The translations under genes and the position numbers were made by a program. From positions 1 to 64,000 of the forward strand of contig CANRIO010000001.1 of the NCBI GenBank assembly GCA_947630605.1: a stretch of DNA of 64,000 nt. The letters are read 5' to 3'. The notes beneath the pieces were generated by a model. The model did not search any database, was not told where the DNA came from, and saw nothing but the letters and a program-made list of their open reading frames with translations. Below are positions 1 through 64,000 of this stretch, one piece after another. Each line of letters begins with the position of its first letter. Position 1 is the stretch's first letter. Source of the stretch: an uncultured Clostridia bacterium (GTDB taxonomy: Bacteria > Bacillota > Clostridia > Christensenellales > Borkfalkiaceae).

Positions 1-1
1 C

Positions 2-634
2 CGCATGCACCGCGACTTTGCAAACGCACACGAGGGGGCATTTTTTACCGTCGGCATCCACCCCGAGAGCGCGGGGAAACCCTACGATGAGGAGGAATTT
101 CTTGCCCTCGCAGGGGAGAAAACATGCGTCGCCGTGGGGGAGATCGGGCTGGACCACCACTATGAGGGGTACGACCGCGCGGCACAGCAAAGGCTCTTTT
201 CCGAGCAGTTGGAGCTCGCCGGGCGCCTTCATCTCCCCGTTCAGATCCACTCCCGCGACGCCTGCGCCGATACCCTCGCCATTCTAAAAGAACAGGAAAA
301 ATCGCTCCGCTACGGCCTTCTCATGCACTGCTATAGCTACGGCTGCGAGAACCTCGACAGCTTCCTATCCCTCGGGGCTTTCATCTCGCTCGGCGGGGTC
401 GTTTGCTTCAAAAATGCCCGCCGCGCATGCGAAACGGCGGTAGCATGTCCGAGGGAGAGGCTTCTTTCCGAGACGGACAGTCCCTATCTTTCCCCCTTCC
501 GCGGGGAGAAAAATACCCCTGCGAACATCCCCGTCATCGTGCAAAAACTCGCCGACCTCAAGGGCATCGACTTTGATGAGATGAAAGCGCAGATCGCCTT
601 GAACGCCCGCGCCCTTTTTCCAAAATTACAGTGA
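2..634 (+). CDS. tatD: TatD family metal-dependent DNase/hydrolase, 5' truncated by window edge
   Basis: TatD motifs (VGIHPES, VGEIGLDHHY, PVQIHSRDA, LLSETDSPYLSP); the N-terminal DxHxH segment is missing, so the gene starts before the window. Confidence 0.9.
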   Translation, partial: RMHRDFANAHEGAFFTVGIHPESAGKPYDEEEFLALAGEKTCVAVGEIGLDHHYEGYDRAAQQRLFSEQLELAGRLHLPVQIHSRDACADTLAILKEQEKSLRYGLLMHCYSYGCENLDSFLSLGAFISLGGVVCFKNARRACETAVACPRERLLSETDSPYLSPFRGEKNTPANIPVIVQKLADLKGIDFDEMKAQIALNARALFPKLQ

Positions 635-637
635 ATT

Positions 638-1231
638 ATGAAGGATATTTACACCTATCAGATCGGCAAAAACCTCTATATCAACCTCACGAACCGTTGC
701 ACGAACCGCTGCACTTTCTGCGTGCGCAACGGCAAGGAGACGTACGAGGGCTACCCACTTTGGCTGAAGGAGGGGGAGCCGACGGTGGAGCAGGTCATCT
801 CCGGGATCGGCGATCCCAAAAATTATGACGAAGTTGTCTTCTGCGGCTTCGGCGAGCCCACTTACCGCCTCGACGCGATGCTGAAGATCTGCGACTATGT
901 CCATGAAAATGGCGGGCGGACGCGCGTCAACACCAACGGACATGGGGCCCTCATCGCGGACATGGGTATCGCCGAGAAGCTCAAGGGCAAGCTCGACGGG
1001 GTGAACATCTCCCTCAACGCGTCCTCGAAGGAGAAGTACGACGCACTCTGCCGCCCCAAGATCGAAGGGGCATTTGAAGGGCTTCTCGCCTTCGCCCGCG
1101 ACTGCAAGAGATGCGGCGTGAACGCGTGGTTTTCCGTCGTCGATTGCATCGGCGAAGAGGAGGTCGCCGCCTGCGCCCGCCTCGCAAAAGAAATTGGCCT
1201 ACCCCTCCGCGTAAGACCGATGATCGAATAA
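638..1231 (+). CDS. TatD-associated radical SAM protein
   Basis: CTNRCTFC (CxxxCxxC) cluster motif, GFGEPT, immediately downstream of tatD. Confidence 0.88.
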   Translation: MKDIYTYQIGKNLYINLTNRCTNRCTFCVRNGKETYEGYPLWLKEGEPTVEQVISGIGDPKNYDEVVFCGFGEPTYRLDAMLKICDYVHENGGRTRVNTNGHGALIADMGIAEKLKGKLDGVNISLNASSKEKYDALCRPKIEGAFEGLLAFARDCKRCGVNAWFSVVDCIGEEEVAACARLAKEIGLPLRVRPMIE

Positions 1232-1240
1232 ACGCGCCAT

Positions 1241-1380
1241 CGCGTGTCATTCTGAGGCGCAGCCGAAGAATCCCTACAAAACCAACAAGGCGCATTGAGA
1301 GGGGGTCTCCTCCGCCGCGATAAGTGCGTACTTCGCCTTCGGCTCGTGCGCCGCTATCGCGGCGTCGAGATGAGGAGAAA
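1241..1380. repeat. Dispersed intergenic hairpin repeat (locus R1)
   Basis: ATTCT-ga-GGC-gca-GCC-ga-AGAAT hairpin (1249-1271), tacttc-GCC-ttc-GGC-tcgtgcg and gcggcgtcgagatgagga; same units recur at R2-R8. Confidence 0.75.
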
Positions 1381-1469
1381 AAACGGGGATGACGCGGACG
1401 CCCATTCGCCTACTTCGGGACGATGACGCCTGTCCAAAAAAATATTTTGAAGAAATTTGCGGAAAAGGG

Positions 1470-1499
1470 TTGAAAAGAAGGGGCGAGGGGTGGTATAAT
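1470..1499 (+). promoter_or_regulatory. Sigma-A type promoter of radC
   Basis: TTGAAA-N18-TATAAT. Confidence 0.6.
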
Positions 1500-1566
1500 G
1501 AGAAAAACTTCCAAGGGCGGGGATAAGGAATAATATTCCCCTGTTTGGACAGAGAAGAGGCGGACC

Positions 1567-2301
1567 GTGGAAAGGAATAGAGAGCCGGGCTTGCATGATG
1601 GCCACAGACAACGCATGTTTGAGCATCTATGCGACGGCGCCAAGTTACAGGATCACGAACTATTGGAGATCCTGTTATTTTATGCCATCCCGAGGAAGAA
1701 TACCAACCCCATCGCCCATGACCTTCTCAACGCCTTCGGCTCCCTCGACGGGGTGTTCTCCGCTTCGAAAGAAAAGCTCCTCGAGGTAAACGGGATCGGC
1801 GAGGCAACGGCGACCTATATCACCGCGATCTCCTCTCTCATGGAGAGATTGAAGACCCCTCCCGAAAAACTTCCCAAGATCTACAATGTCCACTCTTTCA
1901 CGGAATATCTCGACAAAAGCTTGAAGACGGACGCGGAGGAGGTCTTACATATCTATTGTTTGGATGCAAATCACACGGTAAAATTCGTCAAGAAGTTTAC
2001 CTCCTGCCTTCCAGACAAGGTGGAAGTCCCGCCCGATGAGATCGGGCATGTCATTGCGACGCAACATCCGCACAGCGTCATCATTGCACACAACCATCCC
2101 AACCATTTAGCCACGCCCTCTCCTGCGGATGACCGCTTTACGAAGCAGATACAGATGCTCTGCATGATCCACGGATCGACCGTCGACGATCATGTCGTCG
2201 TCGGCATCGGGGAGCCCTTCAGCTACTTTTTGACGGGACGATTGCAGAAGATCAAGGAGGAGTGCCGCCGCAACCTCACCGAAGGGCCGTACCTTAATTG
2301 A
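1567..2301 (+). CDS. radC: RadC family JAB/MPN domain protein
   Basis: HxHP...PSxxD motif (HNHPNHLATPSPADDRFT), N-terminal HhH-like region; GTG start. Confidence 0.88.
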   Translation: MERNREPGLHDGHRQRMFEHLCDGAKLQDHELLEILLFYAIPRKNTNPIAHDLLNAFGSLDGVFSASKEKLLEVNGIGEATATYITAISSLMERLKTPPEKLPKIYNVHSFTEYLDKSLKTDAEEVLHIYCLDANHTVKFVKKFTSCLPDKVEVPPDEIGHVIATQHPHSVIIAHNHPNHLATPSPADDRFTKQIQMLCMIHGSTVDDHVVVGIGEPFSYFLTGRLQKIKEECRRNLTEGPYLN

Positions 2302-2376
2302 GAATGGGGCAGGTCATCGGAAGCACCGCCCACCTCCTTTGATCCCCCTCCCCAGGGAGAAGGTATAAAATAAGAA

Positions 2377-2400
2377 CGCCTCCCCGTATGAGGGGAGGCG
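2377..2400 (-). terminator. Intrinsic terminator
   Basis: CGCCTCCCC/GGGGAGGCG stem followed on the minus strand by a T-rich stretch. Confidence 0.6.
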
Positions 2401-2405
2401 ATACT

Positions 2406-2849
2406 TTACGCGATCAGGCTCTTCCAGGTCTTTTCGAACTGTTCTTCCGACTTTAGAAGTTCCTTTGCGAGTGCGCGGATGTCCTCGTCGGCGAAGTCCT
2501 CGGACATTTCCCCGAGCGACGTCTTGAGCGCGGTGATTCCCATCACCGTCCCTTGCACCATCATCTCGGCGATGTGGGCGCGGGAATCGTCCTTCAATGT
2601 GTTCATCTTGATGCCCATCCACATCATTCCCTTCTTGATGGGGCCGGGGTTCTTGAGCTCGATCTCCCGCTCTTTTGCAAGGAGGGCGGCCTTTCCGCCG
2701 ATGCGCTCATATTCCTCATGTTGGCGCAAAAGTTCCTCCTTGATCTCCTCGTCCTCTGTCTCGGGCAGAATGTCCGAGATGGACTGAATGGCATATTGGC
2801 AGTTGCGATGCACTTCCGCCAGCACTTCTTCGCTCTTTTTGATGTCCAT
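2406..2849 (-). CDS. Hypothetical helical protein
   Basis: Intact 147-aa ORF with AAGGAG SD; charged, helix-rich, no confident family. Confidence 0.6.
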   Translation of the reverse strand: MDIKKSEEVLAEVHRNCQYAIQSISDILPETEDEEIKEELLRQHEEYERIGGKAALLAKEREIELKNPGPIKKGMMWMGIKMNTLKDDSRAHIAEMMVQGTVMGITALKTSLGEMSEDFADEDIRALAKELLKSEEQFEKTWKSLIA

Positions 2850-2906
2850 ATTTTTCTCCTTTTGCCCGTAGTTTGCGAAAAAATCCGCTTTCTATGCGAA
2901 AAACCG

Positions 2907-3029
2907 CTTGACTTTTGCACGCGGGTATGCTAAATTTATTTTTGAGCCGCTAAGGACGGGCACCAAAGCGTTTACGAAAGTAAGCCGCCTAAGATATCTT
3001 GCGAGACCGGGAAGAGGAGGTAAAAGCGA
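2907..3029 (+). promoter_or_regulatory. Promoter and leader of rplU (possible L21 leader)
   Basis: TTGACT-N17-TAAATT followed by ~90 nt untranslated leader; leader class not verified. Confidence 0.35.
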
Positions 3030-3335
3030 ATGTACGCAATCATCGAGAACGGCGGAAAGCAGTATAAGGTTTCCGAGGGCGATGTTGTCAAGGTGGAAAA
3101 GCTCAAGGCCGAAGTCGGCGAAGAAGTCACCTTCAACGTCGTGATGCTCGCGGACGGCGAGACCGTCAAAGTGGGCGAGGAAGCGAAGGCTGCCAAAGTC
3201 ACGGGCAAAGTGGAAGCGCAGGACAAATTCAAGAAGATCATCGTCTTCAAGTATAAGTCCAAGAAGAATGAGCGCAAGAAGCAGGGCCACCGCCAGCCGT
3301 TCACCGCTGTGAAGATCGAGAAGATCGTAGGCTAA
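3030..3335 (+). CDS. rplU: 50S ribosomal protein L21
   Basis: [18 protein letters not shown]...[22 protein letters not shown]. Confidence 0.98.
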
Positions 3336-3402
3336 ACTTGCTCGCCTTTGGGAAGGCACAGGGGGAATTTCCTCCGAACGATCAAATTAAGGAGAAGAAA
3401 TC

Positions 3403-3669
3403 ATGATTTTTATCAGATTATTCGCGCATAAAAAGGGTACCGGTTCCTCCCACAACGGCAGAGACTCGAACGCAAAGCGCCTCGGGGTCAAGCGCCAGGA
3501 CGGGCAGGAAGTCCTCGCGGGCAGCATCATCGTCCGCCAGAGGGGAACGAAGATCCACCCGGGCAACAACGTCGGCATCGGCGGAGACGATACGCTCTTC
3601 GCCCTCAAGGACGGGGTCGTCAAGTTCGAGCGCAAGGGAAGAGATAAGAAACAAGTCAGCGTATATTGA
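3403..3669 (+). CDS. rpmA: 50S ribosomal protein L27 with short N-terminal extension
   Basis: [24 protein letters not shown]...[22 protein letters not shown] 8 nt before ATG. Confidence 0.98.
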
Positions 3670-3676
3670 GAACACA

Positions 3677-3706
3677 GGCCGCACCAAAGAAGGGTGCGGT
3701 CTTTCG
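3677..3706 (+). terminator. Intrinsic terminator after rpmA
   Basis: GCCGCACC-aaagaag-GGTGCGGT followed by CTTTCGTTT. Confidence 0.65.
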
Positions 3707-3794
3707 TTTACAAAAAATTTTGCAAAAAAATTTTCAATCATGAGAAAAAACGCTTGCAATGAAGGCGGGAATGTGGTATTCTATATGAGCTAAC

Positions 3795-3870
3795 GGAAGT
3801 TTAGCTCAGCCGGGAGAGCACCTGCCTTACAAGCAGGGGGTCATAGGTTCGATCCCTATAACTTCCACCA
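3795..3870 (+). tRNA. tRNA-Val (TAC)
   Basis: Cloverleaf: GGAAGTT/AACTTCC acceptor, loop CTTACAA, GGTTCGATCC T-arm, encoded CCA. Confidence 0.95.
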
Positions 3871-3892
3871 ATACAGTGCGGTAAGCTCATAT

Positions 3893-3967
3893 GCGGGAAT
3901 AGCTCAGTGGTAGAGCGCCACCTTGCCAAGGTGGATGTCGCGGGTTCAAATCTCGTTTCCCGCTCCA
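3893..3967 (+). tRNA. tRNA-Gly (GCC)
   Basis: GCGGGAA/TTCCCGC acceptor, loop TTGCCAA, GGTTCAAATC T-arm, CCA. Confidence 0.95.
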
Positions 3968-3994
3968 AACACAGCTCCGCACTGTTTTTTATTC

Positions 3995-4069
3995 GGCGCC
4001 ATAGCCAAGTGGTAAGGCAAGGGTCTGCAAAACCCTGACTCCCCGGTTCAAATCCGGGTGGCGCCTCCA
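3995..4069 (+). tRNA. tRNA-Cys (GCA)
   Basis: GGCGCCA/TGGCGCC acceptor, loop CTGCAAA, GGTTCAAATCC T-arm, CCA. Confidence 0.95.
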
Positions 4070-4070
4070 A

Positions 4071-4103
4071 AAAAGACTGCCTGATAAAAGGGCAGTCTTT
4101 TGT
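4071..4103 (+). terminator. Intrinsic terminator after tRNA cluster
   Basis: AAAAGACTGCC-tgataaaa-GGGCAGTCTTTT. Confidence 0.8.
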
Positions 4104-4177
4104 GTTCTTCTTGAAATTTAAGGCCTGCCCTTGGACATGGTAGGCCTGTTTTTTGTCTGGTTGGAATTTGAAGGGGG

Positions 4178-4870
4178 TCACTCTCCTTTCTTTTTCGGCT
4201 TTATCATGCGAAGGAGGGGGATGATGAGTGCGCCGAGCGAGTTGCCGAGAATGATCATCACAAGGTACCCGAATGCCTTGGCGGAGACGATGCCGGAAGT
4301 CGCAAAGTAGAACATATCGGCGATGGAGTGTTCATAGCCGCTCAGGATGAAGGCGGGGATGCACATCAGGATGCCGAGGGGCGTCTTGTTGTTCGTGTAG
4401 AGGTCGATGGCGAGATAGACGAGGATCCCGCAGAGGATCGCGCGCAGAAGCCCGAAGCCGTACCCCTGTGCGAGCTTCCCGCCCGCTTCTCCGCAGAGAA
4501 GGGCCGCCGAATCTTTGAGATGGGGGAAGATGAACCCGATGAGATACCCGAAGGCGACCGTGCCGATGAGATTGCCGAGGAGGGCGAGAAGAAGGACGGA
4601 GATGTCCTCTTTGGAATGCTTTTGGGGGACGAGCCCGATCTTTCCCGTGTAGAGGGCGTAGCCGCGCATGCAGATGGCAAGCAGGGCCATCGAGAAGAGA
4701 AATGCCCCGATATATTGCCCGTAAAAGGGAACTTCCGCCCCGTCCGTAAGGCCGTAGCGGCAGGCGAGGTAGACGGCCCCGCCGAGGGAGATCATCATGC
4801 CGCCGAGCATCCCCTCCGCGATCCGCTGTGCAACGGTGAGGGCACTTTCTTCGAATGTCTGCTTGTTCAT
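4178..4870 (-). CDS. Formate/nitrite transporter (FNT) family protein
   Basis: FNT-like TM pattern (GGMMISLGGAVYL, IPAFILSGYEHSIADMFYF, GNSLGALIIPLL). Confidence 0.85.
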   Translation of the reverse strand: MNKQTFEESALTVAQRIAEGMLGGMMISLGGAVYLACRYGLTDGAEVPFYGQYIGAFLFSMALLAICMRGYALYTGKIGLVPQKHSKEDISVLLLALLGNLIGTVAFGYLIGFIFPHLKDSAALLCGEAGGKLAQGYGFGLLRAILCGILVYLAIDLYTNNKTPLGILMCIPAFILSGYEHSIADMFYFATSGIVSAKAFGYLVMIILGNSLGALIIPLLRMIKPKKKGE

Positions 4871-4904
4871 GTTTTTCCTCCGTATATGTGGTTTTACTTA
4901 CAAG

Positions 4905-5005
4905 GCTCCTCCGTGGGAGGAGCTGTCACGCGGGAGCGTGACTGAGGTGGGGCGAATTCTGAATTCGTACCCACCCCCCTACCCCCCTCCTCGGGAGGGG
5001 GGCCT
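4905..5005. repeat. Dispersed intergenic hairpin repeat, family D (locus R9)
   Basis: GGAGCTGTCACGC-ggga-GCGTGACTGAGG, related to 20554-20586 (GTCACGC-tcc-GCGTGAC); flanked by CCCCCCTCC..GGAGGGGGG palindrome. Confidence 0.65.
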
Positions 5006-5803
5006 TCACTTCCCGGCGAAGTGCGAGGTGAGGATACTAAGTTCCTGCTCGTAGTTCATGCCGTACTTTTTGTCGGGCACCTCGCGCGCGGTGCGGAGAA
5101 TGGAGCGGTAGCAGAACTCGACGGTGAGCTTTAAGGCCTCTTCAAGCGCCATCCCTCTGCCGATACAGCCCGCAAATGCGGAGGCGAACACGTCGCCCGC
5201 TCCGTGGAAGGACCCATCCACTTTTTTGAGCGGCATCCGCTTTTTTGCCCCGTCGAAGTAGTGCAAAAAGTACCCGTCCTCATCGTCCGCGCCCGTGATG
5301 ACGGGGTGCGGGCAGAGCAAAGAAAGTTTTTCGAGCGCCCTCGAGGCGTCCCTCTCCCCCGTGAGCAAAAAGGCCTCGGTGTCGTTGGGCAAAATGTAGT
5401 CTGCGAGCGCGCATAGGGTACCCATGTCCGAGGCAAACCCCTCATCAAAGCCGCGATAGAACTGAAAATTGTCCCCAAGGACAGGGTCGACGATGAAGAT
5501 GCCGCCCTCTTTCAGGAAGCGCCTCTTTACCTCTTTGACGAAATCGATCTGGCTACGGCTGCCGAGATACCCGCTCAAAATGACGTCGTATTTGAGGCCG
5601 AGCGTCTCCCAATGGTCGCAGATCTTTTTCATCTCGTCGTCGAGGTTCAAAAAAGTATACCCCGAAAATCCTCCCGTATGGGTGGAGAGCAGGGCGGTCG
5701 GCAGAATGTCCACAGTCGCTCCGCAGGCCGAGAGCACGGGCAGGGCAACGGTCAGGGAGCACTTCCCCACGCAGGAGATGTCGTTGACGGCGAGAGCGCG
5801 CAT
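5006..5803 (-). CDS. pdxY: Pyridoxine/pyridoxal kinase (ribokinase superfamily)
   Basis: NDISCVGKCSLTVALPVLSACG, LPTALLSTHTGGF, DPVLGDN, GAGDVFASAF; start at MRALAVND with GAGGTG SD. Confidence 0.85.
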   Translation of the reverse strand: MRALAVNDISCVGKCSLTVALPVLSACGATVDILPTALLSTHTGGFSGYTFLNLDDEMKKICDHWETLGLKYDVILSGYLGSRSQIDFVKEVKRRFLKEGGIFIVDPVLGDNFQFYRGFDEGFASDMGTLCALADYILPNDTEAFLLTGERDASRALEKLSLLCPHPVITGADDEDGYFLHYFDGAKKRMPLKKVDGSFHGAGDVFASAFAGCIGRGMALEEALKLTVEFCYRSILRTAREVPDKKYGMNYEQELSILTSHFAGK

Positions 5804-5982
5804 ACAGTCACCTCGAATTGAAATCAAAATATATTATAGCAACTTTTCCGGCAAAACGCAACGTAAATTGAAGATATGCTTCTCATTTGGAAAATTTTTT
5901 AATTCACAATGTGATTTTTCTTTACAGCGATGTATTTTTCCGCTATAATGATTTCACAACAAACCCTATCCGTGAGGCAAAT

Positions 5983-6693
5983 ATGAGAAAAAATCTTGTC
6001 GTCCAGCTCATCTATCGCATCGTCCTGTGCTGCGTCTCCTTCCTCGCTTGCCTGCTCTCTCTGCGCGTCTTCTATGCGGGGCAGGGCGGGCGGCCCATGA
6101 GCTGGGATATCTTAAAATATTACACGAATCTCTCCAACTATGTCGTATTCGTCGTCTCGCTCGCGGTGACGATCGCCACCGCCGTCCGCGTTTTGAAGGG
6201 GGAGCGCGAGGGATATAACCGCATCCTTCTGACCTTCAAATTCATGACGACGGTCATGATCCTCGTCACCTTCCTCGTCGTCGTCTTCCTCCTCAACAGC
6301 CCCGCAAACGCGAGTTATTGGCTGGATGTGGGGAACATGTCCTATCACTGTCTTGCGCCGCTCCTCTTCGTCTTTGACTACATCTTGTTCGAAAAGAAGG
6401 GTACCATGTCCGTGTTCGCCCCGCTGTATAGCCTCATTTTACCCCTCATCTACGTCGTTTACATCTTTATTTTGGGCGCGAGCATCGAAAATTTCGAATA
6501 CCCGTATTTCTTCCTCAACGTTCGCGAGATCGGCTATGGGAGCGTCTGCCTTTGGGTGCTTGCCCTCGTTGCCATCTTCACCGTACTCGGCTATCTTCTG
6601 TGGCTTTGGAACCGCTTCGGGAAGTTCGACGGCAAGTGGAAGTTCGATTTCCACGGCATCCGTCACACAAGGCGGGAGTGCGAAGAGGGCTGA
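5983..6693 (+). CDS. Integral membrane protein (Pr6Pr-like)
   Basis: Multi-TM ORF starting MRKNLVVQLIYRIV; promoter TTTACA..TATAAT upstream. Confidence 0.6.
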   Translation: MRKNLVVQLIYRIVLCCVSFLACLLSLRVFYAGQGGRPMSWDILKYYTNLSNYVVFVVSLAVTIATAVRVLKGEREGYNRILLTFKFMTTVMILVTFLVVVFLLNSPANASYWLDVGNMSYHCLAPLLFVFDYILFEKKGTMSVFAPLYSLILPLIYVVYIFILGASIENFEYPYFFLNVREIGYGSVCLWVLALVAIFTVLGYLLWLWNRFGKFDGKWKFDFHGIRHTRRECEEG

Positions 6694-6730
6694 TATATGG
6701 TAAAACTTTTTTCAGCGGGCGGGAAATAAC

Positions 6731-6759
6731 TTTACACCGTCCCGCTTTTTTGTTATAAT
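6731..6759 (+). promoter_or_regulatory. Sigma-A promoter TTTACA-N17-TATAAT
   Basis: Consensus boxes with 17-bp spacer ending 8 nt before ATG 6768. Confidence 0.75.
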
Positions 6760-6767
6760 TTGTGGGT

Positions 6768-6992
6768 ATGAAGAAAGTCATCGAGATCGAAGATCTCTGC
6801 TGCAAGAAGTGTGCCGAGCGGGTGGAGCGCAAACTCCTCCTTTTGGAGGGGGTCGAGGGCGCGAAGGCGAATTTCAAGAAGGGCGTCGTCTTTGTGGAGA
6901 CCGACCTTCCCGACGAAGCCCTCTTAAAATGTGTTACGGATGCCGGTTTCACCGTGAAGAGCATCCATCCGCGCAAGGGCATTTTCGGCTGA
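6768..6992 (+). CDS. Heavy-metal-associated (HMA) domain protein
   Basis: KVIEIEDLCCKKCAERVERKLLLLEGVEGAKANFKKGVVFVE: CxxC ferredoxin-like fold pattern. Confidence 0.85.
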   Translation: MKKVIEIEDLCCKKCAERVERKLLLLEGVEGAKANFKKGVVFVETDLPDEALLKCVTDAGFTVKSIHPRKGIFG

Positions 6993-7019
6993 GAAAAACA
7001 CCCCATATAAGGAGTTTTT

Positions 7020-10000
7020 ATGTATAGAAAGGTTGATACGTCGCTCGATTTCGTGGAGCGGGAACGGGAGATCGCAAAGTTTTGGAAGGAGAACAAGATC
7101 TTCGAAAAATCCATCGAAAAGAACGAGGGAGGGGAGGAGTTCTCCTTCTTCGACGGCCCTCCCACCGCCAACGGCAAGCCGCACATCGGGCATGTCCTTA
7201 CCCGCGTCATGAAGGACATCATGCCCCGCTACGAGACGATGAAGGGAAAGCATGTCCTCCGCAAGGCGGGCTGGGATACGCATGGCCTTCCCGTGGAGCT
7301 CGAGGTGGAGAAGAGCCTCGGCATCGACGGAAAACCGCAGATCGAGAAGTTCGGCATCGAGCCCTTCATCCAAAAGTGCAAGCAGTCCGTGTGGAAGTAT
7401 CAGAGCGAATGGGAGAAGATGTCGGACGCGGTCGGCTATTGGGTGGATATGGAACACCCCTATGTCACCTATCACGACGACTATATCGAATCGGAGTGGT
7501 GGGCGCTCAAGCGCATGCACGAGATGGGGCTCTTATACAAGGGGCACAAGATCGTCCCCTATTGCCCCCGCTGCGGGACAGCGCTCTCCTCGCATGAGGT
7601 CGCACAGGGCTATAAGGATGTGAAGGAGACCTCGGCCGTCGCCCGCTTCAAAGTGGAAGGCAAGGAGAACACTTACATCCTCGCATGGACGACGACGCCG
7701 TGGACCCTTCCCTCCAACGTCGCCCTCTGCATGAATCCGAATGAAGATTACGTCGAGATCGAGGCGGAGGACGGCACCCATTACATCCTCGCCGAGGCCC
7801 TCGCGGGCAAATTTTTCGAAAACTTCCAGGTGGTCGAACGCCGCAAGGGGAGCGAATACGAGGGTACCATGTACGAGCCTCTCTTCGATTGGGCGAAGGG
7901 GAGCTTCCGCGAGAAGGCCTACTTTGTCGTCTGCGACGGCTATGTCACGCTCACCGACGGCACGGGCGTCGTGCACATCGCCCCCGCCTTCGGCGAGGAC
8001 GACTACCGCGTCGGGAAGAAGTACCGTCTCCCCGTCGTCCAGCTCGTCAACGAGCGGGGGTGCTTCGACGAACGCTGCCCCGAACTCGACGGGCTGTTTG
8101 CAAAGAAGGCGGACAGCGTCATTCTCGAGATGCTCAAAAGCCGCGGTCTTCTCTTCAAAAAACTTCCCTATGAACATAGCTATCCCCACTGCTGGCGGTG
8201 CGACACGCCCCTTCTCTACTATGCGCGGGCGAGCTGGTTCATCGAGGTCACGAAGGTGAAGGACGCCCTCATCGCGGCCAACCGTTCGGTGAATTGGATC
8301 CCCGAGACCATCAAAGAGGGGAGGATGGGCAACTTCCTCGAGAACGTCATCGACTGGGGGCTTTCCCGCGACCGCTATTGGGGCACCCCGCTCCCCGTAT
8401 GGGTGTGCGAGGACTGCGGCGAAGTCGTCGTCATCGGCTCCAAAAAGGAACTCTGCGAAAGGACGGGCGCGCCCGAGAATATCGAATTGCACCGCCCCTA
8501 CCTCGACGGCCTCACCTGCACTTGCCCCCGTTGCGGCGGCAGCTGTAAGCGCACCCCCGAGGTCATCGACTGTTGGTTCGATTCGGGTTCCATGCCCTTT
8601 GCACAGTACCACTATCCCTTCGAAAACAAGGACCTCTTCGAGGAGACCTTCCCCGCCGACTTCATCTCGGAGGCCGTCGACCAGACGCGCGGATGGTTCT
8701 ACACCCTCCTCGTCATCTCGACCATCCTCTTCGGCAAGGCGCCCTTCAAGACGTGCATCGTCTTGGGGCATGTCAACGACCAGAACGGCGTCAAGATGAG
8801 CAAGCACAAGGGCAACGTCGTCGACCCGTGGACGGTGCTTTCAAAGCAGGGCGCGGACGCCACGCGGTGGTATTTCTACACGAACAGCGCGCCGTGGATC
8901 CCCTCCCGCTTCGGGGCGGAGGCCGTCTCCGAGAGCCAGCGAAAGTTTCAGGGGACGCTTTGGAACACCTACGCCTTCTTCACCCTCTATGCCGGGATCG
9001 ACGGCTACGACCCCTCGAAATACGACTTGAAGAAGTGCAAGCTCTCCCTCATGGACAAGTGGGTGCTCTCCAAGCTCAACACCCTCGTCGGCGAGGTGGA
9101 CGGCATGCTTTCCGCCTACAACATCACGGACAGCGCCCGCGCCATCCAGGACTTTGCGGACGCACTCTCTAATTGGTATGTGAGAAGGGGCCGCGACCGC
9201 TATTGGGGAGCGGAGATGACGGAGGACAAGGCGGCGGCCTATACGACGCTCTACACCGTCCTTCTGACGCTCTCCAAGCTCATCGCACCCTATATGCCCT
9301 TCATGGCGGAGATGATGTACCAAAACTTAGTGCCCGCATTCTTCCCCGAAGAACCCATCTCCGTGCACCTCTGTGACTACCCTGTCGCGGACATGGTATG
9401 GGTGGATCCCGTCCTGGAGGCGGGCATGCAGGACGTTTTGAATGTCGTCGAACTCGGGCGCAGCGCACGCAATTCGGGCAACATCAAGAACCGCCAGCCC
9501 CTCAAGGAGATGCTCGTCGCCTCCGATAGAAAGCTCGGCATCGAGGGCGAACTCGAGGCGGTCACCCTGGACGAGCTCAACGTCAAGAGCCTCAAACTTC
9601 TCTCGGGCGGGGAGGAGCTCGTTACCTACAATCTGAAGCCGCAACTGCGCACCCTCGGCCCGAAATACGGCAAGAAACTCCGCCTTATCACCGAATTTTT
9701 GCAAAACTGCAACGCGGCGGAGGTGGTCGCCACCGTCAAGACGGGCGAGCCCTACAGGGTGGACCTCGACGGGGAGGTCGAACTCTTCGAGGAGGATCTG
9801 CAGATCTTCACCTCGTCCGCGCACGGCTACGCCACGGCGCAGGGGTACGGCATCACCGTCGCCCTCAACACGGAACTTTCGGAAGAGCTTTTGGATGAGG
9901 GCGCGGAGCGCGAGCTCATCTCCAAGATCCAGTCGATGAGAAAGGAGGCGGGATTTGAGGTCACCGACCGCATTGCCCTATACCATGTCGCAGAGGGGCG

Positions 10001-10139
10001 TGCAAGAAAGGTACTTCTTCAGGGAACGCTCGCCAAGGCCGTCCTCGCCGAAAAGGTCGAGGAGGGCACGCGCGAGGGCTTCACGAAGGAGCTCGACATC
10101 AACGGCGACAGGGCCGTCCTCACCATCGTAAAACTGTAA
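7020..10139 (+). CDS. ileS: Isoleucyl-tRNA synthetase, eukaryote-like (type 2) form
   Basis: GKPHIGHVL, KMSKHKGNVVDPW, LAWTTTPWTLPSN, WYFYTNSAPWIPSRF. Confidence 0.97.
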   Translation: MYRKVDTSLDFVEREREIAKFWKENKIFEKSIEKNEGGEEFSFFDGPPTANGKPHIGHVLTRVMKDIMPRYETMKGKHVLRKAGWDTHGLPVELEVEKSLGIDGKPQIEKFGIEPFIQKCKQSVWKYQSEWEKMSDAVGYWVDMEHPYVTYHDDYIESEWWALKRMHEMGLLYKGHKIVPYCPRCGTALSSHEVAQGYKDVKETSAVARFKVEGKENTYILAWTTTPWTLPSNVALCMNPNEDYVEIEAEDGTHYILAEALAGKFFENFQVVERRKGSEYEGTMYEPLFDWAKGSFREKAYFVVCDGYVTLTDGTGVVHIAPAFGEDDYRVGKKYRLPVVQLVNERGCFDERCPELDGLFAKKADSVILEMLKSRGLLFKKLPYEHSYPHCWRCDTPLLYYARASWFIEVTKVKDALIAANRSVNWIPETIKEGRMGNFLENVIDWGLSRDRYWGTPLPVWVCEDCGEVVVIGSKKELCERTGAPENIELHRPYLDGLTCTCPRCGGSCKRTPEVIDCWFDSGSMPFAQYHYPFENKDLFEETFPADFISEAVDQTRGWFYTLLVISTILFGKAPFKTCIVLGHVNDQNGVKMSKHKGNVVDPWTVLSKQGADATRWYFYTNSAPWIPSRFGAEAVSESQRKFQGTLWNTYAFFTLYAGIDGYDPSKYDLKKCKLSLMDKWVLSKLNTLVGEVDGMLSAYNITDSARAIQDFADALSNWYVRRGRDRYWGAEMTEDKAAAYTTLYTVLLTLSKLIAPYMPFMAEMMYQNLVPAFFPEEPISVHLCDYPVADMVWVDPVLEAGMQDVLNVVELGRSARNSGNIKNRQPLKEMLVASDRKLGIEGELEAVTLDELNVKSLKLLSGGEELVTYNLKPQLRTLGPKYGKKLRLITEFLQNCNAAEVVATVKTGEPYRVDLDGEVELFEEDLQIFTSSAHGYATAQGYGITVALNTELSEELLDEGAERELISKIQSMRKEAGFEVTDRIALYHVAEGRARKVLLQGTLAKAVLAEKVEEGTREGFTKELDINGDRAVLTIVKL

Positions 10140-10165
10140 CTTTCCCATCACATCGCAAAAATGAG

Positions 10166-10233
10166 GCCTTCCCCCATGGAACGGGCCCCGAAAGCAGTTG
10201 TCTTTTGGGGCGCATCGGCGGGGGAAGGCTTTT
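10166..10233 (+). terminator. Nested double-hairpin terminator after ileS
   Basis: Outer stem GCCTTCCCCC/GGGGGAAGGC + TTTT; inner stem GCCCCGAAAG/CTTTTGGGGC. Confidence 0.65.
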
Positions 10234-10302
10234 ATCTACTTATCGCGGTTTTTGCACAAAAAAATGAAAAAATAAAAAATTGCAAAGATTATGCGGAATG
10301 AT

Positions 10303-10331
10303 TTGTCGAATTTTGCAAAATGTTATATAAT
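10303..10331 (+). promoter_or_regulatory. Sigma-A promoter TTGTCG-N17-TATAAT
   Basis: 17-bp spacer; -10 ends 6 nt before ATG 10338. Confidence 0.7.
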
Positions 10332-10337
10332 GGCTGT

Positions 10338-11807
10338 ATGCTCGTTCAAGTTTTTCCCAAGCTCAAGAATTTTTTGCCCGTGAAGATCCTGCGCGGATAT
10401 TTTGCCTCTCCGCTGCATGTCGTCCTCATCGGGTTTTTGATGACGCTCGGCGAACTGCTTGCGATCGAGCTCGCCGTCTTCTGGTGCGACATCCTTCTTG
10501 CGGCCATCTCGCTCCTTCTATCGGACGATACTCTTGCCGTCGTTCCCGTCGCCTGTTGCGGCTATATGACGATCGCTTCAAAGAACAACACCATCAAGGC
10601 TGCCGAAATGGGGGAGACGACCATCTTTCAGGATCCCACCTTCCATAAGCACCTTTTCGGGCTGCTGCTTTTTATCGTCATTCTGCTCCTCATCCGCCTT
10701 GTGACCCTTCTCATCGAAGATCCCCGCCGTGCGGGTATGCCGCGCCTTCTTCCGGGGTTTGCGGCGCTCGGGCTCGCCTATCTGCTCAGCGGAGGGGGAT
10801 CCTCCCACTATTCTTCGAGGACCGTCCTCTTTGGCTTCGTGCAGATCGCGTCCCTCGCCTTTTTCTACCTCTATTTCCACTTCACGCTGGACTTTAAGAA
10901 GATCAGGAAGGACTATGCGCCCGCGCTCTTCTTTGTGATCGGGCTCTTCCTCTCCGTGCAGATCATCGGCATGTACGGTGGGAAGTGGGTGCATCTTCCC
11001 GACGGCTCCGTCGACCGCACCTGGCTCTACACGGGATGGGGGACATACAACAACGTCGGCGGGGTCATGGCGATGTGTATCCCCGCACCCTTCTACTTTG
11101 TGACGGCAAGAAAGCGCGGATACTTCTTCATGTTCCCCGCGATCTACTTTCTCATTGCCGTCTTTCTCACGCAGAGCCGCGGGAGCATCCTCTTCGGGAC
11201 GGTCGTCTTTATCGCCTGCCTTATCTGGGTGCTCATCAAGACGCGCGGGCGGGTAAAGCAGGGCGTCCTGCTCTTCTCCATCGCCATCATTCTCCTTTTG
11301 ATGCTCCTCCTCTTTGCCTTCCAAGGCAAGATCGACGCCCTCTTTGCCTCCCTGAAAGAGGCGGGCACGGACGACAGCAACCGCTTCAACATCTGGAAGA
11401 GGTGCTGGAAGACCTTCAAGGGCAATCCCGTCCTCGGCGTCGGCTTCTACGACACGCCGGGCTTCGGCTTTGCATATAACGCAAACCACGGCGCCTTTAT
11501 GCCCGCGCGGGCGCACAACACCATCATTCAGCTCTTTGCGACGGGCGGCGTCGTGCTCGTGGCGGCCTATATCCTCCACCGCGTCGAGACCTTTGTTCTC
11601 CTTTTCAAAAAACCTTCCCCCGAGAAGACCTTCGCCTTCTTCGTCGTGCTCGCCCTCATCCTCACGAGCCTTCTCGACTGCCACTTCTTCAACATCGGCC
11701 CGGGGATCCTGTACGGCATCGTGCTCGCCTTTGCGGAAAATTCCGATCGCATGAGAAGCGGGAAGATCCGCCCCGAACTTCGGACATGCCCCGCCCGTAA
11801 GGCGTGA
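10338..11807 (+). CDS. O-antigen ligase/polymerase-like (Wzy/WaaL) membrane protein
   Basis: Multi-TM with SRGSILFG and GVGFYDTPGF...RAHNTIIQLFATGG signature; upstream ATG 10320 lies within the promoter region. Confidence 0.8.
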   Translation: MLVQVFPKLKNFLPVKILRGYFASPLHVVLIGFLMTLGELLAIELAVFWCDILLAAISLLLSDDTLAVVPVACCGYMTIASKNNTIKAAEMGETTIFQDPTFHKHLFGLLLFIVILLLIRLVTLLIEDPRRAGMPRLLPGFAALGLAYLLSGGGSSHYSSRTVLFGFVQIASLAFFYLYFHFTLDFKKIRKDYAPALFFVIGLFLSVQIIGMYGGKWVHLPDGSVDRTWLYTGWGTYNNVGGVMAMCIPAPFYFVTARKRGYFFMFPAIYFLIAVFLTQSRGSILFGTVVFIACLIWVLIKTRGRVKQGVLLFSIAIILLLMLLLFAFQGKIDALFASLKEAGTDDSNRFNIWKRCWKTFKGNPVLGVGFYDTPGFGFAYNANHGAFMPARAHNTIIQLFATGGVVLVAAYILHRVETFVLLFKKPSPEKTFAFFVVLALILTSLLDCHFFNIGPGILYGIVLAFAENSDRMRSGKIRPELRTCPARKA

Positions 11808-12058
11808 CGGACAAAAACACCAAAGCTTCATACGAAAACGCAACCCCCCTCAAAGCTCGCGCTCTGAGGGGGGTCACATATGATAAGGGGGAAAATTAGG
11901 ATGATCGCATTTGATGATTTTATTATAGTCGAAATCGTGCAGAAAGTAAAAGATTTTGTCAAAATTTTTTATACGCAAAATTTTCGCACGCTCTTTTCAA
12001 CGGTTGTGAAAAGTTTACACGCGGGCGGCGGCAAAAGGTGATTTATTCACAAAAAATT

Positions 12059-12571
12059 TCACATCACGCGGCACAAAAGGCACCCCGCGACGACGCCGAG
12101 AAAATTTGCGCCGAGGGCGATCAGGGTGGGGCGGAAGAGCCGCTTCTTTTTCAGCCCCGCGAAATAGACGGCGGAGATGTAAAAGACGGTCTCACTCGAG
12201 CCGTACGCCACGCATGCACAGCGGCCGATGTAGCTGTCGGGACCGTAGGCGGAGAGAAGTTCGGAAAGAAGGGCGGTGGACCCGCTTCCCGAGAAGGGTT
12301 TGATGAGGACGAGGGGGGAGATCTCGGGCGGGATGCCGAGGGCGCGGAAGGCGGGGGAAAGGAAGTTCGTCAGCATCCTTGCAAGCCCGCTCATCTCGAA
12401 GAGGGAGGAGAGGATGAGCATGGCGGCGAGGTATGGGAAGATGGAAAGAATGAGGGGGACGGCCTCCTTCACCCCCTCCGCGAAGCAGTCATAGAGCTTG
12501 ACCCGCCGCACAAGGCCGTAGATAAAGACGGCGAGAAAGAGGACGGGAATGATGAGGGCGACCCATTTCAT
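12059..12571 (-). CDS. spmB: Spore maturation protein B-like
   Basis: FPYLAAMLILSSLFEMSG, LVLIKPFSGSGSTALLSELL, GSSETVFYISAVYF. Confidence 0.9.
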   Translation of the reverse strand: MKWVALIIPVLFLAVFIYGLVRRVKLYDCFAEGVKEAVPLILSIFPYLAAMLILSSLFEMSGLARMLTNFLSPAFRALGIPPEISPLVLIKPFSGSGSTALLSELLSAYGPDSYIGRCACVAYGSSETVFYISAVYFAGLKKKRLFRPTLIALGANFLGVVAGCLLCRVM

Positions 12572-13146
12572 GCGGGCCGCCTCTTTGTATGGAGAGGTCT
12601 TTTTGCGGAATGCGTCATGAAGACGAGGACTGCGCCCAAAAGGGTGGAAAGGAGGGTGGAAAGGAGGGTGGGGAGAAAGATGTCTGCGGGGGATGGCGAG
12701 CCCGCGGAAAGGCGGAGGGCGATGACGGTGGTGGGGAGAAGCTGCAGACTTGTCGCATTGAGCACAAAGAGCATGTCGGCGGCATAGCCGTTCCCGCTCT
12801 CCAAAAAGCGTTTCGTCGCCTTGATGCCGAGGGGCGTCGGAGCCCCGGGAAGACCCAAAAGATTTGCGGAGAGATTCCCGCCCGCAAGCGAGAGCGCCTC
12901 CCTGTCATTTGAGCGAAACAAACGCCGCATCGCGGGCATGGTATGCCCTGTTATCTTCTCCGCAAGGCCGCTCTTCTCCAAGATCTTAAAAAATCCCAAC
13001 CACACGCAGTAGACGGCGAGAAGGGACAGAGCGAGCGTTGCCGCCTTTTCCCCGCCCGAGAGCATGGCGGGCAGAAACCCGTCGGGGTTAGAAAAAAGGA
13101 AGAGCGCGCACGACAAAAGAAAGATGACCGCAAAGATTCCGTTCAC
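12568..13146 (-). CDS. spmA: Spore maturation protein A-like
   Basis: GGNLSANLLGLPGAPTPLGIKA; overlaps spmB by 4 nt. Confidence 0.9.
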   Translation of the reverse strand: MNGIFAVIFLLSCALFLFSNPDGFLPAMLSGGEKAATLALSLLAVYCVWLGFFKILEKSGLAEKITGHTMPAMRRLFRSNDREALSLAGGNLSANLLGLPGAPTPLGIKATKRFLESGNGYAADMLFVLNATSLQLLPTTVIALRLSAGSPSPADIFLPTLLSTLLSTLLGAVLVFMTHSAKRPLHTKRRPA

Positions 13147-13202
13147 GCTCTACTATATTGTCATTTTTTGCAGAATAGACGCGAAAAACCAAATTTCTCT
13201 CC

Positions 13203-13455
13203 CGCGTCATGCTGCCCCGCCCGCACGTTCTGATCGCCATCGAAGGTCGGCACGAGTGCCGACTTTCGGCACGAAGTAACGTAGTTGAAGCATCACATTA
13301 TTATTCGGACTTCGTATCAGGGGATTCTTCGGGGAGTTGCCCCGTCGGAAATCCATATAAACCCCATCGCCTCAGAATGACGCGCTTACCACAATTCGGA
13401 CTTTGTAATTCGGGATTCTTCGCTTCGCTCAGAATGACGCGAACCCACTAACCCC
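13203..13455. repeat. Dispersed intergenic hairpin repeats (locus R2)
   Basis: CGGCAC-ga-GTGCCGA-ctt-TCGGCAC-ga (13248-13274), ATTCT-tc-GC-ttc-GC-tc-AGAAT (13415-13435). Confidence 0.8.
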
Positions 13456-13588
13456 TCGCCCGTCGTCATTTCGTCTGAAAAGGCATTCATTCGACAGCGT
13501 TTTTTTCTTCTAAACGCAAAAGATGCGGCATACATTGTTATAGCTCGGGCGAAAAGCCCCCCCAACGAAAATTTTAAGAGGTGACGCA

Positions 13589-14320
13589 ATGAGTGATGAA
13601 TTGAGTTATGCCGAGATGCTCGAGATCCCCGTGGAGACGGTGACCGTCAGCAAGAAGGAAAAAAAGAAAAAGTGGAGAGAGGAGCCGCTCTCCGATCAGC
13701 TCGTGAAGGAGGTCAACGACCGCATGGAGGCGAGCGACCCCGCCTATGCCGAGAGTAAGCCCATCGAGCGCGAATACGGCCTGCGGCCCAAAAAGAGTGC
13801 GAATGCGAGGAAGATCCTCATCGCCGAACTCGTCGCCGTCGTCGCCCTGTGTGCGACCATCTTCCTCACCAATCTCCTTCTCCCCAACAGCGCGATCAAC
13901 ACCGCCGTGCGCGGGCTCTTCAAGGGGAAGGCGGCGGAGGCGACGGACACGCGCACCTATGCGGACTTCACCCTCTCCCCCGTCGTCTCGGGCGATGCGG
14001 AAGTGGAGGTGACCGTCTCCGACAGCGGCATGCTCACCTTTACGGGCGACACCGTCGTCTATGTGCCCGCAGAGGGCAAACTCGAGACGCTCTCGGGAAC
14101 GCCTGCGACGGGCTACACCGCGCGCATCCGCCACTCGGACAGTTTCTCCACGATCATCAGCGGGCTGGACGGCGTCGGCCATGAGATCGGCGAGACCATC
14201 CGCCCCGGCGTGCCCTTCGGCTACACCGACGGCGATGGAGCGGTGAACGTCATCTTCTATGACGGCGAGAATGTCATCCAAAACGTCGCACTCACCGAGG
14301 GCACCCTTGCATGGAGCTGA
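13589..14320 (+). CDS. spoIVFA: SpoIVFA-like membrane protein (degenerate LytM/M23)
   Basis: Single TM after a charged N-terminus, LytM-like C-terminal half, directly upstream of an M50 protease. Confidence 0.55.
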   Translation: MSDELSYAEMLEIPVETVTVSKKEKKKKWREEPLSDQLVKEVNDRMEASDPAYAESKPIEREYGLRPKKSANARKILIAELVAVVALCATIFLTNLLLPNSAINTAVRGLFKGKAAEATDTRTYADFTLSPVVSGDAEVEVTVSDSGMLTFTGDTVVYVPAEGKLETLSGTPATGYTARIRHSDSFSTIISGLDGVGHEIGETIRPGVPFGYTDGDGAVNVIFYDGENVIQNVALTEGTLAWS

Positions 14321-15161
14321 AAAATTAAGGCACAGGGCGGGTGGGATCAAGGTCGCCGTCCATCCGCTCTTTCTTGCGGTCGGCATCCTTTCCGCCTTCA
14401 CGGGAGGGATGCTGCTCTTTATCGCCGCGGTGCTCGCCGCCCTCGAACACGAGCTTGCCCACGCCTTGGCCGCACGGCGGTTCGGATTTGAATTAAATAA
14501 GATCGTCCTCATGCCGTACGGCGCGGTCATCTCGGGGGACATCGCGGGCATGGGTAGGGGCAATGAGCTCAAAGTGCTTGCCGCGGGGCCGCTTGTCAGC
14601 CTTGCGACGGGGCTTGCATTCGTCGCGCTCTGGTGGCTCTATCCCGAAGTTTACCCCTTCACCGAACTTGCGGCGAGCGTCTCTTTTTCCCTCTTTTTTG
14701 TCAACCTTCTGCCCGCGTACCCTTTGGACGGCGGCAGGATGTTGAGTCTTCTTTTGCAGCCCATCGGGAAGAAGCGGGCGAAGATCGTATGCGGGATCCT
14801 GAGCATTCTCACCGCGCTCGGCATCCTCGGATACTTCATATGGAGCTGTTTTTCCGCCCCCAACTTCTCCGCCCTCGCCTTCTCGCTCTTGCTCCTTTTC
14901 GGCGCGTTCGGCGGCGGGAGCTATGGGCGCATCACCTTCTCCCCCAAGCGGTTTTTGCGGGGCGTGGAGGAAAGGCGGGTGGCCGTCGACGGCAGCGTCA
15001 GCGTGCAAAATGCGATACGGTTTTTGCGGGAAGACCGCTATCTCACCCTCATCCTCTTTGAGGAGGGCGAGTATTTGGGGGAGCTCTCCGAGGAGGAGTT
15101 CCTTTCCGCCATGCAGAAAGGCGCATACGCCCAGCCTCTCCGCTCCCTTCTCACGATATAA
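14307..15161 (+). CDS. spoIVFB: SpoIVFB-like site-2 protease (M50B) with CBS-like C-terminus
   Basis: EHELAHALAARR (HExxH) and NLLPAYPLDGGR; likely TTG start 14307 overlapping the upstream stop, GAGGG SD. Confidence 0.8.
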   Translation: MHGAEKLRHRAGGIKVAVHPLFLAVGILSAFTGGMLLFIAAVLAALEHELAHALAARRFGFELNKIVLMPYGAVISGDIAGMGRGNELKVLAAGPLVSLATGLAFVALWWLYPEVYPFTELAASVSFSLFFVNLLPAYPLDGGRMLSLLLQPIGKKRAKIVCGILSILTALGILGYFIWSCFSAPNFSALAFSLLLLFGAFGGGSYGRITFSPKRFLRGVEERRVAVDGSVSVQNAIRFLREDRYLTLILFEEGEYLGELSEEEFLSAMQKGAYAQPLRSLLTI

Positions 15162-15170
15162 AAAACGGGC

Positions 15171-15199
15171 TTGCCATGCGCCCGCATTTATGCTATAAT
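15171..15199 (+). promoter_or_regulatory. Promoter of rsmA (TTGCCA-N17-TATAAT)
   Basis: Consensus boxes, 17-bp spacer. Confidence 0.75.
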
Positions 15200-15298
15200 A
15201 ATAGGAGCCGAAGAGGCCTTCGGCTCTTTATCCTATGTGAAAGGACATGCCCTCATCCAAAGTATTTGCGTTTGAGGCGGCGTTATGAGAGGAAAAGC

Positions 15299-16135
15299 AT
15301 GGAAACACGCGACATCCTGATAAAAAACGGGTTTGTCTTCAAAAAGCAATACGGGCAGAATTTTCTGACGGACACCAACCTTCTTGCCGCCATCGCGGAG
15401 GACGCGGGGGTGGAGAAGACTTCCTCCGTCCTCGAGATCGGCGCGGGCGCGGGCGCGCTCACAAGGGAGCTCTCCCTTCGGGCAAAGAAGGTGATCGCCT
15501 TCGAGATCGACAAAAGTTTGCAGCCCGTCCTGGCGGAGACGCTCTCGGGCTGTGAAAATACGGAGGTCATCTTCCGCGACTTCATGAAGTGCGACCTTGC
15601 CGCCATCGAAGAGGAGCTCGGGCCATACCATGTCGCGGCCAACCTGCCCTATTACATCACGACGCCCGTTTTGATGCGCTTTGTCGAGGAGGCCAAACTT
15701 TGCAAGAGCATCACCGTGATGGTGCAGGAGGAGGTCGCCTCGCGCTTTGTCGCAAAGGCGGGCACGGCGGACTACGGGGCGGTCACCGCGGCCATTGCCC
15801 TTCGGGGGGAGGCCCGCATCACGCGAAAAGTCCCGCGGACGATGTTCTTCCCCCGTCCGAATGTGGATTCCGCCGTCGTGCACATCGCCATCGAGGAGGG
15901 GAGGATCGCGGTCAAAAGCGGACATGCCTACCGCGAGGTCGTTCGCGCGGCCTTCTCTTCGCGGAGAAAGACGCTCGAAAACAACCTGATGTCCGCCTTC
16001 CGCCTTCCACGCGAGCGGGCGCAAAAACTGCTTTTAACGGCGGGCATCGAGGCGGGCGTCCGCGGGGAGACGCTCTCCCCCGAACAATTCGCCCGTCTTG
16101 CCGATGTCCTCGTTTCAGACGGCGTCTTGCAATGA
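15299..16135 (+). CDS. rsmA: 16S rRNA (adenine1518-N6/adenine1519-N6)-dimethyltransferase
   Basis: KKQYGQNFLTD, VLEIGAGAGALTREL, NLPYYITTPVLM. Confidence 0.97.
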   Translation: METRDILIKNGFVFKKQYGQNFLTDTNLLAAIAEDAGVEKTSSVLEIGAGAGALTRELSLRAKKVIAFEIDKSLQPVLAETLSGCENTEVIFRDFMKCDLAAIEEELGPYHVAANLPYYITTPVLMRFVEEAKLCKSITVMVQEEVASRFVAKAGTADYGAVTAAIALRGEARITRKVPRTMFFPRPNVDSAVVHIAIEEGRIAVKSGHAYREVVRAAFSSRRKTLENNLMSAFRLPRERAQKLLLTAGIEAGVRGETLSPEQFARLADVLVSDGVLQ

Positions 16136-16167
16136 ATTATCTCAAAAAAACCTTGGAGGAAGGGAAT

Positions 16168-17061
16168 ATGACGATCACAAGTTTTGATAAAGAAGAGATC
16201 TTTGTCCGCGAATGGGCGGAAGTCGAGGAGCCGAAGGGGGTCGTGCAGATCGTCCACGGCATGGCGGAGCACTGCGGACGGTACGAGGCTTTTGCCCGCT
16301 ATCTGAATGCGCACGGCTATATCGTCGTCGCCGACGACCACCGCGGCCACGGCAACACCGACCCTGCAACGCTCGGCTACCGCAAGGGGGACATGTTTGC
16401 CGACGTCGTCCGCGATGAGGCGTGCATCACCGACTCTTATAAGGAGAAATATAAGGGGCTAAAGTATTTCATCTTCGGATTTTCCTTCGGCTCTTTTGTC
16501 ACGCAGAGCTATCTCGGAAAGTATTGCGGCAAGGTGGACGGAGCGGTCATCGCGGGCAGTTCCCACAAGAAGGACTTCGAGGTGTATATGGGCTCCCTCG
16601 TCGCGGGGCTGGGGTGCATGTTCGGCATGGCAAAAAAGCCCGCAAAGTTCATCGAGAAGCTCTCCTTCGGGGCATATGCGAAGAAGTTCGAGGACAGGGA
16701 ATGGCTCTCCACCGACGCCGAGAACAACGCCGCATACAGGGGGGATCCGCTCTGCGGGTTCACCTGTTCCTTCCGCTTCTATAAGGATTTCTTCAGGGGC
16801 CTTCGCCGCCTTTATACATCAAAATACAAAGCGGGGCTGAAAAAAGACCTTCCCGTCCTCCTCGCCTCGGGTGCCGATGACCCCGTGGGGAATATGAGCA
16901 AGGGGGTGAAGAAACTCTACCGTTTCTATACGGAGAAGGCGGGCATGCAACATGTGGAGATGAAACTCTTCGAGGGGAGCCGCCACGAGTTTTTGAACGA
17001 AAAAGAAGGCCGCGACGAGAAGTGGGGCACCGTCCTCGACTTCTTCCGATCGCACTCTTGA
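16168..17061 (+). CDS. Alpha/beta hydrolase, serine aminopeptidase S33 / monoacylglycerol lipase-like
   Basis: QIVHGMAEHCGRYEAFARYL, DDHRGHG, FGFSFGSFVTQSYL; GGAGGAAGGG SD before ATG 16168. Confidence 0.88.
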   Translation: MTITSFDKEEIFVREWAEVEEPKGVVQIVHGMAEHCGRYEAFARYLNAHGYIVVADDHRGHGNTDPATLGYRKGDMFADVVRDEACITDSYKEKYKGLKYFIFGFSFGSFVTQSYLGKYCGKVDGAVIAGSSHKKDFEVYMGSLVAGLGCMFGMAKKPAKFIEKLSFGAYAKKFEDREWLSTDAENNAAYRGDPLCGFTCSFRFYKDFFRGLRRLYTSKYKAGLKKDLPVLLASGADDPVGNMSKGVKKLYRFYTEKAGMQHVEMKLFEGSRHEFLNEKEGRDEKWGTVLDFFRSHS

Positions 17062-17075
17062 AAAACAGATAAGCA

Positions 17076-17108
17076 ATGCCCGAGGCACCTCCGCCCCGGG
17101 CATGAATT
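17076..17108 (+). terminator. Intrinsic terminator-like hairpin
   Basis: ATGCCCG..CGGGCAT stem then GAATTTTATA. Confidence 0.5.
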
Positions 17109-17140
17109 TTATAAAAGAAGTTATAGTTTGAAAAGTCAAC

Positions 17141-17187
17141 ATCTTACACACGATCTTGCACACGATCTTGCACACGATCTTGCACAC
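17141..17187. repeat. 12-bp tandem repeat (ACACGATCTTGC)
   Basis: Three perfect units plus partial flanking units. Confidence 0.9.
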
Positions 17188-17299
17188 TTTGCGTGAAAAA
17201 GAGCGAGACGGTAGCAAAAAGCCTTCCCTCGCATGCGGGGGAAGGCGTCGTCTTATATCGTCTTATAAAAGATGGGGCCCCGGCTTCGTTTCAAAATTT

Positions 17300-19759
17300 T
17301 TATCCGATTTCTCTTACGACGATGCACTCGTAGCCGTATTGGGTCTTGCCCATCGAGATCTGATATTTCTTGCCGTCCTCCGTCTCGACGGTCACGGAGT
17401 TGTCCTCATTCAAAGTCTGCGACCTGATTTGGAGCTCATGATTTGTGCCTTGGTAGAAGTGGGCGATGCCGATCATGACTTTCTCTTCGCCCACGGCTTT
17501 GAACCGCACATCCGCGTTGTACTCATAGTGCTCATCCGAGATGGTATTCTGCGTAAACTCTTGGACGGAGAAGGAGAGCGAGGCCTTTCCGCCCTCCTCG
17601 GAGAGGGTCACGCTGTACTTTCCGAGCGGCGTTTGGATGCTCATGGAGAGGCCGTCCTCCGCGATCTCGGCCGTGATATCCTCTTCGGGAACGGTAATAT
17701 AGTGTTCGCGGAACGCCACGAGCCCCGCGATCTTCCCCGCCTCCACCTTCACGGTGGCGACATAGGAGATGGAAAAGGCGTAGACGCTCACCACATTGCC
17801 GAGGATCTCCCCCTTGAGGGAGGGGACGCCGTCCCCGTCGAGGGTGAAGGCAAACTGCAGAAGATACCCGCTCTCCTCGTACGTCCAGGTGTTTTCGCCC
17901 TCCACCTTGGTCCCGAAGATGGTGGACTTATAGCTTCCGCCCGCGGCGGGGGCAACGTTATATTCCGTCTTCAGCACGCTGAAGTTGCCCTCGGCATCCA
18001 CACGCACGGTCGCACGGTAATACATATCGGGGTCGGAGGTGTCCTCGATGGCATATTCCATGCCCAAATATTCTATCTCAAAGACGCCCTCCACGATGCT
18101 TCCGCGGTAGGCCCTGTTCGCCGCCGTGAAGGTGAGCTCGCCGCTGTAGCTGAAGTTGACGTTTGTCCCCTCGACGCCGTCATACTTCACGCCCGTGACA
18201 TATTTGTTCAAGTTGATGCCCCAAGTCCTGCTGAGCGTGACATAGTAGGACAGCTCGAGCGTTTTTCCCGCGCTGTCCTCGGTCAGAAGGAGGGCGGGCC
18301 GCTCCTCGGAGCCGAGCGCAAGAGCCTCCCTTTCGCCCAAAACAAGGCGGGGGCTGTCCTTTGTATACGCCCCGAAGGAGAGGTATTTTCCCTCCCCGCC
18401 GAGCGCATAGACGGTCGCAACGCCCTCTGCAAGATAGTAGGAGGCGACCGTCTCTTTTTCCCAGCCGTAATTGATGTAGACGTTTTTCGTCACCTCGAAA
18501 TTTTCGAAGAGATAGAGCGCGCCCTCGAGGAAATCGTAGAAGGCGACCTCGGACATGGTATCCTCCTTTTCCGTCTGAATGGCGATCGGCATGGGGAGAT
18601 AGGCGTCGCCGAAGGCCTGAATGGCGGCGTTGAGGGCGTCGACGTCCTTCACGAGAATTTCGCTCCCTTCGACGAAGACGCTCACATTTTCCTCCCCGAT
18701 CGCGGCAAAGGCATCCTCCGCAACGGACAAATGGAGAGAGGGAGCCTGCGTGAGATCGAGGGTGAGGGGCTGTCCTTCGGCAAAGCGGGAGAAGGCCGCG
18801 CTTTCGATGCGTTCGACGGCGGCAAGTTTGACCGACGCCAAAGCGTCACAGCCGAAGAAGGCGCGTTCGCTGATAAGTTTCAAATGGGGAAGGTCGACGC
18901 GCTCGAGCGTCTTGAGCCCTTCGAACGCGCTCTTGCCGACATGTTCGAGGTTGCCCTCCACGGCTTGGAGCTTGGTGACGCCGCAAAACGCCCTCGGCTC
19001 GACGCGGACGGCTTCGTTGAAATCGACGGAAGTGAGATTTTTCGCCCCGTCAAAGAGGAAGGCGTTCCCCCCGATGACTTGCACGCCGTCGGGCACGCGG
19101 AAGCTCTCGCCCGTGCCGAGGTAGTATAGTAGCGTCTCGCCTGCGAGGATGTATTCCCCGCCGTATGTGTAGCTGCCGTCGCCGAGGAGGAAGCAGAGCG
19201 CGTCCTCCTTCAGGGTGAGCGCAAAGGGGAGCGTGAGGCCCTCGTCCACCGTCAGAAGGAAGTTGCCCTCCTCGTCCGAAGGCGTATACCTGCCCGCAAG
19301 AATTTCTCCCCTTTCGGGGGTATAGACGGCCCGCCCGTCCTCTTGGAGCGCAAGCGTCGCCCCGCTCCCGAGGATGTCGGGGAAGGCCTTGCCCGCAATG
19401 TCGCTGAAATCGGGCCGCGCGGGAGGCGGGGGAAGCGTGTCCCACTTGGCATAGTACGTCCTGTCCTCCTTGGGCATGACGTTGGGGAGAAGTTGCCGCT
19501 CGCCCTCTCCCTTTTCGTCGAGATACCACCCGCCGAAGGAAAAGCCCTCCCGCTCGGGGTCGGAAGGGGGCGTGATGTCCTCGCCCGCCTCCGCGACGAT
19601 GTCGGGGATGGTCAGCCCTTCCCCCGCAACAAATTTGAGCGTGTGGGGGGTAGGGTGCGAAACGAAGGCACATGCGGCAAGAACGCAGACAAGAAGCAGC
19701 AGAGAAAGTGTTGCCGCAAGCAGAATATAGCCCTTAAAACGATGCCGATGTTGTCCCAC
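17300..19759 (-). CDS. Secreted lipoprotein with InlB B-repeat-like and LRR (BspA-like) modules
   Basis: Signal peptide with lipobox LAAC; GFSFGGWYLDEKG..YAKW; LRR_5-like VQVIGGNAFLFDGAKNLTSVDF. Confidence 0.8.
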   Translation of the reverse strand: MGQHRHRFKGYILLAATLSLLLLVCVLAACAFVSHPTPHTLKFVAGEGLTIPDIVAEAGEDITPPSDPEREGFSFGGWYLDEKGEGERQLLPNVMPKEDRTYYAKWDTLPPPPARPDFSDIAGKAFPDILGSGATLALQEDGRAVYTPERGEILAGRYTPSDEEGNFLLTVDEGLTLPFALTLKEDALCFLLGDGSYTYGGEYILAGETLLYYLGTGESFRVPDGVQVIGGNAFLFDGAKNLTSVDFNEAVRVEPRAFCGVTKLQAVEGNLEHVGKSAFEGLKTLERVDLPHLKLISERAFFGCDALASVKLAAVERIESAAFSRFAEGQPLTLDLTQAPSLHLSVAEDAFAAIGEENVSVFVEGSEILVKDVDALNAAIQAFGDAYLPMPIAIQTEKEDTMSEVAFYDFLEGALYLFENFEVTKNVYINYGWEKETVASYYLAEGVATVYALGGEGKYLSFGAYTKDSPRLVLGEREALALGSEERPALLLTEDSAGKTLELSYYVTLSRTWGINLNKYVTGVKYDGVEGTNVNFSYSGELTFTAANRAYRGSIVEGVFEIEYLGMEYAIEDTSDPDMYYRATVRVDAEGNFSVLKTEYNVAPAAGGSYKSTIFGTKVEGENTWTYEESGYLLQFAFTLDGDGVPSLKGEILGNVVSVYAFSISYVATVKVEAGKIAGLVAFREHYITVPEEDITAEIAEDGLSMSIQTPLGKYSVTLSEEGGKASLSFSVQEFTQNTISDEHYEYNADVRFKAVGEEKVMIGIAHFYQGTNHELQIRSQTLNEDNSVTVETEDGKKYQISMGKTQYGYECIVVREIG

Positions 19760-20015
19760 AGATGACCCTCCTTACTTTCCCGCCCGCAGAGAGCGGGAAA
19801 GCATATATACATTTCTGTATCCACTATACCATAAAAAACGAAGGGCGGCAACCCTTTTCCCATGGAAACTTTTTTCTTGCCATGTGCGGCAGAAAAATGT
19901 TTGAAAAGGCCAAAACGCGGTATAATAAATATGAACAAAGGAAGCGGCAGGCAACCGGCGGCCGCACTGATGTGGCACCCCCCGCAGCCTCCCGAAATTT
20001 AAGGAGGATAGTATT

Positions 20016-20426
20016 ATGAAACACGAACTTACAACCAGAAACAACTACGATCTCTTCGACGTCTTCGACGACTTCTTCAAGCCCATGTTCTTTGAAGAGA
20101 GCAGGGATCTTCGCACCGACATCAAGGAGACGGACAAATCCTACGAGCTCGACCTTGAGCTTCCCGGCTATCAGAAGGAGGACATCAAGGTCACTTTAGA
20201 CAAGGGCTACCTCACCGTGAGCGCTGAAAAGCACCAAAAGGAGGAGGACGGGAAGAAGTATCTCCGCAGAGAGATCCGCGAGAGCACCTCGAGGAGCTAC
20301 TATGTGGGGCAGGACATCACAAAGGAGCAGATCAAGGCAAAGTATGCAAACGGCATTTTGCGCCTCACCGTCCCCAAGGCCGCCCCGAAGAAGCTCGAGG
20401 AAAACAAATTCATCGCCATCGAATGA
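20016..20426 (+). CDS. Hsp20/alpha-crystallin family small heat shock protein
   Basis: TDIKETDKSYELDLELPGYQKEDIKVTLDKGYLTVSAEK...YANGILRLTVPK. Confidence 0.95.
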   Translation: MKHELTTRNNYDLFDVFDDFFKPMFFEESRDLRTDIKETDKSYELDLELPGYQKEDIKVTLDKGYLTVSAEKHQKEEDGKKYLRREIRESTSRSYYVGQDITKEQIKAKYANGILRLTVPKAAPKKLEENKFIAIE

Positions 20427-20448
20427 CGAAGAATGACGAAAGCCCACA

Positions 20449-20475
20449 AAAAAACCGCCCTCGGGCGGTTTTTTC
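20449..20475 (+). terminator. Intrinsic terminator after hsp20
   Basis: AACCGCCC-tc-GGGCGGTT TTTT. Confidence 0.85.
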
Positions 20476-20481
20476 ATGCTG

Positions 20482-20785
20482 TTTTCTCCTCATCTCGACG
20501 ACACGATAGTGGCGCACGAGCCGCAGGCGAAGTAACGCGGGGTACTACCCGCGTGAGACAGCTGTCACGCTCCGCGTGACTGATGAGGGTTCTTGCTGAG
20601 AGGGGATTCCTCACTTCGTTCGGAATGAGGACGGGGGTTACCGCGTCATCCTACGTCCTCATCTCGACGCGCCGAAGGCGCGGAGGGACCCGACGTAGTG
20701 CATCGAGAGGGGTTCCCTCGCCGCCTTTGGCGGCTCGGAATGAGGACAGAACAAGCCTCGGAATGAGGACATGCCCCTCCGTGTC
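20482..20785. repeat. Dispersed intergenic hairpin repeats (locus R3)
   Basis: cgaGCCgcaGGCgaagtaacg, GTCACGC-tcc-GCGTGAC, ATTCC-tc-AC-ttc-GT-tc-GGAAT (20606-20626), TTCC-ctc-GCCGCC-ttt-GGCGGC-tc-GGAA (20713-20740). Confidence 0.85.
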
Positions 20786-20795
20786 CTTACCCGTC

Positions 20796-22964
20796 TTATT
20801 CGCTCCACACCACAGGCAGGCCGTTCTCGTCGAGGTGCCAGTGGCTGCCGTCGTAGTTGGGCTCTTCGCTATAATAATAGACAGTCGCCACTTCGTAGAG
20901 AGGTTTGTTGCCGAAGCTGTTTACGGGATTTGCGAGCGAATCCTGATTGATGCGGTCCCTCAGGAAGTCATCCCAACTCATTTCTGGGCCACTTCCCGCG
21001 AACCCGTTGAAATACACCGTTTCGAGCTTTGTGCACCCGGCGAATACGGCGTCGCTGATCATTCCGTCCGGATTCATGATAGTCACCGTTTTCAGCTCGG
21101 GACACATCCTAAATGCGGCGTACCCGCAACTTGCCAATATTTTGGAGCCGAGCACGACATTTTCCAGCTCATCGATGAAGGCAAAGGCCTGCAGGCCGAT
21201 CTGATAGACGCCTTCGGGAATGATGACCTCGCGAAGCGCGGTCCCCTGGAAGGCATACGCTTCGATATAGCGCAATCCCTCATGGAAGGTGGCCTTTGTA
21301 AGATCTGCACAGTTGGCGAATGCCACCACTCCGATCGTCTCTACGCCTTTGGGGATGTCGATCTCCTTGAGGCCGCTTTCACAAAAGGCAAAGGGGCCGA
21401 TCTCCGTCAGGCTCTCGGGAAGTTCCACATGGGTAAGAGAAGTGCACTCTGCGAAGGCGTAGGCGGAGAGCCCGTCGAAGCCCTCTTCGAACGTCACTTC
21501 GGAAAGGGCCGTACAGCCGCGGAATACGTAATGATCGAAGACGGCATGCTTGGGGAGGAACACGCTCTCAAGCCCCGTGCAATATTCGAACGCCCCAAAG
21601 CCCACTTCGCGGAGCGCGATGGGGAGCTCTGCAGTTTCGAGTGCAGTGCATCCGAAGAAGGTAAAGTCGCCGATGGTCTTGAGCCGCTTGGGAAGGTTGA
21701 TCGTTTTGAGCCCTTCGCAGTAGCAGAATGCCCCGTATTCAAGCTCCGCGATCTCGGAAGGCAGTACGACCTCTTCGATCTCGCTCTTTCCCCAGAAGGC
21801 TGCCTGCCCGATGGTTGTGACGGGAAGGCCTTTATATGTGGCGGGAATGACGATCCTCTTGTGCGCGCATTCCTCCTCCAGCCCCGTCACGGTGTAGGCG
21901 GTGCCCGCCTCGTTCAATTCGAAGAGAAGATGGGGATCCGCCGCTTCCTGTTGCCGCCAAATTGTCCTCTGTCCGTCGACATACCCCCAGTGTTCGCCGT
22001 CGAAGTTGGGTTCTTCGCTGTAAAAATAGAGGTCTGCCTCGTGGAAGGTGGTGTTGCCGTAGCCGTTTTCGGGATTGTCGTCCGACTCCGTCCCGACGGT
22101 GCAGGACTTCTCCCACGTGTCCTTGTCCGCGATGAAGAAGACGGTGCGCAGCCCCTCGCAGTTCCCGAAGGCGGAATCGCACACCAGACACACGTTGTTG
22201 ATGGCCACCGTCTCGAGGGAGGTGCAGTTATAGAAGATGCCGTAGGGGATCCCCGTACAGCCCCAGCCGAGCGTTGCGGATCTGAGGGATCCGTTATAGC
22301 CGAAGCACACGATCCCGAGGTCGGTCACAAGGTTGGGCACGACGACCTCCTCGATGGAGGTAAACGCAAAGGCGAAGGCGCCGATGCTCTTCAAGCCCTC
22401 TCCGAGCGTGGCCTTCGCAAGCGACGTGCAGGAATAGAACGCCGACGCACCGATGCGGATGACGCTGTCGGGGATGACGACCTCCTTGAGAGAGGTGCAG
22501 TACTCGAAGGCAAACGCGTCGATCTCGCGGAGCCCCTCGGGGAAAACGAGGTCTTTGAGGAGGGCGCAGGAGTCGAAGGACTGGACGCCGATGCTCTCAA
22601 GCCCGCATCCGAAGTCCACATGGTGCAGGGCGGGACAGCCCGCAAAGGCAAAATTGCCGATCTTTTCGATCGAATCGGGCAGGTCGACCGTCTCGATCGT
22701 TTCATTTTTTTCAAACGCCTCCTGTCCGATCGCCGTCACGGGAAGGCCCTCATGGGTAGCGGGGATGACGATGTCCGTATCCGTGCACCCTTCTTCGAGC
22801 CCCGTCACGATGTAGCCGTCGCCCGCCTCGTTCTTCTCATAGAGAAGGTGCTCATCGCCAAGGCGTGAACTATCCGTGCGTATGATACTGCACGCGGCGA
22901 CCCCGAGACAGAGCCCGAGCGCGGCGAGTGCCGACAGCACCAAGATCAAAATTTTACGCTTCAT
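20796..22964 (-). CDS. BspA-like leucine-rich repeat (LRR_5) surface lipoprotein
   Basis: Lipobox VAAC; many I/V-xxxAFxxCxxLxxVxLPxx repeats. Confidence 0.88.
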   Translation of the reverse strand: MKRKILILVLSALAALGLCLGVAACSIIRTDSSRLGDEHLLYEKNEAGDGYIVTGLEEGCTDTDIVIPATHEGLPVTAIGQEAFEKNETIETVDLPDSIEKIGNFAFAGCPALHHVDFGCGLESIGVQSFDSCALLKDLVFPEGLREIDAFAFEYCTSLKEVVIPDSVIRIGASAFYSCTSLAKATLGEGLKSIGAFAFAFTSIEEVVVPNLVTDLGIVCFGYNGSLRSATLGWGCTGIPYGIFYNCTSLETVAINNVCLVCDSAFGNCEGLRTVFFIADKDTWEKSCTVGTESDDNPENGYGNTTFHEADLYFYSEEPNFDGEHWGYVDGQRTIWRQQEAADPHLLFELNEAGTAYTVTGLEEECAHKRIVIPATYKGLPVTTIGQAAFWGKSEIEEVVLPSEIAELEYGAFCYCEGLKTINLPKRLKTIGDFTFFGCTALETAELPIALREVGFGAFEYCTGLESVFLPKHAVFDHYVFRGCTALSEVTFEEGFDGLSAYAFAECTSLTHVELPESLTEIGPFAFCESGLKEIDIPKGVETIGVVAFANCADLTKATFHEGLRYIEAYAFQGTALREVIIPEGVYQIGLQAFAFIDELENVVLGSKILASCGYAAFRMCPELKTVTIMNPDGMISDAVFAGCTKLETVYFNGFAGSGPEMSWDDFLRDRINQDSLANPVNSFGNKPLYEVATVYYYSEEPNYDGSHWHLDENGLPVVWSE

Positions 22965-23061
22965 AAATATCTCCCTATTTCAAGATATATGAGTTTATTT
23001 TAACTTTTTTCAGGGAAGATAGCAAGGGCCTTTTTCAAATTTATTGTGAAAATTCCACGGC

Positions 23062-23098
23062 GCATAAAAATAAAGTCCCCTCCGCAGAGAGGACTTTC
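23062..23098 (-). terminator. Intrinsic terminator of NCS2 permease
   Basis: AAAGTCC..GGACTTT stem, T-rich on minus strand. Confidence 0.65.
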
Positions 23099-23112
23099 GA
23101 TGGGATCGCCTT

Positions 23113-24631
23113 CTAATTGGTCAAAATGAACATGGCGAGGAACAGGATCGCGATGACCCAGGTGACGATGGAGACCTCCTTCACCTTGCCCGTGAACAGC
23201 TTGACGAGGGCGCAGGAGATGATCCCGATGCCGATGCCGTACGAGATGGAGTAGCCGAACGCCATCACGGCGATGGTGAGGAAGGCGGGGAGGGCGGCGG
23301 CGGGGTCGGACCAGTCCACATCCTTCACGGAGGACATCATGAGCACGCCCACCCAGATGAGCGCGGCAGAGGTCGCGGCCGTAGGGACGAGCTTTGCGAT
23401 GGGGGAGAGGAACATTGCAACGGTGAAGCACAGGGCGGTCACAAGGGCGGTGAAGCCCGTCCTACCGCCTGCGGCAACGCCCGAGGAGGATTCGACGTAG
23501 GTGGTGACGGTCGTCGCGCCGAACACCGCACCCGCGCAGGTGCCGAGCGCGTCGGCGAGCATGCACTGGTTGGCACGGAGGGGATTGCCTTCCTTATCGA
23601 GAAGGCCGCCCTTCGAGCAAGCTCCGTAGAGGGTGCCGAGGGTGTCGAACATGTTGAGCATACAGAGGGATAGCGACGTCGTGATGATGACGACGACGAG
23701 CTGCCCCGCGCCGATGCCGCCGAAGTCGAACCCTTTCACGAACAGCTGCCCGACGGATTCCCTTCCCCATGCGCCGAACGCCTTGAAGGGATCCTCGAAC
23801 CCGCTTGCAATGCCCGTGAAAACTTCCCTGCAACCCGCAGAATTCCACGCACAGCCCAGCGCGATGAGGATGTAGTAGAGGGCGGCGGAGCCGAGCATGC
23901 CCCAAAGAATGCAGCCCTTCACCCCCCGCTTTGCAAGCACGGCGATCGCAATGGCGCCGAGGAGGGCGACGAGCGCACCCATGGCCCCCAAATATGTGAC
24001 ATTTTTATTTAAGATGTTGAAGGAGGCAAAGCCGATGCTCCCCTCGTGAAGGGTGACGACGCCCGCATTGTTGAAGCCGATGAAGGCGATGAACATGCCG
24101 ATGCCGACGGGAACGGTCACTTTGACCTCTCTCGGAATGCCCTCGAGGATCTTCTTTCTCAGTCCCGTCGCCGTGAGCAGAACGAAGATCACGCCGCCGA
24201 GGAGGACGAAGAGCATGGAATTCGCATAGGAAAGCCCCATCGAACCGCAGAGTCCCCGTCACATAGGCGGTCGCCCCGAGGCCGGAGGCCTGCGCGAGGG
24301 GCATCTTCGCAACGAAGGCCATGAGCATGGTGCCCGCGATCGCGCCGAGGGCGGTCGCAATGTAGACGGCCCCGAAGGAGACGGTCTCGGGATACATCCC
24401 GGGCACGACCAAAAGGACATAGACCATCGCCATGAAGGTGGTCAGCCCCGCGATGACCTCGGAGCGATACGATGAGCCCTTTTTCGTGATGCCGAAGTAG
24501 CCGTCCAACTTCCCCCAGAAGCCCTTATACCGCTTGGGCGGCGGATCGGAAGGCTGCGTCCCGGACATGGGTGGCATTTCGGGCGTTACCTCGCCCTCTT
24601 GCGGCACATCCTGCCGCAAATTTTCATCCAT
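23113..24631 (-). pseudogene. NCS2 (AzgA/PbuG-like) purine permease, frameshifted
   Basis: ORF 24631-24005 carries the N-terminal half (..GLGATAYVTGTL) and ORF 24240-23113 the rest (MGLSYANSMLFVLLGGVIF...) in another frame. Confidence 0.8.
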
Positions 24632-24697
24632 AATTTTCTCCTTTGCTCAAAAACCCCGCCGCGAAAAAGCAGCGGGGGAGTTTTGAAAAATTGTTTT

Positions 24698-25144
24698 TCA
24701 GTTCGCGTTCTTGGGATCGAAGTTCAAAGTGTACTGTTCCTTGCGGTCGTCGGGGAAGAGCGTCGCGCCCGAGACGACGGGAAGGACGAGGGGATTGATG
24801 AGCGCGGTCGTCGTCAGGCTCGTGACGGCGGCGCGAAGGTAGGGGAACATCGTCTCCGTCGCGTTGATCGCAAAATCTCTGCGATCGTCCGCCGTATTCA
24901 TGTTGTTGACCTCGAAGATGCCGACGAGGCGCACGGTGAGATTGAAGGGCTTGGGATCGTCCTCTTTGGACTCGATCTTGCACTCCAAGATGACGACGTT
25001 GATCTTCGGGTTTTCCTTCGCCGTCTGAATGCGGCGGGAGAAGAAGGGCTTGATCTCGAATTTTTTATCGGGAGGAGCGGGCACGGGATTGACTTTGAAG
25101 AACAGTTCGTCTGCAGTGATGCCTCTCATGGTGTAATCGATCAT
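24698..25144 (-). CDS. SecB-like protein-export chaperone
   Basis: NVVILECKIES..FNLTVRLVGIFEV....NATETMFPYLRAAVTSLTTTALINPLVLPVV resembles SecB. Confidence 0.75.
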   Translation of the reverse strand: MIDYTMRGITADELFFKVNPVPAPPDKKFEIKPFFSRRIQTAKENPKINVVILECKIESKEDDPKPFNLTVRLVGIFEVNNMNTADDRRDFAINATETMFPYLRAAVTSLTTTALINPLVLPVVSGATLFPDDRKEQYTLNFDPKNAN

Positions 25145-25261
25145 AATACATATACCTCTTTTTAAGAACTTGTCCCCATTTTACCACAGGAAACGGAGAA
25201 AGTCAATACGAAGAACAAAAAATGAAAAATTAAGAATGAAGAAGGAAGAATGCCTCTTCTC

Positions 25262-25495
25262 CACCGTTCCAAATTCGTCATGCTGAGCTTGTCGAAGCAT
25301 CACCTTATAATCGGACTTCGTATCGGGGGATTCTTCGGCTTTGCCTCAGAATGACGCGGTTCACCCATCGGCTACTTCGCGCCAAGGCGCTCGTGCCGCG
25401 CTTAGTCTACAAATAGAAGCTTCGCGCGGGGCAGAATGACGCGAACCCCTAACCACTGTAATGCCCCCTCCGTGGGAGGGGGGTAGGGCGGATTT
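25262..25495. repeat. Dispersed intergenic hairpin repeats (locus R4)
   Basis: ATGCTgagcttgtcgaAGCAT; ATTCT-tc-GGC-ttt-GCC-tc-AGAAT (25330-25352); CGGCtAC-ttc-GCGCC-aa-GGCGC-tc-GTGCCG (25369-25398). Confidence 0.85.
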
Positions 25496-25582
25496 CCGAA
25501 AAATTTCCCCCAAACAGTGAGTAAACGGCTGGGGAAGTTCGTCTTTTCTATGAAAACATTAAATTTCCGGAGGGGAACTTTC

Positions 25583-26587
25583 ATGAAAAGACATCTTATA
25601 GTTGCGGCGGTCGGGCTTGCCGCGGCCATCACCCTTTCCTGCGGGCTTGCGGCCTGCAAGGCGGGACAGATCGCAGACAGGGACTGGACGGTCCAGAAGG
25701 TCTACTGCCGTGCCGCTGAAAACGGTTATGAGGGCTCGGAGCAGGAATTCCGCTCCCTGCTTGCGGCAAGTAAGATCGAAGACCTCGGAACATCGATGGG
25801 CGAAGCGGACCACGAACACATCTTTCCCGAATGGACGGCCATCCTCACCGCGGCCTGCAACTCCATCGGACTTTTCTTCCGCCAATGCACCCTCTGCCGC
25901 GAGGCGGAGTGGAAATTCGAGGAAGCGCTTCCCCACAGCTTCGGGGAAGGGAAGATCGTCAAGGAGCCCACATGCGAGGAGAAGGGCGTTGCGCTCTACA
26001 CCTGTTCGGTGTGCGGCACCGTGAAGGCGGAAGACCTCGCCAAGGGGGACCATGTCTTTGATACGGCGTGGTCATACGACCTCGACGGCCACTTCCACGC
26101 GGCGACCTGCGGCCATGCGGCGGAGAGCGGAAGGGAGGCGCACACCTTCGAAGGCGGCGTCTGCACGGTGTGCGGCATGCCCTCGGGCACCTATCTCGTT
26201 CCCGTCGCATACACTTCCATCTCCATGTATTTCGGCGAAAACATCACCCCGTGGGAATATCTCCACAACGGCGTGGATTTCGTCGCCGAAGCGGGGACGC
26301 CCGTCTTTGCGACGGCGGCGGGGGTCATCACCAACCTCGGCGGCGACATGATCATCATCGCCCATGCAAACGGCGTGGAATCGTGGTACCGCTGTATCGA
26401 CATCGACCCCGCCCTCAAGGTGGGGGACACGGTGAAACAGGGTCAAAAGATCGGCACCGTCGCCAAGGCGCCCAACTACGAGGGGAGCGAGGCGCACCTC
26501 TGCTTCGAGCTCACCTTCGACAAGATGCCCAAGGACCCCCTGCCCTATCTCGGCATCGACCCCGGCATCCAATTCCCCGCTGATTGA
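25583..26587 (+). CDS. Lipoprotein with CxxCG repeats and M23-type peptidase domain
   Basis: Lipobox LAAC; YTCSVCG, CTVCG; LHNGVDFVAEAGTPVFATAAGVI...HANGVESWYRCID...AHLCFEL. Confidence 0.82.
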   Translation: MKRHLIVAAVGLAAAITLSCGLAACKAGQIADRDWTVQKVYCRAAENGYEGSEQEFRSLLAASKIEDLGTSMGEADHEHIFPEWTAILTAACNSIGLFFRQCTLCREAEWKFEEALPHSFGEGKIVKEPTCEEKGVALYTCSVCGTVKAEDLAKGDHVFDTAWSYDLDGHFHAATCGHAAESGREAHTFEGGVCTVCGMPSGTYLVPVAYTSISMYFGENITPWEYLHNGVDFVAEAGTPVFATAAGVITNLGGDMIIIAHANGVESWYRCIDIDPALKVGDTVKQGQKIGTVAKAPNYEGSEAHLCFELTFDKMPKDPLPYLGIDPGIQFPAD

Positions 26588-26653
26588 AATCTCAGATAAA
26601 AGCAAATGTGCCGTCCGCCTCACGGGCGGCCTTTTGTATTTGCGGGGTTGTCT

Positions 26654-26723
26654 TTTTTTGTGGGTTATGTTATAATGTACCTGTCAAATTTTTTGTGGGT
26701 TATGTTATAATGTACCTGTCAAA
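26654..26723 (+). repeat. Perfect 35-bp tandem duplication carrying an extended -10 promoter
   Basis: TTTTTTGTGGGTTATGTTATAATGTACCTGTCAAA x2. Confidence 0.95.
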
Positions 26724-26746
26724 AAGTAATTTTCAGGGGGATCATC

Positions 26747-28744
26747 ATGAAAAAACGCGTCCTTCTTTCCATCCTCACGGGGATATTTTCGCTCACCCTC
26801 GCATGCGGGATCGCCGCCTGCAGTACGGTGAAACAGCCCGATGCGCCCGAGGGGGAACTCTGGTCCATGAAGCGCGTCCTGGCCAAGGCAAAGGACCTCG
26901 GCTTTGAGGGCGACCTCGACGATCTCATCGCCATGTTCAAGGGCGACCCCGGCGAGGACGGCCTCGGCATCACCGGCATGGAGCTCGACGCCAACGGCAA
27001 CCTCATCGTGACCTATTCGGACGGGAGCACGCAGAACGTCGGCAAGCTCAAAGGCGAACAAGGGGAACAGGGCCAGCAGGGCGAACAGGGCCCCGTAGGT
27101 CCGCAAGGTCCCCAAGGCGAACAGGGAGAACAGGGGGAGCAGGGCGAACAGGGCGAACAGGGTCCCGCAGGTCCTCAAGGCCCCGCAGGTCCGCAGGGCC
27201 CGCAGGGCGATAAGGGGGAGGACGGCAAAGACGGCGCAGACGGCAAGAGCGCCTATGAGCTCTGGCTGGAAAATGGGCATACGGGGTCCGAGGAGGCCTT
27301 CCTCGAATGGCTGCGCGGCGAAGGTTCCTACGAGGAGACGGAGGGCACCCATGGCCTTTCCTACCGTCTGAAAAAGAGCGACGAGGGCGACTGCATTGTC
27401 GTCACGGGGATGGGAACGGCCTGGGAGGCGGACATCGTCATCCCCGAAGAATGGCACGGCTACCCCGTCAGGGAGATCGGCGACAGGGCATTCGAAAACG
27501 AAGGGTACCTTTCGAGCGTCATCCTTCCCGCCTCCCTTCAAGTCATCGGGAGCGACGCTTTTAACGGTTGCACCTCCCTCGAAAAAGTCTACTACATGTC
27601 CACGCCGACCGCATGGCAGGCCCTCGGCGTGACTTCCGAAAACAACGAAACACTCGCCGCGACGCCCTGCTATTTCTTCTCGGCGGACATGCCCGAGGCA
27701 GAGCAGTGGGAGGAGAGTGCGCATTGGTGGCACTTTGGCGAAACGGGCGAGATCGAAGAGTATGTAAAATCCGAAGAGCCCGCCTTTGCGGAGCTCAGCA
27801 TCTACTTCCCCGAACTCGGCAACGACAAAGCGGGGGATTGCACCCTTCTTAAGACGGGAAACGTCGAAGTGCTCATCGACGCCGGTTCACGCAAGGAGAG
27901 TGCGGCGACCCTCGTTCCCTTCATCAAGCAATATTGCACGGACGGAGTTCTCGAGTACGTCATCGTAACGCACGCCCATCAGGATCACATTGCCGCATTT
28001 GTAGGGACAAGCAAAGCGCCGGGCATCTTTGCGGAATTCGAATGCAAGACGATCATCGACTATGAGAGGACAGATTCGACCACCCAAATCAGACAGGACT
28101 ACGAGGCAGCGCGGGATGCGGAAGTTTCCACCACCGCGGGCGCAGTGCACTACACCGCCCTGCAGTGCTGGAACAATTCGGATGGCGCCAAGCGCAGCTA
28201 TGAGCTCGCCGAGGGCGTCTCCTTCGAGATCCTCTATCAAAAATATTACGAGAACAAGTCCTCCGATGAAAACAACTATTCCGTCTGTACCCTGTTCACG
28301 CAAGGGGAGAACCACTTCCTCTTCACGGGCGATCTCGAAGAGGCGGGGGAGAAGAGCCTTGTCGAGAGCAACACCCTTCCCCATGTGAAGCTCTTCAAGG
28401 CGGGGCACCACGGGAGCCCCACTTCCTCCAACGACGTGCTGCTCGAAAAGATCACGCCCGAGAACGTGTGCGTCTGCTGCTGTGCGGGCTCGACGGAATA
28501 CACGACAAATAAAAATAACACCTTCCCCTCGCAGGCCTTTATCGACCGCGTGGCAAAGTACACCAAGAACATCTACGTGCCCACCATGTCCGTGGGTAGC
28601 GGCTTCGCTTCGATGAACGGCAACATCACCGTGACCTCTTCCGTGAGCGGCATCACCGTCACGGGCAGCAACAACAGCACGATCCTAAAGGACACCGAGT
28701 GGTTCAAATCCAACCGCACCTGGCCCTCCGACGGCGTTGTGTAA
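26747..28744 (+). CDS. Lipoprotein: collagen-like GXY repeats + LRR_5-like module + metallo-beta-lactamase (ComEC-C/Rec2-like) domain
   Basis: Lipobox IAAC; ~22 GXY triplets; [28 protein letters not shown]. Confidence 0.88.
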
Positions 28745-28781
28745 AGGGGTCGATCGTCTTTGCAGAATTTTTGAAAATGTG

Positions 28782-28830
28782 TTGCAATTTGCGATACAAT
28801 TTGTTATACTATTGATAGAGGTGATAGTAT
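28782..28830 (+). promoter_or_regulatory. TA operon promoter/operator
   Basis: TTGCAA-N17-TATACT; inverted repeat ATACTAT-N11-ATAGTAT spanning -10, SD and start codon. Confidence 0.75.
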
Positions 28831-29143
28831 GGCAAATAAAAGTGCGAATGTTTCCGTTCGGGTCGCGCCCGAGATCAAGGAGCAGGCGGAGGCGGTTTTG
28901 GATAAGCTCGGCCTTCCCGTGTCTGTCCTCATCGATACGCTCTATCGGCAGATCATCTACACGGGCGGCGTTCCCTATCCGTTGACCGTTCCCAAGCTCC
29001 CCACGCGGGACACGATGAACAAAGAGGACTTCGACGCGATGATGGAGAAGGGATATTCCCAAGCCATTGCCGGTGAAGGCGTGGAACTTGACGCCGCTTT
29101 TGACGAACTTCGCAAGGGGACCCTTCATGGAATACAAAGTTAA
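28829..29143 (+). CDS. RelB/DinJ family antitoxin
   Basis: KSANVSVRVAPEIKEQAEAVLDKLGLPVSVLIDTLYRQI ribbon-helix-helix. Confidence 0.88.
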   Translation: MANKSANVSVRVAPEIKEQAEAVLDKLGLPVSVLIDTLYRQIIYTGGVPYPLTVPKLPTRDTMNKEDFDAMMEKGYSQAIAGEGVELDAAFDELRKGTLHGIQS

Positions 29144-29453
29144 GATCACGCCCTTTGCACTCTCGCAGCTTTCCGAAACGGTAAAGTATATTTCGGAAGA
29201 ACTGTGCGTGCCCGAGATCGCGCAAAAATGGTTGGACACCTTGCACTCTTCGATCGGCTCTCTTTCCGCAATGCCAAAGCGTTTTCCCTTAGTAGAAGAA
29301 CAACCGTGGCGCGATAGGGGTATCCGAAAACTCATTGTAAAGGGGTTTCTCGTATACTATCTCATCGATGAAGCAAAAAAGACGGTGACGGTAGCGGCAG
29401 TCGTCTATGGACGGCGCGACAGGATCGCAGCATTGAAAGAGTTTGAAGACTGA
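29127..29453 (+). CDS. RelE/ParE family toxin
   Basis: YKVKITPFALSQLSETVKYISEEL...YLIDEAKKTVTVAAVVYGRRD; overlaps antitoxin by 17 nt. Confidence 0.88.
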   Translation: MEYKVKITPFALSQLSETVKYISEELCVPEIAQKWLDTLHSSIGSLSAMPKRFPLVEEQPWRDRGIRKLIVKGFLVYYLIDEAKKTVTVAAVVYGRRDRIAALKEFED

Positions 29454-29473
29454 TCGGAGACCTCAACAGCATC

Positions 29474-29504
29474 GAAAAAAACGACCCGGAGGGGTCGTTG
29501 TTTG
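29474..29504 (+). terminator. Intrinsic terminator of TA operon
   Basis: AACGACCC-ggag-GGGTCGTT. Confidence 0.7.
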
Positions 29505-29550
29505 GTGACGGGGAAGGCGCAGAGTTTTCTTTGCGGAAAGTTTCATGCGC

Positions 29551-30423
29551 TTAAGCCGCTTTGCGGCGGCGGGTGGCGGCCGTGTAGATCCAAAACGGCG
29601 AGGAAAGCAGGATATAGACGGGAATGAGATACACAAACGCGGGCACGACGAGCCACAGCACGGGGAAATAGAACGGCTTTCCCCCGTTGATGTGGAAGGC
29701 GTCCGTCCGCAAAAAGGTCGGAACAAGCGGGTCGAAGATCTTATGCGCCCAGGCGAAGTCGGGGCGGATGCCGAACGTGAAACTGCTGTTCCGGAAGCCC
29801 GCATCCAAAAGGTCGGCAAACTTGCCGTCGACGAGTCCCACGCCCATCAGGAAAAATTCGTTGAGGCAGATGATCGTCTCCCAAAGAAGGAACAAAAGCG
29901 GGATCGCCCAAAGGCGCGAGATGCGTGGACGATAGACGCCGAGGATGGCCGCCGCCATCGGCACAGCCATCAAATTGATGTGGCAGATGTAGAAACGGAT
30001 GGTATCGAAGGCAAAGGGCGGCATGCCGATCGCCTCCGTCGGATAGAAAAGCGCGGCGAGCCCGCCTACGACCCCGATAAAATAGACGAAGTCATGCAGG
30101 GCGTTCTGCTTCTTGAAAAGGTAGATGAAAGGGAAGAAGACGGTCGAGACGGCGCAGAGGTTTTCCACCGTCGAACGGCGGATGGACTGCGGGAAGTTGT
30201 TGCGATAGGGCACAAACGCCTGCTTGATAAAGTGCAGCGAAAAATTCAGAAACAGAATGACAAGGAGCACCGTATGCGCGGTCCTCTTTTTTCGTTTCCA
30301 AAGGATGAGCACGAGCAGGGCAAGATACACTGCCGCGATCCCGATATACAGGAAATAATATCCGTTTCCGATCTGTACAAGCATAGGCTTTTGTGTTGAT
30401 TGTGAAAAAAGGATACGCGTCAT
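29551..30423 (-). CDS. YwaF/TIGR02206-like integral membrane protein
   Basis: Multi-TM, FYICHINLMAVPMAAAIL, W..NEFFL pattern; start may be internal M at 30384. Confidence 0.65.
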   Translation of the reverse strand: MTRILFSQSTQKPMLVQIGNGYYFLYIGIAAVYLALLVLILWKRKKRTAHTVLLVILFLNFSLHFIKQAFVPYRNNFPQSIRRSTVENLCAVSTVFFPFIYLFKKQNALHDFVYFIGVVGGLAALFYPTEAIGMPPFAFDTIRFYICHINLMAVPMAAAILGVYRPRISRLWAIPLLFLLWETIICLNEFFLMGVGLVDGKFADLLDAGFRNSSFTFGIRPDFAWAHKIFDPLVPTFLRTDAFHINGGKPFYFPVLWLVVPAFVYLIPVYILLSSPFWIYTAATRRRKAA

Positions 30424-30632
30424 CCTGAGCCAAACTGTTTTACGCAGTCCGCGAGAGCTTATCCTCGAAGGATCCCCTTAATGAAAATTCGGACTTCGTA
30501 TCTCGGGATTCTTCGGGGAATTGCTCACGGTTTTCATTTGGCTTTGTCGGCTCAGAATGACGCGATTCCCGCCCTCATTCGTCGCCCGAAGGCGGCACCT
30601 TCCCCCGCGAACGGGGGAAGGCGGGTTGCCGT
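30415..30632. repeat. Dispersed intergenic hairpin repeats (locus R5)
   Basis: ATCCTgag...cgaAGGAT; gggattcttcgggg..ctcagaatgacg; CCTTCCCCCgcgaacGGGGGAAGG. Confidence 0.75.
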
Positions 30633-33600
30633 TTAGTCTTCTTTGCCGGGAAGGGTGGTTTCGGAGAGCATGCGGGCAAACGCGGCGGCGGGAGCGTATG
30701 CGGTGCCGTTGGCGTCAACGCCAGATCCGTCGGGCCACTGCACACCCTTCAAGGAGTTTTTGAGGTTCTCAGTGTGTCCCTCTCTGTCGCCGATGATCGA
30801 GTAATCCCGATACACATTCTCCTTATGCCACTTGATATGCTCGTAGTTCCTTACGTCCTTATCCTTAAATTCGCACTGCAAACGGATATAACGGTTGTCG
30901 GAGAACAAGCTATTCATATCCGCATTGCCTGTAAATTTACTACCTGACATCACAGCAGTCGCATTATCCAATCTCGCCTCTCCATTCATCATTTCATACG
31001 TCAAAGCGTAATACGAAAACAAAAGGTTTTTGCTCACAAGTCTTGCATTTTCATTCAATGCGCCTGCGCCGTCCGAGAGCGGTTTATATTCGCCGTTGGT
31101 CCAAACATATGTCTTTCCGCTCAGATCCGAAGCGGCAAATGCCAATACATTGACGTAGATCCTATCGGTTCCGATAAGACTATTTGCATCGGCAGAAACA
31201 GTTTTCCCGTGCCATTCAAAATAATCTTTAACGCTCGGTACTACCATATTAAACATTCCGCCGACCATCGAGTTCAAGTTTAACAGCGCGGGTTGATTGA
31301 AATAGTTAAGAATATCGATCGTACCCTTATAATAAAAATTTATTTCCTGCTCACTACCATTATCAGCCTGAACAGAAGTACCGACTTCCGTCATTACGAT
31401 ATTTTCGGCATACATAGACAAGCCGTTATAATAAAGCTGTACCGCAGTCTTGGGAACACAGGAAAATACGGTGTTCTTCGTGTAGAACGTGTTGCCCGAC
31501 GGGTTGAACTTGTAGTAGTACGAGAGGTCGCAATAGTAGGCGTATTCCATTTTGAGAACCATTTTTTGCATTGTGCTGCTGATTTCTTCGGTGGGATTTG
31601 CGCATTTGATAATGGTATTATATGCCCTATTGACCGTAATGCCGTCGCTTTCGCTATAAGAACTCATCGAGGCGGTCTTTGCCTCAAAATTCACTTGATA
31701 CCCGTTACCGTAGATCGTGGTCTTACCCAGTGTGCCGGCGTTATTCAAATACAAGTCGTTGGCCTTTGCCTTTTCATCTTCTTTCGTATCCGCGCCGAGT
31801 TCGCCAGGACCATACAAATTGGTTTGCAATACGACATTGCTATTTGTATTGAACCCCGTGGCATTGAAGACGTTGACAAGAGCGTCGTCGGCGAGAATGT
31901 TGAAGTTGAAATAGGAATCTTTTCCCTTTCCATCCTCATTGTATCCCGCACCGAAAGTTGCTCCGACACGCAGGAAGGTGTAGGAGGTCTCTGTGCTGAC
32001 CGTGAAATCTCTGCCGCTATTATCCGCCGCCGTCGGCTGCTTTTGGGTGTATTTCGGTTTTTCATCGAAGTTTCCGAAGTAATCGTTCTGCACGTCGGTC
32101 TCGGAGAGCCCTGTAAAGCCTCCGAAGTAGAGGTGGGCATAGCCCGCTTCGGCATAGACGTCCACCCACGGAACCTTTGTCGTCCCGAGGTACTTGCCGC
32201 CCTCGGCAATAGGCGTACCGTCCGCGGTTTGAAGCTTTGACGACGCACCGTTTGCGCCGGGAACGATAGTATATACTGTAGTGTGCGAACCCTTGGTGAA
32301 AGTGACTTGCGTGCCCGTCTGCGTGAGCGTGAATACATTTTCTCCGCTCATTGGAGCATTGCCTTTGAAACCCGTGAAGGTCCAGGTGAGATCTGCGACG
32401 GGGATCTGTTCCGCTGTCGTACTCGCATTTTTTATCGCCCTGATGGGAAGTTTGAAGTAGTCGACGACGCCTGCGCCGTAATCGCTGTGCTTGGCGAAGA
32501 CGCGCACCTGCTGATATCCCTTATAGACGTCGCCGCCATTCGCCTTGTTCCCGCTGTCGAAGCCGGGGAAAACGATACTCAGATTGTAATGGGAGAGGGT
32601 CACGTTGATCGTCTTTCCATAGGCGATAACTGCACACGTTATCTTAAAATCACCGGTAGATTCAGTGTGGAAGATGATCTGTCCTTGTTCTTCCTCGACG
32701 GATATCGTCCAGCCCGTTGGATCTTCCGGCTCCACGATTCGGCCGGAGAAATCCTGTGCCTCATATCCGCCGAGATAATTTTCCGCATCAACTTTGATCT
32801 CAAAGGTAATGGCGCCCTGCATATCTCCGGGGACAGTATAGTTGAGCGTCTCGCCGCCCGAAACGTCTTCGATCGAGGCGAAAGTATTCCTTTCTATCGA
32901 ATCGATCACAAACAGATCATACCCGAATTCCGGATTGGCGACATGCTCGAGAAGGATCTGGATCTCAGCGCCTCCATCTGCCGAGCGGAAGAAGAGCGAG
33001 TTGCTTCCCGACGAAGCGATCCCCGTTACGGTGACCGTTGTATTAACCGAATTGCTTGTTACCGTATGATCCCAGCTCTCACCGTCGAAACACCATTGGA
33101 TGTTTTTATTCGGGATATCTATTTCATCGTTACGGCCAATTTCGACTTGGAATGTGAGACTATCGAGGACGGTCCTGTATTTTGTCGTTTTGTCGAGCGT
33201 TATTAAATTTGCTCCCGTCCCGCCTTTCACCTCAATGGTCTGTGTCCTTGCTACTACGGAGACATTTAATTCAAATGACTGACCAAAGATTTCGAGATAC
33301 ATTATCTCATTTTGGCAATATTTTACCGCCTTCAAATCAATTTGCGTGATAGAGCCATATGCTGCACTAACGCCATATTTTGTTACTGCACCACTTCCGG
33401 TTAATTTTACATTGGAAGCAAGAACAAAATTCATATACTTATCTTGGGTATCGATCGGATCCAACAAGCCTGAACGTTCATTAACTTTCACGCCGGTAAT
33501 CCCAAAGCTATAATAGCTTTCTACCTCGATAAATTCAATATCAGTCGGACCGTTCGGGTTTAATGTAAACCTTGCTTCAGACGTTGTATTATGATCTCCT

Positions 33601-36600
33601 TTGTGATATGTTATGGTCGGCTTAGAGAGAAGTGTGCCCTGTGAGGAACGAACATACCGATCTACGGCTTTCGTGCCATTGTCTTCTTCGCCAACAAACG
33701 CCGTGGCATCGTTGGTGTATTCCACGCTAAAGGTGAATTTATGATAATCTGTTCCACTCAATGTCACTTTGCCGCCGGAAAGGGTGAGTGTGCCATCCTC
33801 GCCCGTCAAGAGTTCCTTGCCATCGAATAATACATGCAGTTTCTTGCCTGCCATGGAACCGTTTTCATCCGCCATGGTGACAGTATAGCCGCTTATTTCA
33901 CCATAATAAGTATGGTATATGTATTCCTCTTCGTAATAAACAGAGGAGATATATTCCCCAACGGACACATGATCTAAAAATTTACCGTTTGTTTGAAACT
34001 CTATCGTGAAGCTCTCCTCCGTTACGGGCACGTCGACGTAGACTTTGACGGTGCAAGGCTTGCCGTCAATGGTGAGGGTGACAGTCGCGAAACCGCCCTT
34101 TTGCGGCACGATATACCATGTGCCGTTCTTCTCTTCAAGGGCGACGACATCGTCTTCCGAGGCGCCACAGGACACCTCTTGCCCTTCGGCTAAGGTGAAG
34201 TAGAAAGCGGCCTGTTCTTGCGCCATGCCATATTTGAGGACGATGTTATTCTCACCTTCGGCAAAGTCGATCTTCTTCAAGTTGCCGCCTTCTTCATAAG
34301 CAGCGTAGCCGACGGTGATCTCTTTGGAGAGCGTGAGCGTGGTCTCGCCGCGCTTCATCGCGACCGTAACGGTGACAACGCCTTCCTTTTGGAAGGTGAG
34401 AACGCCGCTTCCGTCGACAGAAGCAATGCCTTCGCCCTCTTTGATCGAATAGGAGACAACATCCGTATGGGCCTCGGGGGCCACATGCATGATATCGCTT
34501 ATATCGTACCGATCTTCACTCGTCACGACCTTGGAATAGTCGAGCGTGAGCGTCTCCGCGTTGCGCTGGAGGGTCTTCTCAACAGTAATGGCTTTAAGGC
34601 CGTCGTTATCGACATGGTATGTCTCTATCGACTCGGCGGTGTATTCCACGCCGAAGGTGACTTTGAGCGAGCCGAGGCCCTTTCCGAAGGGGATGGTGCC
34701 TGTATACTTGTTGACGGTTCCCTCTGTCGTCATGGCGACTTCGGCGGTATTTTTGCCGTAAGTGACGACGAGCTTCTTGCCTTCCATCTTGCCGTCGGAA
34801 TTGTCGACGGTGACAGTGAAGGAAACGCTTTCCGCAGTCGTGCCGAGGGTGTCGGCGTTTCCAATATCCACTTGGAGATCTTCATCCTTGACTGCGGCGT
34901 CGACATACACGTTGAGGGTGTATCTCTTTTCGCCCGCCGTGACGGTGACCGTTGCAAATCCGCCCTTGAGCGCCGTGACGGTGTAGGCTCCCTCGATCCC
35001 TTCGGAGACTTTTTCGACCCTGACGACGGAATCGTCGCCAAGCGTGACTTTTTCGCCGATCTCATCGCCGTTTTGTACGGTGAAGTAAATGCGCGCTGTG
35101 CCGTTGGGAGCGAGGACAATGTTCTGCGTGAGGCTTTCCGCCGTGCCAAAGTCGATATCCTTATCGGTGGCGGGCAGATGGGTGACGGTGATCTCCTTCG
35201 TGAAGGTAACTTCGTTGCCGCGCATCGTCTTGATGAGGACTTTGACGGTGCAAAGAGTGTCGCCCTCAAAGGAAAGCGTATTGCCCGTGAAGCTTGCGCC
35301 GTTGCCCTCGACCGCGTACTGAATTCCGTTTTCCGTGTGATTCTCGGGCGCGAGGGTGTAGGTCACATTGGCTGCGCGATCGCCGAAGGTGAGAGACGTA
35401 GCACGGGTGATGAGAGCTACGGTATCGGTTGCGCCGCCGTATGCGACGGTGATCGCGCTCACATTGCGCTCGATGGTGCGTATGGCGGTACCGGAGTCCT
35501 GTTTGGGATCGAAGTCCGCCGTGGCCTCCGCATCGTACTCCACGCCGAAGGTGACGGAAAGAGCGGAGAGATCTTTTGCAAAGGGAATTGTGCCCGTGAA
35601 CGAACTGCCCGCATTTTCCGCAGAGACATGCTTCGGCTCACCGTTCAAGGAGTAGCTTATATAGAACTTCTTGCCCTCCATAGCGCCTTCGTTTCCGCTC
35701 CCATCGAAGGTGACGGTGAAGGGAACATCCGTCGTCGAAGTCGTGCCGAAAGTCCCGGTGCACTCGGTGCCGTTGAATTGTACTTTATAGTTTTCCGTCT
35801 TGACGGTGCGGTCAACATAGAGTTGGATCGTGAATACCGTATTTTCGCCGCCGCCCGTTGGCGTGACGGTGACGGTGACGGTCGCGAAACCGCCCTGTCT
35901 GGTCACGATCTTGGGCATTGCAGATCCCTGTTCGGTCACTTCGACAACGCCGGCGCCCCCGGTGACCTCGTAGGAAACGGTCGCGTCGGTGGGTTTACTG
36001 TAGATAATGTTGCCCGTATCGCCGAAGTTGAGAAGAACTTTTTGCACGCTCTTATCGGCGGAAAGCTCGATGTTGACCTGCTCCTTCACGCGCGGCTGAT
36101 AGGTGACAACGATGGTCTCAGTGGCAACTGCGGTGCCGTCGTCGCCGAGAAGAGAAAGCTTGACTGTGACTTTCGTCGCCTCCGTCATATCCTCCGTCGT
36201 TTTGAATGTCAGGACGCCGGTGGATGTAATGGACGCCATGTCCGTCCTTTCTCCAAGGGAATAGGAGAGCGTGTTCGTGTGGTTCGCAGGTGCCACAGCG
36301 ACGCCGACCTGCGAGGCATTGGTAGATTCGACACCGCCCGCGATGAAGGTAAGCGTCGTCTGGGTGGTGGAAATATTTTCGACCTCTTCACCCTTGTAGA
36401 TAAAGTTTGCGCCCGTCGCATTGCGCTTCAATGTGACGCTGCGAGAAACCTTTAGCGTCTCCGCCTTTGCTCCGTATCCCAAAGCATCGTCGCTGTATTT
36501 CACGCTGAAGGTGACAACAAGCGTGGCTTGATCTTTGAAGTCGATGGAGCCGTTGAGGCTGGCTACGTCCGCCTCGCCTTCTTGCTTCACGGTTTCATAC

Positions 36601-39600
36601 GTCACATAGAGCTTTTTGCCCTGCATGGAGCCATCTTTTTCGTTGACGGTGAGGGTGTAAGCAACCGCATCATCCGCCGTGCCGAAGGTGTAGCCCGCTC
36701 CGTTATAATAAGGATCCTTCTCGCCGAATTTGATCGTGAAATCGTCTGCGGAGAGGGGAACGTCGACGAAGACATTGACGGTGTATTCTTTTTCGCCTGC
36801 GGTGACGGTAACGGTTGTGAAGCCGCCCTTTTTCGCCGTGAGCGTGTATGCGCCCGCAGAAATCTCTTTGAGTTCTACGACGCCATCTTCGGCGACCTGT
36901 GCCAAAGCGGTCTCTCCCGTCGGAACGGAGAGATAGAGGTTGGCCATATCGCCCTTTGCAAAGAGGACATGAAAGCTCTCTTTTTCAGCCGTGCCGAGAT
37001 CGATATCCCGATCGGTCTTGGGAAGATAGGTAACGAGGATCTCCTTTGTGAAGGTGACTTCGTTGCCGCGCTTTATTGATATCGTGACCGTGACGGTGTG
37101 CGCCGCGGCCGTATCTGTGAAGGTGAGGGTGGAAGAACCTTTGAACTCCGCGCCATCGCCCGAAACGGAATATGTGATACCCGTATCCGTGTGGTTTGCG
37201 GGCAGAACGGTCACTGCGGCGTCCGGGCCGAATCTGAGCGTCGGGGAGTTCGTGACGATATTTTCCGTCTCCTCTGCGCCGCCGTATGCGACTTTGACCT
37301 CGCTCGCATTGCGGTGCAAAGTGAGCGTACGCGTGACAGTCTCGAGGTTCTTCGCATTTGCGTGCAATCTGAGTGCGTCTTCGGTGTACTCGACGCCGAA
37401 GGTGACGGGAAGCGTGGAGAGGTCTGTGCCGAACGCGATGGCATTCCCGGCATCGCTCACAAGCGCGGCGATGTCGTCTGAGCCGTATATCTTCACTTCT
37501 TCGCCGTTCTTCGTATACTTCAAATAGAGCTTTTTGCCCTGCATGGAACCTTCCTTTTCGGTGACGGTGAAGTCATAGGGGACGCTCGTCAAAGCCGTGC
37601 CGAAGATGGCGCCCGGGACGAGGGAGCCGCCAAGTGTGACGGCAAGATCTTCCCCTCCGACGGGGCGGTCGACATAGACCTCGAAGGTGTAGACCTTCAC
37701 GCCGTCTGCCGCAGACTGCGCACGGCGGGTGCGGACAGGTTCGGGCGAATCGGGCGTGACGGTGATGGTGATGGTGGCAAAACCGCCTCTCTGAGGCACG
37801 ATGTATTGGACGCCGTTGCGCTCTTCGATCCTGACAGCCGGTTTCTCTGCGGGGTCCGCCCCCGGCTCTTCCACAACTTCGTAAGCGACCGTTGTACCTG
37901 CAGGTTCGGCGAAGTAGAGGATGCCCTGTTCCTGTTTCTCCTCGGTGTCGCCCATATTGAGGACGATCGGGGGCTGTTCGGGCGCTTCTTCGCCCTCTGC
38001 GCTCTCGACGACCTCAATGCCCTTGGGCGGCGTCACGTCCTCTTCTTGTTTGATGAGAGGGGCATAGGTGACGGTGACCTTCTTTTCGATCGTCACATGT
38101 TTTTCCGCATCGAGGAAGGAGACGGTGACGGTGACCGTGCCGGGCGCCTTGAACGTGAGCTTGCCCTGCGCCGTGATGGCCGCCGTAGTTTCGTCCCCCT
38201 CTGCGAGGGTGTAGCGGATCTCGTTCGTGTGGTTTGCGGGCAATGCGCTCACGATCGCGTAATTGGGACCGGCATTTGCCGGGGATGTATCGAATTTCAA
38301 GCTACATGATGTTTTTTGATCATCGTTCTCGTGAAGGACGATGGAGCCGACATCCTGCGTTTCTCCATAGGAGACGGTGGCGCTCGCCGCGTTGCGCTGG
38401 ACTTTGAGGATAAAGTAATCGCTGAACAGCTCGGTCGTGCCCTTCTTGCCTTCACCCGTCTTATAGACGTACGCCTCCACATCTACGCGGATGGAGGTGC
38501 GTCCTGCGGGCATTTCTCCTACGAAATAGAATTTGATGTCACTCTGATCCGTCGCATCCACACGAAGGACGCCAGGGATCTCAAATGTCGCCTGCTTAAA
38601 CTCGCGGGAAGTGCCTGCAAGGTTGGGCGCAAATGCGATGGGAAGAGGCGTTGTGCCGTCTTTGTAGTCCTCGTAATTGACCGTGTACTCCTTCGGTGAG
38701 AAGAGCGGCGGCATGTAATAGCCGTCCGTCGAGGTATAGCTCTTATACTTCACGACCTTGTGGCCGCCGAAGTCTTCGCCCGTCACGGTGATGGTGACCT
38801 GCCCTTCGCGGCTGAATTTGACGTTCCCCTCTTCATCCACGGTGGCAATGGACTCATCGCTCGAGGTATATGTGATCTGCGCGTCTGCATCGGCTGGAAC
38901 ACACGTTACGGTGGGGAGCTTGAACTCCTTCAGGGGAGAGACGACCGCCTTCGTCTCGAAAGACAGATCGCGGAGCTGTTTGTGGCAGACGAAGGTGATG
39001 GAGTCCGACTTCGTGGGGTCGTCGTTGGAAGTCGCCGTGATCGTCGCCTTGCCCGCGCCGCGCGCAGTGATGGTGCCGTTCGCGCTCACATGCAGAATGT
39101 CGTCGTTGTCACTCGTCCATTTGAGGGACTTGTTCTCCGCATCTTTGGGGATGAAGGAGACAGAGAGTTCCAACTTCTCGCCCTCATAGAGGTCGGTCTT
39201 CCCGATCGCGTCTCTGTTCAGGGAGATCGCGTGGACCTTGGTATCCGTGACGATGACTTTGCGCTTTGCGATCGCCGCTTTATTTTCCTTGCTCACGACG
39301 TAGATGTACGTCTCGCCGTAATAGGAGGCCTTTACGACGCCATTTTCGTCGACCGTGACGATGCTTTCATCATCGGTCCCGAATTTGAGGTCGCGATTCT
39401 TCGCTCTGAGAGGAAGGATGGTGATCTCATCTGTTACGTCGTATGTAGGCGGAGCATTTTCGTCGCTCATGGTGAGGATGAGCGCTTCGTTTTTGATAAA
39501 TTCCACCGATTCGACGTAGATGTGTGTGACCATGCTCATGATCGCACCGCTCACAAGCAAGATCGCAAGGAGCAGGATCGGCAGGAGTATGATCGTCGAA

Positions 39601-39617
39601 ACCATCAACTTTTTCAT
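30633..39617 (-). CDS. Giant (~2,994 aa) membrane-anchored surface protein with Big2/Ig-like repeats
   Basis: N-terminal TM (MKKLMVSTIILLPILLLAILLVSG), Big2-like LKWTSDNDDILHVSANGTITARGAGKATITATS, five long repeats (GxMxGKKxY, NHTxxxxYx, GGFATVTVT). Confidence 0.88.
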   Translation of the reverse strand: MKKLMVSTIILLPILLLAILLVSGAIMSMVTHIYVESVEFIKNEALILTMSDENAPPTYDVTDEITILPLRAKNRDLKFGTDDESIVTVDENGVVKASYYGETYIYVVSKENKAAIAKRKVIVTDTKVHAISLNRDAIGKTDLYEGEKLELSVSFIPKDAENKSLKWTSDNDDILHVSANGTITARGAGKATITATSNDDPTKSDSITFVCHKQLRDLSFETKAVVSPLKEFKLPTVTCVPADADAQITYTSSDESIATVDEEGNVKFSREGQVTITVTGEDFGGHKVVKYKSYTSTDGYYMPPLFSPKEYTVNYEDYKDGTTPLPIAFAPNLAGTSREFKQATFEIPGVLRVDATDQSDIKFYFVGEMPAGRTSIRVDVEAYVYKTGEGKKGTTELFSDYFILKVQRNAASATVSYGETQDVGSIVLHENDDQKTSCSLKFDTSPANAGPNYAIVSALPANHTNEIRYTLAEGDETTAAITAQGKLTFKAPGTVTVTVSFLDAEKHVTIEKKVTVTYAPLIKQEEDVTPPKGIEVVESAEGEEAPEQPPIVLNMGDTEEKQEQGILYFAEPAGTTVAYEVVEEPGADPAEKPAVRIEERNGVQYIVPQRGGFATITITVTPDSPEPVRTRRAQSAADGVKVYTFEVYVDRPVGGEDLAVTLGGSLVPGAIFGTALTSVPYDFTVTEKEGSMQGKKLYLKYTKNGEEVKIYGSDDIAALVSDAGNAIAFGTDLSTLPVTFGVEYTEDALRLHANAKNLETVTRTLTLHRNASEVKVAYGGAEETENIVTNSPTLRFGPDAAVTVLPANHTDTGITYSVSGDGAEFKGSSTLTFTDTAAAHTVTVTISIKRGNEVTFTKEILVTYLPKTDRDIDLGTAEKESFHVLFAKGDMANLYLSVPTGETALAQVAEDGVVELKEISAGAYTLTAKKGGFTTVTVTAGEKEYTVNVFVDVPLSADDFTIKFGEKDPYYNGAGYTFGTADDAVAYTLTVNEKDGSMQGKKLYVTYETVKQEGEADVASLNGSIDFKDQATLVVTFSVKYSDDALGYGAKAETLKVSRSVTLKRNATGANFIYKGEEVENISTTQTTLTFIAGGVESTNASQVGVAVAPANHTNTLSYSLGERTDMASITSTGVLTFKTTEDMTEATKVTVKLSLLGDDGTAVATETIVVTYQPRVKEQVNIELSADKSVQKVLLNFGDTGNIIYSKPTDATVSYEVTGGAGVVEVTEQGSAMPKIVTRQGGFATVTVTVTPTGGGENTVFTIQLYVDRTVKTENYKVQFNGTECTGTFGTTSTTDVPFTVTFDGSGNEGAMEGKKFYISYSLNGEPKHVSAENAGSSFTGTIPFAKDLSALSVTFGVEYDAEATADFDPKQDSGTAIRTIERNVSAITVAYGGATDTVALITRATSLTFGDRAANVTYTLAPENHTENGIQYAVEGNGASFTGNTLSFEGDTLCTVKVLIKTMRGNEVTFTKEITVTHLPATDKDIDFGTAESLTQNIVLAPNGTARIYFTVQNGDEIGEKVTLGDDSVVRVEKVSEGIEGAYTVTALKGGFATVTVTAGEKRYTLNVYVDAAVKDEDLQVDIGNADTLGTTAESVSFTVTVDNSDGKMEGKKLVVTYGKNTAEVAMTTEGTVNKYTGTIPFGKGLGSLKVTFGVEYTAESIETYHVDNDGLKAITVEKTLQRNAETLTLDYSKVVTSEDRYDISDIMHVAPEAHTDVVSYSIKEGEGIASVDGSGVLTFQKEGVVTVTVAMKRGETTLTLSKEITVGYAAYEEGGNLKKIDFAEGENNIVLKYGMAQEQAAFYFTLAEGQEVSCGASEDDVVALEEKNGTWYIVPQKGGFATVTLTIDGKPCTVKVYVDVPVTEESFTIEFQTNGKFLDHVSVGEYISSVYYEEEYIYHTYYGEISGYTVTMADENGSMAGKKLHVLFDGKELLTGEDGTLTLSGGKVTLSGTDYHKFTFSVEYTNDATAFVGEEDNGTKAVDRYVRSSQGTLLSKPTITYHKGDHNTTSEARFTLNPNGPTDIEFIEVESYYSFGITGVKVNERSGLLDPIDTQDKYMNFVLASNVKLTGSGAVTKYGVSAAYGSITQIDLKAVKYCQNEIMYLEIFGQSFELNVSVVARTQTIEVKGGTGANLITLDKTTKYRTVLDSLTFQVEIGRNDEIDIPNKNIQWCFDGESWDHTVTSNSVNTTVTVTGIASSGSNSLFFRSADGGAEIQILLEHVANPEFGYDLFVIDSIERNTFASIEDVSGGETLNYTVPGDMQGAITFEIKVDAENYLGGYEAQDFSGRIVEPEDPTGWTISVEEEQGQIIFHTESTGDFKITCAVIAYGKTINVTLSHYNLSIVFPGFDSGNKANGGDVYKGYQQVRVFAKHSDYGAGVVDYFKLPIRAIKNASTTAEQIPVADLTWTFTGFKGNAPMSGENVFTLTQTGTQVTFTKGSHTTVYTIVPGANGASSKLQTADGTPIAEGGKYLGTTKVPWVDVYAEAGYAHLYFGGFTGLSETDVQNDYFGNFDEKPKYTQKQPTAADNSGRDFTVSTETSYTFLRVGATFGAGYNEDGKGKDSYFNFNILADDALVNVFNATGFNTNSNVVLQTNLYGPGELGADTKEDEKAKANDLYLNNAGTLGKTTIYGNGYQVNFEAKTASMSSYSESDGITVNRAYNTIIKCANPTEEISSTMQKMVLKMEYAYYCDLSYYYKFNPSGNTFYTKNTVFSCVPKTAVQLYYNGLSMYAENIVMTEVGTSVQADNGSEQEINFYYKGTIDILNYFNQPALLNLNSMVGGMFNMVVPSVKDYFEWHGKTVSADANSLIGTDRIYVNVLAFAASDLSGKTYVWTNGEYKPLSDGAGALNENARLVSKNLLFSYYALTYEMMNGEARLDNATAVMSGSKFTGNADMNSLFSDNRYIRLQCEFKDKDVRNYEHIKWHKENVYRDYSIIGDREGHTENLKNSLKGVQWPDGSGVDANGTAYAPAAAFARMLSETTLPGKED

Positions 39618-39776
39618 AGGAACACCTCTTTTTTCTTTCTGAGTTTTTATGTTTCCGCCCGCTCTGCAGTAGCGGCGTGTCACTGCCGCACGGATCCGGA
39701 AGGGAGAGGGGAGGACGATATAGATAAGGGGGACATAGACGAGTGGTGGGAAATCGTGCTTTCCGGCACCGTCTCG

Positions 39777-41378
39777 TCAGATTTCGATTTTCCTGTACTT
39801 CTTATTTGCCGTCGTAAGGAAGATCACGATGTTGAGGAGCGCATACAAAAGTACGGCGCCTGCCGAGAGAATGTATGCGAGCCGCTTTCCTCCATCGACG
39901 GATTTGGGAAGCAGCAGTCCGCACACACCGAAGAGCGCGGCGATCACAAACCCGATGAGGAGCATATAGATGATGTTGATCTCTTCCGCCTCTCCGTTTG
40001 CCTTGGGCTTTAAGTTGGGGTTCGCAAGGTTCAGATTGATCCCGTTGAACACAAGCCCCACCGCAAAGAGCGCCTCGACGATGACGAGAACGAAGAGTTC
40101 CTGCCTGTCCAGAAAGTGCAGGGCCGCAAGGATGATCGCACTCAAAAGCAGTGCGCCGAGGCTCACGCAGATGTGGAGCGACGCCTTCACCGAGAGCTGG
40201 CTGCGGTAGGAGACGGGCACGAGCTTGGTGATATAGAACCGCTTGCCCTCGACGCTTAAGATCTCTCCCGTAAAGGAGCAGATCATCGCCATGAACATGG
40301 AGACCACGAGCATGGATACCCCGAAGTTGATGCCCGATCCCATTTCCGCTTTGCCGACGATATCGGCAAGACGGTTGCAGAAGAACACCATGACGGGGGT
40401 GGAGATCGCAACGCCGAGATAGAAGTAGGAATACGTCTTGGAGCGGAGCATATCCTTGAAGGTGTGGCGGAAGATCGCCCCGCTGCTGCCGAGATCGTCG
40501 ATCTCGGTGCGTTTGATCGCCCCGCCCGCGCCGTTTTCGAGCGCCTTTGTGCGCACATTCGTACACACAAGCCGCGCAAGCGCAATGCCGAGCGCCATGA
40601 GCACGACGCCCCCGCCAATGAGTACGCCGAGGCTGAGCCAGATCTTTTCGAAGAAGATAAGGTTCCCCAAATAGAAGAGGGGATTATAGTAGGCGTCCAG
40701 CGCGGAGAGGAGCCCATCCCAGATCTCGAGGGTCCCCTCTTCCCAATTTCTGTGGATGAAGAACTGCGCAAGCACGGTGAGGATGTAGTAGTACAGCGCA
40801 AAGCAGCCCGCGAGGAAGAGGACGAAGACGATGATCCGCGCGATGCCGTGCTTCTCCAAAAGGGTGGAGATATACATCACGGGGATCGCGATGAAGACGG
40901 AGAGGACGAAGGGGACAAGGGGCATAAAGATCAGCCCGAGGAGCATGCCCATCCCGTAGGAGAGCGTGAGGCATTTCGCCGCGACCCCGAAGACAAGCAT
41001 CACGGGAAGCAGCAAGAGCGCGGAATAGATCCAAAGGTCGATGTAGTTCAGAATGAGCTCGCCCATGAACAGCTTGAAGGGCGAGAGCGGAAACCGCGCG
41101 GTGATCGCGAAATCTGCAGGGCGGTATAGCCTTTTGACCTGCATCCCCGTCGCGGCGACCGTAAGGCCTGCGGCGATCACGGTAAGATAGAGCACGAAGA
41201 TCTTCTTGGGCGTAACCATCAGATTGGCCTTCAAAACGAAGGTAAGCACCAAGACGAGCGCCAGGACGATGGCGATCGCAAGAACCGCCGCAATGCCCGT
41301 CATAAATGCGCTCACCTTGCTGTTGTTGCGGTTGAAGCCCCATTTGAGCTTGAGCTGTAAGCGAATATAATCACGCAT
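39777..41378 (-). CDS. ABC transporter permease (ABC-2/ABC exporter-like)
   Basis: Multi-TM protein starting MRDYIRLQLKLKWGFNRNNSK; overlaps the ATPase gene. Confidence 0.8.
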   Translation of the reverse strand: MRDYIRLQLKLKWGFNRNNSKVSAFMTGIAAVLAIAIVLALVLVLTFVLKANLMVTPKKIFVLYLTVIAAGLTVAATGMQVKRLYRPADFAITARFPLSPFKLFMGELILNYIDLWIYSALLLLPVMLVFGVAAKCLTLSYGMGMLLGLIFMPLVPFVLSVFIAIPVMYISTLLEKHGIARIIVFVLFLAGCFALYYYILTVLAQFFIHRNWEEGTLEIWDGLLSALDAYYNPLFYLGNLIFFEKIWLSLGVLIGGGVVLMALGIALARLVCTNVRTKALENGAGGAIKRTEIDDLGSSGAIFRHTFKDMLRSKTYSYFYLGVAISTPVMVFFCNRLADIVGKAEMGSGINFGVSMLVVSMFMAMICSFTGEILSVEGKRFYITKLVPVSYRSQLSVKASLHICVSLGALLLSAIILAALHFLDRQELFVLVIVEALFAVGLVFNGINLNLANPNLKPKANGEAEEINIIYMLLIGFVIAALFGVCGLLLPKSVDGGKRLAYILSAGAVLLYALLNIVIFLTTANKKYRKIEI

Positions 41379-42330
41379 CACGTCTTCCCCCGCCCTTGTT
41401 GGAATTCTTGTTATCGTTCTCCGTCTTCGCCGCGGGGGCGCATCCTCCGGGAGCGCAGGGCGCCGCATAGGGGTTGGGCGCGGGGGTGACGATCTGCGGA
41501 TAGACGGGGATGGGGGGAATGACGATAGGATAGGCGACGCCTCTCAGATGGGTCGCATCAAATCCCTGCGGACATCCTGCGGGCGCGAAAGAGGGCTGCG
41601 CCGCAGTCTGCGTCTCCTCCTGCATTCCGTTAAGTTCCATATAATATTTGTCGAGACTGAAATCCTTCTGCACACGCAGATCGACGATGTTTGCGAGCTC
41701 GCCCTTTCTGATGAAGACGACCTTATCGCAGACTTTGCGCACGACATCGAGATTGTGCGAGGAGAAGAGCACGGCGTGTCTGAAGTCGGCATAGTCACGG
41801 ATATAGTTGCACAGAAGCATCATCGTCTGGTGGTCGAGGCCGACCATCGGCTCGTCGAGGATCCAGAGCTTGGGCCTGTGGACGAGCGCACCTAAAATGC
41901 AGATCTTCTGCCGCATGCCGTGGGAATAGCTCGCGATCTGGGTATCGAGGGCGTATTTTATGCCGAAGTGCTCGGCAAGTTCCCCTGTGGCATAATTCTT
42001 TTGTTTCTTCGTCGCGCCGTAGAGACTGCCCATATAGTTGATATACTCCCTGCCCGTCAGCTTCTCATAGACGGAATGGTCGTCGGGAACATATCCCACG
42101 AGCCTTTTGGCTTTTTCGGGCTGCTTGTTTACGTCGTAGCCGCCGATCTCGATGCTGCCCTCACGGAAGGGGAGCACGCCGATGATGCTCTTGATGATAG
42201 TTGATTTGCCCGCGCCGTTGCTGCCGACAAGGCCGACCACTTCGCCCGTGGCAACGGAAAAACTGATGTTCTTCGCGGAATAGTTCGGATTCTTTGCGTA
42301 CTTCTTGGAAAAATTCTTGAGTTCCAGCAT
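41371..42330 (-). CDS. ABC transporter ATP-binding protein with Pro-rich C-terminal tail
   Basis: GSNGAGKST Walker A, ASYSHGMRQK signature, LWILDEPMVGLD Walker B; SD GGAAGGAG. Confidence 0.93.
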   Translation of the reverse strand: MLELKNFSKKYAKNPNYSAKNISFSVATGEVVGLVGSNGAGKSTIIKSIIGVLPFREGSIEIGGYDVNKQPEKAKRLVGYVPDDHSVYEKLTGREYINYMGSLYGATKKQKNYATGELAEHFGIKYALDTQIASYSHGMRQKICILGALVHRPKLWILDEPMVGLDHQTMMLLCNYIRDYADFRHAVLFSSHNLDVVRKVCDKVVFIRKGELANIVDLRVQKDFSLDKYYMELNGMQEETQTAAQPSFAPAGCPQGFDATHLRGVAYPIVIPPIPVYPQIVTPAPNPYAAPCAPGGCAPAAKTENDNKNSNKGGGRRDA

Positions 42331-42455
42331 TTGCTCTCCTTCCTGCGTTTTTTGTATTACTTCTGAAAGTCTTACCCTATTATATAAGGGCACATGGAAT
42401 GCAAAGTAATTTTAGCAAAGCAACTTAAAAAAATCAAACTTCTAAACCGAAATGT

Positions 42456-42467
42456 CCCCCCCCCCCC
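42456..42467. repeat. Poly-C(12) homopolymer tract
   Basis: 12 consecutive C in an AT-rich intergenic region. Confidence 0.95.
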
Positions 42468-42717
42468 GATGTTTCAATATATCAAATTTTGAAAATTTTT
42501 GTTGCGTATCGTCACGAAATCGGTCGAATTTTATCGATTTTCAATAATTTTAATTCACATTATAACATTTTTGGGGAGGGAAAGCGTGCAAACGGGCGGC
42601 CGCCTTCATCGCAAAAACACGCAACTTGCGCGCGTGCGCACAATGGGCGCGTCATCTTAAATATAGGTCGTGCGCCCGCTCACGCAGGCGCACGCGCAGG
42701 CGAGCGCGAGGCCCGTA

Positions 42718-42747
42718 AAAAAAAACGACCCGGAGGGGTCGTTTTTT
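42718..42747. terminator. Bidirectional intrinsic terminator
   Basis: AAAAACGACCC-ggag-GGGTCGTTTTTT. Confidence 0.8.
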
Positions 42748-42833
42748 GGTGCCGGTGGTCGGGCTCGAACCGACACGGGTTTTATCCCGAGGGATTTTAA
42801 GTCCCTTGCGTCTGCCAATTCCACCACACCGGC
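42746..42833 (-). tRNA. tRNA-Leu (TAA)
   Basis: GCCGGTG/CACCGGC acceptor, loop CTTAAAA, long variable arm, GGTTCGAGCC T-arm, CCA. Confidence 0.95.
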
Positions 42834-43046
42834 GCATGATGGATTATACCACGGCGGAGGGAAAATGTCAACAAAACGCCCGCTTGAAGCGGCGGAAAAG
42901 TGGCGGGCGGCGCAATATTTTTCAAAAACGGTTGCAAAGCGGGGCAGTTTATGGTATAGTGATAGAGCCCGTGCGGGCAAAAATCCGCCTATCCCATCTG
43001 CCGGTCGCCTCCTTCGCGGTCGGACGATTTTTTCTCGGAGGGTGCA

Positions 43047-44420
43047 ATGAACAACTACGATGTGATCATAATCGGCGCAGGTCCCGGGGGGATCTTTTCC
43101 GCATATGAAATTTCTCACGCGCGGCCCGATCTCAAAGTGGCCGTCCTCGAGGCGGGGCATGCCTTGGAGAAGCGCAAGTGTCCCATCGACGGGGAGAAGG
43201 TGAAGAGCTGTATCAGCTGCAAGACCTGTTCCGTCATGAGCGGTTTCGGCGGGGCGGGGGCCTTTTCGGACGGGAAGTACAACATCACCAACGATTTCGG
43301 CGGCACCCTGCACGAATACATCGGCAAGAAGCGCGCCCTCGAGCTCATGCACTATGTGGATGAGATCAACCTTCGCTTCGGCGGGGCGGGGACGAAGCTC
43401 TATTCCACGGCGGGCAGCGGGCTCAAGACGGAGTGTATCAAGCACGATCTGCACCTTCTCGACGCCTCCGTGCGCCACTTGGGGACGGACATCAACTACG
43501 TCGTCCTCGAGAACCTCTATGCCGAGCTCAAAGGCCGCGTGGACTTCTATTTCGATAACCCCGTTGTCCGTCTCAACGTGTGCGAGGACGGCTACGAGGC
43601 GGTGTGTGCCGACCGCACCTTCAAGTGCCGCAACTGCATCATGTCGGTGGGGAGGAGCGGAAGCAAGTGGATGGAACACCTCTGCAAGGAGCTCGATATC
43701 CCCACCCGTTCCAACCGCGTGGACATCGGCGTGCGCGTCGAACTTCCCGCCGAAGTTTTCTCCCATGTGACGGACGAACTCTACGAGAGCAAGATCGTCT
43801 ACCGCACCCAAAAGTACGGCGACCTCGTGCGCACCTTCTGCATGAACCCCCGCGGCGCAGTCGTGTATGAGAACACCAACGGCATCATCACGGTCAACGG
43901 CCACAGCTATGAGGACCCCGCAAAGCACACCGCAAACACCAACTTCGCCCTCCTCGTCGCGAAGCACTTCTCCGAACCCTTCAAAGATTCCAACGGCTAC
44001 GGCGAATCCATCGCAAAGCTCTCCAATCTCTTGGGCGGCGGCGTCATGGTGCAGCGCTTCGGCGACCTCATCCGCGGGAGAAGGTCCACGCCGAGCAGGA
44101 TCGAAGAGTCCTTCGTCATGCCCACCCTCAAGGCGACGCCGGGGGATCTGAGCCTCGTGCTCCCCAAACGCATCTTAGATGGCATCATCGAGATGATCTA
44201 CGCCCTCGACAAAGTTGCCCCGGGCACCGCCAACGACGACACCCTCCTCTATGGCGTGGAAGTCAAGTTCTACAATATGGAGGTGGAGGTGGACGAACGG
44301 CTCTGTTCCCGCTACGAGGGGCTGTACGTCATCGGGGACGGAAGCGGCATCACGCACTCCCTCTCCCACGCCTCGGCGAGCGGCGTCCACGTCGCCCGCG
44401 ACATCATCGAAAGGCTTTGA
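43047..44420 (+). CDS. NAD(P)/FAD-dependent oxidoreductase
   Basis: DVIIIGAGPGGIFSAYEI dinucleotide-binding motif, GLYVIGDGSGITHSLSHASASGVHVA. Confidence 0.88.
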   Translation: MNNYDVIIIGAGPGGIFSAYEISHARPDLKVAVLEAGHALEKRKCPIDGEKVKSCISCKTCSVMSGFGGAGAFSDGKYNITNDFGGTLHEYIGKKRALELMHYVDEINLRFGGAGTKLYSTAGSGLKTECIKHDLHLLDASVRHLGTDINYVVLENLYAELKGRVDFYFDNPVVRLNVCEDGYEAVCADRTFKCRNCIMSVGRSGSKWMEHLCKELDIPTRSNRVDIGVRVELPAEVFSHVTDELYESKIVYRTQKYGDLVRTFCMNPRGAVVYENTNGIITVNGHSYEDPAKHTANTNFALLVAKHFSEPFKDSNGYGESIAKLSNLLGGGVMVQRFGDLIRGRRSTPSRIEESFVMPTLKATPGDLSLVLPKRILDGIIEMIYALDKVAPGTANDDTLLYGVEVKFYNMEVEVDERLCSRYEGLYVIGDGSGITHSLSHASASGVHVARDIIERL

Positions 44421-44448
44421 AAAAATCGGCTTCGGCCGATTTTTTTTA
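44421..44448 (+). terminator. Intrinsic terminator
   Basis: ATCGGC-ttcg-GCCGAT + T8. Confidence 0.85.
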
Positions 44449-44565
44449 CCCGCGAAAGGGGAGAGTGGAAAAAACTGCCTGCAAATTCTTGAAAAATAAA
44501 ATCTTGCGTGATAAAATAAAAGTTGCATTTTTTATACATATAATTTTTCCGGAGGAATTGCAACC

Positions 44566-47127
44566 ATGAACAGGAAATTCATTGCAGTCGCTGCGCTGGC
44601 CGCCACGGCGGCCCTTTCGTTGGGGCTCGCGGCGTGCGCCATCAAGAAGGCTCCCTCGGGCGGCGGGGAAGGCGGACATACGCACACCTTTACGTGGGTC
44701 TACAACGAAGACGCGACCTGCTATGCGGACGGCACCGAGACGGAGCACTGCACTTGCGGCGAGACGGGCAAGACGCGCGTTAAGGAAAACAGTAAACGCA
44801 GCCACGACTTAAAGAGCGTCCCCGCGAAGGCGGCGACCTGCGCGGAGAGCGGCTACAACGCCCACACCGAATGTTCCTATTGCGGCTATTCGGCGGACAT
44901 CGAATACACCGACGCCCTCCATGTGGAATATTGGCTGAGCGGAAGCGGATACAGCGTGGATGGGCTCAGCGAGGAGTGCGATCACACGGAGGTCAAGATC
45001 CCCGAGACCTACAAGGGGCTTCCCGTGTTTGGCATGGAAGAGGGGGCATTTGCGTATAATGAGACGCTCGAAAAGGTCGAACTTCCCGACAGCATGAAAT
45101 GGATGGTGGGCGGATGCTTTGACGATTCCGCCTACTTTGAAAATGAAGAAAATTGGGATGAGAGCGGCGCACTCTATGTAGGGAACCACCTCATCGCGGT
45201 CAAGTCCGAGACGAAGGGCGCGTTCACCGTCAAGGCGGGGACGAAGGTCATCTCGGGGTGCGCATTTATGTGGTGTGACCAAATCACGAGCGTCTCCGTT
45301 CCCGAAGGCGTCACGGCGATCGGGCCGAATGCGTTTACGGGATGCGAAAAGCTTGAAAGTGTCACCCTTCCCGACAGTCTGGAGGTGATCGGCATGGAGG
45401 CCTTCTCGGAGACCGCCCTCTTCAATGCGTCCAAGAATTGGAAGGACGGTGCGCTCTATATTGGCAACCACCTCATCTCCGTGCAGCGGGAGACGGAGGG
45501 CGCATTCACCGTCAAAGAGGGGACGAAGGCGATCGCTTCCGGGGCCTTTATGTATTGCAAAAATATCACGAGCGTCTCCATCCCCGAGGGGATCAAGGCG
45601 ATCGAGATGTATACCTTCTACGAGTGTGATGCCCTGACTTCCGTCAATATCCCCGCGAGCGTCACAGAGATCGGACAATACGCCTTCATCTGCCGCAGCC
45701 TTGAAAATCTGACGCTCGCCAAGGGAAGCCACCTCACCTATATCGGGGATTGCGCGTTTGTGGAGAGCCCCATCAAGTCCTTCGACCTTCCCGAGGGGCT
45801 AAAGACTCTCGGCGCGAGTGCGTTCCTGAAAGCCAAGATCACGAAGGTGAGCATCCCCGCGAGCACCGTCTTCGTCAGCGACGCTCCCTACCTTGACTGC
45901 GGCCTCATCGAGAGCGTCGAAGTCGCGGAGGGCAATCCCTTCTACACTGCAAAGGGGAACTGTCTCATCGACAGCAGGACGAAGAATCTGATACAGGGCT
46001 GTAAAAACAGTGTCATCCCCGCGGACGAGAGCGTGACGAGCATCGGAGAATATGCGTTCAGCGGCGCGGATATGAAGAGCTTGAAGATCCCCGCGAACAT
46101 CATAGAGATCGGAATGTATTCCTTTGAAGGCTGCCCTCTCGAGAGCATCGAGGTCGCCGCGGACAATCCCGTCTACCGTGCGGCGGGGAACTGCCTCATC
46201 GAGCGGGAGGGCGGGATCTTGCTCCGCGGCAGCAATAAAAGCGTCATCCCCACGGACGGGAGCATATCGGAGATCTCGGAAAATGCGTTCAGCGACTGCA
46301 CATCCCTCAAGTCGCTCTACATTCCCGCAAGCGTCGATTACATCGCATACAGCGCATTTGCGGGTTGTAACGGCGTCGAGAGCATCGAGGTCGCCGAGGG
46401 GAACGAAAACTATCTTGCCGAAGGGAACTGCCTCATCGAGAGGGAAACGAGTTCCCTCATCTTCGGTTGTAAAAACAGTGTCATTCCCGCCGGAGGGAAG
46501 GTAAAAAAGATCGCGTCGTGTGCCTTTCAGGATATCGTAGACCTTGAGAGCGTCGTCATTCCCGAGGGCGTTACCTTTATCGATGCCGCCGCCTTTTCGG
46601 GCTGCACTTCGCTCAGGCACATCTCGATCCCCGCGAGCGTCACAAAGATTGGGAACGGCATGTGGACTTCGAATCCGTTCGAAGCTTGCCCCGCCATCGA
46701 GAGCATCGAGGTCGCCGAGGGGAATGAAAAGTATTTTGTCGAAGGAAACTGCCTCATCGAGAGGGAGAGCAAAACGTTGATCGCCGGCTGCAAGACAAGC
46801 GTTATCCCCGCGGACGGAAGCGTGACGAGCATCGGAGGATATGCATTCTGCGGATGCACTTTGCTTGAGAGCATCGTCATTCCCGAAAGCATCGAAGAGA
46901 TTTTGTGGGGAGCATTCGACGATACATCTCTCGGGAAGATCTACTACGGCGGAACGGCGGAGGCATGGGAAATGGTCGGCAACGAGCTCTTTGACCCCGA
47001 GTCGCCGGCGGACATCAAGGTGTATTTCTTCTCCGAAGACGCCCCGACGGCGGCGCAGTGGGAAGCGTGCGGGAATTGGTGGCATTACACCGCACAGGGC
47101 ACAGTCGCCGAATGGGTGAAGCCGTAA
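44566..47127 (+). CDS. BspA-like LRR_5 surface lipoprotein with CxxCG repeats
   Basis: Lipobox LAAC; HTFTWVYNEDATCYADGTETEHCTCG; multiple IxxxAFxxCxxLxSVxIP repeats. Confidence 0.9.
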   Translation: MNRKFIAVAALAATAALSLGLAACAIKKAPSGGGEGGHTHTFTWVYNEDATCYADGTETEHCTCGETGKTRVKENSKRSHDLKSVPAKAATCAESGYNAHTECSYCGYSADIEYTDALHVEYWLSGSGYSVDGLSEECDHTEVKIPETYKGLPVFGMEEGAFAYNETLEKVELPDSMKWMVGGCFDDSAYFENEENWDESGALYVGNHLIAVKSETKGAFTVKAGTKVISGCAFMWCDQITSVSVPEGVTAIGPNAFTGCEKLESVTLPDSLEVIGMEAFSETALFNASKNWKDGALYIGNHLISVQRETEGAFTVKEGTKAIASGAFMYCKNITSVSIPEGIKAIEMYTFYECDALTSVNIPASVTEIGQYAFICRSLENLTLAKGSHLTYIGDCAFVESPIKSFDLPEGLKTLGASAFLKAKITKVSIPASTVFVSDAPYLDCGLIESVEVAEGNPFYTAKGNCLIDSRTKNLIQGCKNSVIPADESVTSIGEYAFSGADMKSLKIPANIIEIGMYSFEGCPLESIEVAADNPVYRAAGNCLIEREGGILLRGSNKSVIPTDGSISEISENAFSDCTSLKSLYIPASVDYIAYSAFAGCNGVESIEVAEGNENYLAEGNCLIERETSSLIFGCKNSVIPAGGKVKKIASCAFQDIVDLESVVIPEGVTFIDAAAFSGCTSLRHISIPASVTKIGNGMWTSNPFEACPAIESIEVAEGNEKYFVEGNCLIERESKTLIAGCKTSVIPADGSVTSIGGYAFCGCTLLESIVIPESIEEILWGAFDDTSLGKIYYGGTAEAWEMVGNELFDPESPADIKVYFFSEDAPTAAQWEACGNWWHYTAQGTVAEWVKP

Positions 47128-47180
47128 CGTTTGCGCAGAGCACAAAACCGTCCGAAGGACAAGACTTAAAACATAAAAAG

Positions 47181-47225
47181 GCCGCCGAGGTGGGTACCAT
47201 GTCCGCCCCGGCGGTTGTTTTTTTG
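47181..47225 (+). terminator. Terminator-like hairpin
   Basis: CCGCCG..CGGCGG then TTGTTTTTTTG. Confidence 0.5.
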
Positions 47226-47277
47226 AAATTAAGAATTAAGAATGGGGGATGAAGAATGGAGAATGTGAAAGGGCCAA

Positions 47278-47480
47278 GCGTCATCCTGCCCCGCCCGCAC
47301 GTTCTGATCGCCAACGAAGGGCGGCACGAGGGGCAAAGCCCCGAAGTAGCCGAAACGGCTATACCATGTCCGAGAGAGCCCTTCCCCGAAGCATCCCGAG
47401 GATGAAAACACGGACTTTGATAAACAGCACGCCATTCTAAAATTCGTCATGCTGAGCCTGTCGAAGCATCGCCTTATGAT
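47278..47480. repeat. Dispersed intergenic hairpin repeats (locus R6)
   Basis: CGGCAC-ga-GGGGC-aaa-GCCCC-ga-aGTAGCCG (47322-47352); ATGCTgagcctgtcgaAGCAT. Confidence 0.8.
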
Positions 47481-47489
47481 TTTGTCCCC

Positions 47490-50075
47490 TTATCCTTCCG
47501 TCGTGGGGTTGAGCATGTCGCACAGTTTGACGAGCACGCCCGAGATCGGGAAGGCGGCGAGGATGACGCAGACGATGAAGAGGACCTGCGGGAAGGTGAG
47601 CACCACCTCATGCCAGCCGTCGAAGATGATATCGCCGAGGGCGGGGATGGAGACGCACATGATGCAGATCGCGATGGAGACGCCGTACAATACGAGCCGA
47701 AGTGCGTTGAAGGGGGCGAGGATGCGGAAGAGGATGACGAGGCCGCCGAAGGTGAGGGCGAGCATATACATCGCGTGGGCGTTCTGCGCCTCCGCAAAGC
47801 CATAGTGTGCGGGCACGGTGCGGCCTGCGAGATAGACGGACATGACGCAGAGGATGAGGGTGATCGCCCCCGGCACCGACCGCGACAGGACGTATGGGAT
47901 GAACTTCCCGTGCACCCGCTCGGTGTTGGGCTGGAGGGAGACGACGAAGGAGGGGAGGGCCGCCACGAACATCTCGAAGAGCAGCATGTTGTTGGTGGTG
48001 AAGAAGTATTGCTGTCCCATGCAGATGCAGATGAGCGCGAGCATGGTGATGAAGAGCGTCTTTGTGATATAGAGCGCGGCGCTCGACTTGATGTTATTGA
48101 TGACCCTGCGCCCCTCGAAGACGACGGAGGGAAGGCTCATGAAGTTGTTGTCCATGAGGACGAGGTGGGAGACGTTGCGTGCCGCCTCCGAGCCCGAGGC
48201 GACGGAAATGGCGCAGTCGGCCTCCTTTAAGGCGAGAATGTCGTTGACGCCGTCCCCCGTCATGGCGACGGTGTGCCCCTGCTTTTTGAGGGCCTTCACG
48301 AGCACCGCCTTCTGTTCGGGGGTGACGCGTCCGAAGACGGTGTAATCGTTTGCCACATTCTCCACTTCGAGATCGGTGAGGCCGTCGAGCGAGATGAACT
48401 GCGAGGCATTCTCCACGCCCACGCGGCGGGCGACTTCGGAGACGGTCACGGGGTTGTCGCCCGAGATGATCTTCATCTGCACGCCGTTTTCGCGGAACCA
48501 CTTGATGGTGTCCGCCGCATCCGCACGCACATTGTCGGCGAGGGTGATGATGGCGGTGGGGCGAAGGACGTTTGGAAGACGGTCCTCCACGATGTAGCCC
48601 GAGGAATGGGCGAGCACGAGCACGCGGAGCCCCGCCTGCGTGTATTGCTTGACGAGCTTGGAGATTTTAGCGGGCATGGGACGGAGGACGAATTCGGGGG
48701 CGCCGAACACATACGTCCCGATGTCTTTGAAGGAGACGGCGGAGTACTTCCGCTTGGAGGAGAAGGGGATCATCGCCGTCGGCATGAGGGCGTTGGAGAG
48801 CCCGAACTTATCCTTGAGCGCGATGGAAGTCTGATTGTTGTCGTCGAGGGCGGAGAGCATGCTGCCCATGATCTCCTCGACGGAGTGGTCGGTTTCGTTC
48901 GCGAGGATCATGCAGTCGTTGACCGTCATCCTGCCGTCGGTGATGGTGCCCGTCTTGTCGAGACAGAGAACGTCCACGCGGGCGAGCATTTCGAGGGAAT
49001 AGAGGTCCTGCACGAGCGTCTGCTTCTTGGCAAGGCGCAGAACGCCCACCTCCATCGCGAGGGAGGTGAGAAGGAGGAGCCCCGAGGGGATCATGCCGAT
49101 GACGACCGCCCCCGTGAGCTGGATGGAACGGTCGGTATCGTGCCCCGTCTGCCCCCAGTTCACCCAGAGCATGAGCGCGCCGACGACGAGGATGAGAAGC
49201 CCGATGACGCGGATAAAGAGGCGGATGGAGTTCATGATCTCCGACTTCGGCTTCTTATACTTCTTCGCCTTCGACGTGAGGGAATTGAGGTAGGTCGCGG
49301 CGCCCACCCGATCGACGCGCACGCGGCAGGAGCCGCTCGCGATGAAGGAGCCCGCGAAGAGCATTTCGCCGGGGTTCTTTTTGACGGGGATGCTCTCGCC
49401 CGTGAGGAGGGATTCGTTGACCTCCACGATGCCGTCCGCAAGTTTGCAGTCGGCGGGGACCTGTTGCCCCGCTTCGAGAAGAAGTACGTCGTCGAGGACG
49501 AGATCTCTTATCGGAATGGTGGTCTTCTTTCCCTCCCGCATGACGGTCACCGAGGAGGAGACGAGGACGGAGAGCTTGTCGATCTGCCGCTTTGCGAGGA
49601 TCTCCTGCACGATGCCGATGATGAGGTTGAGCCCGAAGATCCCCACGAAGAGGAATTGCGAGAAGCTGGCATGCGCAAAGATGAGCGCGACCGCGACGAG
49701 CACGCATAAGAGGTTGAAGAAGGTGCAGATATTGCCGATGAAGATGCTCGCGTACGTCTTCGAGTACTTCTTTCTGACGTCGTTGAAGAGGAATTGGTTG
49801 AAGCGCAGTTCCACCTCTTTTTCCGAAAGCCCCTCCGAGAGACGGGGGGAGAACCGCTCCACCTCCTCCGCAGAGGGGATGTTCTTTGCATGGCGGAACT
49901 TCTTTCTCGCCGCATGGTGGCTGTCTAAGGTCTTCTCTTCACGGGGCTTTCCGTTGAGAACACGGGAAGAAAACGCCCTGCGGCGCGGTGCGGCCTTGGG
50001 CGCGGGAACGCTTGTATTGGGATTTTTGCCGTCGTTTTTGTTCACAGCGGCCTCCTTGCGAAACGTTGCGGTCAC
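47490..50075 (-). CDS. HAD-IC family P-type cation-transporting ATPase
   Basis: LCLDKTGTITDG, LLTGESIPV, MTGDGVNDILALKEADCAI, MIPSGLLLLTSLA. Confidence 0.93.
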   Translation of the reverse strand: MTATFRKEAAVNKNDGKNPNTSVPAPKAAPRRRAFSSRVLNGKPREEKTLDSHHAARKKFRHAKNIPSAEEVERFSPRLSEGLSEKEVELRFNQFLFNDVRKKYSKTYASIFIGNICTFFNLLCVLVAVALIFAHASFSQFLFVGIFGLNLIIGIVQEILAKRQIDKLSVLVSSSVTVMREGKKTTIPIRDLVLDDVLLLEAGQQVPADCKLADGIVEVNESLLTGESIPVKKNPGEMLFAGSFIASGSCRVRVDRVGAATYLNSLTSKAKKYKKPKSEIMNSIRLFIRVIGLLILVVGALMLWVNWGQTGHDTDRSIQLTGAVVIGMIPSGLLLLTSLAMEVGVLRLAKKQTLVQDLYSLEMLARVDVLCLDKTGTITDGRMTVNDCMILANETDHSVEEIMGSMLSALDDNNQTSIALKDKFGLSNALMPTAMIPFSSKRKYSAVSFKDIGTYVFGAPEFVLRPMPAKISKLVKQYTQAGLRVLVLAHSSGYIVEDRLPNVLRPTAIITLADNVRADAADTIKWFRENGVQMKIISGDNPVTVSEVARRVGVENASQFISLDGLTDLEVENVANDYTVFGRVTPEQKAVLVKALKKQGHTVAMTGDGVNDILALKEADCAISVASGSEAARNVSHLVLMDNNFMSLPSVVFEGRRVINNIKSSAALYITKTLFITMLALICICMGQQYFFTTNNMLLFEMFVAALPSFVVSLQPNTERVHGKFIPYVLSRSVPGAITLILCVMSVYLAGRTVPAHYGFAEAQNAHAMYMLALTFGGLVILFRILAPFNALRLVLYGVSIAICIMCVSIPALGDIIFDGWHEVVLTFPQVLFIVCVILAAFPISGVLVKLCDMLNPTTEG

Positions 50076-50239
50076 GGTTTCTACGACTATATTATATCAC
50101 GCCCCGCGCGGAAAAGTCAAAAATTCTCATCCCGAAATGAAGTTTTTTTGAACGGGCGGCGGGGGAGAGGGGAGGAAAGCGTTGCGTTTCGGCGGCAAAA
50201 GGTGTATAATTGAGAAAAACATTTCTTTAAGAGGCAGAT

Positions 50240-51526
50240 ATGATCGATATCGCTTTGCTTCGCGCACAGCCCGAGCTCGTCCGCGAAAACATCAAAAAGA
50301 AATTTCAGGAGCAAAAACTTCCCCTCGTCGATGAGGCCCTTGTCCTCGACGCCCGCCGCCGTGCCCTTCAGACGGAGGGGGATTCCCTCCGCGCCTCCCG
50401 CAACGCCCTCTCCAAGCAGATCGGCCTTCTCATGCGGGAGAAAAAGGTCGAGGAGGCGAACGCCGTCAAGGCACAGGTGAATGCCGATGCCGAGCGGCTC
50501 GCCGCCGTCGAGAAGGAGACGGAGGAGGTGGAGGCAAAGCTCAAGGCTATCATGATGCGCATCCCCAACATCGTCTCAAAGGATACCCCCGTCGGAAAGG
50601 ACGATTCCGAGAACGTCGAGCGGCAGCGCTTTTTGGAGCCGAAGGTGCCCGGCTTCGAGGTGCCCTATCATCTCGACATCCTCGAAAAACTTTCGGGCAT
50701 CGACATCGACAGTGCGAGAAGGACGAGCGGGCAGGGCTTCTACTACCTCACGGGGGACATCGCCCGCCTGCACTCCGCCGTCCTCACGTACGCGCGCGAC
50801 TTTATGATAAATAAGGGGTTCACCTACTGCATCCCGCCCTTTATGATCCGCTCGGACGTCGTCACGGGCGTCATGTCCTTCGAGGAGATGGACGGCATGA
50901 TGTATAAGATCGAGGGGGAGGATCTCTACCTCATCGGCACGAGCGAACATTCCATGATCGGAAGGTTCATGAACACGACGCTGGAGGAAAAACAGCTTCC
51001 CATCACCCTCACGAGCTATTCGCCCTGCTTCCGCAAGGAGAAGGGCGCACACGGCATCGAGGAGAGGGGCATCTACCGCATCCACCAATTCGAAAAGCAG
51101 GAGATGATCGTCATCTGCAAGCCCGAGGAGAGCGAGATGTGGTACGACAGGATGTGGAATTACACCGTCGAACTCTTCGTCTCCATGGGCATCCCCGTCC
51201 GCACCCTCGAGTGCTGCACGGGAGACCTTGCCGACCTCAAATACCGCAGTGTGGACGTGGAGGCGTGGTCGCCCCGCCAGAAGAAGTACTTCGAAGTGGG
51301 GTCATGTTCCAACCTCACCGACGCTCAGGCCCGCCGCCTCGGCATCCGCTATAAGGGGGAGGAGGGGAGCAAATTCGCCCATACCCTCAACAACACGGTG
51401 GTCGCCCCGCCGCGCATGCTCATCGCCCTTCTCGAGAACCACCTCCGCGCCGACGGAAGTGTGAATATTCCCGAGGTGTTGCGTCCCTACATGGGCGGCA
51501 AAACCGAAATCACCCCGAAAAAATAA
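50240..51526 (+). CDS. serS: Seryl-tRNA synthetase
   Basis: MIDIALLRAQPELVRENIKKK; class II motifs SPCFRKEKGAHGIEERGIYRIHQFEKQEM. Confidence 0.97.
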   Translation: MIDIALLRAQPELVRENIKKKFQEQKLPLVDEALVLDARRRALQTEGDSLRASRNALSKQIGLLMREKKVEEANAVKAQVNADAERLAAVEKETEEVEAKLKAIMMRIPNIVSKDTPVGKDDSENVERQRFLEPKVPGFEVPYHLDILEKLSGIDIDSARRTSGQGFYYLTGDIARLHSAVLTYARDFMINKGFTYCIPPFMIRSDVVTGVMSFEEMDGMMYKIEGEDLYLIGTSEHSMIGRFMNTTLEEKQLPITLTSYSPCFRKEKGAHGIEERGIYRIHQFEKQEMIVICKPEESEMWYDRMWNYTVELFVSMGIPVRTLECCTGDLADLKYRSVDVEAWSPRQKKYFEVGSCSNLTDAQARRLGIRYKGEEGSKFAHTLNNTVVAPPRMLIALLENHLRADGSVNIPEVLRPYMGGKTEITPKK

Positions 51527-51539
51527 GCGACTCGCGTAT

Positions 51540-51872
51540 AGGCTCCGCGTCATGCTGAGCCGAAACGGCAATTACGCAGTCCACGCGAGAAAGTCTCCGA
51601 AGCATCCCCTAATACGTAAGTTCGCGGGAATGACCTGCGTCATCCCTTTCTCTTCATCTCGACGCGCCGAAGGCGCGGAGGAGACCCCTACAGACCCATG
51701 AGGCTTTATCGCTTACGTAGGGATTCCCTCGCCCGCTCCGCGGGCTCGGAATGAGGACTTGCCCACCCCTCGAGGGGCGGGTGGCACGTTATCGGCTACT
51801 TCGGGGCGAAGCCCCTCGTGCCGCGCTTAGTCTACAAATAGAAGCTTCGCGCGGGGCAGAATGACGCGAAAG
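51540..51872. repeat. Dispersed intergenic hairpin repeats (locus R7)
   Basis: ATTCC-ctc-GCCCGC-tcc-GCGGGC-tc-GGAAT (51723-51752); CGGCtAC-ttc-GGGGC-gaa-GCCCC-tc-GTGCCG (51793-51823). Confidence 0.88.
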
Positions 51873-51920
51873 CACGACGAAGTATTTCGCAGCCTATACG
51901 CGATTCGCAAGAAATAAACC

Positions 51921-52886
51921 ATGCACTACGTATTCTTTGACATCGAATGTGCCTGCGTCTACCGCAGCGTCGCCAAAATATGCGCCTTCGGGTATGTCGT
52001 CACGGACGAGAATTTCAACGTGACCGAGCGGGAGGACATCCTCATGAATCCCAAGGGCAAATTCCACCTCACCGACAGAAAAGGCGGCGAGGGTCTCGTC
52101 TTGCCCTATGAGTACGAGGACTTCAAAAAATACCCGCTCTTTCCCGCCCATTTCCGCAAGATCCGCGCCCTTTTAGAGGCGAAGGACGCCATCGTGTTGG
52201 GCCATGCGACGATGAACGACGTCAACTATCTCAACCTCGAGACCAAGCGTTACCGCCTACCCTCCTTCCGTTTCGAATTCCACGACACGCAGTTCTTCTG
52301 GATGAATGTGACGGGGGAGTACGGAAGGCAGGTCGGCCTCGGGACGATCGCGGAGAATTTGGGTGTAGACTTCACCCCGCACCGCGCCGTCGACGACGCC
52401 TACGCCACCATGCGGGTGTGCGAGGCCCTCTGCAAGCGGGAAGGCGCAAACGTGCAGGAGCTCATCTCCCGCTATAAGATCCGCGGCGGCAGGGTGGAAG
52501 GCTACCGCATCACCCCCTGCGTCTCCATGGGGCAGAAGCGGTTCTATGTGGAAAAGGAGAAGGAGCGGGCCGCCTATCACAAGGCGCACGAGGAATTCTA
52601 CCGCTGCGTCAACAAGCACATGCACAAGAAGCGCAAGGGTGCGCTCGAAGGAAAAGTTTTCTGCTTTGCAAAGGACGTCGAAGTGGACGTTCCCTCCTCC
52701 GTGAAGCTCGTCGCGGCGATCTTCTCGGCGGGCGGCAAATACACATCCCATCCGGGGGAATGCAACGTCTATATCGCACGCGAGGAGGGCGGGATGCGCT
52801 ACAATGCCGCACTCTCCTCCGGGGCGGCCTTCATTCCCTATGAGAAACTCAAAGAGGAGCTCTTAAAGAGCGGAAAAGCGTCATGA
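51921..52886 (+). CDS. DEDDh 3'-5' exonuclease with C-terminal BRCT-like domain
   Basis: YVFFDIECA, GHATMNDVNYL, HRAVDDAYAT; C-terminal GKVFCFAKDVE...LVAAIFSAGGKYTSHPGECNVYIA. Confidence 0.78.
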   Translation: MHYVFFDIECACVYRSVAKICAFGYVVTDENFNVTEREDILMNPKGKFHLTDRKGGEGLVLPYEYEDFKKYPLFPAHFRKIRALLEAKDAIVLGHATMNDVNYLNLETKRYRLPSFRFEFHDTQFFWMNVTGEYGRQVGLGTIAENLGVDFTPHRAVDDAYATMRVCEALCKREGANVQELISRYKIRGGRVEGYRITPCVSMGQKRFYVEKEKERAAYHKAHEEFYRCVNKHMHKKRKGALEGKVFCFAKDVEVDVPSSVKLVAAIFSAGGKYTSHPGECNVYIAREEGGMRYNAALSSGAAFIPYEKLKEELLKSGKAS

Positions 52887-54187
52887 CAGCCCTTCCAGAA
52901 AATTTCATAAGGCGCATGCGCGAGAGACTGGGGGAGGATTTCCCCGCCTTTTTGGCATCTTACGATCTTCCGCCCGCAAAGGGCCTCCGCATCAACACCT
53001 TGAAGATCTCCGCCGAGGAATTTTCCCGCCGTGCACCCTTCCCGCTCGGGGAGCAGGTTTGCGGCGATCCCGCCTGCGTGTATGTCGGCGAGGAAAAACC
53101 GGGGGCGGATCCCTATCACTTTGCGGGGCTCTATTACGTGCAGGAGCCCTCGGCGATGAAGGTGGGGGAACTTGCAACCGCATGCAAAAAGGAGCGCGTG
53201 CTCGATCTCTGCGCCGCACCGGGCGGCAAGACGACGCACATTGCCGCGCAGATGAAGGGGGAGGGCGTCCTCATTTCCAACGAAATCAACGGCGGACGGG
53301 CGAAGATCCTCTCGCAGAACGTCGAGCGCATGGGCATTGCAAATTGCGCCGTCACCTCTTCCGCACCCGAAAAACTTGCCGTGCGCTTTCCCTCCTTTTT
53401 CGACCTCGTCCTCGTCGACGCGCCCTGCTCGGGGGAGGGGATGTTCCGCAAGGAGGAGAACGCCATCCCCGAATGGAGCGAGGAGAACGTTGTGCGCTGT
53501 GCGGCACGCCAGCGCGCCATTCTCGACGAGGCGGCAAAAATGGTTACGGGCGGCGGACACCTGCTCTATTCCACCTGTACCTTTGCCGAGGAGGAGGACG
53601 AGTGGCAGGTGGCGGACTTTCTGAAGCGGCATACGGACTTTATCTGTATTGAAATGAAGAAGTTTTATCCCCACACCTTCCGCGGAGAGGGGCACTTTAT
53701 CGCCCTTCTTGAGAAGAGGGAGGGGGAGACGCTGCCCGCAAGGCCGTACGCGCTTCGCAAAAACAGGGAGGCGGAGCGGGCATTCGAGGCGTTTGCACGG
53801 GACTTTTTCGTCGATAACTTTGCATGGCCCGAAGGGGGCATCACGACGCTGGAGAGCGGGAAGATGCTGTTTGTCCCCGCGGGCATACCAGACCTTTCGG
53901 GGCTCTATCTTCTGCGCCTCGGCGTCGAACTCGGCGAATGGGACGGGAGGACATTCAAGCCCGCCCACGCCCTCGCCATGGCATATGGGAAATTTGCGAA
54001 GGGCAAGCTCACCCTCTCCCGCGAGGAGGCCAAAAAGTATCTCATGGGAGAGCCCATCCCCTGCGATGCCTTTGCGGGCTGGGGCGTTGTCTGCGTGGAC
54101 GGCTATCCCTTGGGCCTCTGCAAATGCGCCAACGGCACCGCCAAGAACCACCTCCCCAAGGCCCTCCGCCTCTTCTGCCCGAATTGA
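52883..54187 (+). CDS. RsmF/RsmB-like rRNA cytosine-C5 methyltransferase (NOL1/NOP2/Sun)
   Basis: VLDLCAAPGGKTTHIAAQM, VDAPCSGEGMFRK, LLYSTCTF. Confidence 0.93.
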   Translation: MTALPENFIRRMRERLGEDFPAFLASYDLPPAKGLRINTLKISAEEFSRRAPFPLGEQVCGDPACVYVGEEKPGADPYHFAGLYYVQEPSAMKVGELATACKKERVLDLCAAPGGKTTHIAAQMKGEGVLISNEINGGRAKILSQNVERMGIANCAVTSSAPEKLAVRFPSFFDLVLVDAPCSGEGMFRKEENAIPEWSEENVVRCAARQRAILDEAAKMVTGGGHLLYSTCTFAEEEDEWQVADFLKRHTDFICIEMKKFYPHTFRGEGHFIALLEKREGETLPARPYALRKNREAERAFEAFARDFFVDNFAWPEGGITTLESGKMLFVPAGIPDLSGLYLLRLGVELGEWDGRTFKPAHALAMAYGKFAKGKLTLSREEAKKYLMGEPIPCDAFAGWGVVCVDGYPLGLCKCANGTAKNHLPKALRLFCPN

Positions 54188-54214
54188 ATTTTCGAAAAAT
54201 TTTATAAATTTTAC

Positions 54215-54281
54215 TTGTAATTTTTTGCGATTTGCATTATACTTATTTCGTAAAAAGTTGCCATGACAACTTTTTACGAAA
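54215..54281 (+). promoter_or_regulatory. Promoter with 15-bp perfect palindrome at predicted TSS
   Basis: TTGTAA-N17-TATACT; TTTCGTAAAAAGTTG-ccatga-CAACTTTTTACGAAA (54246-54281). Confidence 0.8.
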
Positions 54282-54296
54282 CAGGGGAGCCCAAAC

Positions 54297-55586
54297 ATGC
54301 AGGAGATCAAACGCGATCGATATCTCGAACAACTCATAGACAGGCGTGAAAACGGACTGGTCAAGGTGATCACGGGCGTGAGAAGATGCGGAAAGAGTTA
54401 TCTTCTCTTTAACCTGTTCAAAAGATATCTCTTGGAAAGCGGCGTCGGGGAGGAACAGATCGTCTCTCTCTCGCTCGATGAGGATGAGAATATCTCTCTC
54501 CGCGATCCCGAGGCGCTGTCCGAATATCTGCGCGCCCACATTGCAAATGACGGGAAAATGCACTACATCCTTTTGGATGAGGCACAGCTTGCCATCACCG
54601 ATGAGGAACTCAAAGGGCGTTCTCCCATCCGTCTTTACGGAATTTTGAACGCTCTGATGCACTGCGGCAATGCAGACGTCTACATTACGGGCAGCAATTC
54701 CAAATTGTTATCCTCGGACATCATGACGGAATTTCGCGGACGGGGAGACGAGGTGCGCGTCTATCCGCTCTCCTTTTCGGAGTTCATGTCCGCTTATCCG
54801 GGGGACAGATACATCGGCTATGCGCAATATTCGCGGTACGGCGGCCTTCCCCTGATCTTATCGAGGAAGAGCGAGGACGCAAAGGCAAAATATCTCAACG
54901 ATCTCTTGAAGAACACCTATCTTCGCGATGTGGCGGAACGGCATCATTTGCGCGGAGATATCGTGATGGAGACGCTTCTCGATATCCTCGCCTCGGATGT
55001 CGGCTCGCTTACCAACCCGACCAAACTTGCGAATACCTTTGCCTCCCATGCGATAAAGACCAACGAGAACACCCTTTCGGCATATATCGACTATCTGACC
55101 GATTGCTTCCTGATCGAGAAGGCCAGCCGTTACGACATCAAGGGGAAAAGATATATCGGTTCGCCGTACAAGTATTATTTTACGGATATCGGACTTCGCA
55201 ACGCACGGCTCAATTTTCGCCAGCAGGAGCCCTCGCATATCATGGAGAACATTCTCTACAATGAGCTCATCGTGCGCGGTTTCAACGTAGACGTGGGGAT
55301 CGTAGAGCAGTCGCGTCGGGACGAGGACGGCAAGAGAACGCTCAGCCGGCTCGAAGTGGACCTCGTCTGCAACCGTGGAAGTTCGCGTTACTATATTCAG
55401 TCGGCATATTCTCTTCCCGATGATGAGAAAATGGCACAGGAGCAGGCACCGCTTTCAAGGATCGACGACTCGTTCAAGAAGATCATTGTCACGGGCGACC
55501 CCATTCTCCCCTGGCACAACGAAAAGGGGTATCTCTTCATCAATATTTTGGATTTTCTCCTCGATCGGAACAGCCTGGAAAACTGA
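54297..55586 (+). CDS. AAA ATPase with DUF4143-like C-terminal domain
   Basis: VITGVRRCGKSYLLFNLF Walker A, HYILLDEAQ Walker B, PLSFSEFM, KYYFTDIGLRNARLNF, LEVDLV. Confidence 0.88.
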   Translation: MQEIKRDRYLEQLIDRRENGLVKVITGVRRCGKSYLLFNLFKRYLLESGVGEEQIVSLSLDEDENISLRDPEALSEYLRAHIANDGKMHYILLDEAQLAITDEELKGRSPIRLYGILNALMHCGNADVYITGSNSKLLSSDIMTEFRGRGDEVRVYPLSFSEFMSAYPGDRYIGYAQYSRYGGLPLILSRKSEDAKAKYLNDLLKNTYLRDVAERHHLRGDIVMETLLDILASDVGSLTNPTKLANTFASHAIKTNENTLSAYIDYLTDCFLIEKASRYDIKGKRYIGSPYKYYFTDIGLRNARLNFRQQEPSHIMENILYNELIVRGFNVDVGIVEQSRRDEDGKRTLSRLEVDLVCNRGSSRYYIQSAYSLPDDEKMAQEQAPLSRIDDSFKKIIVTGDPILPWHNEKGYLFINILDFLLDRNSLEN

Positions 55587-55640
55587 TTTACCCACCCTTC
55601 CCCAAGGCCCTCCGTTTTTCTGCACAAATTGAAAACACAC

Positions 55641-55666
55641 GGCTTCCCCCGAGGGAAGTCTTTTTG
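55641..55666 (+). terminator. Intrinsic terminator
   Basis: GGCTTCCC-ccga-GGGAAGTC TTTTT. Confidence 0.75.
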
Positions 55667-55766
55667 ATTGCAGATTTTCAAAATCGCACTGCGAATTTCA
55701 GAAATCGACTTGCATTTTCTTAAGAAATTCGTACAACAGTTTCCGTTCCCGAGAATGCATTCAACA

Positions 55767-55800
55767 ATAAAAACACCACCCGAGGGGGTGGTGTTTTTAC
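55767..55800 (-). terminator. Intrinsic (bidirectional) terminator
   Basis: AAAAACACCACCC-gag-GGGTGGTGTTTTT. Confidence 0.75.
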
Positions 55801-55813
55801 TCTCGAATGAGAA

Positions 55814-58800
55814 TTATTCGTTGTAGGGATCGTTCTCGTCGGGAAGGTCGGGCTCGGAAGGCTGTTCGGGCTGTGTATCTTCCTGAGGCTTGGAAGCCTT
55901 GGGCGCACGCGGCTGTTTGGGAGCCTTGACCTTGGCCGTCTTCTTGCGCTTCTTCCAGAACGTCCTGAAGATGACCGCGCCGATCGCGAAGAGGATGGCC
56001 GCGGCAAGCAGGGCGGATGCGAGATAGAGCCAGACGTTGCCCGAGTCGCCCGTGGTGGTGGAAGGGGTGCTGCTCGAGGAGTCGTCCTCGTCCACCTCAT
56101 CGTTGAGGCTGGGTGCCTTCTCGGGCATCTGTTCGCTCACCGAGTAATCGATGAAGGTGCTGACGGTGGGGAAGGCCGTCCCCAAGACTTTGCCCTCGGC
56201 ATCTTTACATGTGAGATAGACGAGCTTCTCGTCATAGTCGGACTGCACATATTTGCGCCAAGGGTTGCCGTCGCCGTCCTCGTCCACGGTCGCGTCGTAC
56301 CGCTCGAAGTCCTTGCTGTCGTAGAGGGTGAACGCATAGTAGCGGCCGTATTCTTTATTGAGCTTTTCGGCGTCGTTCTCATCGCGGTAAAGATAGCTTT
56401 CGCCATCGTAATAGGCAAGCATGTCGTCCGCGGTCTCCGAGAGGAGGGCGTCGAAGTTGCTCACCGTCGAGGTGGTGCAGCGGTCGAAGAACACATAGCC
56501 GCCGTTCGGGAAGCCGACCGCACCGGCTTTGTCTTCTTTATAGTCGCGCTGGCCCGCCCAGAGTTCGAGGCGGTAATCCTTCGCCGTGTTGCCCGCCTTC
56601 AGATAGAAGTTGACGGTGATCCACTGATTTGCATTTTCCTTGTCGCCCGTGACGGAGACGACGGTCTCGGGAGTCTCGCTTGCGTTGTAGGTGTAGCGGA
56701 TCCAATCCTCATTCGTGATGACCGTATTGAAGTCATGCACTTGCACATCGAAGCTGTACGAACCGTCGCTCTGCTCTTCGCGGTAAGCATAGTACTCCAC
56801 GCCGCCATCTACTTTCTTTGCAAAGAAGACAGGGGTGTCGTTGGAGTCGACATAGTTTTCCTCATCGTCCTTGTCGAAGTTGGCAAGGTTGGCATAGTAC
56901 TTTGTATCGTTCTTGTCCTGTTCGTTCTTGTAGAGGCCGTTCTCCTGAAGGCGGAGAAGGATCTTGCCCTCTTTGTCGAAATCTTCGTCCTCGGGGTCCA
57001 TGTTGACCACGTTGCCGTCCTCGTCATACCAATAGGTGCGGACGGGAAGGGTCGCCTTGAGCGGGTCGTTGTAACCCTCGCTCGCGGAGCCCGAGACGTC
57101 CATGAGGTAGATATAGGCGGTGGTGCCGTCTGCGACCTTCAGACGGACGGAGATCTTCGTCGCGGAGTTCGCGGAGACGCTCGCATTCTTTGCAAAGAAG
57201 CCGTAGGAAGGCTGCTCATCTGAACTCGTATTGAGAAGGACGAGGGGCTGATAGGCGGCATTGGCGGTGGTGCTGTCCGATCCGAAGAGGTTCTTCCACC
57301 AAATGTCGGGGTCAGTCTCATTGAGCGCTACCGTGTTGAGCAATTGCATCCAAGGGGTAGTATTCTCATCGAGCTCCACGTATTTCTTTGCGAACTCGGA
57401 GGAGAGCATGCCCGTGTAGATACCCATCCCGTTGAGATCTTTCGTGGTGGGATTGACCGTATCGCCACCGACGAGCACATCGCTGCCCGCAAGGACGCCC
57501 GTGTAGTTCGCGGGGGTCGCGAGGCCGTCTTCGAGCTTGTTGCCGTTCGCCGCCGCATTGTCGAACACGGAGGGGTCGACCGCCGCGCCCGTGAGCGTCG
57601 TCTTCTGCGCATAGGTGCCCGTTGCGGCATAGTTGTATTGTGCACGGGTGAGGTCATAGAACTCGAAGTTGGTGAAGGCCGCATACCCTGCACCGTAGTC
57701 GCCCTCGCTGCTGCTCGCGATCGCGGTGGGGCCGAAGGTGAGCTCGAGGGAGAAAGTCTTGGGCTCGTCGGAGTTGTTCTCCACGAAGAAGAAGCACTGC
57801 ACCCAGCCCTTCCAGATGTCCGTCGTCTTTTCGTCCACGTCCACCGTGGGGACATCCGAGGAGTCGAAGGAGGCGATGGAGACTCTGTTCTCGCCGTCGA
57901 CGAGGGTCGCACCCGCGCCGCTTCTGCCGGGAAGGATGGAGCTTGTCTTCACCCAGAAGGAGACGAGCCTGTGGTCTTTGGGCCCGACGGTGAACTCCTC
58001 AAGCCCTTCGAGCGTTGCGGTGTATGCCGCGCCGTTCGTCGAGAGGAGCATGATGATATCGCTGTTCTCCGCGAAGGGGAAATCTTTGAAATCTTTTTCG
58101 TAGAAGGCTTTCAGGGTGCCGTTCGTAGTGTTCTTGAAGTCGTCGTCGTCGAGTTGGAATTTCTTAAGAACGCTCTTGGTGTTGAGGACCTCGTTAGTAT
58201 TGTCGGGATAGCCGAAGTCTGCGGAGGTATAGGAGAGGCTGCCGGAGTCCTCTTTGGTGAGGCCGAATGAGAGATTTCCACTGCTCACATCGGGCACGGT
58301 AAGCGGGTCGAAATCCGCCTTGAGGTCGAGGGCGTAGTTGGTGTTTGTCTCGAACTCGCCCGTCGTCCTGCTCGTCGAATAGAACTTGCGCGCATCCTCT
58401 TTATCGGTGAGGGTGCAGATGTGCTCTTGGGGAACGTCCGCCTTCACGGCGGGATCGACGCTGTTGTTGCCGTAGACCGTGGTTTGGAACGTATTGTTGT
58501 CGATGAGTTTGCATTCGAGATCGTCGAAGAGGGCGATGCCGTCGATGGCCTCGTAGCGGTCGTCCGAGGTGCCGCGGCCGAGGCCGAGGACGATACGGAA
58601 GGTGGTGGAGGCGAATGTGTTCGCACGGATATAGATCGTGTATTTCTGCCAGCCGTTGTTCGTCGTCTGGTCTGCGGCGTTCGTCGTGATGATGTCGTTG
58701 ATCTGCATCTGGTCGAGGGCGGTGGAGCCGACGTTGTTCGTCACGGCGATGTACGCGCCCCCGCGCTTTGTCACGGGAACTTTGTCATAGTGCTTGAGGT

Positions 58801-59647
58801 TGATCGTCTTGACCCAAACGGAGACCTCCGCCGCCGTGCCCGCGGGAAGGGAGACGTCCGTGCTCGAAGTGTAGTACTTCGCGGTGCCGCTCGTCTTCTC
58901 GGAGTCGGTGTAGCGGTGGTTGTGGATCATGAGGACGCTCGAGCCTTTCTTCTCCTCGCCCTCGCCGTAGTGGAGGGCGATCTGGTTGTCCGCCGCCGTG
59001 GCGGAACCGTTGTCCGCCTCTCCCCACATGTCCTCATAGAGGTAGCGCAAATCGTCGAAGTCGACGGAGTATTTGTAGTCGTCGTATTTTTCGAAGCCGC
59101 TGCTCGCAACGTCTTTGAAGAAGGAGAAGAACTCGGCGCGGTCGTAGAGGCTGGCCTCGTCCCAACCATCGAGGGCATATTTCTTTGCCTCGTCGGTGAG
59201 GACGCCGCTGCCGTATGCGACGTCTTTCTCATTGCCGTTCGAATCCGTCGTCTTTCTGGCCGCGGGCAGGATGAGCGAGCGGGTGGAGCGGGACATATAG
59301 TCCCAGTCGGTGACATTGATGACGCCCGATGCGGAGTCGGACGAGGGATTCTCGGAGTTGGTGGACCAGCTCTGCGGGCTGTTGATGAACGTGCGCCGCT
59401 TCTCCTGTGCCGCCTTGAGATCCTCGCCTTCGGAATACTTCGTCATCTCGTTATAGAACTCGAAGGTCCCGTTTTTGATGAGTTGGGTATCGGTGGGAAG
59501 GGCGGGATCCTCCTCCGTATCATCCCCTTGGTTGGGCATCTTTCCGCATGCGGAAAGGATGCCGAAGGAGAGTGTTGCGGAGAGCGCGATGGCAAGACCT
59601 GCCCCGAGACGTCTCTTCCATTTTGCCGATTTGAAAAATTTAGCCAT
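55814..59647 (-). CDS. Large (~1,277 aa) lipoprotein with C-terminal TM helix and charged/Pro-rich tail
   Basis: Start MAKFFKSAKWKRRL; lipobox LSAC; LIKNGTFEFYN; C-terminal WLYLASALLAAAILFAIGAVIFRTFWKKRKK. Confidence 0.82.
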   Translation of the reverse strand: MAKFFKSAKWKRRLGAGLAIALSATLSFGILSACGKMPNQGDDTEEDPALPTDTQLIKNGTFEFYNEMTKYSEGEDLKAAQEKRRTFINSPQSWSTNSENPSSDSASGVINVTDWDYMSRSTRSLILPAARKTTDSNGNEKDVAYGSGVLTDEAKKYALDGWDEASLYDRAEFFSFFKDVASSGFEKYDDYKYSVDFDDLRYLYEDMWGEADNGSATAADNQIALHYGEGEEKKGSSVLMIHNHRYTDSEKTSGTAKYYTSSTDVSLPAGTAAEVSVWVKTINLKHYDKVPVTKRGGAYIAVTNNVGSTALDQMQINDIITTNAADQTTNNGWQKYTIYIRANTFASTTFRIVLGLGRGTSDDRYEAIDGIALFDDLECKLIDNNTFQTTVYGNNSVDPAVKADVPQEHICTLTDKEDARKFYSTSRTTGEFETNTNYALDLKADFDPLTVPDVSSGNLSFGLTKEDSGSLSYTSADFGYPDNTNEVLNTKSVLKKFQLDDDDFKNTTNGTLKAFYEKDFKDFPFAENSDIIMLLSTNGAAYTATLEGLEEFTVGPKDHRLVSFWVKTSSILPGRSGAGATLVDGENRVSIASFDSSDVPTVDVDEKTTDIWKGWVQCFFFVENNSDEPKTFSLELTFGPTAIASSSEGDYGAGYAAFTNFEFYDLTRAQYNYAATGTYAQKTTLTGAAVDPSVFDNAAANGNKLEDGLATPANYTGVLAGSDVLVGGDTVNPTTKDLNGMGIYTGMLSSEFAKKYVELDENTTPWMQLLNTVALNETDPDIWWKNLFGSDSTTANAAYQPLVLLNTSSDEQPSYGFFAKNASVSANSATKISVRLKVADGTTAYIYLMDVSGSASEGYNDPLKATLPVRTYWYDEDGNVVNMDPEDEDFDKEGKILLRLQENGLYKNEQDKNDTKYYANLANFDKDDEENYVDSNDTPVFFAKKVDGGVEYYAYREEQSDGSYSFDVQVHDFNTVITNEDWIRYTYNASETPETVVSVTGDKENANQWITVNFYLKAGNTAKDYRLELWAGQRDYKEDKAGAVGFPNGGYVFFDRCTTSTVSNFDALLSETADDMLAYYDGESYLYRDENDAEKLNKEYGRYYAFTLYDSKDFERYDATVDEDGDGNPWRKYVQSDYDEKLVYLTCKDAEGKVLGTAFPTVSTFIDYSVSEQMPEKAPSLNDEVDEDDSSSSTPSTTTGDSGNVWLYLASALLAAAILFAIGAVIFRTFWKKRKKTAKVKAPKQPRAPKASKPQEDTQPEQPSEPDLPDENDPYNE

Positions 59648-59850
59648 ATTTACACCTTTATCCGGAGGGCTGCGAACGCATCCGCGCCCACCTGTATTTT
59701 TTCGAAGATACTTCTCTATTTTAATATAAAATAGAGTTTGTTGCAAGCACTTTCGCGTGAAAACGCAAAAAAAGAGCAAAGTTTTTTGCGGATTTCGCAA
59801 ACTTTTCATAGAAGAAGGGAGGGCGCGCCGTCGGCGCGGAGGGAGAAGAG

Positions 59851-60201
59851 ATGACAAAACGGCAGACATATCTTTTGGGAGGAACGGCAGTGGGGGCGCT
59901 CAACGGGCTGTTCGGCGGGGGAGGGGGGATGGTCGCCGTCCCCATTCTTCGGGCGGCGGGGAAGGGGGCGCGGACCGCCCATGCGACCGCCATTGCGGTC
60001 ATCCTGCCCACCTCCGTCTTGAGCGGCGCCGTCTATCTTCTGCGCGGCCTTGTGCCTCTTTCTCTCCTTCTTCCCGTCGCGATCGGCGTCACGCTCGGAG
60101 GGCTTCTCGGGGCAAAACTTCTCCCCCGCATCTCCCCCGATATCCTCACCTTTTTCTTTGCCCTCTTCATGCTCGCCGCGGGGATAAGGATGATGCTCTG
60201 A
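59851..60201 (+). CDS. Half-size TauE/SafE family permease (subunit 1)
   Basis: GTAVGALNGLFGGGGGMVAVPIL...HATAIAVILPTSVLSG, 116 aa. Confidence 0.8.
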   Translation: MTKRQTYLLGGTAVGALNGLFGGGGGMVAVPILRAAGKGARTAHATAIAVILPTSVLSGAVYLLRGLVPLSLLLPVAIGVTLGGLLGAKLLPRISPDILTFFFALFMLAAGIRMML

Positions 60202-60590
60202 TGTCCTTCCTCGTCTTTCTTGCCTGCGGCGTCCTCGGAGGCCTCCTCGGGGGGATGGGCATGGGCGGCGGCACCCTGCTCATCCCCCTCCTTACCCTCT
60301 TTTGCGGGGTGGAACAGGCGGCGGCACAGGGGGTGAACCTTCTCTCCTTTCTGCCCATGTCCCTCCTCGCCCTCTCCGTCCATGCGAGGAGCGGCCTGCT
60401 CGAGAGGGAGGGGCTCTTTGCGATGATCCTTCCCGCCTTCCTCTTCTCCGCGGGAGCGGCCCTTCTCGCCGCCTATCTCCCGGGGGAGACGCTCCGCTTC
60501 GCCTTCGGGCTCTTCCTTGTGCTCCTGTCCCTCTCCCAATTCGTGCGCGTCCTCCGCGCAAAGCGGCAAAAGGGGAGGAGGCTTTCATGA
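60201..60590 (+). CDS. Half-size TauE/SafE family permease (subunit 2)
   Basis: GVLGGLLGGMGMGGGTLLIPLLTLFCGVEQAAAQGVNLLSFLP; TGATG overlap with upstream gene. Confidence 0.8.
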   Translation: MSFLVFLACGVLGGLLGGMGMGGGTLLIPLLTLFCGVEQAAAQGVNLLSFLPMSLLALSVHARSGLLEREGLFAMILPAFLFSAGAALLAAYLPGETLRFAFGLFLVLLSLSQFVRVLRAKRQKGRRLS

Positions 60591-60752
60591 AAATCGCGTC
60601 TTTATACGGAAATATTTTCAAAAAGGGTATGGACAAACCCCCGATCCTGTGTTAGAATGGAGGCAGAAATCATTAAAATCGGGTACTATACCGCGCATGA
60701 GCCGTCATACATGCGCACCGCGCGATCACAGAAAAGGACAGGGAATATTCTC

Positions 60753-62267
60753 ATGGAAAAAATCGGTATTATCGATCTGGGTTCCAATTCGGCGCGTCTT
60801 GTCATCGTCGAGATGTTCGGCGACGGTCACTTTATGGTGGTGGACGAACTCAAGGAGAGCGTCCGCCTCGGGCAGGATATGGACAGGGACGGCTTCTTAA
60901 AGCCCCAGCGGGTGGCGGAGACCATCAAGACGCTCAAGATGTTCCGCCGTCTTGCGGACGCTTCGGGGGTCGAGCGCATCATCGCAGTCGCGACGGCGGC
61001 AGTCCGCCGTGCGAAGAACCAGCGCTCTTTCCTCGATGAGATCCAGGCGACCTGCGGCATCCGCGTCAGCGTGCTCTCCGAGGAGGAGGAGGCGACGCTC
61101 GTCTACCGCGGCGTCATCAATTCGATGGAAGTGCCCCGCGGCATCATCCTCGAGATCGGCGGCGGAAGCACGAAGATCATCTATTACAACCGCCGCTGTA
61201 TCATCAACTATGCAAATCTTCCCTTCGGCGCAGTCACCCTCACCGACCTCTTCAAGGACGACGGCTTGAAGCCCGAGGAGCAGACGGACAGGATCGAACA
61301 GTTCTTCACCGAACAGTTCAAGAAGATCGACTGGCTCACCGAGGTGGAGCCCGACACCCAGATGATCGGCGTGGGCGGCTCCTTCCGCAATCTCTATAAG
61401 ATCAACCGCATCATCCGCAAATACCCCCTCAACATCGTGCACAACTATCAGTTCACGGTGGAGGACTTCGACGCCGTCTACGAGATGGTGCGCGTCCTCG
61501 ACGTCGAGAAGCGCAAGCGCATCCGCGGCCTTTCGCCCGCCCGTGCGGACATCATGCCCGCCGCGCTTGCCATCATCAAGGCGTTCACGAGCTACCTCAA
61601 TGTGGAAAGTTTCACCGTCGGCGGATGCGGCCTTCGCGAGGGGATCATGTTCAACGAGGCCCTGCCCATCACGGTGGAGCGGCCCATCTCCGACGTGCTC
61701 TCCTACTCTCTCTCCACCCTCGTCCGCTATTACGGCTGCGACGAGAAGCATGTGGAACATGTCGTCCATCTCTCCATCCAACTCTTCAAACAGCTCCGCG
61801 TCTTGCACAAGTTCCCGCGCATCTATCTCAAAGTTCTCAAGATCGCGGCCAGCCTGCACGACTGCGGCACCCGCATCCGCTACTACAGCAATCCCCTGCA
61901 TGCCCGCTATATGATCCTGAGCAGCGGCATCTACGGGGCCACCCATAAGGAGATCGTCCTCGCCGCCTTCGTCGCGGGGTGCCACAAAAAGGAGGAGCTC
62001 TCCCCGCAGGAGTGGGCACGCTTCAAGGACATCGTCACGGACGAGGACCTCGACGTCGTGAAAAAGCTCGGCGTGCTCCTTCGCATCGCCGAGTGCCTCG
62101 ACAGGAGCGGCCTCGGCATGGTGACGGGCATCAACTGCGACGTTCTGGGCGACTCCGTCATCATGAAGACGGAGCTTGCGGGCGACGCCACCCTCGAGAT
62201 CAGCCAGGCGATGGAGGCGGGGGGAGAATTCAAACGCAACTTCAAAAAAAATCTGGAGATCTTATAG
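60753..62267 (+). CDS. ppx: Ppx/GppA exopolyphosphatase/pppGpp phosphatase with HD-type C-terminal domain
   Basis: GIIDLGSNSARLVI, IILEIGGGSTKI, AASLHDCG. Confidence 0.92.
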   Translation: MEKIGIIDLGSNSARLVIVEMFGDGHFMVVDELKESVRLGQDMDRDGFLKPQRVAETIKTLKMFRRLADASGVERIIAVATAAVRRAKNQRSFLDEIQATCGIRVSVLSEEEEATLVYRGVINSMEVPRGIILEIGGGSTKIIYYNRRCIINYANLPFGAVTLTDLFKDDGLKPEEQTDRIEQFFTEQFKKIDWLTEVEPDTQMIGVGGSFRNLYKINRIIRKYPLNIVHNYQFTVEDFDAVYEMVRVLDVEKRKRIRGLSPARADIMPAALAIIKAFTSYLNVESFTVGGCGLREGIMFNEALPITVERPISDVLSYSLSTLVRYYGCDEKHVEHVVHLSIQLFKQLRVLHKFPRIYLKVLKIAASLHDCGTRIRYYSNPLHARYMILSSGIYGATHKEIVLAAFVAGCHKKEELSPQEWARFKDIVTDEDLDVVKKLGVLLRIAECLDRSGLGMVTGINCDVLGDSVIMKTELAGDATLEISQAMEAGGEFKRNFKKNLEIL

Positions 62268-62273
62268 GCGAAT

Positions 62274-62640
62274 CGCGCGTCATGCTGAGCCGACCAAGAG
62301 TGATGAAAACCGTGAGCCCATCCTCGAAGCATCCCGAACTACGAAGTCCGCGTTTTCATTAAGGGGATTCTTCGAAGAGTTTCCCCGTCGGAAATCCTTA
62401 TAAACCCCATCGGCTACTTCGCGCTAAAGCGCTCGTGCCGCGCTTAGTCTACAAATAGAAACTTCGCGCGGGGCAGAATGACGCTAACCACTCCTCATCT
62501 TGACGCCGCGTGTTTTACGTCCTCATCTCGACGCGCCGAAGGCGCGGAGGAGACCCCTACAGACCCAACGGGGCACATCGAGAGGGGATTCCCTCGCCTT
62601 CGGCTCGGAATGAGGACTTAATCCCTAACCCGTAACCACT
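62274..62640. repeat. Dispersed intergenic hairpin repeats (locus R8)
   Basis: ATGCTgag..cgaAGCAT; CGGCtAC-ttc-GCGCT-aa-AGCGC-tc-GTGCCG (62411-62440); ATTCC-ctc-GCC-ttc-GGC-tc-GGAAT (62588-62611). Confidence 0.88.
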
Positions 62641-62651
62641 AACCACGAACC

Positions 62652-63209
62652 ATGCACTTGATCCTCGCCAGCAACTCCCCGAGAAGACGGGAACTGTTGC
62701 GGCAAATCACAACAAATTTTACCGTGGAGCCTTCCCTGTATGAAGAGCGCGCAGGGGGGCTTTCCGCATGCGAAACGGTGGAGCTCTTTGCGCGGGGCAA
62801 GGCGCGGGAAGTCTTTTCCCGCTTTCCCCACAGCGTCGTCCTCGGCGCGGACACCGTGGTCGCCCTCGACGGCATCGTCCTCGGGAAGCCGAAAGATAGG
62901 GAGGATGCCCGCCGCATGCTCCGCCTTCTCTCGGGGAGAGCGCACGAGGTCTACACGGGCGTTTGCCTCATCTCAGACGGAAAAGAGGCATACCATGTCG
63001 CAAAGACGAGGGTGATTTTCAACGAACTCGGCGAAGAACTCATCGATGAATATGTCAAAAGCGGCCTTCCGCTCGACAAGGCGGGGGCCTATGGGATACA
63101 GGACGGATATCCGCTCGTTAAGGCGTGCGAGGGGAGTTACACGAACGTCGTGGGACTGCCCGTCGAGGATGTCCGTATGATGCTCTTGCAGGGAGGATAC
63201 CAATGTTAA
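62652..63209 (+). CDS. maf: Maf family nucleotide pyrophosphatase
   Basis: LILASNSPRRRELL, VLGADTVVALDG, LPLDKAGAYGIQ, YTNVVGLPVEDV. Confidence 0.96.
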   Translation: MHLILASNSPRRRELLRQITTNFTVEPSLYEERAGGLSACETVELFARGKAREVFSRFPHSVVLGADTVVALDGIVLGKPKDREDARRMLRLLSGRAHEVYTGVCLISDGKEAYHVAKTRVIFNELGEELIDEYVKSGLPLDKAGAYGIQDGYPLVKACEGSYTNVVGLPVEDVRMMLLQGGYQC

Positions 63210-64000
63210 AACTTGCGATCGATTTCGGCACGGCCGTCACGAAGATCTTCCGCATCGGAAGCGGCATCGTGCTTGCCGAACCCACCGCGCTCACCGTCTC
63301 CAAAGAGACGGGCGAGATCCGCGCCTTCGGGGCGGAGGCGAAGCGCCTTCTCGGCAAGACGGCGGAGGCGACGGACGTCGTCTTTCCCGTCTATGAGGGG
63401 GAGATCGTCGAGGAACGCTTTGCGGCCGCCCTCCTCGAATACTTCCTCGCAAAGTGCGCACGCCGCACCTTCGGCGGTATCGAGGCGCTCTTCTGTGTGC
63501 CCTGCGGCATCCGCGTGGAGGCGCGTGAAAAATACTACCGCGTCGCAAAGTCTGCGGGCATCTCCCGCGTCTCCTTCGCCGAGACGCCCTATCTTGTCGC
63601 CCTCGGACAGGATGTGCCCCTCTCGGAGTCCAACCCCGTCTTTGCCCTCGACATCGGCGCGGGCAAGACTTCGGCGGCCGCCTTTTCCTTGGACGGCATC
63701 ATCGCGGGGCTCACGATGAACGTGGGCGGCACGAACATGGACATCCACCTCATCGACCACATCGCCGAGCTCTACAATCTCAAGATCGGCGCGCTCACGG
63801 CGGAAAAGCTCAAAAACACGATCGGCAGCCTCATCCCGGGGGACCTGCAGCAGATGGTCATCAACGGGCGGGACATCACGACGGGGCGGCCGCGCTCGGT
63901 GTCCGTCACCTCGGAGGACGTGCTCTTCCCCATCCGCACCTATGTGGATAAAATTTTGGAATATGCCGAACTCGCCATGCGCAAGCTCCCCGCCGAAGTT
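63203..64000 (+). CDS. mreB: MreB-like rod shape-determining (actin-like) protein, truncated by window end
   Basis: Translated from sequence: MLKLAIDFGTAVTKIFRIGSGIVLAEPTALTV...FALDIGAGKTSAAAFSLDGII; overlaps maf; absent from ORF track because no stop in window. Confidence 0.82.
   Translation, partial: MLKLAIDFGTAVTKIFRIGSGIVLAEPTALTVSKETGEIRAFGAEAKRLLGKTAEATDVVFPVYEGEIVEERFAAALLEYFLAKCARRTFGGIEALFCVPCGIRVEAREKYYRVAKSAGISRVSFAETPYLVALGQDVPLSESNPVFALDIGAGKTSAAAFSLDGIIAGLTMNVGGTNMDIHLIDHIAELYNLKIGALTAEKLKNTIGSLIPGDLQQMVINGRDITTGRPRSVSVTSEDVLFPIRTYVDKILEYAELAMRKLPAEV

Follow-up and report, generated by a model that had tools for sequence, protein, structure and literature searches.

The window analysed here, 64,000 nucleotides from an uncultured Clostridia bacterium (assembly GCA_947630605.1, contig CANRIO010000001.1, positions 1 to 64,000), holds a real family of small intergenic DNA hairpins, which is a clostridial branch of the CGTC-REP superfamily. 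The gene content of the genome suggests a gut-type member of this class. We estimate at roughly two chances in three that Ssn-type GIY-YIG endonucleases acting on single-stranded DNA use these repeats as target sites, the repeats probably being their non-autonomous spread copies.

Each hairpin unit consists, in order, of a tag, an arm (AT NNN), GA, an inner stem, a loop, a second GA, the opposing arm (NNN AT) and a tail. The tag is CGTC (or CCTC, TGTC) and the tail is CCC or CAC, and the outer arm of 5 bp is followed by the GA/GA internal loop and then by at least one inner pair. The letters of the inner stem vary; short forms have GAA or CTTGT-like loops, and the inner part of the long forms reaches ∼60 nt. 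Type A hairpins carry the CGTC tag with the arms ATGCT, ATTCT, ATCCT or ATGTT, and type B hairpins the CCTC tag with the arms ATTCC or TCTC. Using a pattern that fixed only the TC of the tag, we found 52 copies, with 41 CGTC, 9 CCTC and 2 TGTC tags. GA was invariant on either side in 24 aligned copies, though these had been selected for paired arms and a purine-rich loop start, and its constancy is only partly independent evidence; the AT of the arm and the tail were both built into the search pattern, and the constancy of the AT is not independent. The GA strand folded slightly better than its complement (26/34 as RNA, 22/34 as DNA), and since this preference is weak, the strand was chosen on the GA/GA argument and not on folding energies. 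The copies found in the window, and the two ends of an older element that encloses some of them, are the following.

1243..1276, plus strand: TGTC-tagged hairpin, ATTCT/AGAAT, GA/GA internal loop, GGC/GCC inner stem
1300..1377, minus strand: CCTC-tagged (type B) hairpin with a long inner part; inverted pair with 1243-1276
13319..13384, minus strand: CGTC hairpin, ATTCT arms, long inner loop
13410..13441, minus strand: CGTC hairpin ATTCT-GA-GC(GAA)GC-GA-AGAAT; source of RHSERSEES in a spurious open reading frame
20601..20632, minus strand: CCTC-tagged hairpin, AC/GT inner stem
20707..20747, minus strand: CCTC-tagged hairpin, GCCGCC/GGCGGC inner stem
25274..25305, plus strand: CGTC hairpin ATGCT...AGCAT; left half of a tags-outward heterodimer with 25325..25358
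25325..25358, minus strand: CGTC hairpin ATTCT...AGAAT; right half of the heterodimer with 25274..25305
30416..30478, plus strand: CGTC hairpin ATCCT/AGGAT, long inner part; left half of a dimer
30503..30564, minus strand: CGTC hairpin ATTCT/AGAAT, long inner part; right half of a dimer
47443..47474, plus strand: CGTC hairpin ATGCT/AGCAT, CCTGT loop
51527..51547, plus strand: older palindromic (MITE-like) element, left end, GCGACTCGCGTATAGGCTCCG
51546..51610, plus strand: CGTC hairpin ATGCT/AGCAT, long inner part
51650..51690, plus strand: type B hairpin TCTC/GAGA; left half of a type B dimer
51718..51758, minus strand: CCTC-tagged hairpin ATTCC/GGAAT, GCCCGC/GCGGGC inner stem; right half of a type B dimer
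51888..51908, minus strand: older palindromic (MITE-like) element, right end, CGCAGCCTATACGCGATTCGC
62276..62337, plus strand: CGTC hairpin ATGCT/AGCAT; left half of a dimer
62519..62559, plus strand: CCTC-tagged hairpin; left half of a type B dimer
62583..62617, minus strand: CCTC-tagged hairpin ATTCC/GGAAT; right half of a type B dimer

The initial annotation had quoted hairpins at 1249, 13415, 20606 and 25330 to the letter; those it gave at 20713, 51723 and 62588 are present, but carry a single additional G at the internal loop, on its 3' side. Its statement that the hairpin recurs in most larger intergenic gaps agrees with our count, in which hairpins fill about 8 of the 11-12 largest gaps of the window, and we found them, as it had said, in convergent, divergent and codirectional gaps. 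The segment 51540-51872, under which it had listed the family, does contain CGTC hairpins, but these coordinates cover a mosaic, the hairpins lying within what is left of a larger and older inverted repeat (51527-51547 / 51888-51908). Window hairpins tend to form tags-outward pairs of unlike units (25274+/25325-, 30416+/30503-, 62519+/62583-). Plain terminators were considered and rejected, the hairpins being present in both orientations with no U-run. An Rfam scan of the window returned tRNAs only.

The remark that such repeats give rise to 'RHSERSEES' was also correct for this genome: the open reading frame exists (13386-13589, minus strand), and RHSERSEES is the hairpin in translation. A literature search for this string gave no match. 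In the window and in locus L261 (open reading frame 1530-2042), hairpins are read as N-terminal extensions or as spurious protein (RHSERSEES, RHPERSEGS), even before a nuclease gene.

Pairing was then assessed in copies picked without regard to it. From 450 kb of the window's genome (1.34 Mb in 82 contigs, ∼74% complete) we took every copy with the tag, GA...GA and the tail, leaving the arm letters free. This arm-free pattern gave 35 distinct copies, and none when the sequence was reversed. At arm position 3, pairing was seen in 35/35 copies (34 Watson-Crick, 1 GU), compared to a mean of 12 and a maximum of 21 in shuffles. When relatives were added, the wider set of 75 distinct copies showed 72 Watson-Crick pairs, 3 GU pairs and no other combination at this position (T-A 31, G-C 19, C-G 17, A-T 5), with shuffles reaching a mean of 23.7 paired and a maximum of 35. 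The inner closing pair covaried as well (G-C 62, A-T 11). Arm position 5 was weaker in relatives (24/45), showing that the pressure on pairing is uneven along the arm. The matched changes of the outer arms, proposed earlier to be compensatory, are thus seen as near-perfect complementarity comprising all four Watson-Crick types, and covariation of both the arm and the inner pair backs selection on structure over sequence.

Whether this structure is an RNA, or a DNA hairpin on which an enzyme acts, had been left as an alternative, and the latter is the better option of the two. If the hairpins acted mainly as RNA, as transcription attenuators or stabilisers of mRNA 3' ends, selection on stem pairing would account for the compensatory changes, the G-U pairs and the slightly better folding of the GA strand as RNA (26/34). 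However, hairpins in both orientations and in divergent gaps, with no U-run, do not fit such a role, nor does the finding that whole sites are empty in some species of a genus and filled in others. Of the species in the genus, about 58 are repeat-rich and about 45 repeat-poor, no copy being detected in about 27, and a role as RNA would leave unexplained the nuclease gene found between hairpins (see below). We therefore regard a mainly RNA role as quite improbable.

REPs with the CGTC tag were described as families CGTC-1 to CGTC-4, and include dRS3 of Neisseria and RPE-4/6 of Rickettsia (Di Nocera, De Gregorio & Rocco, 2013, PMC3733652). According to that survey, they have an unpaired 5' tag, CGTC or TGTC/CCTC, an 8-9 bp stem opening with complementary AT, a loop of 4-5 nt and a short unpaired 3' tail that is mostly CCA. 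Head-to-head dimers predominate, inverted dimers are often made of unlike units, and both CGTC and GTAG dimers occur within long palindromes. The survey describes CGTC REPs as having no dedicated transposase, with no Y1 transposase linked to them, and leaves their mode of spread open (Di Nocera, De Gregorio & Rocco, 2013, PMC3733652).

The window repeats share with the CGTC REPs the CGTC tag and its TGTC/CCTC variants (the only tags seen in the 52 copies), AT at the first two stem positions and a CC-type tail, as well as intergenic siting, inverted dimers that are often of unlike units, location of dimers inside larger palindromes, and absence of a repeat-flanked Y1 gene. Their dimers are head-to-head, where we take this term of the survey to mean tags-outward. 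Unlike the plain stem of the CGTC REPs, the stem of the window family is interrupted by the GA/GA mismatch and continues into a variable inner stem; beside short forms with GAA or CTTGT-like loops it has inner parts of up to about 60 nt, compared to loops of 4-5 nt in the survey, and its tail, CCC or CAC, is close but not identical to CCA. The family is also found in Clostridia and in many phyla beyond the five of the 2013 survey. In the genome collection, a 20-letter core pattern matched at least 119 stretches from at least 15 phyla, compared to a chance expectation of ∼0.5 matches as estimated from 264 Gb and 4^-20. Among the matches listed are Bacteroidota, Omnitrophota, Verrucomicrobiota, Acidobacteriota, Planctomycetota, Chloroflexota, Patescibacteria, Fibrobacterota, Chlorobiota, Gemmatimonadota, Actinobacteriota, Campylobacterota, Pseudomonadota, Cyanobacteriota, Bacillota and others, which bears out the earlier suggestion of such repeats in unrelated genomes. 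In 80 of these foreign loci, neighbouring hairpins within 150 bp formed 57 tags-outward '+-' pairs, 11 '-+', 6 '++' and 3 '--' pairs, and 57/62 of all '+-' neighbours lay within this distance. Hairpins were counted here if they fitted the hairpin regular expression, copies for adjacency counts also having to pair, and copy counts per genome saturate near 70 (71 candidates scored).

The architecture of hairpin, tag and inverted dimer is the same as that of GTAG REPs, and it had been suggested that a REP-associated tyrosine transposase could be the enzyme involved. REPIN-like elements would then be moved by a Y1 HUH transposase, either RAYT or IS200 TnpA, and the genome of the window does encode one Y1 protein (G000:C13:8387-8743, locus L011). 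This protein, however, is an ordinary IS200 TnpA, scoring 146 bits on the IS200 TnpA model and 28 bits on the RAYT model, for which the cut-off is 80. The ends of its gene are unrelated to the hairpins, and no hairpins were found near it. Across the genus, where Y1 was surveyed with PF01797 only, seven repeat-rich genomes that are 93-99% complete (G009, G012, G020, G025, G030, G031 and G033) have no Y1, whereas five genomes with Y1 (G013, G017, G018, G027 and G034) carry no repeat copy or one. A Y1 partner is thus largely refuted for the window's genus, and we consider movement by a Y1 enzyme extremely improbable. What the CGTC system shares with REPIN/RAYT is a gene flanked by hairpins, here encoding a GIY-YIG protein, and non-autonomous dimers dispersed in intergenic DNA. 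The tag (CGTC-type, not GTAG) and the enzyme class (hydrolytic in the CGTC system) are different, and where a RAYT gene is flanked by its repeats, the window's genome has only the IS200 TnpA.

Besides housekeeping genes, a recurrent small protein encoded beside hairpins in the at least 119 foreign loci was a GIY-YIG nuclease. The hairpin-linked protein is a single domain of ∼95 aa, with PF01541 matches in relatives, and the Y, Y, G, R, H, E and N of the GIY-YIG active site were invariant in the hairpin-flanked proteins. Within the genus, hairpins lay within 200 bp on both sides of 13/25 GIY-YIG genes (4 more were one-sided), compared to 4/621 control open reading frames from sampled same-genus stretches (p = 2e-17, an optimistic value because the species share ancestry, which may inflate the correlation). 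In other phyla, 9/18 GIY-YIG genes were flanked on both sides at this distance (3 more on one side), against 16/575 open reading frames from loci chosen for carrying hairpins (p = 3e-9); these genomes had been picked for carrying the core, and the count tests position, not co-occurrence. About half of the GIY-YIG genes tested were therefore not flanked on both sides.

Co-occurrence was addressed in a class-wide survey of 196 genomes across Clostridia, using a profile built from the hairpin-flanked proteins. The search separated 10 genomes at E<=6e-37 from the next match at 2e-19, where UPF0213-like proteins start. Repeats were present in 9/10 genomes with an Ssn-type nuclease, in comparison with 18/185 of the others (p = 5e-8), and eight families were represented. 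A hairpin lay within 250 bp of 9/10 Ssn-type genes, but of 0/20 UPF0213-like genes even in flanks of 1.5 kb. G235 was nuclease-positive with no repeats at the sensitivity used. In the window's genus, 30/31 nuclease-positive genomes were repeat-rich, the exception having 8 copies, and none was repeat-null. Taken together, these results point to the nuclease as the long-missing partner enzyme of the CGTC repeats, and tie CGTC REPs to one small nuclease subfamily across many phyla. Mosaic sites and tandem arrays could also arise if recombination and template switching multiplied palindromes passively, no enzyme being dedicated to them and the GIY-YIG genes being passengers. Passive duplication is very improbable, given that at least 15 phyla share one specific 20-letter core and that the same GIY-YIG subfamily is flanked in unrelated phyla while its UPF0213-like cousin is not.

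Many repeat-rich genomes, including G105 (97% complete), G025 (94%) and G093 (94%), have no detectable Ssn-type gene, which indicates that copies can be retained without the nuclease. We found no nuclease gene in the window's genome (G000, 74% complete) or in its nearest relative (G115), where searches returned only UvrC at E 0.15-0.19, and the window copies may hence be orphans, the incompleteness of the genome being kept in mind. On the same branch, G009 has an intact nuclease gene and G092 a gene with a stop codon; the window's genome may have lost the gene. The genus, with its repeat-rich and repeat-poor species and its intact, broken and absent nuclease genes, is a natural experiment. Nuclease genes occupy various neighbourhoods within it, among them gyrB/gyrA, surE, queA and prepilin peptidase (names read from the sequences). 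The gyrB-gyrA gap measures 14-54 bp in G025, G002 and G108, and 960 bp in G096, where it contains the nuclease gene and six hairpins; in G103 and G086, with gyrA 95-96% identical to that of G096, the gap is ∼290 bp with no nuclease.

Sites also differ between species in their hairpin content. The genes bordering 51527-51920 overlap or nearly touch (ATGA/GTGA type) in most same-genus genomes inspected, and the same pair is separated by 394 bp in the window's genome, 346 bp in G115, 607 bp in G092 and 306 bp in G009. Part of the filling in G009 and G092 is a large palindromic element whose ends resemble GCGAATCGCGTATAGGC. Both ends of this element survive in the window (51527-51547, 51888-51908), with CGTC hairpins between them. 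Near-touching genes in most relatives, and element ends that enclose the hairpins, suggest that an empty site received first the palindromic element and then the CGTC hairpins inside it. At 62277-62649 the nearest relative has a different mosaic, with flanks 88-93% identical. No clean insertion boundaries were found between the window's genome and this relative, because the sites are rearranged mosaics.

Ssn nucleases of Neisseria, GIY-YIG enzymes specific for single-stranded DNA, and their NTS target were reportedly described by Chenal, Veyrier and colleagues in Nature Communications in 2025; Ssn is said to cut the CGTC-1 repeat in single-stranded DNA and to modulate natural transformation. 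Both systems pair a small single-domain GIY-YIG protein with a many-copy genomic CGTC-type hairpin. The catalytic residues and the genomic tie to the hairpin are present here too, and site-specific cleavage of the hairpin in single-stranded DNA would be predicted. Unlike the Neisseria pair, the window's own genome has no detected nuclease gene, and the layout with the gene inside a dimer was measured here in several phyla. If the reported Ssn result is right, the pairing of nuclease and hairpin is partly known, and what is new is its breadth, the measured layout and the clostridial GA/GA variant.

The reported action of Ssn on a single-stranded repeat and on transformation, and the co-occurrence of repeats and nuclease gene, would equally be expected if the nuclease were a barrier to single-stranded DNA or a modulator of transformation, with repeats that are not mobile and are kept for tuning uptake or recombination. 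That repeats persist where the nuclease gene is not found, and that orthologous sites change composition fast, argue against such a self-mark, which we consider unlikely.

We favour the repeats as target sites and spread copies of the nuclease, which could operate as follows. The enzyme would recognise the tag and the folded hairpin in single-stranded DNA, present as lagging-strand template or as DNA taken up in conjugation or transformation, and would then cut. Host repair of the cut hairpin could place copies at new positions, preferentially in other palindromes between genes. Because GIY-YIG enzymes hydrolyse DNA without joining strands, the copying step would depend on host repair; GIY-YIG chemistry alone cannot transpose DNA. 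What the data show directly is the structure with its covariation, the anatomy of the family, its genomic link to the nuclease and the turnover of sites between species; cleavage of this hairpin, the strand acted on and the spreading reaction belong to the proposed mechanism. A nuclease gene between two hairpins would resemble an autonomous member of the family. More broadly, GIY-YIG and CGTC-hairpin pairs may constitute pan-bacterial mobile elements of single-stranded DNA, with the nuclease between hairpins autonomous and REP dimers its non-autonomous offspring, a proposal that we put forward tentatively, at somewhat below even odds. If true, CGTC REPs would gain the dedicated enzyme that was missing from the 2013 survey. 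If the pairing of nuclease and hairpin holds, the sequence that each nuclease cuts could be predicted from the genomic copies, to the benefit of single-strand DNA tools, and widespread spurious 'SERSEE'-type protein annotations would be explained.

Other repeats were seen alongside the hairpins. The palindromic (MITE-like) element with GCGAATCGCGTATAGGC ends is a separate dispersed family, present whole at ∼300 bp in G009 (locus L072), with traces in the window at 51527-51547, 51888-51908 and 62267-62277 and in loci L003-L008; it often begins right at a stop codon and is a landing place for other repeats. Further dispersed repeats, CATCAGTCACGCGGAGCGTGACAGCTTCCCCC...GGGGGAAGCC and GCCCCCTCCGTGGGAGGGGG, are interleaved with CGTC hairpins (L046:15050-15450, L042:7950-8330, L071, L101), and in L046 they alternate with the hairpins in a tandem array of 111-bp period. 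Contig C1 of G115 (L099:4533-5557) has an insertion of 1 kb that carries an HPFIDGNGR (Fic-type) motif, where the window has 19 bp (17133-17153). Finally, the minus strand of the window contains an open reading frame of 3016 residues at 30633-39683.
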